From Caenorhabditis elegans (Eukaryota; Nematoda; Chromadorea; Rhabditida; Rhabditidae): a stretch of DNA of 64,000 nt. Where the stretch lies: positions 14,074,001 through 14,138,000 of the forward strand of contig NC_003283.11 of assembly GCF_000002985.6 (NCBI RefSeq), in the 5' to 3' direction. The number at the start of each line of letters is the position of its first letter. Position 1 is the stretch's first letter. The notes beneath the pieces are model-generated. The model did no database searches. It saw nothing but the letters and a program-made list of their open reading frames with translations, and was not told the DNA's origin. Both the position numbers and the translations under genes were made by a program. Of this stretch, positions 1-64,000 are shown piece by piece.

Positions 1-300
1 GAAATTTTTCGCCAAAAATTTAGTAAAATGACACAAAATTGAGTTATTTTGATGCTTAAGCAGACATACTGCACGGAACTTATTCAGAAACCAGATGAGT
101 GTTAAGAATTCAGTAGTTTTGGTGCTCCAAAAGACATCAAAAAGTATCAAATTTTTCCGAGTTTGTTAAGCACGGCAAATTTTGAGATTTGCCGCACACC
201 CCTGTCGTAGATACAATTAATGTCAGAAATTAAAAGCCAAGAGGACAAATCAAAACAACTTTTTAAGTGCCATGAACAATATGTATTATATTTTTCTCCC

Positions 301-545
301 TGTGTTCCCTTATCCTGAATATCAAATTTATTTTGTGAATCATTTCAATTCCACATCATCATATATAAACAAAATTGATTAAATTCGTATGTTTTTCAAT
401 CATGTATCAATATATAAACCCTTCTGAAATAGATCATATTCATCCTCAGATTTTACTTTTTTTCTGTTTCACTTTTCTGACCCCATTGTTCTAAAACTGT
501 TGGAAGACTGAATTTCGAAAAAAGTACGATTTGTTCGTAAAGTTC
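301..545 (+). repeat. Duplicated upstream segment, copy 1 (5' of gene A)
   Basis: About 240 bp ahead of gene A closely matches 5225-5500 ahead of gene B, including the stretches around CCTTATCCTGAATATC, CATTTCAATTCCACATCA and CATATATAAAC / AAACCCTTCTG. It contains TATATAAAC near 363. The match shows that promoter DNA was copied with the genes. Whether it is the active promoter is inferred. Confidence 0.7.
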
Positions 546-665
546 TGAACTTTCAAAGTGCGAAACTTGCTCGATTCAAGCGTTTAGATTTTCCGTTTCA
601 CAGTATTTTTAGATTTCTACTCAAACGAAAGGGAATTGAGTACACTACGTTTCGTCGTCATCAAA

Positions 666-2646
666 ATGATTTGGCAAGTTCTAATAACACTTGTGGTTCT
701 GTCTGCTACTGTCTACTCGGAGTCCCCATTGACACCAAGCAAAATTGAGGAATGCCAAAAAACATGTGGAGTACCTTTGGATATCAGAACTAATCCAGAT
801 GACACAAAGTGCAAAAAGTGGAACGTAAGTGGCGTCATGTGGTGTCAGGCTGTCCCAATACTCAACAGCACATAAAATGTCGGGAAAATATTTTTGAATT
901 TTTGTGACGTCACAGCGAATTTCGAATAAAAGCGTCGATTTTCGTTAAATTTTTTCATTATTCAATCAAAATTTTGTGGAAATTGACATGATTTGTCTTC
1001 AATCGCATGTTGTTTCATGTTTTCAACTGATTTTTCCACTTAACTTGCTGAATCTTTGAAATTTCTTGAAATTAATATCAATTTTATAAATTAACAGAAA
1101 CAAATATTTAAAGAGTGATACAAATCTCACAAAAACGCTTGAGTTTGAAAACAATTATTCGGGATTCGATGTGACGTCACAAAAATTCAAACATATTTTC
1201 CCGCAAATTTCAAAAAAAACCTGAAATTCACAATGTAGAGAAACCAAAAAATGAAATTTAAACATTTCTAATAGATTTTTTAAAAAATGTTGTTTTCTCT
1301 TAAAATAGGTCTTTTGAAGTTATTTTCAAAGGAAAATTAAGTTCAGTTAGAGTTGTTTGTCTAACAAGGAGCAACTAATTTCAAGGACCCAATTTCAAAA
1401 CTATATTAGCGGAAAAACTCTCAACATTATTATTATTCTTAAATTCTCGTCATAAGAAGGTTAACTTCAACAAATTTCAGAACTGCGACTATGATGACAG
1501 AAAATGTGCAGCGTTCGGAAATAATGAGGAATTGTTTACATACACGGATAATGTGTGTGAAACAAGCGATAAGAAGTATGAACAATTGTCAACAGTAGAA
1601 AAAAAAGAATGTATAACTGATTGTGGAGTTCCCAACAATATTATTGCAGATGCAGAGGCAAACTGTGCTAAATGGAAGGTAAGTTAATATCAAGTAAATG
1701 CTCTGAAACTTGTGTTAAATATGGTCACTTGCAAAAACTAAGATATCTTATATTATTTACTATACCGTATATCCTCTATTAGTTTTGCACCCCTTTGCTC
1801 AACTTTGGCAGCTCATATCTCAGTAGTCGTTTGTTCTAAAGAAAAGTTGTCAACTGATAATATATTTGTTAGATGTTTTTCTATAGTATATAGTTTGTTA
1901 ATCATTTATATGTTCAAAATAAAATGAGATATGAGCTGTCAAAGTTGAGCAAAGGGGTGCAAAACTAATAGAGGATATACGTATAGTTTTCTTTTCTCCG
2001 TTGTAGACTGTACCAAGATCCAAATTCACGTTAAATTGGAAATTTGACATAACCAAATTTCATAATTAACGGCCGGAAAAGTTTTCAGAATTTCAATTAT
2101 TATTGAATCTTTCGCAATAAGAAAATAAACTTCAACAAATTTCAGGTATGTAACAGAGATAAAAGAAACTGTGCAGCTGACAATAAGGGATTTTCTAACA
2201 TTGATTATATGTGTGGCGTAATTCCTCCGCCCACAATGTTACCAGATTATGTTAGTTGGTACAAGGCAAAATGTGGAATACCCAGTCAAATCATAAGAAA
2301 CCCCACTGAGAAGGTGTGCGAACATTGGAATGTAAGTTGCTGACGTAAAAATCAAGCACCGTTTTCCCAATGTTTTTGAAGCGATGAGACAGTACAAAAA
2401 CTTGTAAACTAACTGGAACTTGTAGTGAACAAAAAATCAGATTTATTGTTGTTTCAACTCTAAAAATCGCCCAAGATGCACGAAATGCCTATTCAGGCAA
2501 CTTTGTGGGTTTACATTTTGGTTAAAGACACTCAGGAAAATATAGATAATTTGAAACATTTTCAGGAGTGTTCAAACGACGAGAAAAAAACTGCCGCAAC
2601 AGGAGACAATGAATTATCAGACGCTAACGATGCGTGTAGAAAATAA
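666..2646 (+). CDS. Gene A: secreted protein with three six-cysteine CGVP/WN units
   Basis: Predicted exons are 666-824, 1481-1678, 2146-2331 and 2566-2646, all in phase 0, giving 207 aa. The start is the ATG of MIWQVLITLVV, which begins a clear signal peptide ending near VYS. A TTG-started extension upstream is not credible. Three repeats follow the pattern C-x3-C-G-[VI]-P-x3-I-x2-NP-x4-C-x2-W-[NK], then after the intron x-C-x4-[RK]-x-CA-A, then one more Cys. The last unit is degenerate after its intron (KTAATG). Each unit is cut by an intron at the same place, right after the W-N/K pair. This gene has neither the Thr-rich linker nor the C-terminal tail of genes B-D. AATAAA lies about 50 bp after the stop. 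The gene is probably extracellular. I do not recognise the family and assign no function. Confidence 0.75.
1761..1985. repeat. Palindromic MITE-like element in gene A intron 2
   Basis: The two ends form a long inverted repeat of about 60 bp per arm. The left arm starts TATACCGTATATCCTC, and the right arm is its near-perfect complement ending at TATACGTATA. There are only one or two mismatches and a short AT-rich centre. It carries no coding capacity and lies wholly within the intron 1679-2145. TA at the outer ends fits a Tc1/mariner-type target site, but I cannot name the family. Confidence 0.8.
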
Positions 2647-3166
2647 ATTTTGCTACTCGTAAATTGTTTCTTTACTTGCTGTGTTTTGCATTTTATCAAT
2701 AAACGCTTTGTTACCAGACCAACAATTCATGAAAAGTACTCTTCAAATTTTTTGAATAATACAAAGTTAAGTGGATTCTTCTGATCATCCCGTGTTAAAA
2801 AATCATAAACATAATCTTGAAGTTAGAAATGATTTCATACCTACTTTGAAGACACAACAATTAAAAAGTTTAAACAGATTATTTTTCTGGGTAATACAAA
2901 TTTTTCTGGTTTCTTCATTCATACTTTTGATCAAGTTTTTGGTATAAAAAATTGAAAAATTTTAGCCGCTTTCCTGGATCCCTCCGTTTTAAGCATCAAG
3001 ATTTGTTTTTATTCTCAGGCGTCAGAACCTTTCAAAACAGTTCGTCGATCCCGAAATACGCTGAGCTGGCAACAGGGATGTGCTGCCGACTAAACAGCTG
3101 TTTAACGAAATTGGGGTTTTTCGGCTGGTGAATATTTTTATAAAATTCGATAATTTTGAATAAATA
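2647..3166. other. Intergenic, gene A to mariner
   Basis: Apart from the gene A poly(A) signal near 2697, I see no gene, RNA or repeat that I can support here. Confidence 0.5.
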
Positions 3167-4405
3167 TTAGGTTGGTCCGGAAGTCTTTATAACTGGATTT
3201 GCTTTTCCACCGCTCGTCACAGTTGCATTTTGGTATTCCCTCGTTGCTAGTGAATAACAACAAGAGTAGGAACTTCATTGTAAGCAACACCTCATTCCCT
3301 TCCCTCTGGCCTGAAGTTAGTTAACCAACGATGTATGTCCCTAGTGCGATCCACATCCGATATGGTTTGATGTACGTCTTCCTCTCTCATACCACGATGA
3401 ACTATTCGGAAAGTCTCCTCAAGAATGTTTATGATTCACATGTCCCCTACTATAATATCATACGCAATTGGTTCCAAAGCTTCGAGAAGGACGACTTTTC
3501 TCTCGAAGACTCTGAGACCCCATAAATTGGATTTGGACACGTTGCAGAAAGCCATGGCAACGGATCCTTTCCAAACAACCCGTGAGCTGTCAACCACACT
3601 TGGGTCCTGTCAAACCAACATTATACGAGGCTGGGAACCTCTTGGAATAAAGAAACTTATGGGTCGATTCATACCTCACACCTTGAAACAGGCGAACCTT
3701 GATTTTTTAGTGGGTGATTCATTTTCCCTCCTTATTTTCCACGGGGCTGATCGATGGTTGGGCCGACTCATTACTGGTAACGAGAAGTGGGTCCTCTACG
3801 ATAACAACCACAAGCGTGCTCAGTGGATTGGAGAAGGAGAGACCCCACAGGATGCCGCCAAACCCGACCTTCACCCCAAAAAAGGCATGCTCTCAGTGTG
3901 GAGGGGAGTCTAGGGCCCTTTCTACTGGTAACTGCTACCTGAGGGCAAAATGATTAGTGGGGACATCTACGTTATCTAACCATGAAACCTGAAGAAAGTC
4001 ATCGATCGTTGACCCTTGAAGTACAAGCAACTCTATTTTCAGCAAAACAACGCTAGTCCCCATCTCTCGAAGCAAGTATAGTAGGAACAGACCAGCCATG
4101 AATGGATGGTTCTCCTTCACGCACCGTATTCTCCAGACCTCACTCCATCTGAATACTAGTCGTTTTCAAATATGACCCGTGTCCACGAGCGGAGAATCTT
4201 CAATACCCATAAAAGTGCCAATGTGGCACTCAAGCATTATTTCGACTCGCTCCCGGAAGGGTTCTGTTAGCAGGGCATTAATAAGTTGCCCACATGTAGA
4301 CAGTATATTGTTGATAATGATAGCGAATATAATTTATCCTATCGTTTCTCTTGCTTCGAGAAATAAACGATTGAAAAAGTTATAAAGACTTCCGGACCAA
4401 CCTAA
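3167..4405. mobile_element. mariner-family DNA transposon (decayed)
   Basis: The element is 1239 bp with perfect 28-bp terminal inverted repeats, starting TTAGGTTGGTCCGGAAGTCT at the left and complementary at the right. It is flanked by a TA duplication (3165-3166 and 4406-4407), the mariner/Tc1 target. Inside are fragments of a mariner transposase in more than one frame. Perfect ends with a broken gene suggest a copy that could once be moved in trans but makes no enzyme of its own. Confidence 0.95.
3331..4365 (+). pseudogene. mariner transposase pseudogene
   Basis: Recognisable pieces, in order, are: an N-terminal helix-turn-helix part ending NWFQSFEKDDFSLED; then in another frame DPFQTTRELSTTLG and the catalytic-domain stretch TGNEKWVLYDNN and KPDLHPKKGMLSVW; then, after a TAG at 3911-3913, QQNNASPH and YSPDLTPSEY. 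There is a frame change near 3520-3535 and a premature stop at 3911. In the second catalytic block the family's Asp (DNARPH-type motif) reads Asn (NNASPH), so even the intact-looking part lacks a D,D34D residue. Family knowledge: mariner transposases use three acidic residues and about 345 codons. Confidence 0.9.
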
Positions 4406-4407
4406 TA

Positions 4408-5224
4408 GTTACAATTTCGCCCAAAAAATAAGATCTGACTCCGAGAGCCGAAAATATTAGCCAGCCGCACATCCCAGCTTGGATCCTGCAATTCGCTTTC
4501 TGAAAGACGCGAAGAAATGAGTGGCTGCTTTGAAACCTGATGTGGCAGTTCTGAAAAAGTCTGAAAAGGTTATATCTAGGACCACAATTATGCGCATTAC
4601 TTTGAAGCGGCATAAACATGTTTTATTCTCCGAGAAAAGGTAAATAAACTCTTAAAATTTGAAAATATCACCTCTCAGCATTGATACAGATTGATTAATA
4701 TAATGCCTTGAGGTATCTTAACGAAATTTTCGCACCAGAACAATAGGAATTTACAAATGACTTTTAAAGCCTGCCGGTCATCAACGCAAGCAGAACCTTA
4801 GATGTCCCAGGGCTCCCAAACGTGTTATTGATAGAGCTCTAAATTAGTTTCTTGAAACATTTTCTGAATGTGCTATAATTAGCTTGTAATTGTCGCAAAA
4901 CGATAAAATAAAGCGATATTTTCGTCTATCGTTGTTTAATTGTCGCGGGCAACACTTTCGTGGACTAGCTCATTTCTTTGATTTGGAATCTGTTTAAATA
5001 TTTGTCAAAAAATTGTTTTTTCGTGGAAAAAAGTGGGAAAGTTAAATTAAAGAGCAGTAGTTTTGTCTCAAACAAATGATGTTCTCATTTTGTCGGTAGA
5101 GCACAGTTGAGCTTACGTAGTACATACTTATGTTTAATATTATATAATTTGTGGGAGAATTTGAGGAAAAAAATAACTTTTCAACAGAAAACATACTATT
5201 CCAAAGGTATATTCAACTTTTTCC
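4408..5224. other. Intergenic, mariner to gene B upstream duplication
   Basis: AT-rich sequence with only short chance reading frames. I see no supported gene or structured repeat. Confidence 0.5.
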
Positions 5225-5500
5225 CTTTTGTTCCCTTATCCTGAATATCAAATTTATGTTGTATATTTTGTCACCCATGAATCATTTCAATTCCACATCA
5301 TTATATATAAACAAAATTGATTAAATTCGTATGTTTTGCAATCATGTATCAATGTATAAACCCTTCTGGAATAAATCATATTCATATTCAGATTTTACTT
5401 TTTTCTTTCTCTTTTCTGTTCCCACCGTTCAAAAACTGTAGGAACACTGAATTTCTCGAAAAGTACGGTTTTCTCGTAAAACTCGAAAATTTTAAAGATT
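5225..5500 (+). repeat. Duplicated upstream segment, copy 2 (5' of gene B)
   Basis: Homologous to 301-545, with one insertion of about 20 bp near 5260 (GTATATTTTGTCACCC). It again carries TATATAAAC and the AAACCCTTCTG block, and lies further from its gene (ATG at 5851) than copy 1 does, because block 5590-5850 is interposed. Confidence 0.7.
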
Positions 5501-5589
5501 GAAACTTGCCTTATTTAAATATTTGGTGATTCGGTTTTAGAGGATATTTTGACAAAGTCCCCATTGAGGCCAAATTACCTTTCATATAT

Positions 5590-5850
5590 AAAAATAAAGT
5601 CTAAAAAAACATTCCATATTTGAAAGTTATGACCTCAATATACCAACAATCTGAAACATACAACTGCTCATATGGAATTCTCTCTCTGATGACCTCCTTT
5701 ACAACCTCCTTTTGTAATCAATCATATCTCTCTTTCAAAAATTTCAAGTTAGGAAAATTTTGTTCGAGGAACAAAGCAATATGATCCCTATCAATTTCAG
5801 ATTTGTATTCAAACGAAAGGGAATTCATACTACATTTCTTTGTCTTCAAA
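5590..5850 (+). promoter_or_regulatory. Proximal upstream block shared by genes B, C and D (copy B)
   Basis: Shares the stretch around ACATTCCATATTTGAAAGT, CAACAATCTG, CTTTTGTAATCAA and the CTTTCAA...TTTCAA...TTAGGAAAA region with 8540-8808 (gene C), and its 3' part with 10140-10299 (gene D). It abuts the start codon. Co-duplication with the genes points to promoter and 5' UTR. The functional role is inferred. Confidence 0.55.
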
Positions 5851-7590
5851 ATGATTTGGTCAATTCTAATTACACTCATGGTTCCATCTGTTGTTCTCGC
5901 AAGACCGCCCAATTGCGCTAATATAGTTTTTGATAAATGTGGACAGCACGACGCCATTAGAACTAACCCAAATGAGCAAACTTGCGAAACTTGGAACGTA
6001 AGTTGCATTCGTTAAAATCAAGTCATGCCTCACACGATGTTCTGAAATATCTACTAAATATAGAAACTTGTTAAAACAAAAAACCTTCGTCATAAAATAT
6101 ATTATTTCTAGAGAGCTCCAAATAATTAGAATGCAAAAACTGTCATTTATGAAATTTTAATAGCCGCAAAATCGTTGGAATTAGAAAAGGAAACATTCCA
6201 AATTGATTGTTTTCACTGTGTTATCTTCAAATTGTTGAATTAAGGTGTTCTTCAAAAGAAAATTAAGTTCAACAGGAGTTTTTTAAAAGACACCGTTTAT
6301 GACAATTTTGCTCTAAAAATTGCAAATGATCAGAAACAACCAAATTTCAAAACTAGACTACCGGAAAAAATATCCTGTTGTGAAATTCTCGCATCAAAAA
6401 ATTCAAACTAACAAATTTCAGAAATGTGACGATGATCAAAAACGCTGTGTCGACAAGACAAAAGAAGTTATTTACACTGACCAAATATGTTACCAATTTT
6501 GGACACCGTCTAGGGATTATATTACATGGTGCCAATCAGCATGTGGAATACCCCATGTACTCGCAAGTAATCCCACTGAAGAAGTGTGTGAAAAATGGAA
6601 TGTAAGTTGCGGACGTTAAACTCAAACCCCTGTTTTTACAATGTTCTGGAAACGCTGGCAAAACATGGAAATTAAAAATTGTAATATTTTGTTTCCAAAC
6701 AAACTCAGATTTTTTTAAATCTAAAAGGATCGAAATATTTATAATGCAAAAACTGCTTTTCAGTAAATTGAATTTTGAATTCTGAATTTGCCGAATCAGT
6801 GTTAAAATATTAGATACTCAGATGTTAGAGATGACCTCATTACCAAGCTTAAAGATAATCATTGGACTAAAATAGACCACATCTCAAAGTCTCAATGTGT
6901 ATTTTTTTTGAATTGTTGAGAAAAATGATATCTAACAAACATTTCAGAAATGTGACGATGTCAAAAGACAATGTGCCGCAGCAGGAGGAAATTACTACGC
7001 AGGCGCTAACTTTCAGTGTAGCAAATACACACCTGCACCCACGGTAACTTCTACCACAGTTGTCGACACATCTGAGAGCAGTACTTCGCAATCTACCACC
7101 ACTCCAAGTACAACCACAACCATCATTGTTTCGTCTACTACCACAACAAACCCAACTACCTCCACAACCCCCACAACCCCCACAACCACAACCCCCACAA
7201 CCTCCACAACCACAACAGCGCGCGGAACCACTGATATTCCCGCACCTCCATCAGTTGTGGAAAAATGGTGCATGAAAAAATTACAAAAAAACAATGCACA
7301 ATTTACTATTGATTTTATCGAGGAAGCCGAAAGTGACGAGGTGAGAGTTTTAATAAATGCATGACAAATTCAAAATGAATTGACGTTCAGGGTACGAATG
7401 CGGAACTATGTATATACCTTAATCGCGCAGGTTTCAAGTTGAGGTTGGAAGATTTAACAGAGTATTGTGGAAAGCAGCAATCAGATGCATTTAAGGAGGT
7501 AAACTTAAACAATAAGTGTTCCACATTTTTCATTATTTTCAGTATGTGGAGAACCGGAAAAGAAATCGAAACTGCGACTTATACCGTTAA
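5851..7590 (+). CDS. Gene B: secreted protein, two six-Cys units, Thr-rich linker, four-Cys tail
   Basis: Predicted exons are 5851-5997, 6422-6601, 6948-7340, 7391-7498 and 7543-7590, all phase 0, giving 291 aa. The signal peptide starts MIWSILITLMV and ends near VVLA. Two CGxx...NP...C..WN units follow, the first somewhat divergent (CGQHDAI), each split by an intron directly after WN. Exon 3 then encodes a low-complexity Thr/Pro/Ser stretch of about 75 residues (TTPTTPTTTT), expected to be heavily O-glycosylated. It leads into the tail: APPSVVEKWCMKKLQ, NNAQFTIDFIEEAE, LCIYLNR, LEDLTEYCGKQQSDAFKEY and a final NCDLYR. The tail has four Cys over three exons. AATAAA lies near 7746. This is the most complete architecture in the cluster. 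The protein is probably extracellular and its function is unknown. Confidence 0.78.
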
Positions 7591-8539
7591 GAATAACCTT
7601 CTTTTTGATTTTGACACGCTATCAATAAATGCAGTTTCCGCACTGTGATCAGTCCTCATAAGGCTTATTTTGGAACACTGAACACGTGCTGCTTCTCTCT
7701 AACTCTTAAATTTTGTCTTTACTTGCTCTGTTTTGCATTCTATCAATAAATGCTTTGCAAACCAAACCAATTGTTATGTGCAGAACGAGGAGAAGAATTT
7801 TCTTACATTACTAAACTAGGTATATTTTTTCTTTCATATTTTCTTTCATTAAATTGCAACCTTTTTTGTATTTTAAAGTTTATTGACGTATTGAATTAGT
7901 AATGTTTTATTCTAACTAGGAAACTGTCAGAATGTGCCCAGTGGAGTATGAGATCTATGTTTTGGAAACATTTAAGAAACGGTAATCTGTGGATTTTTAG
8001 CTGCAAAACTTCAGAACAAAGATAACGGCGCGCTCTTAAAAATGCACTGTCAATTTTCAGAAATTTTCTAAAAATTGTTTTTTGGCAATTGACCCTTCCG
8101 TGCATCTCCAAAGTGCTATCGTCGATTGCGCGCCGTGAGTTTTGTTCTAAAGTCTTACAGATAACCGTTTCTAAACATGGTCTATCAAATAAATTAAGTC
8201 TCCTATGCTACTCCGATGAGCACCTCGTGACAGTTCCCTTGTGAGCCTGAAGGAAAGAAGTGTTAAAATGAACATTTTCGTATAAATTATAATTGAAACA
8301 TTGAGCAGTATAAACATTTTTTTTTAGTGGCGGTGTTGAAAATTACATGTACCCTAAACCGCGATTGACATTGTTAAAGATGGTTGAAAAATTGCGGCAA
8401 GTTGCCGAGGAGCCGAGATAATACCAGAGTTATCAAAGAATCAATAATTACCTCTACAGTAACACGACTTATGAATTGTCTCGGATAATTGAATAGACCG
8501 CGTTGAACTTTTCTTAGAAAATATACGGTATGTGTAGCT
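7591..8539. other. Intergenic, genes B to C
   Basis: Contains the gene B poly(A) signal. I see nothing else I can support. Reading frames on both strands are short and lack family similarity. Confidence 0.5.
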
Positions 8540-8808
8540 GAAAATAAAGCATAAAACAACATTCCATATTTGAAAGTGACAACACTGCAATATGTCAACA
8601 ATCTGTTACATACTATGACTCAATATGGAAACCTCCTCTACAATCTTTTATAATCAACATTTCTATCTTTCAACACTTTCAATTTAGAAAAGTTATGTTC
8701 AAAAGAACAAAAGAAGAACTATTTCTTTTGAGCAATACGATATTAGTTTCAGATTTGTATTTAAACGAGAGTTGGGAATTGAGAACACCACAGTTCGTCG
8801 TCTTCAAA
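8540..8808 (+). promoter_or_regulatory. Proximal upstream block (copy C)
   Basis: Paralogous to 5590-5850: ACATTCCATATTTGAAAGTG, TCAACAATCTG, CCTCCTCTACAATC, then GAACAAAAGAAGAA close to the start (also present ahead of gene D). The end TTCGTCGTCTTCAAA before the ATG matches the TTCGTCGTCATCAAA before gene A. Confidence 0.55.
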
Positions 8809-9486
8809 ATGATTTGGCAATTTCTAACCACACTTTTGGTTCTATCTGCTACGCCCACACTCTCATTTACAACTGCGCCCACTGGCACTTCTCCCACAGT
8901 TGATACATCAGCTGTGATTGCACCAAACCCGGAGAGCAGCCCTTCACAATCAACTGACTCACCAAGTACAGCATCATCAACAGCGACAGAACAAAGTACT
9001 ATTCAGACAGTACCGATTACTTCCATCACAGAAAAAATTATTACAGTATTCACGCCAAGTACTTCTGAACCAACAAGTACTACTACAACAGCACCCGGAA
9101 CTACTGAACTTCCATTTGAATGGAATGTTACCGCACCTCCATCAGTTGTGTCCAAATGGTGCATGATAAAATTACAAAAAAACAATGCACAATTTACTAT
9201 TGATTTTATTGAGAATGCCGAAGAGCCATATGAAGAGGTGAGAGTTTAAATTTTTAAAAATTAACAAATTCAAAAGTACTTTCAGGCTGTTGAAGAGACT
9301 CTATGTGTGCAACTCAATCGCAAATCTTTCGAGACAAGGCTGGAAGATTTGACAAACTATTGTGGACAACGGGAATCAGATGCCTTTAAGGAGGTAAACT
9401 TGAACAATAAGTGTTTATAAACTTTTTATTCTTTTCAGTATGTCGCCAACCGGAGAAAGATTCACCACTGCGATCAGTACCTGTAA
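8809..9486 (+). CDS. Gene C: secreted protein with Thr/Ser linker and four-Cys tail, no CGVP unit
   Basis: Predicted exons are 8809-9237, 9286-9393 and 9439-9486, phase 0, giving 194 aa. I chose the ATG of MIWQFLTTLLV because it matches the signal peptides of A, B and D. An in-frame ATG at 8695 would bury the signal. Directly after the signal peptide comes a Ser/Thr/Pro-rich stretch of about 100 residues with little resemblance in detail to that of gene B. Then comes the conserved tail: APPSVVSKWCMIKLQ, NNAQFTIDFIENAE, LCVQLNRK, RLEDLTNYCGQRESDAFKEY and HCDQYL. Tail exon lengths (108 and 48 nt) are identical to B and D. The six-Cys units are missing altogether, as if the exons between signal peptide and linker had been deleted. 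Confidence 0.75.
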
Positions 9487-10139
9487 TGCTTTTTTTGTAA
9501 TATTGAACACACTTTATTTTAGCTCTTGAATGCTGTCTTAATGAACATTGTTTTTCATTTTATCAATAAATGCTTTGCGAACCGAACTAAAAATTAATGA
9601 AGCACATGCTAAAACATTTCGAGCAATACAAAACGCTAACATCTGTGTTGTATTGAAAAAAAATTCGTAGAATGGACTGAATTTCCACTACATTTCTCAT
9701 CAAATCATCAAAAAAACACGGTGTTTTCTTGTGGTCATTTTTCGTACATTAGAGTGTTCAATAAGTTTTGTTTTTGTGAATTTTTTTTTGATTACACATA
9801 GTAATAAAAACTTGTAAATATCGGCCTACTCAGGTAACTTACAGACTGCACGATCTACCTTCGAGTGGTCGAGAAGAAATTTAAATTTATATTTATATTG
9901 AATTTTTTGGTTTTAGGTTCGAAATTTTTTTTTGGTTTCTTCCTTAAATCTTAAAATTATATATTGTATTTATTCTTACCACTGTTGCATACAATGCACA
10001 TTTGGAATTTTTTCCCTTAATCATAAGCTCACAAACACAAAACATAATTGATTGAACTAATATGTTTTCCACTTTCTGAAATAAATCATATTCATTTTCT
10101 TATATTATTATTTTCTCATACTATCTTCTTTCTGCTTTT
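9487..10139. other. Intergenic, genes C to D
   Basis: The gene C poly(A) signal AATAAA lies near 9565. The rest is AT-rich with no gene I can support. Confidence 0.5.
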
Positions 10140-10299
10140 TCTACAGCCTTCTTTTGTAATCAAGAATTTGTCGCTTTCAAAACTTTAAGTTGTTGTCTAA
10201 GAGAACAAAAGAAGAATGATTTCTTTAGAGCAACATGATTTTTATTAGTTTTCAATTTGTATTTAAACAATGCCTGTTAGTGAAGAACACAACACCGAT
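10140..10299 (+). promoter_or_regulatory. Proximal upstream block (copy D)
   Basis: Shares CTTCTTTTGTAATCAA, GAGAACAAAAGAAGAA and TTTGTATTTAAAC with the upstream blocks of genes B and C, ending just before the gene D start. Confidence 0.5.
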
Positions 10300-11384
10300 A
10301 TGATTTGGCATGTTCTAACTATCCTCGTGGTTCTATCTGTTACTGTCTATTCGGCACCCACGTCAACGTTCAATTTGTCACCGATTGATATTGCAAAATG
10401 TCAAAATAAATGTGGCGTACCCAAAGATGTCAGAAGTAATCCTACTCAAAAACTCTGCAATGCCTGGAATGTAAGTTGCTGTCGTAAAAACATTTCGTAC
10501 CTCACAGAATTTTGAAACGTGAGGTGAATTGTGGAATTTTGTCATTTAAACATTTGTATTCTCAAACGTACATAGTCGCTAATAAAAAACATTGTTCTAT
10601 CATTTGAATTTGGCCAAGACTTGCAGACTTTCTTTAAAACAAAAAAACCAATTTCTTAAAAGCAGCCCATTTTTACCACCAAATGAAATGAAAACACTTA
10701 ATTGTAAGGGGAGTGATGTTCGCGAGATTTTTATTCTGAAAAATTGAACAAGACTTTGAAAGAGCTACTTTCAGACTTAGACTGACTTTTTTTGAATTTC
10801 CGCAAAAAAGTATTTCATGAAAATTTCAGGAATGTAACGATGATGAAAGAAATTGCGCCGCCAAAGGAGATAAATTCATTTATTCAACTAACGCTGTTTG
10901 TAAAACATTTGCTCCGTTTCCAAGTCCAGCTTCCTCAATTAATACCAATACAGGGCTAAGTGTTAACTCGATAACAGCCATAACCACTGAGCCTCTTGGC
11001 TCAACAGTTGATTTCAGTGCTACCCCACCTCCGTCAGTTGTGACCGAAGAGTGCAAGACAATATTACAACAAAAGGACGCAATTCTGATGATTAATCTAA
11101 TTAATCCAGTCGAATGGGACATGGTGAGAGTTTTATCAGTCTATGAACTGAATGGAAATTCAAAAGCTAACTTACCTTCAGCCAATTGATATGATTTTAT
11201 GTATCAATCTCAATGCTAAAACTATTCCGTTGGGGTTGGAAGATTTAGCAACACTTTGTGGACAGCAGCAATCAGATGATTTGAGAGGGGTAACAATAAA
11301 CTAAATATTCTACAAGAATGTTTTATTTGTTTTCAGTACATCGATAACCGAAGAAAGATTCATCACTGTGATCAGTACCCATAA
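10300..11384 (+). CDS. Gene D: secreted protein, one six-Cys unit, linker, four-Cys tail
   Basis: Predicted exons are 10300-10470, 10830-11123, 11182-11289 and 11337-11384, phase 0, giving 206 aa. MIWHVLTILVV is the signal peptide. An ATG at 10270 adds ten polar residues and is less likely. One unit, KCQNKCGVPKDVRSNPTQKL then C..WN, is split by the intron after WN and resumed as ECNDDERNCAAKG and AVCKT. The linker is short and less Thr-rich than in B or C. The tail is divergent: PPSVVTEECKTILQQ, LCINLN, LEDLATLCGQQQSDDL and HCDQYP. The WC of the B/C tail has become EC. The last two exons keep the 108 and 48 nt lengths of B and C. Confidence 0.75.
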
Positions 11385-12197
11385 GGCTTATTTTAGAATA
11401 TTGGACACACTCAGTCTGTCTTGTTGTAATTTACTCATTGCGTTCTATCAAAAAAGAAGTTTTGAACCAAACTAATGATTAATAAAACGCATATTTAAGA
11501 CTTTTAGTGCAATATACCAATCATTCGGTGTGTGGAAAAACGAACCCATAAACATAAACTTTAAGTAAAAATACTTTAAAAAAGAGTGGATGTGGCGAAT
11601 TTACTGAAGCTGAAGTTTGGACTGCAAAACTAACATTCATAACATTGTAGAAACTGAAAAATTCGGTAAAGCGGGAGAAAAACCAACTCAAATTGAGCAG
11701 AAGGGACTGAATTTTAAATTCGTGCGCAAATGAATCGTAGACAACCACACGATCCCCATTGGTTCAAAATAAAAACATTGATTTAAATATTTCGAACATT
11801 TATTCGTTTTTTTTACAGTGACAAGTCTCACAACAAGGTCTCGTCTCGGCAGGTCCAAACAGCGGTGGGTCTCGCAACGATTGGTTTCTAGAAGATCTGA
11901 ACACCAATTTTTTGTTGGGAATTTGAATTTTCAGTCGGTTATTAAATTCGATTTCCGATCAATACTTTTGCCATTCGGAAAGTAAAACAGCCATGTTCAG
12001 TAAATATTTTCTCTTTGAATTCTCAAAATAAGTTACAAGAATGTGTGTAGAAATCGAAAAGAGTTCATGTTCGCCTGAGCCTTTAAACAAATATTGATCC
12101 AGTTTTACCTTTGCGCAACCCCTCATCACGTTTGCCACAGAAGGTTTTGATTTTTATTGACTGTTTTTATTTCAAAAAATAAAGAATTTTTTCAGAC
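11385..12197. other. Intergenic, genes D to E
   Basis: The stretch at about 11830-11890 contains GTCTCGTCTCGG and GGTGGGTCTCGCAACG, resembling the ends of dispersed elements seen elsewhere (for example 37315 and 60325). I see no coding sequence I can support. Confidence 0.45.
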
Positions 12198-13152
12198 ATG
12201 TTGATTCGTGCTTTCAAATCAATAGTTTTAATAAGCCTTCCAAATTTTGCTTTATTAATCCCGGATAACTGCTTTAGTTCTGAAATAAGAAACGAAGCGA
12301 GGGACTGTACAAATAGACTTTCTCCAATGCTTGATAATCTGAAATCGGTGCTAGCTGGAACCCGAAAATCCTCAAATTTAATCAAGGATATCACTGATTT
12401 CTGTGATTTCTCATTAGTGAGTTTTTCTGTTTGTCAAATCAAAACTGGTGCCTGAAAATTCTTAAATTTTTTTTCTGCTAAAACTTTTGCTGAGAAATTC
12501 AATATATTGAAGCAAAAACTGCAAAATAAATTTTTAATATTTGTTCTAAATGTTCCAGTTATATTTGGTCATTATGTATACGCTACTCTACTTTTAACAA
12601 TTGAATTTTCAGAAATGCTACAAGACACTCCAATTGTGTTCTGGAATTGATCCCAATCTAATTACCAATCTCGATGGTGTATGTGATATGTACAGCTTTA
12701 AAGCTAAAAAATTCGATGGATGCTACCAAAAAATGACTACAAGTATTGAAGACAATTGTGTCTACAGCTTCTTCATGACACCGGTGTATATAAATGTGGG
12801 TTCGCTAAATAATTTTTTAAACAATTTTGAAACCAAAAACCATTAGAGGAAATTATATATTTCTCTAAATATCTTCATTCAAATTAAAGAAAAAACGTTA
12901 CTTGTTTTACTTTCAATTTTTGACTCAAAAAATTCGAAAGAAAACAAAGCTTTTATTCCAGATTCCTGACAAAAAGCAACGGTGTGAGACATTAAAATCA
13001 AATGGGAAATGTGTTCAGAAAAAGACAGAATCAGTTTGTTCCAAAAATTACTCCAAGGAATTTCATGATGTGAGTTTTTGTTTTTAAGATATTTAATTGA
13101 TTGAAAAAGCTTTCAGCAACTAGACGATCAACTCAAGAGATTTCTTTGTTAA
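12198..13152 (+). CDS. Gene E: secreted DUF19 (T20D4.11-like) protein
   Basis: Predicted exons are 12198-12416, 12613-12795, 12962-13069 and 13117-13152, about 181 aa. The signal peptide begins MLIRAFKSIVLISLP. The mature part has the spaced cysteines of the family: NC, DC, FC, KCYKTLQLC, VCDMY, GCYQKM, NCVYSF, RCETLK, KCVQKK, VC and a final LC. The intron positions and sizes of the later exons resemble the other DUF19 genes in this window. The end of exon 2 is the least certain point, since a GTG 12 nt earlier would also serve. AATAAA lies at about 13172. The DUF19 family is nematode-expanded and mostly of unknown function. Confidence 0.65.
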
Positions 13153-14340
13153 TCTGATTTATTCTTATGTAATAAAGTTATCTTATCATTTCTCGGCTTT
13201 TCTTTCTGTAGTGATACGGTAGTGGTAAAATCAAGGTTACTTACTGTAGGATTACCGAAAGATTACTGTAGTAGTATAATTCAATTTTTGTAGGAAAACT
13301 GTATGATTCCTGTAGAAAAACTAAAAACTAAGTTTGTTTTAAATGTAATAGTAACGTATTACTGTAGGATAACTGTAAATATACGACATGACTAGTTTTG
13401 AAGCTGAATAAACTTATAAACTGTAACGATAGGTTCTGAAAAATACTTTGAATTTTTTAAATAATTCTGAAAAATTCTTGAAGCTCTTGAACGCTTCGAA
13501 AAATTTCTAGGAATCAATAGAATCGTTTTTAAAACTTGTATAAATTGCTGAAAATTCAATGGGGACTTATCAAACGTTTAAGAGATTGCTGAAAAATTTC
13601 TAGCAATGGCTAGAAATTTTGGACGTTTCTGAAAAAGTTTGAAAATTTAGAGAAATTGCTTCAAAACATCGAAGAAGGTTTTGGAGCCAGTAAGCTGTTG
13701 ATAGGTTTGCTGATTGAATGTTCAAATATCCCTTTTTTAAAAATCGATTTACTATTAGAGATAAGATGAAACTCCAAATTGGCAAGAACCTCCAAACGCT
13801 TACACAAATCTAATCGATATTCTCCGATCTACCAGAAATAAAGTAATTCTCAGGCACTTGGGAAATGTCACTGTAACAAGTTGGAATTTCGCCGCTATAT
13901 TGTGGTGTCCACTGTGACAATGAAAATGACATGAGGTTGTAAAACTATGTGCTCATCTACAGTCTATGCATTTATTAACAGCGTCGGTCTCATTCTTACA
14001 GATTTGCCTTTTTTTTTGTCATTGGTCTTTCTGCTACCGTTTTTTTTGTAAGTAACTCATTTTTGTTTTTGTTTAATTGCAGTAAATCTGCAAAAGCAAA
14101 GCTATAGTTTTTCAAAACATACCGTAAAATATGCGATTTATTGAAAATAAAGTGACTATCAACTTTCTCAAGAACCTTCATGTTATTTCGTAGATTATTA
14201 ACGAACCTATCAGTTGGGTTCAAAAAAAACCTGAAAACTGTTTTCGGAAGTTAAACTTTTGTTATATTTGTAAATATCAACTGTAATTAATATTCAAATC
14301 TTTTTCACTATGAACCATGTTTCTAACTATATCTATCACA
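13153..14340. other. Intergenic, genes E to F, with ACTGTAG-rich stretch
   Basis: From about 13210 to 13400 the words TTACTGTAG, ACTGTAGGA and CTGTAGAA recur irregularly, the look of a decayed palindromic repeat family. A TGAAAAATT-type stretch follows to about 13660. I see no gene. Confidence 0.5.
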
Positions 14341-14350
14341 GATCTGAAAT

Positions 14351-14704
14351 ATGGATTACGGTCTTGAACTCTCCTCTTCATCCTCTTCATCATCATCGGA
14401 AGATGAGGCTATGCCAATGAATTCCTCGATGAAAGTTCACCCAAGAATAATGCTCAATCTGGCAGTTTCAAAGCGCCGGAAGCTTCTCGACATGAAAGAA
14501 CGCGACTTTCGATGCGAAATTCTTCAGAACTATTTTATTCAGCGACTGACAAGGCACTTACGCGACTGTCGGAACAATAGGATTGCTAGAAAAAGATCGA
14601 GAAGTTTCGTGATACGTGATAGTCAAAGCTCAACACTGTCCCGCGATGAGGAACAGAGTGCGCCAAGTTCCAAGGTTACAAAGAAAGCCGACAAGAAAGA
14701 GTAA
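14351..14704 (+). CDS. Gene F: small Ser-rich/basic intracellular protein
   Basis: A single-exon frame of 117 aa. The N-terminus is acidic/serine (nine consecutive Ser, then EDEA), followed by a predicted helical core (RIMLNLAVSKRRKLLD, then EILQNYFIQRLTRHL) and a basic Ser/Lys C-terminus. There is no signal peptide, so a nuclear or cytoplasmic location is likely. CTATCACAG ends 10 bp before the ATG and could be a trans-splice acceptor. AATAAA lies near 14760. The core faintly recalls the SERTA pattern (NL-x-KL...LRR-x-I-x-x-x-L), but that is a weak visual resemblance only. It converges with gene G. Confidence 0.6.
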   Translation: MDYGLELSSSSSSSSSEDEAMPMNSSMKVHPRIMLNLAVSKRRKLLDMKERDFRCEILQNYFIQRLTRHLRDCRNNRIARKRSRSFVIRDSQSSTLSRDEEQSAPSSKVTKKADKKE

Positions 14705-14950
14705 ATTTCTTGCTTCTGTGATCCTATAGTTTCTTTCTTAATGCCTGTGTCATTTCTTTAATAAATCTAATAACTCCAAATAGTTTTGTAAAAAACAACA
14801 ACGTGGAACTACATATAATTAGGTATACATAAATATTTTTTCAATAATCTAGCATCTTGAAGTTTAATGGAATTCTATGTAGCACGAAATTTTTTCAAAT
14901 TGTTTTATTAAAACGTGCCAAAAAACCATTCGGAAAAAAATGAACTGAAA

Positions 14951-16297
14951 TTAAGCCGAAATTTGTGTTGAATTACTTCCGAAATCCCTTTCAACATCTT
15001 CTTTTGTAATTATCCCTCTTTGCATGCTATTATCATCTCCACGAACCCGATCTTTATATCGAAGACGTCCATCGCAAGCACGATTGTAGAGACGAATATT
15101 TATGTGCTGTAGCATTATAAGTTAAAGAGATCTGCAGAAATTAATAAAATCAAATTTTCACCTGCTTGTACAGACTCAAAAAATCAGAACCACAATGCTT
15201 CCCAACATCTTCGAGAAAGCATTTACTTTTTGTCTGGATGCTCACGCAGTCGACTTTGTCCGGATTTTTCTGAAATTAAACTTACAGAATCAATGCAAAA
15301 TGCTAAAGAGTACATTTTTGAGATAATCCTTAACACATTCAGAAACTTGATCCGGGGTTTTCTCAATAACTTCCTTCAATGTTTTCTCACAATAATACAT
15401 TGGTCCTAGATGAAATACGTCATCAATGCACTTGTCCAGTTCCTGATAATTGACAAAATCCATGTAGCATCCCGTATTTTCCATGCAAACCTGAAGGCAT
15501 TGTGAAAATGTCAAAATGAGATTTCAGCTAAATTTAACTTTTTAAAATTTGAAATTTTGAACCACTTGAAAACATTTTAGAACGATTATTAAGAGCTCTT
15601 ATTATGAAATTTGGTTGTTTGGAAGTGTTTTGAGTGGAAATCTGGAAATAAAGGTACTTGTGTATTATTTCCCCTCAGTTTTTAAAATAAACTTTTAAAT
15701 AAAAACGTGTGGTGTTTTTGTATTTTTAGGCTTAGGAAATAACCCTTTCTAAGCCTAAAGAATGAAAATGGACATCACGTTTTATTAAAATGGATAATAT
15801 TAAAATGAGGGGAAATAATACAGAAGTACCGAAATAAATTTTATTTAGCGGAAATGGAGCACACTGAGCTAGAAAAATATTGTTTTTTAAATTCAAAAAA
15901 ATATCCAAAACCCCACTTATTTGAAAATTTTATCGTGAGCTGAGATCTCAAGATCTAGCGAATACTTTTACATGCCTGTATTTCCATATGTATTACAAAC
16001 AAATCTTACAAAATAATCATCACAATGCTTTCTGAGTTCAACAAGACTCATATTTTTGGTCTGTTCCGGATTCCACGCAATTGAATTATGCCTCCAATAA
16101 TATTTAGCACCTTCCTTAAAATTATTCAGCATTTAAAAAAGCCAAAGACACCCATCAAAACTTACAAATAACCTGCAATACTTTATATTACTACGTCCGG
16201 GAAAAAATGAACATTCTGACTTGAAATAGTTCACTCCATTACTTGAAAAAACAGTTGAAATTGGAAAAAGTAAGAGGAATATGTTCTGGATTAACAT
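14951..16297 (-). CDS. Gene G: secreted DUF19-type protein, paralogue of gene P
   Basis: Predicted exons in transcript order are 16297-16166, 16114-16010, 15490-15314, 15269-15162 and 15106-14951, phase 0, giving 225 aa. The signal peptide starts MLIQNIFLLLFPIS. The third exon (VCMENTGCYMDF, LDKC, FHLGPMYYC, VSECVKDYL) aligns nearly residue for residue with the third exon of gene P at 37121-37297. Exons 2 (105 nt), 3 (177 nt) and 4 (108 nt) have identical lengths in both. The last exon shares the RLYNRACDGRL / RMFNLGCDGRL block. AATAAA on this strand is at 14904-14909. Intron 1 is only 51 bp. Intron 2 holds a palindromic element (15653-15830). The product is an extracellular Cys-rich protein of unknown function. 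Confidence 0.8.
15653..15830. repeat. Palindromic MITE-like element in gene G intron 2
   Basis: The ends are inverted repeats: GGTACTTGTGTATTATTTCC at the left, and GGAAATAATACAGAAGTACC at the right. Inner arms pair as well (AAAACGTG.TG with CATCACGTTTT, and AGGCTTAGGAAA with TTTCTAAGCCT around 15727-15760). This makes one long imperfect hairpin. No coding capacity. Confidence 0.8.
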
Positions 16298-16880
16298 TCG
16301 GAGCTCAAAATGAAAAGAGCAGCAGACAAGCTAGAAGCAAAGTAGAGAGAACTAAGATTGTGGATGTGACGTCAAACGTTTTCAGCGGCAGCTGCTCAGC
16401 AAGCAATCAGGTGCCATTTGTCTAGTTGTTCGATTTGGTGGATTAACTACATTTATTACATGGAAACTGTACAAATATTAATTTTTTTTCAGCTGAAAAG
16501 TCTGTTATATTCAGTAATTACGGTTTTTTTTTCAAAATTATTCTCTTACAAAATCCTCAAATATGAGCAAATTCGCGGTAATTAATGAACCATTTCCAAA
16601 AGACACCATTTTTGTTGCAAAATTAGTTCATTTTGTGTAGAATTCAAAACTTTCCGCAAGTTTAAAACAATGAAAGTCTAAAAAACAGTCTTTCTGTCTT
16701 AATATTCGAAAACTACTTCCTAAATCCAATCCAGGCCTGATAAGTTTCTACAAAACAAAGCAAGTCGTTGCGATACCATCTTCTCGTTTTGCGATATGCG
16801 CCTTTAAGATCGTACCTTAATAAAGCAAACTGTTTTTCTCCCGAAAAAGCATACTTATCATCTGGTTTTTTTTGCTGAAA
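16298..16880. other. Divergent intergenic region between genes G and H
   Basis: 583 bp between two start codons facing apart, presumably holding both promoters. I do not see a TATA box close to either gene. Confidence 0.45.
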
Positions 16881-18326
16881 ATGTCCAGAATTCGTTCTAA
16901 TAACGACAATATTATAATATTAACAGGTAATTTATTTTTTTAATCTATTATATCTTGCTAAATTTGAATTCGTCAGTAGCTTCAATGCTAAAAGCGGAAT
17001 AACAATTTAAAAAAACTTTAATAAATGTTTATTTTTGAGGAAAACAACTCTATAAACACCAATTCATTGTTAAACATTACAAATGAACATTTTTTGGGAT
17101 TTTTTTTCAGATGAACAACGAAAAACAGTTGGTCGCATCGCCGGTCGTTCACAGAACAGAAATACATCGAAAAAAATTGCCGATGGCCCATATTTTTTGC
17201 CGAGATACAGTTCGTTTTAATATATTTTATGTATTTTTCTGCAGGAAAGCTTTTACATCAATGTTTTCCAATAAAAAACTAAATAGTTAATTTCAGGAAT
17301 TCGAGACAATGCAGAGAGATCAGTAGGTGCACGTTTCAAGAGTCTTCCACAAAAAGAACAAGACGAAGTAGTGAATGAAGCTTTTTCGAATCTTCGAGAA
17401 TATTTGAAAAAGAGGGAACCTTTCTATGTTAGTAATTTTTAAAAACATGGAATTTTACTGATTATTTTCCAGGCAAAGCTCCGGAAAGCTAACTCCAAGT
17501 ATTCCTCAAAGCCCAAAGAAAGAGAAAAATCTGTCGACTCCAATGACGAAGCTGATAGACGCAATAAGGGAAATAAGAAAACTCAAAAAAATGCGAGTAA
17601 GAACTGCCAAATTGAGAAATCGTCGAATAATTCTGGAATTCTCAAAAAAAGTGGATCAGGAATCAGCGTGGCTTCTAAACCAAAAAAATCAGTTGCATTT
17701 GGTACGGAAATCCAAGAGAAGTCAATTTTCCAATATATTACAAATTTCAGCACCAGGAGTATACGAAGATTTAAGCACCGACGATGATTTAGAGTTTTTA
17801 AATTCTGTGATTGTCAACAGTGATCGTCCAACTTCACAGTGTGGTAAGTAAACTCACATCAACATTAATGAAAGACACGATTTAATTTCGCGAAATTTTG
17901 CAATTTTGGCTACAATAATACGGTATTTAGTCTAGACACGACAAACTTGTTTTAAGCACAGGTTTAACGGGTGTGCGCCTTTAAAGATTACTGTAGTTCC
18001 GAATTTTTTTCTGCCGAATCTTCATCGAGTTTAGTTTTCCGATTTTCAGATAAATTGTTTTTGTTCCAGATAATCCGGCACGTAGAATGTGTGGAAGACC
18101 GCCAACAAAACACAGGGACACTGAACAGTCACAGGAAATCACTGGAAGCAAGAAGCAGAAAGTATGTGGAATTTTTTCAACTTTTTTTGCAAATTTTAAT
18201 ATCCTTATACAACGGAAATTAAATCAATAAAGCTTTATGAAAATGTTAATATTTCAGATTTTTCCGACTCCTCACGAAAAACCTGCCTGGTGGTCATTCC
18301 GCATTCCAAAAAAACGCGCTCAATAA
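16881..18326 (+). CDS. Gene H: basic, probably nuclear protein of seven exons
   Basis: Predicted exons are 16881-16926, 17111-17209, 17297-17427, 17473-17701, 17751-17843, 18070-18161 and 18258-18326. The phases close consistently to give 252 aa. There is no signal peptide. The N-terminus is MSRIRSNNDN, then RKTVGRIAGRSQNR. A helical stretch (FKSLPQKEQDEVVNEAFSNL) follows, then a long Lys/Ser/Asn-rich basic tract, an acidic patch (YEDLSTDDDLEF), the AT-hook-like ARRMCGRPPTKHR, and a C-terminus containing WWSFRIPKKRAQ. The basic tract and GRPP motif suggest DNA or chromatin contact, which is inference. I do not recognise a family. The exon 2 donor (GTTCGT) is non-standard but keeps the frame. 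Exon 6 could alternatively start 19 nt earlier, changing the frame. Confidence 0.6.
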
Positions 18327-18465
18327 TTCGTGGTTTAATAATAGTAGTTTTTATATCCCCCCAGTATTATCTGTAAAATAAGATCTCATGTTCCATTTTA
18401 TTTTGTTTATGTTTGTATCAAATATTCAAGTTAATAAAAAAAAAAATTTATTTATTGCGGCTAGG

Positions 18466-18650
18466 GGACTCGAGTGCCATGTTTGCACGTAAAGCATAGT
18501 GACGAGCGGAACCCTCGAGATGTCCGGACACTCGGGCATATAACTGTCCTCTCGTCAGTGGTATTGCCGCTATTTATAAACGCTCTCAGGGCCTTGCAAA
18601 AGACCCAGTGAACAATTTTTGGAGAACCCTGTCCTTTCGAGGTCAGGGTA
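18466..18650 (-). repeat. Dispersed hairpin repeat, copy 1 (inverted)
   Basis: Reads on the minus strand as the family start CCCTGACCTCGAAAGGACAG, then TTGTTCACTGGGTCTTTTG and AGGCCCTGAGAG. It diverges from copies 2-4 towards its other end (ACTCGGGCAT region). It lies 230 bp upstream of gene I. Confidence 0.75.
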
Positions 18651-18834
18651 AATGTTAGATTTCCAGAATCCGAGATAACGAGAATTTCGTTGTTTACAAA
18701 TCGAACAGAAAGTAGAATTAATTGGTCTCGGAACGTCATCCTTATCACAAACACACCTACAATATCCCGATCCCAACCCTTTTTCATATGTTTTTTTTTC
18801 ATTTGAATTCATATCAATTGACCTCTAAACTTGG

Positions 18835-18844
18835 TATATAAAAG
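18835..18844 (+). promoter_or_regulatory. TATA box of gene I
   Basis: TATATAAAAG, 38 bp before the gene I start codon. The position implies a very short 5' UTR. Confidence 0.6.
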
Positions 18845-18882
18845 CAACGTGTCTGATAAAGAAAAACCGACGAGAAAACAAC

Positions 18883-19813
18883 ATGAAATCTATTATCATT
18901 TTATCAGTTTTCTTAGTTTGTTCCGCGTTGGCTGCCAGTTCTGATAAGGATACTGAATCAAAAGTGGCCAGATATTTGAAATCCTGTGGAGTTATCACTT
19001 CATTGAAGACTACTAAATGTGTTAAGGTGGGTTTTATAAAATTGTTCAAGCAGGCTTCAATTGTCATGATTGCTCATGCAGTTCTTATTTTGGTGGAATT
19101 TCAAACATGGAGATTTATCACAGTAGTCCTTTTTTGTTGTACTTGCTGCATTTCGAACTATTTCCGTCATTTTAATAAAAAAAACACTTTTAGAGAAGCG
19201 ATGAAGTAGATAAGGAGCTCAAAGCTCTCGTAAAGAGCAAAGACAAGGATCTCTCAAAAGTCAAGGCTTCGTGCAAAGACACCATGGTGGGTAACATCAG
19301 TGATATTAAAAACTTCTCAAATGTGTTTCAGGAATGCATTAAAGAGCTGAAATGTAAACCACTCGAAGAAGATCACAAGGAGACTCTCGACTTCTGTGGT
19401 CGTGCTCTTTTCCAGGACGAGTTCAAGGATTGCAGCAAGAAATTGCAGGCATTGAAGAAAAGTGATAAGGATGCTGCAAAGTGTTTGGAAGATTTTAAAT
19501 CAGAGACAAAGAAGTCGACAAAGGACACTTGCACATTTTTGAAGGGCTCGAAAGATTGTATCAAGGCTCATATTAAGAAAGAGTGCGGGGATGATAAGTT
19601 GCAGGGATGGCAGAAGGTAAGCGGATGATGTCTTAGAAATCGGTTTAGGCTTCGGCGCAGGCCTTAAACTTAGATGCTTAGGCTTAGGCTTAGAGAGCCT
19701 CAAACTTTCATTTTCATTTCCACCAACTTTTCTAAATTTCTATTTTTCAGTTTGCTCAAGACTCGTTCAAAGAGAACGAATGCGAGAAGGCAATTGGAGC
19801 AAAATGGAACTAA
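18883..19813 (+). CDS. Gene I: lysine-rich secreted DUF19 protein
   Basis: Predicted exons are 18883-19026, 19194-19286, 19332-19616 and 19751-19813, phase 0, giving 194 aa. The signal peptide is MKSIIILSVFLVCSALA. The mature protein is very rich in Lys and Asp/Glu and carries the family's cysteines (SCGV, KCVK, SCKD, ECIKELKCKP, FCGR, DCSKK, KCLED, TCTFL, DCIKAH, ECGD, ECEK). Codon choice is markedly G/C-ending (AAG, GAG, CTC) compared with the neighbours, as in highly expressed worm genes. A TATA box at 18835 supports the start. Intron 3 contains TTAGGC telomere-like units. Confidence 0.75.
19643..19697 (+). repeat. Interstitial telomere-like TTAGGC units
   Basis: TTAGGC at about 19645, and TTAGGCTTAGGCTTAG near 19678-19693, with degenerate units between. 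They lie in intron 3 of gene I. TTAGGC is the C. elegans telomere repeat. Confidence 0.8.
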
Positions 19814-20222
19814 CTTCATTAAATGTTCTTCGATTTCTTGTTCCTTGTTACAGTAACCCTGCAAAACTGCAATAATTAATTTAAAAGTCTTTAAAATTCC
19901 GGTTGAGTACCCATTCCTCCCTCCTACATTCTTCATTTCTTCAAAGGGTTTCTCTCCAGGTACCAATAAAATTTTTAACGCGGTCATTAGAACAGAAAAC
20001 AGATAAACTGGAGCAGGCGAAGAGACGCAGGAAAATAGAAAAAAGATGAGACAGAAATGAGATCAGTGAGTGGAAGAATGAATCAAGAAGAAGAAAATAT
20101 TTGTGTTTCTCTTCGGTGGTTTTTTCATTCAATCTCTCCAATTTTTCTCTTGCTTTGATATCCAATTGATACGAGTCTACGTGGAGCTCACTGAGCAAAT
20201 CGTAGAAATATTCAGATTTCAG

Positions 20223-22977
20223 ATGCTTCGGGTTCTAACATTGATACTCTTTCTTGTCTCCTTGTCATATGGATTTCTTGAAGAAGCCGAAGGTGTAGAC
20301 CCTGGGAATCGAGTATGTGATCCAGATGAAGAACGAGCTGCACAGAGCTGTAAAAATGTGAGTCGAATAGATTGAACTGTCCGCTAGAGAGCAGAGCTTT
20401 TTCAAAAATGAATAATGAAATCTTGAAAAGCTGTGAGATTTCTCTTCAAAATGATATAGCAACTTGCGTGACTTTGATGTTTAAGCTAGGTTCCAATATA
20501 CATTTTTGTATTTGATTATGAAAAACTTTCGACCTACTCTATTAAAATGAAACTCATCAAATGTTCAAATAAACAAATAAAAATTGAACCTCGAACACTT
20601 GATTATTTTTTATAATGTTTACCATGACCTCGAAAGGACAGGGTTTTCAAAAATTGTTCACTGGGTCTTTCGTCAGGCCCTGAGAGTGTTGTATCATATG
20701 CTGGAAATGTGAATAGGAAACATTCTCTGAGTGTACGTACACCTTGTGGGTTCCGCCTGGTGTTGTGAGATGTGCAGAGTAGCCAAAATTCCAATCGATT
20801 AGTCTAAACGGACCGTTGTAGGCAATTAGTATGTACATAGATATATCTACATGAAATTGAATTTATGTCTTCTTTATAGGATTTTGGTTATCTTGTCTTG
20901 AAAAACAAATCATATTTACATCAATATTCTAATTATGGAGATACTATGAATATTTATATAAGTATGAATTTAAAGATTTTTTATTGCAAAACTGGAAAAG
21001 TGTTCTTCATGAAATGAGATGAATGAATGAGATCTTCAGGGAGTCACAGTATTGTCTGCAACATTCGAGTCAATTCAAGGCCAACACGAGTCATTCACGG
21101 CGAGCGATCACATTGGAATCAATCAAAATTGCAAGACTTCATTGGTGAGATGATTGATTATCTTTTGATAAGATTTGATTGTCCCATGTGACCGGAAAAG
21201 ATAGAGGGGTTAAGTGAATTTTTGTTTGTGAACAGGATTCAGTTAAATAATTTTGAGTCAATTGTTCTGTCTTCGCATTATCTAAAAAACGACACAATTT
21301 TTTTGAAGTCTTTCACAAAAAAAATTGACCCGTAAATTTTGCAAAGCACATTTCTGATTTAAAAAAAAAACAGAGCTTTATTTTGCAAGCACCGTGCCCA
21401 CAATGAGAAGGGTGTATTTATTTTGTAAAAAATTGTTTCACCGCTTTTTTTAAACTTTTTATTTACACTTAGAGCTCACTATCAAAAAAAATGCTAGATA
21501 CCACTAGATTTCAACAATAAATGCCTCAAATTTTAATTAAAACTCTAGAGGTAAGAAATAGGCGAGCCAAAGTTAATTTTGAAAACAAAAGCAGTCAGAA
21601 TTTTAGCCAAAACTACGAAGTTCTGCAGAAAAATAAACTAGCCCTTCTCCTCGTGTAGTACACAAGCCGTAAATCGACATGATGCCGTGTTTTTGCAAAA
21701 CGACGCTCCGTCTTTTTATCCATCGTTATGTTTTGAAAGTACTCTATTTAGTGAGTTGCTCCACTTCCAACCAAAGTCTCTAATTTTCAGACATGCCTGA
21801 AAACCAATGTTGGATGCTCCAATATTTCTCAGAATGACGTGGACACCTTAACCAAAAAATGCGATTACATGTTATACCTAACTGGTGGATTTTATGCGTG
21901 TTCTCAAAAATTGAAAAATCGAAAGGACAACTCGTTGTGCGTGGAAAACTTTTTTGATAATGCAGAGGTGAGATATTTTTGTGAGAAAATTTATTGGGGA
22001 AAATTAAAAATTTAACTTATCAAAATTTAATTTAGATCCCTCCCGTTTCATTGCACAATATAAATGCGAGTAGGAAAACGAGCCAAAAGGTTTTACCTCT
22101 CAATTTAAAAAACAGCTGTTCAATCTTTGATTTTTCTGATTTCTGAACGCTTAAGTGTTCCAAAAAACAAATCGGAATGATGAGAAGATGAGAAGAAACA
22201 TTTAAACCAGGAAGTGTGTGCACGTTTAAAAAGTACTGTAGTTTCAAATTACCCGTGTTGCGGAATTTTCAGAATAGAGACTACGGTAATCATTGAAGGT
22301 GCACACTCTTTTGAGACCGTACTTTAAGAGAACATTTTTGAAAATTCTGCATATGCATGCGATCAAGTATTATAATAATTCCACTAATACCCTGACCTCG
22401 AAAGGACAGGGTTTGCAAAAATTGTTCACTGGGTCTTTTGTAAGGCCCTGAGTGTTATATCATACATCGGAATATAAAATGTAAATAAGGGATACTCACT
22501 GAGTGTACGTACACTTTGTGGGTTCCGCCTGGTGTTGTGAGCTGTGCAGAGTAGCCAAAATTCCGACCGTTGTAGGCAATTAGTATGTACATAGATATAT
22601 CTACATGAAATTCATCTCACGAGAATTTTGGTTAAATTGAAAAAAAAGTCATTTAATGTATGGTAATAATCTTTTTTTTTCAATTTGGGCATAAAATTAG
22701 AAGTCATCGAAGTTGATAATTTTCTGACATCTATTCACAATTTTCGATAGTATAATAAAAATCAATTATCACAAAAAGAAACAACCTGAAACTAAAACAA
22801 CATTTCGGTAAACCCTATTAAAATACCCCATTTCAGGTTTCTAAAGATACACAATGCACAAATTGGAGCGATAACCGTGCCTGCCTAAAATGGACGATTC
22901 GAGATGCATGTGGAAGAAGTTATTGGAAACAATACAAACCTTATTGGCACTTGAAACATTCATTGATGGGATGCTAG
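20223..22977 (+). CDS. Gene J: secreted DUF19-type protein
   Basis: Predicted exons are 20223-20357, 21040-21144, 21791-21967 and 22837-22977, phase 0, giving 185 aa. The signal peptide is MLRVLTLILFLVSLSYG. AGATTTCAG ends directly at the ATG, as a trans-splice acceptor would. Exon 3 has the family core (TCLKTNVGCSNI, KKCDYMLYLTGGFYAC, LCVENFF), and exon 4 has QCTNW, ACLKW, ACGRSYW and a terminal GC. Exons 2 and 3 are 105 and 177 nt, the same as exons 2 and 3 of genes G and P. Introns 1 and 3 are unusually long here and each carries a copy of the hairpin repeat. AATAAA at 23082-23087 places the 3' end inside the gene K 3' region. Confidence 0.72.
20621..20867 (+). repeat. Dispersed hairpin repeat, copy 2 (gene J intron 1)
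   Basis: Shares with copies 3 and 4 TTGTTCACTGGGTCTTT, AGGCCCTGAGAGTGTT, CACTGAGTGTACGTACAC-like and GGGTTCCGCCTGGTGTTGTG blocks. With copy 3 it also shares the end AGTATGTACATAGATATATC. The 5' stem is damaged (CC to CA). Confidence 0.85.
22390..22616 (+). repeat. Dispersed hairpin repeat, copy 3 (gene J intron 3)
   Basis: Full-length copy with an intact hairpin start and the GTGTACGTACAC palindrome. It ends at the TACATAGATATATCTACATG palindrome shared with copy 2. Confidence 0.85.
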
Positions 22978-23160
22978 AGACAATAGAAAACAAGTTGAAT
23001 TGTACAAAATGAATAAGTTTTTATTTAATTTAATATAGTTTTATTATATGTTGCAACAAAATTGAAGTTTTAAAGTTTTTTAATAAAGTAATAATGAAAA
23101 GATAAAACATATTTTTGGAGTTAAAAAAAAAATGTATGTACAACATACTAAATACGAAAA

Positions 23161-24629
23161 TCAATTAATACCTTTCAGATATTTAATTTTCTTCAAATTC
23201 TCCGAAATCACTTTTCCCGCTTCATGTCCGCAAAGGCTAGTGAATCCTTCCACCAAACATTTCAGATTTGTGTCGAAAAGACGTTTAAGCTCACGTGTGT
23301 CCTGAAAAATGTATGACTGAGTTTTTTAAAAAAATTTAAGAGTGATTCAGATTAATCAAACTCGATAGTTCTAGCCGTGATTTCACAATTTCAAGTGGAC
23401 GTTATTTGAAACATCAGGATATCATCAAAACATTTACCCTGACCTCGAGAGGACAGGGTTTTCAAAAATAGTTCACTGGGTCTTTTGTAAGGCCCTGAGA
23501 GTGTTATATCATATGCTGGAGTAGGATATGTGAATAGGAGACATTCTCTGAGTGTCCGTACACTTGACGGGTTCCGCCTATTGCTATTTGGTGTGCAAGG
23601 TGGCCAAACGCAATCAATATGCCTATAATGTCAATTGAAAGAAAACAACGTAGAAATGTGGATTGTATGCAAAGTATGAACCACTCATAACTATTTCCCA
23701 AGTTGCTCAAACTTACTTTTGATTTCAAATATGTTTTCACACAACGATTAGCGACTTTGTCAGCATTAAGTTTTCTCTGAATACAGTATGACAGTGGTGT
23801 TCCAACAAGATCCAACTCATAGCATTGCTTGATAACATTCCGATTCTTATCTCTTAATTTCTTGCAAGTGATAACATTTAGGTCCCTTTCAATGGTTTCA
23901 CATCCCTGGACAAACATAAAGTTATCCTCATCTTCTCCTCTCAACATTTCAAACGAGTTTTTTTCGTCCAGCACACTTTGAAGAGCTTCGGAAAACTGAA
24001 ATTGGAGATGCATTTGATTGGCTTCACAACAGTTGTTGGTTTTGAGTTACCTGTGTAAAACATTTGTTTTTAAACTCTTTCAAAACTCAAAACTCAAACT
24101 GAAAAAATAGATTCGGTCAAATATGTGCTGCGATGAAATCTCGAAGGAAAAAAAATAAACATATTTTTCCTGAAAATAAAAATAGACTTCTTCAAACCAC
24201 CTCACGTTAATCTCAGTTTCTCAAAAAATTACCTTAAAAATATTAAAATCGACTTTTTTCTGTTTTAAAATGATCCAATAAATCTTAAACTAAATGTTTT
24301 AGGGATTATTTATCTAGAAAGTTTTTTAATAGGTGGCCGTTAGAAATTTAAAAAAAAAACTTAAAAAAATTCTTCGGCTGTTGGAAACGGCGGTAAAAGA
24401 GATTTTCAGATAAATTGAGCTAACATGGTTTGCCAATTGCACAATTTTTGAGACAAAGACATTTTTGTCAGGCTCTAGTCCCTTTTTGTCAGTTGTAACT
24501 CACATCAGTCAGATGTCTATCAATAAGATGATCCATTGTTGAACACTCTTCTTGAACATGATATGGGGCTCCAAGAACGCCAAAAAACACGAAAATCTCG
24601 AATATCAAGAGCTGAAATATGAGCTGCAT
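23161..24629 (-). CDS. Gene K: secreted DUF19 protein
   Basis: Predicted exons in transcript order are 24629-24504, 23995-23717 and 23301-23161, phase 0, giving 181 aa. The signal peptide starts MQLIFQLLIFEIFVFFGVLG. The mature domain has EECSTMD, GCETIERD, TCKKLR, QCYELDLVGTPLSYC, NRCVKTY, KCLVEGF and LCGHEAG, the DUF19 cysteine spacing. Its poly(A) signal (23025-23020 on this strand) lies downstream of the gene J stop, so the convergent J and K transcripts should overlap. It is divergent from gene L, with 280 bp between start codons. A small exon between exons 1 and 2 cannot be excluded. Confidence 0.7.
23436..23640 (+). repeat. Dispersed hairpin repeat, copy 4 (gene K intron 2)
   Basis: Has the intact stem with one loop change (CGAG instead of CGAA), the TTCACTGGGTCTTTTG block and GGGTTCCGCC. 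The 3' half diverges from copies 2 and 3. Confidence 0.8.
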
Positions 24630-24909
24630 AACTGAGTCGAGTGTTTTCAAAAATAGTTTTGAAAATTTGAAAACATTTTGAGAAAAGGTGGGGGAGTTGG
24701 GTCATTTCACATGACAAAAGATGACAGCTGACAAAATAATATTAGAACAAAGTTTTGTTGTTTGTTTCTCGGAAAAATATTGAGAGAAGAAATTGAGAAC
24801 AGTTGTACCTGAAAAAAAAAGAAAAAAGAAATGACAAAAAAAGAGGGAAACAACAACAAAACAGCGAAGGAAGAAGAGACAATTATTTTCACTTTCAATT
24901 TTCGGAAAG

Positions 24910-26289
24910 ATGAATCTTCTTATATTTTTGACTATTCTCCCATTTTTGCTCTTTCTATCAAAAGCTGAAAATTCTCCACTTGATTGCTCAAAAGATGATC
25001 TTCAACTTACTGTAACATGTCGTCCAAAACTTGCAAAACTCACAGATGAAATGAAGAAGAATCCATTGAATTCTGGTTTTCCATCTGTTGAAACATTGAA
25101 TAAAATGTCAGGATATTGCAAGGAAGCCATGAGTTGTGTTAGTCCAGCCAAGTGTCCGGCAATCACTGAAAAAATGAGCAAATTTGCCACAATGTGCAAG
25201 ACCATCGACTTCATGTCTGGACCGTATGCTCAATGTGCAGCAAAGGTGCGCTAGAATTTACAGAAATTGCAATTTAAAAATAAAGTAGCTCTACTCCGTA
25301 AAATATCTCAAAAATTTAATTTGTTTGATTTTTTCAACCCTTTTTCAGTTTTTTGAAATGCCAAGTTACTACTCAACATTCCCGTCCCATTTTAGAGTAT
25401 TTTCACAACATTTATTATTGTGCTAGTCTGCAGAAAGAAAGCATTTCATAAGTCAAAATTTCCAAAGTTCGATAAACCTGTTTTCAAAATTTAACTCAAG
25501 TAAACATTTATTTCAAATTTTAGGCAAACTGGACGTCGCTAGATTTTCGAAACATACCACAAAAAATCTCGATTTTTCTATAAATCATTTTTAGAATAAC
25601 TAAGTGACAGAATCATATTAAACCGGGTTCAATAATTATTAGTTTTTTAAAATGTATATTTTTGTCATAACTATTCGAGGTAGCTACCTCATTTGTGTTA
25701 AAAACTGGAATATTTCGTAGAATTTTGAAAAAATTTTGCCTTATTCGATACAAAATTAAATAATTATTCAAAAAAAAACCTCTTGGAAATGTCAAATTGA
25801 AAAGTTAAAATTTAGTAAGAGTTAAAGAAAAACCAGTAACTTCATTGAACTCTACATTTGATTTTCGACTAAAAATTGTTCTGTAGTTTTAAATGTTCAA
25901 TAGTTTCAAAAAAGTCATGTACAACTATTTAAAAATAAATTAAATTACTGAAATTTCAGCCACTTGATAATTTTATTCATTTCAGCTGAAAGCAAGCAAC
26001 GACAAAACAGAGTGTGTTCAATGGTATTTCAGTGACAAATCAAGAGTAAGATATTCCAGCTTTTACTGTGTTATAAAATTAAACAAATTCAGATGTCAAC
26101 CGATCAAAAATGTGCTCAATTCAAAGCTAAAAAGCAATGTATTGAAAAAGATTTTGGAAAGGCGTGTGGAGATTCCACGTTGAAAAGTTTCCGCGAGGTA
26201 GTTTTAGTGTGGATTTTTGAAAATTGAAAAATGAATAAATTTAGAATATCAACTACGTCTCAAAGTTTGCTGGATGCCCTGTTCACTGA
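24910..26289 (+). CDS. Gene L: secreted DUF19 (T20D4.11-like) protein
   Basis: Predicted exons are 24910-25245, 25986-26045, 26093-26197 and 26245-26289, phase 0, giving 181 aa. The signal peptide MNLLIFLTILPFLLFLSKA is strong. Exon 1 holds most of the domain: DCSKDDLQLTVTCRPKL, MSGYCKEAMSCVSPAKC, MCKTIDFM and GPYAQC, the canonical DUF19 spacing. Later exons add ECVQWY, KCAQFKAKKQC, ACGDSTL and GCPVH. It is the most typical family member in the window. It is divergently placed from gene K and may share its promoter region. Confidence 0.82.
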
Positions 26290-27279
26290 TAATTAATTGT
26301 GTCTGAAAATTTTTACTAAATGCATTATGTATTGCATTTCCAGATTCTTGTTATCTCTTAGAGTCGCATTTTTCAATACTCGTGTTCTTTTTGCACATGT
26401 GTGAATAGGTATTTAAAACCGCAAACCATCTGCAAATGTAGGAATCAGGCGTGGAAACTCTTGAAGCTTGGTTTCTTTGAATGCTTGAAAATGTTCGTAG
26501 ATTTTCTTTAAAATCCAATTCAAGTTATTCTTGAAACAACAGGTTTCGGAAAATATTATTTATTTTTAAGAAGTAGGCAAGCAAAAGAAAAACTTACTCA
26601 ATACGGAAAGCTTTCCAATTATTCAAGCGTATATGTATACATATATATTTTCTTGATATTTATACAGATTGATAAAAAATAATTTTCCAAAAATTTGCCT
26701 GAAAGCTTGAAAAGCTTGATCAAACAAGGGGTGATTGATGCTTGATGCTAGAAAATCTGATCTTGTGCTCGATTTTCACCCCTGGTCGGAATATTATTTT
26801 TACTGAAAACAATGTCTTGGCAAATATTGGGAGTCTTGGACATAGAACGAGGAAGTTGAACTCGAGCAACTGCAAAGTCTGAATCGGATTGTTCTTTGTG
26901 CGAAAACAATTAGTGCCAAAGTGCTATTTTTCCATCAAAATTGACCAACACTAACCGCTCAAAAATATTCCCTTGCTCCTTCTTCTCCACTACCAATGTT
27001 TCATTTCTTCCCAGAACTGCCCAACCTTTGTGTAAAACTCTAAGGAACTCTGCTCCGAAAAGTTGTTTGCCTACACTGTAACAGCAGCAATATGTCCCTT
27101 GGCCTCCAGTGTTGTAATAAGTTCTTTTTTGAAAACATCCGCGGACCCTTGTGCTCTGCGGTCTCTCGGCAGAAAAAAAAGATGGACACAAGGGCTGATG
27201 TGTTGAGCAACTGTTCCCCAAACCAGAGCTTCTCCAACTTTTCCTAACCAATCACTCTTGTCAAACTTTTGTTGCAAGA
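26290..27279. other. Intergenic, genes L to M
   Basis: Contains a small palindromic AT stretch (GTATATGTATACATATATAT, near 26630). Frames on the minus strand over 26910-27251 overlap the gene M upstream region and show no family pattern. No gene is supported. Confidence 0.45.
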
Positions 27280-28646
27280 ATGATCGTCTTGTTCCTAACG
27301 TTCCTCACATTCTTCACATATACCATTGAATGTATTCCAAATGTTACGGTCAATGAATTTTCTGCCGACCTCCAGGTGAGAGACTCTTCTAGAAGAAATT
27401 ATATTTTTTCCTTATTCTTTTTTAAAACTTGTCCCATTTTTAAATAAAAACGGCTTGTAAAAAACATTATTTAAAAACACAAGGTAATTCAAATTGTATA
27501 TAACCTGAGAGCCCAAATTTGTAGATAAATTTGAGATTTACCATAACTGAAAATTTTCAAAATTTAAAATTTAATAAGAAGTTTCACTTTGATATTTATT
27601 TATCTTTACAATATTTGAATGTACAAAATTGCAACTGGAATAACTTCCAAGTTTTCAGATGAGCAAATACATTAAGCTTTTATTCTTCAGAAAGAAGGTC
27701 GTTCGGATCCTTACCTAATGTGCACAATGATTTCACAAACCCTCGGCAACTGGAAATTGTTTTTCGAAGCTCATCATTGGGGCTCACCGGAAACTTTGAA
27801 CCTTACTTCAGAAGAATTCAATCAAATTAATAATATATGCGAACGTGAAGCTGTGGGTTTGGTATTTGGATACTTTCACCGCAAAAAAAAATAATCAAAA
27901 ATATTACAGATTTCTAGAAGTTGCTTTTTGCCAAGACTAATGCTCAAGATTGTTTGCAAAAAAGTTGATGTACTCCAGAGTGAATTTGGAAAATGCATGA
28001 AGGATGTGAGTTTTTTACTATTTAACATTTACCTTCATTTTGATAACTATTAAACTTCAAAAGATATAGAAATCATTTTAAATTCAATTTACAAAATAAT
28101 ATTAGAAACATGAGATTTAAAAATTAATATATCAGAAACTTTTAGAAGTTTTAGTTACTTAAAATAAACTAGCCGTGTAAATTATTTATCCAGTTAAAAA
28201 TATTTTCTTTGATTGCTTGATAAATTTGTAGCGTAGGTGTTTGTGTAAGAACGACGTAGGTGTAGGTGAAAACAATCAGGTAGGCAATTTTAAGGTATAA
28301 CTGAAACCATGAATGCTGGAAAAAGTTCAATATTTTTGATTAATAATTATTTTTGAACAATCCGAAAAATGTAAATAATTTGACCATAGGTATTTAAATT
28401 TTCAACAATTTTGAAAAATATTATCACTTTCTCACAGTTGGTATGTTTCAGGTACAAACAATGAAAATCGAATCGGAGATTTTCGAATCATTTGCAAAGG
28501 ATTTTAGTTTTGACGGAATAAGTAAAAAATGCAGATTGCTTCAAGACCCAAAGATGCCGACAGACATTGGCGAGACATGCGGTGAAGAGGCTCAATTGTC
28601 ATTCACAAAGAAACGAAGATTACTCTATTATATTTTTGATTGCTGA
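27280..28646 (+). CDS. Gene M: divergent secreted DUF19-type protein
   Basis: Predicted exons are 27280-27375, 27691-27852, 27910-28005 and 28452-28646, phase 0, giving 182 aa. The signal peptide is MIVLFLTFLTFFTYTIEC. Exon 2 has LMCTMISQTLGNWKLF and NNICEREA, exon 3 has SCFLPRLMLKIVC and KCMKD, and exon 4 has KCRLLQ, TCGEEAQLSF and a last-codon Cys. The cysteine order and the exon sizes (96, 162, 96 nt) fit a remote DUF19 member, but sequence similarity to genes E-L is low. It ends in FDC. Confidence 0.65.
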
Positions 28647-30192
28647 GTTTGAAACTCTACTTTTTTTTAAATTTGTTCAAAACAACAAGTACAACTCCAA
28701 AATTACATGTAGCTGGTAGAGCCAGAATATCAACAAAAAAAGAAAATTTGATTGTATATAATGCAAATTTTCACAGTATTTGAATGTGTTCGAATATAAA
28801 TAAAAATTAATTCAGATGAGTTCAATGAACAAGAAATCAAGAAACTTTCATCTTTTTAAACTTTACTTTTTTAGAATTACATTTTTGGAAGCACGATGCT
28901 ACCTACTCCGTCTAATCTCTCTGATGGAATTGTCTCCAAATAGAAATTTCAGATTAATCAGTGTGTAGCACTAATTTATAGTAAATATCATTTTCATCGA
29001 AATGATCTAGAGTAATTTTTGAACTGTTTACTGTCTTTGAAAATTGATAGGTTTTAATCTTGTTTTCAAATATGTGGGCAATGCAGAGAATGCAAAAAAA
29101 CTTGTTCTCATTCGTATTTTCTTGAAACTACTGAAAATTACCAGTTTTCATTTATAAATTATAACGAAAACAAAACAAAAAGTACTCAGAATGTGTCACA
29201 AACAACTGCAGAAGATTTGTTTGATTGTTAGTACAAAACCATGAAGCTGCTGAAAATTTTTTTTAAAGCTTGAACTGGAAAACATAATAATCATCAATTT
29301 TCTAAGAAAGTTTTAGAATACATATCAGTTTATATGCAAATTTTTGGTTTTATTCTTGAGTGAAACATTCAATTTTTATTATAATTACTTTTCAGGCAAT
29401 TTCTTTCTTATTGTCCCAAATGTATAAATGTTTAAAAACTTTTTCATACAAATAGCTAGTAAAGTTTCTAGTTTTACAGTTATAATAGATTGAAACATTT
29501 GTGAAAAACACGATGCCGGATATAATTATGGCAGGCGTTCGGAAAATTCGCAAGTATATATAAGCTCCACTAAGTATATGTAGTGTTATTTGAAATTCTC
29601 AGCGTTCTACTCACATTGTGAATAAACCTGAACTGCCAACAACCACATTTCATTCTGATTCGTTATCTCTATATTGTTTTGTTGTGATCACTGAACACGA
29701 AAGACACACCGATCCATTTCATTTTCAAGTAAACAAATGTCTGATAGACTATACTATCGGGCATACAATAGAAACCTGTACCCAACCTTCACAACATATG
29801 TGCAGGTTTGAATTCGATGAATTGTTGTTTCCATATGAGATTTTTAGATATAACTAATAAACAAGAGAGCGTAGAGAGTAAGCGGTCAAAAAACCTTTAT
29901 CAGATCCGGCGATCAACTAGTTCTTGACAGTAAACAATGTGATGGACCGCACAAAGCATTTACATCATCCGAAACGATTCTGCAGAGACGCCTGGGGAAG
30001 ACGGAGAACTTGGCGAGTTTCCCATTTTTTGATGAAAACAAAACAAAACGGGCGTCAAGAGTACACGGAGAATATTGATCACTGTAATCCATAATTCCAA
30101 CCTTGATCGTTACCCTCTTTTCTTGTTGATGTAAATTTTATTAGAATAACAACAGAAAAACACGAAAATCCCGACTTCTGAAATAATAAGAT
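28647..30192. other. Intergenic, genes M to N
   Basis: About 1.5 kb of AT-rich sequence. A TCTGATAAA (minus strand, about 29896-29904) is a GATA-type site of the kind used by intestinal factors, 370 bp before gene N. Its relevance is inferred. The 79-codon frame at 29618 has no signal peptide or family pattern. Confidence 0.45.
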
Positions 30193-30235
30193 GTTACCGC
30201 CCTAATGAAAGGAGTGAAAGATTTCGGTATATAAG
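30193..30235 (+). promoter_or_regulatory. Core promoter of gene N
   Basis: TATATAAG at 30228-30235, 34 bp before the start codon. Upstream, GTTACCGCCC (30193-30202) is matched by GTTGCCGCCC before gene O. ATCTTCAG ends about 10 bp before the ATG and could be an initiator or a trans-splice acceptor. Confidence 0.65.
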
Positions 30236-30269
30236 ATCGTCTGAAACTACTGGAATCTTCAGTCCAACA

Positions 30270-32330
30270 ATGAAGTTGTTGGTTTATTCCTTCTTTTTCC
30301 TTGCCGTCTTGGCTGTCTTCTCTCATGCCAAATCTGTTGGTCAACGTCTTCGTAGAGATGTAGAAGCCGACAAAGGACACATTTCTGGAGCTGATCAACA
30401 CCGAGGATCTCGAGCTGCTGGAGATAAACCATCGCAATTGAGTCAGCCAGACGGTGAAAACCCAAAACGTCCAGAAAGAGCCGCTGACAACTCACACAAA
30501 GGATCCCTTGATGCTGATACTGATATTAAGCGCCCAGCAAGAGCTGCCGGGCAGAAAGAAACTCAACAAGCTGATCAAGAGCAACATCGCGGATCCCGAG
30601 CTGCTGGAGAGAAGGGAACTCAACACTTTGACGGACGTAATACAAGAGCTGCCGGAGAGAAAGGAACTCAACAAGCTGATCAAGAATCGCAACGTCCAGC
30701 CAGAGCCGCTGACAACTCACACAAAGGATCCCTTGACGCTGATGCTGATATGAAACGACCAGCCAGAGCTGCCGGCCAAAAAGGAACTCAACAAGCTGAT
30801 CAAGAGCAACACCGTGGATCCCGATCTGCCGGACAGAAGGGAACTCAACACTTTGACGGACGTAATACAAGAGCTGCCGGAGAGAAAGGAACTCAACAAG
30901 CTGATCAAGAATCGCAACGTCCAGCTAGAGCCGCTGACAACTCACACAAAGGATCCTTTGACGCTGATGCTGATATGAAACGACCAGCCAGAGCTGCCGG
31001 CCAAAAAAGAACTCAACAAGCTGATCAAGAGCAACACCGTGGATCCCGAGCTGCCGGACAGAAGGGAACTCAACAAGCTGATCAAGAGCAACACCGTGGA
31101 TCCCGATCTGCCGGACAGAAGGGAACTCAACAACTTGATCAAGAATCAAAGCGTCCAGCAAGAGCTGCCGACAATTCCCACAAAGGATCCCTTGACGCTG
31201 ATGCTGATATGAAACGACCAGCCAGAGCTGCCGGCCAAAAAGGAACTCAACAAGCTGATCAAGAGCAACACCGTGGATCCCGAGCTGCCGGAGAGAAGGG
31301 AACTCAACAAGCTGATCAAGAGCAACACCGTGGATCCCGAGCTGCCGGACAGAAGGGAACTCAACAAGCTGATCAAGAGCAACACCGTGGATCCCGAGCT
31401 GCCGGAGAGAAGGGAACTCAACAAGCTGATCAAGAGCAACACCGTGGATCCCGAGCTGCCGGACAGAAGGGAACTCAACAACTTGATCAAGAGCGACACC
31501 GTGGATCCCGAGCTGCCGGACAGAAGGGAACTCAACAAGCTGATCAAGAGCAACACCGTGGATCCCGAGCTGCCGGACAGAAGGGAACTCAACAACTTGA
31601 TCAAGAATCAAAGCGTCCAGCAAGAGCTGCCGACAATTCCCACAAAGGATCCCTTGACGCTGATGCTGATATGAAACGACCAGCCAGAGCTGCCGGCCAA
31701 AAAGGAACTCAACAAGCTGATCAAGAGCAACACCGTGGATCTCGAGCTGCCGGAGAGAAGGGAACTCAACAACTTGATCAAGAGCGACACCGTGGATCCC
31801 GAGCTGCCGGAGAGAAGGGAACTCAACAAGCTGATCAAGAGCAACACCGTGGATCCCGAGCTGCCGGACAGAAGGGAACTCAACAAGCTGATCAAGAGCA
31901 ACACCGTGGATCCCGAGCTGCCGGACAGAAGGGAACTCAACAACTTGATCAAGAATCAAAGCGTCCAGCAAGAGCTGCCGACAATTCCCACAAAGGATCC
32001 CTTGATGCTGATGCCGATATCAAACGACCAGCAAGAGGTGCCGCAGACATTTCTCAACATGGATCAGTTCATACCGAGGTGAAACGTCCAGCTAGAGATG
32101 CCGGCCAAAAAGGAACCCAGCAATTCGGAGGAGACCATCACCGCGAATCCAGAGCTGCCGGCCAAAAAGGAACTCAACAAGCTGATCAAGAACAACACCG
32201 TGGATCCCGATCTGCCGGCCAGAAGGGGACTGGACAAGCTGATGTTGAACCAAAGCCTGTGAAGCGAGCTGCCGGGGAAAAAGGATCTCAACATGCTGAG
32301 ATCGACCCAATGTTCCACCCACAGATGTAA
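30270..32330 (+). CDS. Gene N: secreted repetitive protein with R-x-x-R sites
   Basis: A single exon of 686 aa. After the signal peptide MKLLVYSFFFLAVLAVFSHA comes GQRLRRDVEADKG (a furin-type RLRR), then nearly the whole protein is repeats. The common unit is 19 residues, RAAG[QE]KGTQQADQEQHRGS (57 bp). About six longer units, RPARAADNSHKGSLDADADM, are interspersed. Each unit carries R-G-S-R-A or R-P-A-R-A, an R-x-x-R motif, as in precursors cut into many small peptides. There is no cysteine in the repeats. The composition predicts disorder. Codon use is G/C-ending and uniform. AATAAA lies near 32465. It is probably secreted in quantity. Whether it is cut into peptides or is a structural or mucus protein is undecided. 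No homologous family is recognised. Confidence 0.85.
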   Translation: MKLLVYSFFFLAVLAVFSHAKSVGQRLRRDVEADKGHISGADQHRGSRAAGDKPSQLSQPDGENPKRPERAADNSHKGSLDADTDIKRPARAAGQKETQQADQEQHRGSRAAGEKGTQHFDGRNTRAAGEKGTQQADQESQRPARAADNSHKGSLDADADMKRPARAAGQKGTQQADQEQHRGSRSAGQKGTQHFDGRNTRAAGEKGTQQADQESQRPARAADNSHKGSFDADADMKRPARAAGQKRTQQADQEQHRGSRAAGQKGTQQADQEQHRGSRSAGQKGTQQLDQESKRPARAADNSHKGSLDADADMKRPARAAGQKGTQQADQEQHRGSRAAGEKGTQQADQEQHRGSRAAGQKGTQQADQEQHRGSRAAGEKGTQQADQEQHRGSRAAGQKGTQQLDQERHRGSRAAGQKGTQQADQEQHRGSRAAGQKGTQQLDQESKRPARAADNSHKGSLDADADMKRPARAAGQKGTQQADQEQHRGSRAAGEKGTQQLDQERHRGSRAAGEKGTQQADQEQHRGSRAAGQKGTQQADQEQHRGSRAAGQKGTQQLDQESKRPARAADNSHKGSLDADADIKRPARGAADISQHGSVHTEVKRPARDAGQKGTQQFGGDHHRESRAAGQKGTQQADQEQHRGSRSAGQKGTGQADVEPKPVKRAAGEKGSQHAEIDPMFHPQM

Positions 32331-33745
32331 GATATTGCATATGGACAAGCTCCGCTCGAGTGAATTCCACTTCGACGAAAACTCTCGTTTCGAAAAATTG
32401 TAATATGTATATTAATCTATTCATTTTCATGTGAATTTGTATATTAAAACATCTGTAAAGTATAATAAATTTTCATTCTTCGCGATCTCTGTAATAAGAT
32501 TCTTAAAATTTTCAGAACTTTGAAAGGTGATTTGATAGGGTATCTTACAAATGATTTGCTAGCCCTGTCTTAATTCTGTGAGACTCGACAACAATAGAAA
32601 ATGTTGATTTCATTACAACAATTGTCGTTCAATTGAAAAAAAGCTTTGCTTCCGAAAAAAAATTCATTATCAAGTTCGTAGAGTTTTATTATCTTCAGAA
32701 TCAAGATTCGATCGCAAAAATGAATAATTCCATGGGACCTCTTCTCCTCGCATATCATAGCAGTTTCTGATAGCCTTCCCTCTTTTATAAAGATTATGAG
32801 CTGCGAAAATATATTTTCGCACCTCATAATTATTCAATTACTGGTTGATCGAATTTTATTGGAGACAAAGCCGAACAACCAAAATATGCTAGGCTTTGGC
32901 AGTTCACATTTGTTTCACGTCTAGAAATAATTTTTTCTGAAAGACTAAATCGCTCGTTTATGCTCAAAGAAGAAGGTCATTTTGAGTCTCTAAAAACTGA
33001 AAAATAAATTGTGGGAAAATGTCATAACGTTTTTTTGTGTCATTTTTCATACAGTCTCGTTTCATATAGTCCCCTGCGGACTATGCTTGAACACTGAAAC
33101 ATTGAGCCAATTTTGTTTCAGCTAGCATTTCACTGCGCAGCTGCGCGGCCGATATCGGCCGATACACACAATTTAGCCTTTTGCTCACTATTATGTCTGT
33201 CTGGTTCATTACCAGTCTGGTGACTTGACGCCGTCCGACAACACGCTTTCTTTTCCTTTTTGTTTATGTGAACAAATCCTGAGCACATCTCGATGGTCAG
33301 TTTGTTAGTCCAATTCTTTACAACTTTCTTTCGCTGATAGTTTTTTTTTTGCTGAGGGCTAGATTTTCCAAGGAAAATATTATTCTGTGAAACATGCCAA
33401 ACTAACTAAATTATTTTGAAGGGCCAATGACAAAAAAGAAAACCTTATCCGAAGGTTTTACACGCCTACTTTATTATCATACAATTTCAATATCACATGG
33501 TTCCCTAGTAAGCAAGAAACTCGCCAAACTATCCTGACACTGCAGAAGAATCTTTGACTTCGGTGCAAGGAAGTGCAAAAAGAGTTTACCGAGTATCTGA
33601 TACAATCGGATATTTGATGATATCATGAGTTCAACCCCTTCATCAAGTTGTTTGTTATTCCGGTATTTCACCTTGACCGTTTCATGCTTTAGAAGATGTA
33701 AACACAGTTGATGAAAAAAAAACCGATTTCCTGATACTGGTTTAC
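32331..33745. other. Intergenic, genes N to O
   Basis: Contains two abutting perfect palindromes (33135-33160). I see no gene. Minus-strand frames here (for example 33477-33860) run into the gene O start and lack any protein character. Confidence 0.5.
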
Positions 33746-33777
33746 GTTGCCGCCCATCATCATAGATACTATATAAG
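33746..33777 (+). promoter_or_regulatory. Core promoter of gene O
   Basis: TATATAAG at 33770-33777, 33 bp before the start codon, preceded by GTTGCCGCCC (33746-33755). The arrangement repeats that of gene N. Confidence 0.65.
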
Positions 33778-33810
33778 AAAAGTAATACAGTTGCAACAAT
33801 CAGTTTCAAG

Positions 33811-36051
33811 ATGAAGTTGTTCTTGTGTTCCCTCCTTCTATTCGCCGCTTTGTCGGTCACTGTTCAAGGATTCCCTACAAAAGATCGTGAGGCCAGAGAG
33901 ACTGAACCAGTGAAACTGCCAACTGCTGATTCCGAGAAGAAGGCCCCAACCAAGAGAGAAGCTGATCCACCAAAGACTGAATCTGCTGATTCCGAGAAGA
34001 AGGCCCCAACCAAGAGAGAATCTGATAAGCCAAAGACTGAATCTGCTGATTCCGAGAAAAATGCCCCAGCCAAGAGAGAAGCTGATAAGCCAAAGACTGA
34101 ATCTGCTGATTCCGAGAAAAAGGCCCCAGCCAAGAGAGAAGCTGATAAGCCAAAGACTGAATCTGCTGATTCCGAGAAGAAGGCCCCAGCCAAGAGAGAA
34201 GCTGATAAGCCAAAGACTGAATCTGCTGATTCTGAGAAGAAGGCCCCAGCCAAGAGAGAATCTGATAAGCCAAAGACTGAATCTGCTGATTCCGAGAAAA
34301 ATGCCCCAGCCAAGAGAGAAGCTGATAAGCCAAAGACTGAATCTGCTGATTCCGAGAAAAAGGCCCCAGCCAAGAGAGAAGCTGATAAGCCAAAGACTGA
34401 ATCTGCTGATTCCGAGAAGAAGGCCCCAGCCAAGAGAGAAGCTGATAAGCCAAAGACTGAATCTGCTGATTCTGAGAAGAAGGCCCCAGCCAAGAGAGAA
34501 TCTGATAAGCCAAAGACTGAATCTGCTGATTCTGAGAAGAAGGCCCCAGTCAAGAGAGAAGCTGATAAGCCAAAGACTGAATCTGCTGATTCTGAGAAGA
34601 AGGCCCCAGCCAAGAGAGAATCTGATAAGCCAAAGACTGAATCTGCTGATTCTGAGAAGAAGGCCCCAGTCAAGAGAGAAGCTGATAAGCCAAAGACTGA
34701 ATCTGCTGATTCCGAGAAGAAGGCCCCAGCCAAGAGAGAATCTGATAAGCCAAAGACTGAATCTGCTGATTCTGAGAAGAAGGCCCCAGTCAAGAGAGAA
34801 GCTGATAAGCCAAAGACTGAATCTGCTGATTCCGAGAAGAAGGCCCCAACCAAGAGAGAAGCTGATCCACCAAAGACTGAATCTGCTGATTCCGAGAAGA
34901 AGGCCCCAGCCAAGAGAGAAGCTGATAAGCCAAAGACTGAATCTGCTGATTCCGAGAAGAAGGCTTCAGCCAAGAGAGAAGCTGATAAGCCAAAGACTGA
35001 ATCTGCTGATTCTGAGAAGAAGGCCCCAGTCAAGAGAGAAGCTGATAAGCCAAAGACTGAATCTGCTGATTCTGAGAAGAAGGCCCCAGTCAAGAGAGAA
35101 GCTGATCCGCCAAAGACTGAATCTGCTGATTCCGAGAAGAAGGCCCCAACCAAGAGAGAAGCTGATCCACCAAAGACTGAATCTGCTGATTCCGAGAAGA
35201 AGGCCCCAGCCAAGAGAGAAGCTGATCCACCAAAGACTGAATCTGCTGATTCCGAGAAGAAGGCCCCAGCCAAGAGAGAAGCTGATCCGCCAAAGACTGA
35301 ATCTGCTGATTCCGAGAAGAAGGCCCCAGCCAAGAGAGAAGCTGATCCACCAAAGACTGAATCTGCTGATTCTGAGAAGAAGGCCCCAGTCAAGAGAGAA
35401 GCTGATAAGCCAAAGACTGAATCTGCTGATTCCGAGAAGAAGGCCCCAGCCAAGAGAGAAGCTGATCCACCAAAGACTGAATCTGCTGATTCCGAGAAAA
35501 ATGCCCCAGCCAAGAGAGAAGCTGATAAGCCAAAGACTGAATCTGCTGATTCCGAGAAGAAGGCCCCAGCCAAGAGAGAAGCTGATCCACCAAAGACTGA
35601 ATCTGCTGATTCCGAGAAGAAGGCCCCAGCCAAGAGAGAAGCTGATCCGCCAAAGACTGAATCTGCTGATTCCGAGAAGAAGGCCCCAGCCAAGAGAGAA
35701 GCTGATCCACCAAAGACTGAATCTGCTGATTCTGAGAAGAAGGCCCCAGTCAAGAGAGAAGCTGATAAGCCAAAGACTGAATCTGCTGATTCCGAGAAGA
35801 AGGCCCCAGCCAAGAGAGAAGCTGATCCACCAAAGACTGAATCTGCTGATTCCGAGAAAAATGCCCCAGCCAAGAGAGAAGCTGATAAGCCAAAGACTGA
35901 ATCTGCTGATTCCGAGAAGAAGGCTTCAGCCAAGAGAGAAGCTGATCCACCAAAGACTGAATCTGCTGATTCTGAGAAGAAGGCCCCAGTCAAGAGAGAA
36001 GCTGATAAGCCAAAGACTGAATCTGCTGACAAGGTTCCACTACCACATTAA
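33811..36051 (+). CDS. Gene O: secreted protein of about 35 identical-length 20-aa repeats with Lys-Arg sites
   Basis: A single exon of 746 aa. The signal peptide is MKLFLCSLLLFAALSVTVQG. A short unique start (FPTKDREARETEP) is followed by about 35 tandem units of exactly 60 bp, typically EADKPKTESADSEKKAPAKR, then a short end KVPLPH. Variation is limited: A/S after the first E, KP or PP, K or N, and A/V/T in AP[AVT]KR. Every unit has one Lys-Arg pair followed by Glu, the classic prohormone dibasic site. The protein has no Cys, is extremely charged and must be disordered. Larger duplications are visible (240 bp and 360 bp). AATAAA lies near 36091. The shared promoter and first codons link it to gene N. 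Function is unknown. A multi-peptide precursor and a structural secreted protein are both possible. Confidence 0.85.
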   Translation: MKLFLCSLLLFAALSVTVQGFPTKDREARETEPVKLPTADSEKKAPTKREADPPKTESADSEKKAPTKRESDKPKTESADSEKNAPAKREADKPKTESADSEKKAPAKREADKPKTESADSEKKAPAKREADKPKTESADSEKKAPAKRESDKPKTESADSEKNAPAKREADKPKTESADSEKKAPAKREADKPKTESADSEKKAPAKREADKPKTESADSEKKAPAKRESDKPKTESADSEKKAPVKREADKPKTESADSEKKAPAKRESDKPKTESADSEKKAPVKREADKPKTESADSEKKAPAKRESDKPKTESADSEKKAPVKREADKPKTESADSEKKAPTKREADPPKTESADSEKKAPAKREADKPKTESADSEKKASAKREADKPKTESADSEKKAPVKREADKPKTESADSEKKAPVKREADPPKTESADSEKKAPTKREADPPKTESADSEKKAPAKREADPPKTESADSEKKAPAKREADPPKTESADSEKKAPAKREADPPKTESADSEKKAPVKREADKPKTESADSEKKAPAKREADPPKTESADSEKNAPAKREADKPKTESADSEKKAPAKREADPPKTESADSEKKAPAKREADPPKTESADSEKKAPAKREADPPKTESADSEKKAPVKREADKPKTESADSEKKAPAKREADPPKTESADSEKNAPAKREADKPKTESADSEKKASAKREADPPKTESADSEKKAPVKREADKPKTESADKVPLPH

Positions 36052-36360
36052 CTCGATATGGAACTTCGACGAGAAAGTATCTTTTGAATTAATAAAAACA
36101 TGTATGAAATGTTATTGTGCATATAGTTCTGTAATAAACTCATTTTTCACAACTACGTTGTAGTGTTTTCGAAAAATACAAACAAACTAAATTGAAAATA
36201 GCTTTTTAATCTATGTTCTCCATTGCTCAGGTTCATTTTCAGTCAGATTCATCATGCTGTTTACATCAAATTTTCAAGAAAACAGCTGTTCTTAACATTT
36301 GATTTCCAATCTTTTGGCATCCGATTTCTCCACTCTCCTCGAAGATTTCATATTCAAAAA

Positions 36361-38027
36361 ATGAAGTTTTCATCAACTATTATATTTCTTATTTTTTTAC
36401 TTGTGCCCTCTTTGAAATGTGCATTCCGGACTGGACATAGACATGACTGGTATGAAAAGAATCGTCTGAAAGTTTCCTGTTTGCAACAGGATGATCCAGT
36501 TGGAAGGAATGCAGTTAGTCGGTGCTGGTTCTGGGTTCGTTCTCCATTTGACAATAGAAATAGTTATGAATCTTTCAAATTTTGTTGCGAGAGAATTGAA
36601 TTACATCAACAATATCGCTAGTTTTGAGCTTCAAAAGTTCAAAATTGCAATTTCGTGTTAACTGTTGTAAGTGTATCGCTGTTGTAACACAACACCCTAC
36701 ATACAGTAATTTAAAAGTAATCTAACTAAATTAAATTCGACCCATAATTATTAAAACAAACAATTCAAAAAGCTCTATAATTTCCATTTTCCAGGAAGGA
36801 ATGAAATCATGGTTCCGAAGAACATCGATCTCTTGGTATCCCGAACAAACGAAAACGTGGAATATGACAGAATTGACAGCACATTGTGATAAGTATTATG
36901 TAAGGTCATGAGTACTTTTCTGGAACCTTATTCTGATGAAAATTGAAATGTTATTGATGAAGTACCGAAATAAATTAACCGCTCCGCGGTTTTTGCACCG
37001 ACATTAGAAGATATTGTTTTTTTAACAAAGCAATCGTATAAGTACGGAAATTCAACAATGTTTTTGGCTAATTTAAAATGATTGAACAACTAATTTAAAT
37101 TGAGTCACGTCTTATTTCAGACCTGTATGGAAAATACAAAATGCTACAAGGACTTTGTCCTATTTGAGACATTGGATAGATGCTCTCATGATGCATTCAA
37201 TATTGGTCCAATGAGCTTTTGCTATTCTACTTTAAGAGATGTTGCAAAGAATTTCCCAGACAAGTTATCGTCTTGCGTGAAGGAACACTTGGATGCGGTG
37301 AGTGCATTTATCTGAGTGGGTCTCACCACGATTTGTGCCTAATTTTAGATACTTGCGTAGTTGATGTGGAAAGTGGAGTTTTTGAAATGTCAATTTCTGA
37401 AATGTACAGAGAAAACATGAATTTATTATGGAATATTTATCACTTACTGTCACGTTTCCGCAAACGGACGATATTGTAATTTTTCCATTTTCTGATATTT
37501 GCACTTAAAAACACACCGATTTATTCGGTAGGTTCTCGCCGCGAGAAAAAATTTGTTATTTGAAATTTTTCTCGTGGCGAGACCCATCCAAATAAACCTG
37601 TGCGCCTTCAATTACTCATCACGGTATTTTGAAAATGTTTAATAGTAATTTGTGTATTTTTGTGAAATTCGCAGAATTGAGATCGTGGTGAGACCCAATG
37701 AAGCCCCACATTTTCCCAAATTTAAAAAAGCAATTGTAACGTCCTATTTTCAGACTCCGACAAGGAAATGGACTTGCGAGATAGCCCAGGATTTAGGAAA
37801 TTGTCTTCTACCGGACGTTAAAAATTACTGTGAACCGAATTTTCTACCGATATTTAAAGAGGTTTCCAATATATTTATTCTACATTTAAAATTAAAATCC
37901 GTTCCAGCATCAAGATTCTCGTATGTTCAATTTGGGTTGCGATGGGCGATTGAAGTTCAAAGACATGGAAGATTTGAAGGATCACAATGCGACGGATCTA
38001 GTTGGAAGTTCTGTAGAAATAGAATAA
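36361..38027 (+). CDS. Gene P: secreted DUF19-type protein, paralogue of gene G
   Basis: Predicted exons are 36361-36534, 36795-36899, 37121-37297, 37754-37861 and 37908-38027, phase 0, giving 227 aa (gene G: 225). The signal peptide starts MKFSSTIIFLIFLLVPS. Exon 3 (TCMENTKCYKDF, DRCSHDAFNIGPMSFC, LSSCVKEHL) matches gene G exon 3. The end is RMFNLGCDGRLKFKDMEDL. The exon 1 end is the weak point: I place it at a GTTCGT donor because this keeps the frame and aligns with gene G. Reading on reaches a stop at 36619. Intron 3 holds inverted-repeat elements. AATAAA overlaps the stop region (about 38026). It converges with par-1. Confidence 0.75.
37313..37700. repeat. Nested inverted repeats in gene P intron 3
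   Basis: Outer arms: GTGGGTCTCACCACGAT at about 37317 and ATCGTGGTGAGACCCA at about 37682-37697. Inner arms: GTTCTCGCCGCGAGAAAAA and TTTTTCTCGTGGCGAGACCC around 37532-37587. The tip sequence recurs as the unit of the minisatellite at 50317. Confidence 0.75.
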
Positions 38028-38801
38028 TAAACATTTAATAATTTACAATTCTTCATTTGATCATCACAGAGGGCGCAAGGAAAACAAATGTTTCGGAGAC
38101 AAGGGAAAATGTTGTGAGGGTTGTATGGAGAATTATATGGGGACAGGGGGGACTACGGTAAGTTATGGGTAGTCTGGGGTGGGAAGGGAGAAAAATAAAA
38201 TATGAAAAAAGAAAAGGAAGAAAAAACGCGATGAATACCCTAAAAGACACATAGAAAAAAAATTTAAAAAAAGAAGAGTAGTCAATAATCGAATAATAAT
38301 TATAATAATATTTAAATCAATGGGATATCGAGAAAACTTATAAGATAAGATGGATTGGTTATATCATCGGGGGGAAGGCGCGAAATATGAAACGATGGGT
38401 TTGAAAAAGAAAAATGCAATTTGAAGCGGCGACGACGATGAAGACACAAAAATAGAGGTTTTATAAAACAAGGATACGGTAGGGGGACGGGGGGAGCAAT
38501 CACCTACAACGATGAATTTGAAAATATCCAAAAAAAAAAGAGAAAACCGTACTGGAAGAGGGGGATTGTTGAATTGGGAGGAGGAGACGAATTGAACAGA
38601 AGTTAATTTCAGCAATTTTTCACTGAAATCGCTGCTTTTTTCATAAATTTCTGAATTTCAGTTTACAATGACTGATGATGTGTTGGGTGACGAGAGAAGC
38701 GAGAATATCGAGACATGGATAAAAACGTGAGGCGGTTAGAGAGAGAGAGTGAAGGGGCGACAAATGAAACATGAAAAGAACAATCATCAATAGGTTCAGC
38801 T
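38028..38801 (-). other. par-1: par-1 3' UTR / convergent 3' region
   Basis: Purine-rich on the + strand, with no coding sequence on either strand that I can support. It must hold the par-1 3' UTR. I do not see a clear AATAAA on the minus strand, so the poly(A) site is unplaced. Confidence 0.45.
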
Positions 38802-59295
<20,494 letters not shown>

Positions 59296-62200
59296 CTGAA
59301 ATAAATTTCCTTATAAAAAATGCAAATAAAAGTGCAGAAAATTATGAATAAAGTAGGCATATGGCTAGGAAGATATTCAAGTGGAACATTTTTTTACTCG
59401 TTCTGACGTTGGTAGTGGTGTTGGCTGACGTATTTTAAAACATTTTCAAATAATCGATAAGTGTTTCGGTTTCAAAGAGCTCTTGATGAGAAAACGAGAG
59501 AGAGAAATTGGAGGAAAGAAGGCTGAGAGAGAGTGGAGAGTGCAGAGAAACAGACAGAAGAAGCTTCTTGGAAGTGAGGAGAGCACAACTGACGCATGAT
59601 TCGGTGCAAAACAGTATTGTACAGAAGTTTGTGATAACGATTGTTGACTGAAAAAGGAACTAAAATTTGCACGTAAAAGTAATTTTAAAACCTTCTAAAG
59701 TTAAAATGAAATCGACAACATTCAAATTTTTGAATGATAGCCTAACTTTCCAAGAATATAATACTAGGCCACAGCAATGTAACACTCCCAATCTGTTATT
59801 CCTCCGTGCGCGCGCGCGTGTAACACCCGTAACAATCCGAAATTCAAATAGAACGAAGCCATGTTCGCCTCACAATCAGTGTTATTTCTCGGGGAAGAGC
59901 GAGATTGGGAGGGGAGTGTTCTGTGTTGTCTCAATTCTTCTTTCTCGGTGAATAATATGAGAGTGTTACAAACTAGCTTCTTCTTCTTCTTATTCTTATT
60001 TCTCTACCGCCACCACCACCATCATCATCATCGTCACCAGCTGGACTTGTTGTACATTCATTCAGTATGGGGTCGGTGGTGGAAAAAAATGGAGAAGGTA
60101 AAACAAACAATGGATGAAAAAATAGAGAGGAAAATTGAAAGAAGAAGAGAGAAAATGGGAGAGAAAGAAGTGGTGGGAATCTAGAGAATAAAATGAAATG
60201 CTAGAGTGATTTGAACTTTTTACGTACTTGAAGAAGGAAAAGTTCACATGAACTACAGAGCTAGGTGTTCTTATTCTGCAGCTTTCTGTAGCGTCTACCC
60301 AAAGGCGCATGCATTTATTCATATGGGTCTCGCCGCGAAAAAATAGTGAATACGAAAGATTTTTCCTATTGTGCATATTTAGTGACATAAACTCATACAC
60401 TTAAACGTGACTTCATTTAATTTCTAATATAAAATTATTTGAAAAATAACTAAATTAATTTTTGGACTTTTCTCGTGGTGTGGCCCATTCGAATAAATCT
60501 GTACGTACGAGACACAGAGCGAAATATGCGACGTGGCCTTAAAGTATATCAGCGGCCTAGTTTTTTTTGCAAAATTACGATTGCAACAGATTTCAAGAGC
60601 AAATCTCAACACTAGTGTTGTTAACGCATATTACTGTTCAGTAAAAAATTAATGGCCTGGGCTGTGAAACCTCGGCCATGGGTGCTTCAGACGTTCAATG
60701 ACCTACAATCGTCAAACAACTTTCCTATTGACCGAGAAGCGTGAAGTGGAAAAGGAAAAGGAGTTTCTAGGCGAAAAAAGTGGGCGCGGGCGGGAGGACA
60801 ATCACCAAAATCACACGCGGACCGGGAAAAAAGGGCGTGGTGGTGGGAGGTTGGGGTGACTGAATTCTCATTTTAGGAATGGTTTTGGTCTATTTGAGTG
60901 AGTGAGTGTTGTCCTTGAGACTAACGGAGGACACTCCTATACTCTCTTTCTCTCTGTCAATCTACAACAACTCTTTTTGTTCGTTTTACGCTAGAATGGT
61001 TAGATAGACGTGTGGAATAGTGATGCTGGAACTAAGAGAGAGCACAGAGAAATTGGAAAAATGGAACTTTTTTCATGTTGAAACTATGCATAATAGAGAA
61101 AAAGTGGAGGGAAACTTGATATAAAAAGTTATGTTACAGTAACTTGATCTGCCATTTTAGTTCAGAACTTCAAAACATAAAACCTCAAAAACCCAAAAAC
61201 CACCTGCTAATCAATTTCCCATTTCTTTTCCTGTTCCTTATCATTCCATTACTTCTTATCATACAATTTTTGTCCTTTGCACATGAAAATGGTGTGATTG
61301 TTTGTTTTTTAGTAGGTTCAGAATAAAAATTCAAGAAAATCCCAATGAAGCCGAACAAAAAACCGATTAATTAAAAACGATTGAACTCATGCGGAATGGC
61401 CTAATTTATACGTGTGGGACAGGTTTGATTGATCATGAATTGAGATCAGAAATTCAAAACAGTTTTGGGCGTAGATTTACGAGGGGAAATTGGGGGAGGA
61501 AAATTGAAAACTTTTTGGTTAATTTCAGGGAAAAGTTTGAATTTGAGAGCAAGAAGAAAGGCTAGGTCTTGTAAAGCGGTTATATTTTGTAGAATTGTGC
61601 TACGTGGCCGCCAAAAATATTGATAACCGAGTTTTTTATCGCAGATTTTTCTATAGTTAAAACCTAGGGTGCTGTAAAATAATATCCAGAAAAAAAGAAA
61701 CAAAAACACTTAAAACAGATAATTTCCTGACTTGAGGCCCAATCAGTCTAATAGGAAAATGTCACAAAAATGTATAGACTAGAAATTGCAAACCGGGAGG
61801 CGAAACTGCCACGATTAGGGCGAGGAAAGAGGCAAGCGAGAAGCTCCCTCTTCACGCCTCGATCGGCTAGAATTCCGAGTCCGGACAAATTTGAACAAAT
61901 TTTAAAATACAAAGGATTCAGTAATTCGAGGGTTCCAAACCAGATGATATTTTGGTAGAAAATGTTAATGTGAATTCTAAATTTGTAGTGAAAAATAAGT
62001 CACATGTAGCATGAATACTAGACGAATCCATTATCCTTGACAAAATGTCACATGGTGAATACCCTAAAAGTACACTTAGGACTATTTCAGATAAAATGTG
62101 GTGTTCGAGGCCCATGAAATTAGGATCAATTGAAATATAAAAAGTGTGTTGAAAAGTGTTCTTGTGTCAGGGTGAAAACCCCAAAACTTGCTTCGAAATC

Positions 62201-63596
62201 AGGTCACTCGCTACGACTTTCAAGAGGGCCGAGAAAAAGTGACGAGAAGAAAGAGAGAGAGAAAGAAGAACAGACATTGTGTGGTGTCCAAACCAAAAGA
62301 GACGCAGTGAAACAAACAGAGTGTGTGTGCTTGAATCAAAATGAGAGATTATTTCATAGATGAGAGACGGCACGCGAGACGCTAGACACGAACTGACCAT
62401 GTCTATTTGCATTCACCTGTGTGAGGATGGAAGAATAAGGGGAGACGGGGGACCACCGCTTTTATATCTCTTGTCTCACTCCAGCATTTTCAATACTATT
62501 TCCGAGAGCGGTGTTCTATCCGTTTTTACCGTTATGTCTCTAACTAGTGGAGGGAATAAGAGAGAAAAAGAGAAATGGTGCGCCGCTAGGGCCTGTCGTC
62601 GCCGACGCGTAATATCATATATTTATATTATATATATATACATATTTATAAATGTGTCTCTGTGTGTTCAATGCGTTGAGAACGGAACACTCTGCTGGGT
62701 CAAAATGTTATTAGTAATTGGAGAATGAAGCATAACGGATCGTCTAGAAAAGTTGTGAAGCTTTTGGGTAGGTAGAGGAGTTGTGGTGGCGCCTCTCACT
62801 CGGAGGACAGGAGATGTAACACTCAATTTCAGTGCAAATCCTGTAGACTTCCAAAAAATGAGGCTCAGCTTCTTTCAATCTTACAAAAATTAAAATTGTT
62901 GATACATTTCATGATACTTTCAAAAATCAAGTTGACAAGGTTTCAAATTTATCTAGAATCTCACTGGATATACATATGATGACTTTTTGCAAAATCCTTG
63001 CCTTAACTATCCTCATTATTTTATTCTACTGTCAACTTAAAATGAAGAGAGTTAAAAGAAAATATATAACTGATAGACAGTAAGATATGAAAAATTAAGA
63101 AAAAATCTAGAAGTCGATCAACAACCAGAACAAATTTTCAAGTTATTTACAATAAATTGTCAAAATGGTAGACAATGCTCAACTACTCGGCAGTTTGCTA
63201 CTCCTGGCGCGCGCACGTTTCGCACCGGGTGCGCGGACGGAGCGCGCTAGTAATAATGTCTCGAACGCCCGGCGCACTCTCTGCGCGCGCCCCGCGCATT
63301 TGATACAAATTTGGTCACGGCTCGTTCCCCATCTTTTCATGATTTTATCAAATACATTGGCAATGTGGAATACTGGGTATATTTAAATTTAATTTTATTA
63401 AAGTGAAAAGCTTTAAAAAAATTAAAAACTTCAAAATTAAAAATTGTTCCGTTGTGCAGCAAGTTCTCTTCTTCCTTTGTTGGAGTTCCTGAAGTTCTTT
63501 CGATGGACCTGAAAAATAAAAAAGTTAATTTCATTCATTGAAACATTTTTCATGTTCATTTGAAAAAGAAAAAAGAACTTACAGAAATCAGGGAAA
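59296..63596. other. 5' flank or upstream introns of par-1
   Basis: No exon I can defend. Notable pieces are CACCACCACCATCATCATCATC (60009-60030), GGGTCTCGCCGCGAAAA at 60325 with TTTTCTCGTGGTGTGGCCC at 60468 (inverted-repeat ends), an AT microsatellite (62615-62650), and a GC-rich patch (63205-63300). The missing par-1 start exon may be here or beyond. Confidence 0.4.
63205..63300. other. GC-rich, CpG-dense patch
   Basis: TGGCGCGCGCAC, CACCGGGTGCG, GGAGCGCGC, CCGGCGC and GCGCGCCCCGCGC occur within 95 bp of otherwise AT-rich DNA, with several self-complementary words. The frame through it has no protein family character. Confidence 0.6.
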
Positions 63597-63864
63597 TCAA
63601 ACAACTTCAAAAATCTTATTTCCAAAGGTCCCTCGTGCATTGGCCGTGTGGAGGTGGTGAACCCAATTCATCTCCATACCTTTGCTGCCTTTCTGAAAAT
63701 ATCAAATTATGTTTATAAATAATTGCTATGTATAAAAGAGGTCAAAGACCTGGTCGTTATCAAATTATTACTCATTTCGAGGAAATCGTTTTTATAATCT
63801 TACCGATGAACTAATTCGTTTAAATCCTCTGAAGATGTGATTCGTCTCAGCATTTATGCACTTT
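63597..63864 (-). CDS. Possible 3' end of a gene entering from the right edge
   Basis: Two segments with good splice sites, 63864-63804 and 63692-63597, read together as KCINAETNHIFRGFKRISSS, then KGSKGMEMNWVHHLHTANAR and GTFGNKIFEVV-stop. A third acceptor-bounded segment begins at 63508 but does not continue this frame. No family is recognised. It could equally be non-coding sequence or far-upstream par-1 sequence. Confidence 0.25.
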
Positions 63865-64000
63865 CTGCAAATTTTTTCATTAATATTTAATTGAAATTTA
63901 ATAAAAAATAAAGAAAATGCGTAAAGTCGAAAAAAAAACTGAAAAAACACAGCTTGAAAAACTTGGCAGAGTTGAAATCTCGGCCGCGGCCGCGATCTGC

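Follow-up and report, generated by a model that had tools for sequence, protein, structure and literature searches.

Genes of the tandem array and the repeated unit

The window analyzed here is a stretch of 64,000 nucleotides from chromosome V of Caenorhabditis elegans (assembly GCF_000002985.6, contig NC_003283.11, positions 14,074,001 to 14,138,000 of the forward strand). All coordinates refer to the window unless the chromosome or another stretch is specified. Four genes, designated A to D, are arranged in tandem on the plus strand. Gene A (666-2646) encodes 207 amino acids in exons 666-824, 1481-1678, 2146-2331 and 2566-2646. Gene B (5851-7590) encodes 291 amino acids in exons 5851-5997, 6422-6601, 6948-7340, 7391-7498 and 7543-7590. 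The shorter gene C (8809-9486; 194 amino acids) consists of exons 8809-9237, 9286-9393 and 9439-9486, and gene D (10300-11384; 206 amino acids) of exons 10300-10470, 10830-11123, 11182-11289 and 11337-11384. A preliminary description of this DNA had proposed a four-gene tandem family, and the four genes read as described at these coordinates, with GT-AG introns and open frames. As modelled, they are well supported by splice sites, reading frame and paralogy.

All four predicted proteins begin with MIW and display an N-terminal hydrophobic stretch (best 11-residue mean 1.9-2.8). Their putative signal peptides, like that of the distant member E described below, whose N-terminus is likewise hydrophobic, were judged by hydrophobicity; the later hydrophobic segments of all five proteins are weak (best 19-residue mean of 1.1 or less, Kyte-Doolittle). 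The remaining sequence is assembled from three kinds of part: a unit rich in cysteine and roughly 60 residues long, a linker and a tail. Gene A carries three units with neither linker nor tail. Gene B carries two units, a Thr/Ser-rich linker and the tail, and gene D one unit, a short linker and the tail. In gene C, which has no unit, the signal peptide is joined directly to the linker within a single exon, and the tail follows. The linkers measure 75 (B), 92 (C) and 43 (D) residues, with Ser and Thr together accounting for 64, 45 and 35%, respectively. B, C and D therefore combine a signal-peptide-like start with a Ser/Thr-rich stretch, as mucin-like proteins do, while A and E have no linker. 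The tail common to B, C and D comprises 84-86 residues with four cysteines, and the tails of C and D are 67% and 42% identical to that of B. Its reported presence in these three genes and absence from A were confirmed by six-frame profile scans of the window, which detected neither remnants of a linker or tail behind A nor relic units between A and B.

The unit counts initially given (three, two, none and one in A to D) were borne out by a profile built each time without the gene being tested. The scores obtained are 62, 24 and 65 bits for A1 to A3, 46 and 74 bits for B1 and B2, 74 bits for D1, and 61 and 62 bits for the two units of gene E. The best scores reached in 999 shuffles each of the A, B, D and E proteins are 4.8-11.5 bits, and the best among 6221 reversed open reading frames, taken from the window and six fetched stretches, is 10.4 bits. 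Six-frame scans of the window revealed no additional unit or tail with an E-value better than 0.25 beyond the known units and the three tails.

The consensus of the unit had to be revised. Its first half was originally written with the spacer P-x(7-8)-NP, which matches none of the eight units (six in the window and two in gene E); the true spacer is P-x5-NP, and the motif corrected in this way matches A1, B2 and D1. Looser parts are far more widespread: CG[VI]P is found in seven of the eight units, and both C-x2-W and W[NK]-x-C-x4-[RK] in all of them. The second half as first written, C-x4-R-x-C-A following W[NK]-x, is exact in four of the eight. In B2 and D1 the cysteines are spaced x3-x14-x5-x6-x14, and the other units come close to this. 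The initial designation as six-cysteine units does not extend to A3, which has four cysteines and lacks C1 and C5, nor to E2, which lacks the first cysteine; in B1 the first cysteine is displaced. Because C1 and C5 are lost together in A3, we propose that they form a pair, as this joint loss suggests.

Distant members and surrounding DNA

The queries for the genome searches were A, E, the tail of D, and the unit part and tail of B; only the best candidates were scored, one exon at a time, so that diverged members may be missed. The family recovered lies on chromosome V and has six members: A to D, the broken gene Z immediately left of the window, and gene E at a distance of 2.8 Mb. Gene E (chromosome V 16915501-16916161, minus strand) is open, with GT-AG introns, and encodes 153 amino acids in three exons, with two units and no tail. 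Another weak match at chromosome V 15414563 (E 6.1) was rejected, as neither unit nor tail is present in the surrounding 8 kb.

Gene Z (chromosome V 14071646-14073799, corresponding to 7646-9799 of the fetched stretch L021) starts 2.35 kb left of the window; the array thus begins at chromosome V 14071646, outside the window, and not at 666. The first half-unit of Z is clear (profile E 4e-8), the profiles match the second half-unit and the tail weakly (E 0.2 and about 1, respectively), and the DNA behind the insert described below is 64% identical over 242 columns to the tail region of D (E 3e-15). The signal peptide has lost its hydrophobic core (best 11-residue mean 0.35), the tail is shortened and the linker is interrupted by a mariner-like element. 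Another copy of this element, which does not belong to the gene family, occupies 3167-4405 on the plus strand between A and B, with TA at both ends. The copy in Z (L021 8185-9423) is inverted and 99.8% identical to it over 1,244 aligned positions, the two being about 3.7 kb apart. In the window copy, the longest open frame present has 170 amino acids and matches positions 1-36 of the 80 of Transposase_1; it is from this match and from the form of the terminal repeats that we take the element to be mariner-like. At least 59 matches to the window copy were obtained in the genome, terminal-repeat matches included, and among those listed 22 others exceed 1 kb at 66-96% identity. The two near-identical inverted copies, one of them inside a gene, indicate that the element moved recently.

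The genes resemble each other beyond their coding parts. The 5' flank of A (284-613, plus strand) is 78% identical over 346 columns to that of B (5210-5552, plus strand), and a genome search with 284-480 produced matches at these two flanks only. Nearer the start, the 5' flanks of B, C, D and Z are mutually alike (58-75%). At the other end, a region of A (2655-2732, plus strand) is common to B (7702-7770, 86%) and C (9523-9600, 72%), with a longer and weaker match to E (63%); the 3' ends of A, B, C and E are mutually alike, and that of D resembles those of C and E. Such likeness suggests that the genes were copied together with their flanking DNA, and the members of the family may be expressed alike. 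WGATAR sites within 800 bases upstream number four in Z, none in A, one in B, six in C, two in D and one in E, counts from which no argument for a common gut-GATA promoter signal can be made.

Over 59 columns, the segment 2984-3042 in the 3' flank of A also resembles the 5' flank of E (E 1.5e-5) and is possibly a relic of the start of another member; a genome search with the 5' flank of E matched only itself and not this segment. Elsewhere in the window, two long repetitive open frames (30150-32330 and 33766-36051), with units around AAGQKGTQQADQEQHRGSR and TESADSEKKAPAKREADKPK, display a hydrophobic, signal-peptide-like stretch near their start. A protein kinase frame near 49 kb on the minus strand presumably corresponds to PAR-1, which it resembles.

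Exon structure and unit number

All introns are in phase 0 (12 of 12 in A to D and both introns of E), and one intron cuts each unit at the same place, in its middle, between W[NK] and the following x-C. The internal unit exons, i.e. exons 2 and 3 of A, exon 2 of B and exon 2 of E, each finish one unit (its second half) and begin the following one (its first half), and they are flanked by phase-0 introns. In A, the exon at 1481-1678 links A1 to A2 and the one at 2146-2331 links A2 to A3; in B, the exon at 6422-6601 links B1 to B2 (all plus strand, phase 0). The exons whose number differs between genes are therefore symmetrical, with equal intron phase on both sides, and since each is made of two complementary halves, duplicating or deleting one of them shifts the count by exactly one whole unit in frame.

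Likeness at the DNA level extends from these exons into the adjacent introns. The third exon of A with its flanking introns (2033-2447) is 65% identical over 423 columns to the corresponding segment of B (6317-6715; E 1e-37). Within A, the starts of exons 2 and 3 and the ends of the preceding introns (1377-1559 and 2041-2215) are 68% identical over 185 columns (E 2e-18); within B, exons 1 and 2 are 62% identical over 213 columns in segments that join their ends to the starts of the following introns (5961-6161 and 6565-6773; E 7e-13). The gain of an exon in A is half supported by these comparisons: the acceptor half of exon 2 resembles exon 3, whereas its donor half, which encodes the first half of the 24-bit unit A2, has diverged, its best DNA matches being to B and D at E 0.001-0.005. 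The divergence of this half is the reason why exon 2 of A is not called a plain copy of a neighbor. As all units share descent, likeness between exons does not by itself date or prove any given event.

Changes in module number appear to come from whole exons being gained or lost in frame. Unequal crossing-over could produce tandem gain or loss of a single exon, which would leave one whole unit more or less, in frame. Gene C would have arisen by a deletion of the stretch between the signal peptide and the linker; no trace of the proposed join was found in the DNA of C, and no match between B and C spans the start of the linker. In a tree of the eight units, the last units A3, B2 and E2 cluster with a support of 0.97, the other nodes being supported at 0.53-0.87. 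The simplest history would start from a two-unit ancestor of B and E, with A gaining one unit and D and Z losing one or never gaining it. Two units were probably already present before B and E separated, and the direction of each change in this scheme is a putative one.

A different process may have affected B and C, which are nearly identical where the linker exon ends. In these two genes, the linker end together with the first part of the tail (B 7234-7340, C 9125-9237) is far more alike than the remaining tail, with a B-C pS of 0.11 in the first tail part versus 0.46 in the second. The longest run of B-C identity covers 15 of the 160 sites that vary among the three genes B, C and D; a run of this length was attained in 9 of 20000 shuffles, a procedure that ignores local constraint. 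Gene conversion between B and C is likely, with selection on the exon of the linker end as a possible alternative.

Constraint, possible role and comparison with known families

Nucleotide changes were evaluated as pooled pN/pS on hand-aligned blocks, in which the pairs are non-independent and dS is near saturation for many of them. The values are 0.34/0.55 for half-unit 1 (24 codons, seven sequences, A2 being left out for a gap), 0.33/0.67 for half-unit 2 (11 codons, eight sequences) and 0.24/0.54 for tail part 2 (three sequences). They are 0.23/0.28 for tail part 1 (three sequences) and 0.37/0.46 for the signal peptide (five sequences), which denotes little constraint. pN is below pS in all five blocks, clearly so in the two half-units and tail part 2. 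Single pairs with a ratio above 1 occur in the signal peptide (three, all involving B) and in half-unit 2 (two, both involving A2). This pattern supports a coding function of the units and tail, with weak constraint elsewhere. The family had been called quickly reshuffled: unit number and linker length do vary and one copy is broken, but the units and tail themselves are mostly constrained at the protein level.

The modular, tandem and probably secreted nature of the family is supported by the gene models, the unit profiles, the DNA likeness within the array and the hydrophobic N-termini. The proteins would leave the cell; the linker of B, C and D would be O-glycosylated and keep the units and the tail apart, and unit number would set valency in an extracellular layer or fluid such as the gut lumen, the cuticle surface or a secreted coat. 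An extracellular, glycosylated and multivalent protein is likely on these grounds; it is possibly coat-like or immune, and a role in defence can be envisaged. As a base rate, a survey of C. elegans reports that 1,297 of 3,484 putative secreted proteins rise in one or more of the five infections considered (PMC3534327). The explanation as a whole, namely a modular secreted family whose units change exon by exon and act through extracellular valency, appears to us reasonably probable.

A host- or environment-facing role for A to D was put forward from the outset, and it is one that we also infer. The proteins might instead be internal extracellular or reproductive ones (eggshell, uterine, seminal or cuticle matrix), unit number varying under weak constraint on a structural filler. 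Little constraint on the signal peptide and on tail part 1 is in keeping with such proteins, as is the stage- or sex-specific nature of many C. elegans secreted proteins in the available part of the same survey (PMC3534327). An environment-facing role is somewhat more likely, and we regard the internal one as an unlikely though serious alternative.

The preliminary description knew no named family with the pattern of the unit, which is sustained within Pfam-A and the PDB sequences, where no Pfam match is shown to reach its curated cut-off. Whole A and whole B have no match in Pfam-A at cut-off. The six window units and three tails, submitted one by one, display weak scattered matches, each in one or two members (best E 0.0036), and none is shown at cut-off, the cut-offs being printed for the first member alone and the HMMER filters dropping most matches above about 0.1. 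Several candidates were taken as chance: for the tail, IpaB_EvcA (best E 0.0036, one of three tails); for the unit, profile matches to tau in the PDB (best E 0.0011, 22 bits, confined to the 18 profile positions 6-23, no stretch passing alone); and antibody light chains, also in the PDB, as matches of the exon module (E 0.64 and worse). The Pfam matches of gene B to Sporozoite_P67 (E 0.00099) and DUF4842 (E 0.0075) are below cut-off and fall mainly on the Thr-rich linker. Against PDB sequences, the tail profile gave a best E of 0.3 and gene A alone gave no match.

It is doubtful that the unit belongs, in strongly diverged form, to a known small disulfide fold, such as ShK, a TSP1-like domain or another nematode cysteine module. 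With so small a number of sequences behind them, the profiles are insensitive, and one of the six window units has a weak match to TSP1_CCN (E 0.018, 15.7 bits for a cut-off of 27). Against this reading, the PDB profile matches look like chance and no match of the single window units and tails is shown to reach a cut-off. Furthermore, the ShK profile is matched neither by whole A or B nor by any of the six window units, ShK being absent from the five families matched by any unit at E of 10 or less (with the filter effect above about 0.1 already mentioned). The ShK cysteine spacing ends in C-x3-C-x2-C, which is unlike the spacing of B2 and D1 and the similar spacing of the other units. The converse proposal, a new disulfide fold confined to Caenorhabditis whose units are gained and lost by half-plus-half exon exchange under microbial selection, with counts that differ between natural isolates, is improbable in this full form.

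The least probable reading is that of an array mostly in decay, in which A, C and the broken Z would be remnants, with function retained in B, D or E alone. It draws on the damage to Z (signal peptide core, linker insertion and shortened tail), on the cysteines missing from A3, and on a gene A devoid of tail and a gene C devoid of units; it is opposed by the open frames and GT-AG introns of A, B, C, D and E and by a pN below pS in units and tail, and the joint loss of C1 and C5 would be tolerable if these two do pair.

The preferred reading of secreted proteins with exon-wise unit change adds to the best-studied nematode a small family for which the Pfam copy searched so far has no model and whose exons follow a clear logic by which modules can be added or removed; in this animal, expression, tagging, knock-out and natural variation are all cheap to test. 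The advance is modest: the family is new and its kind familiar, and ordinary gene-family evolution accounts for it, leaving the general picture unchanged. No paper recognizable as describing the family was found in a literature search made without gene names, which is thus weak evidence that the family is undescribed, and the genes may well be listed elsewhere as unnamed ones. Small nematode-specific secreted families with no recognized domain, as reported in the C. elegans secretome survey (PMC3534327), are comparable in being small, signal-peptide-bearing and Pfam-less; the present family is not recognizable in the available part of that survey, gene names being unmatched.

DUF19 (PF01579) is likewise a nematode family of unknown function, but it differs from A to D in that none of the six window units, three tails and two whole proteins (A and B) matches it above the gathering score. 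Two open frames matching DUF19 are located downstream of the array (19194-19625 and 24835-25251). In a Schistosoma japonicum family (PMC3434034), as far as the accessible part of the paper describes it, what links the genes is likeness of the core promoter and of the signal sequence, and repetitive elements lie close by, as in the array; that family belongs to a flatworm and arose by dispersed duplication, whereas A to D form a local tandem array with phase-0 exons, the comparison being one of descriptions. The closest architectural parallel found is provided by the TES-120 mucins of Toxocara canis (MUC-1 to MUC-5), which the portion of the source available presents as secreted surface-coat proteins with a Ser/Thr-rich core and tandem six-cysteine ShKT modules, varying in number, at one or both ends (PMC3611597). 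Secretion, a mucin core and a varying number of six-cysteine modules would be shared with the present family. The TES-120 modules are ShKT, whereas the six window units have no ShK match and another cysteine spacing; the parallel is accordingly one of architecture and not of membership.
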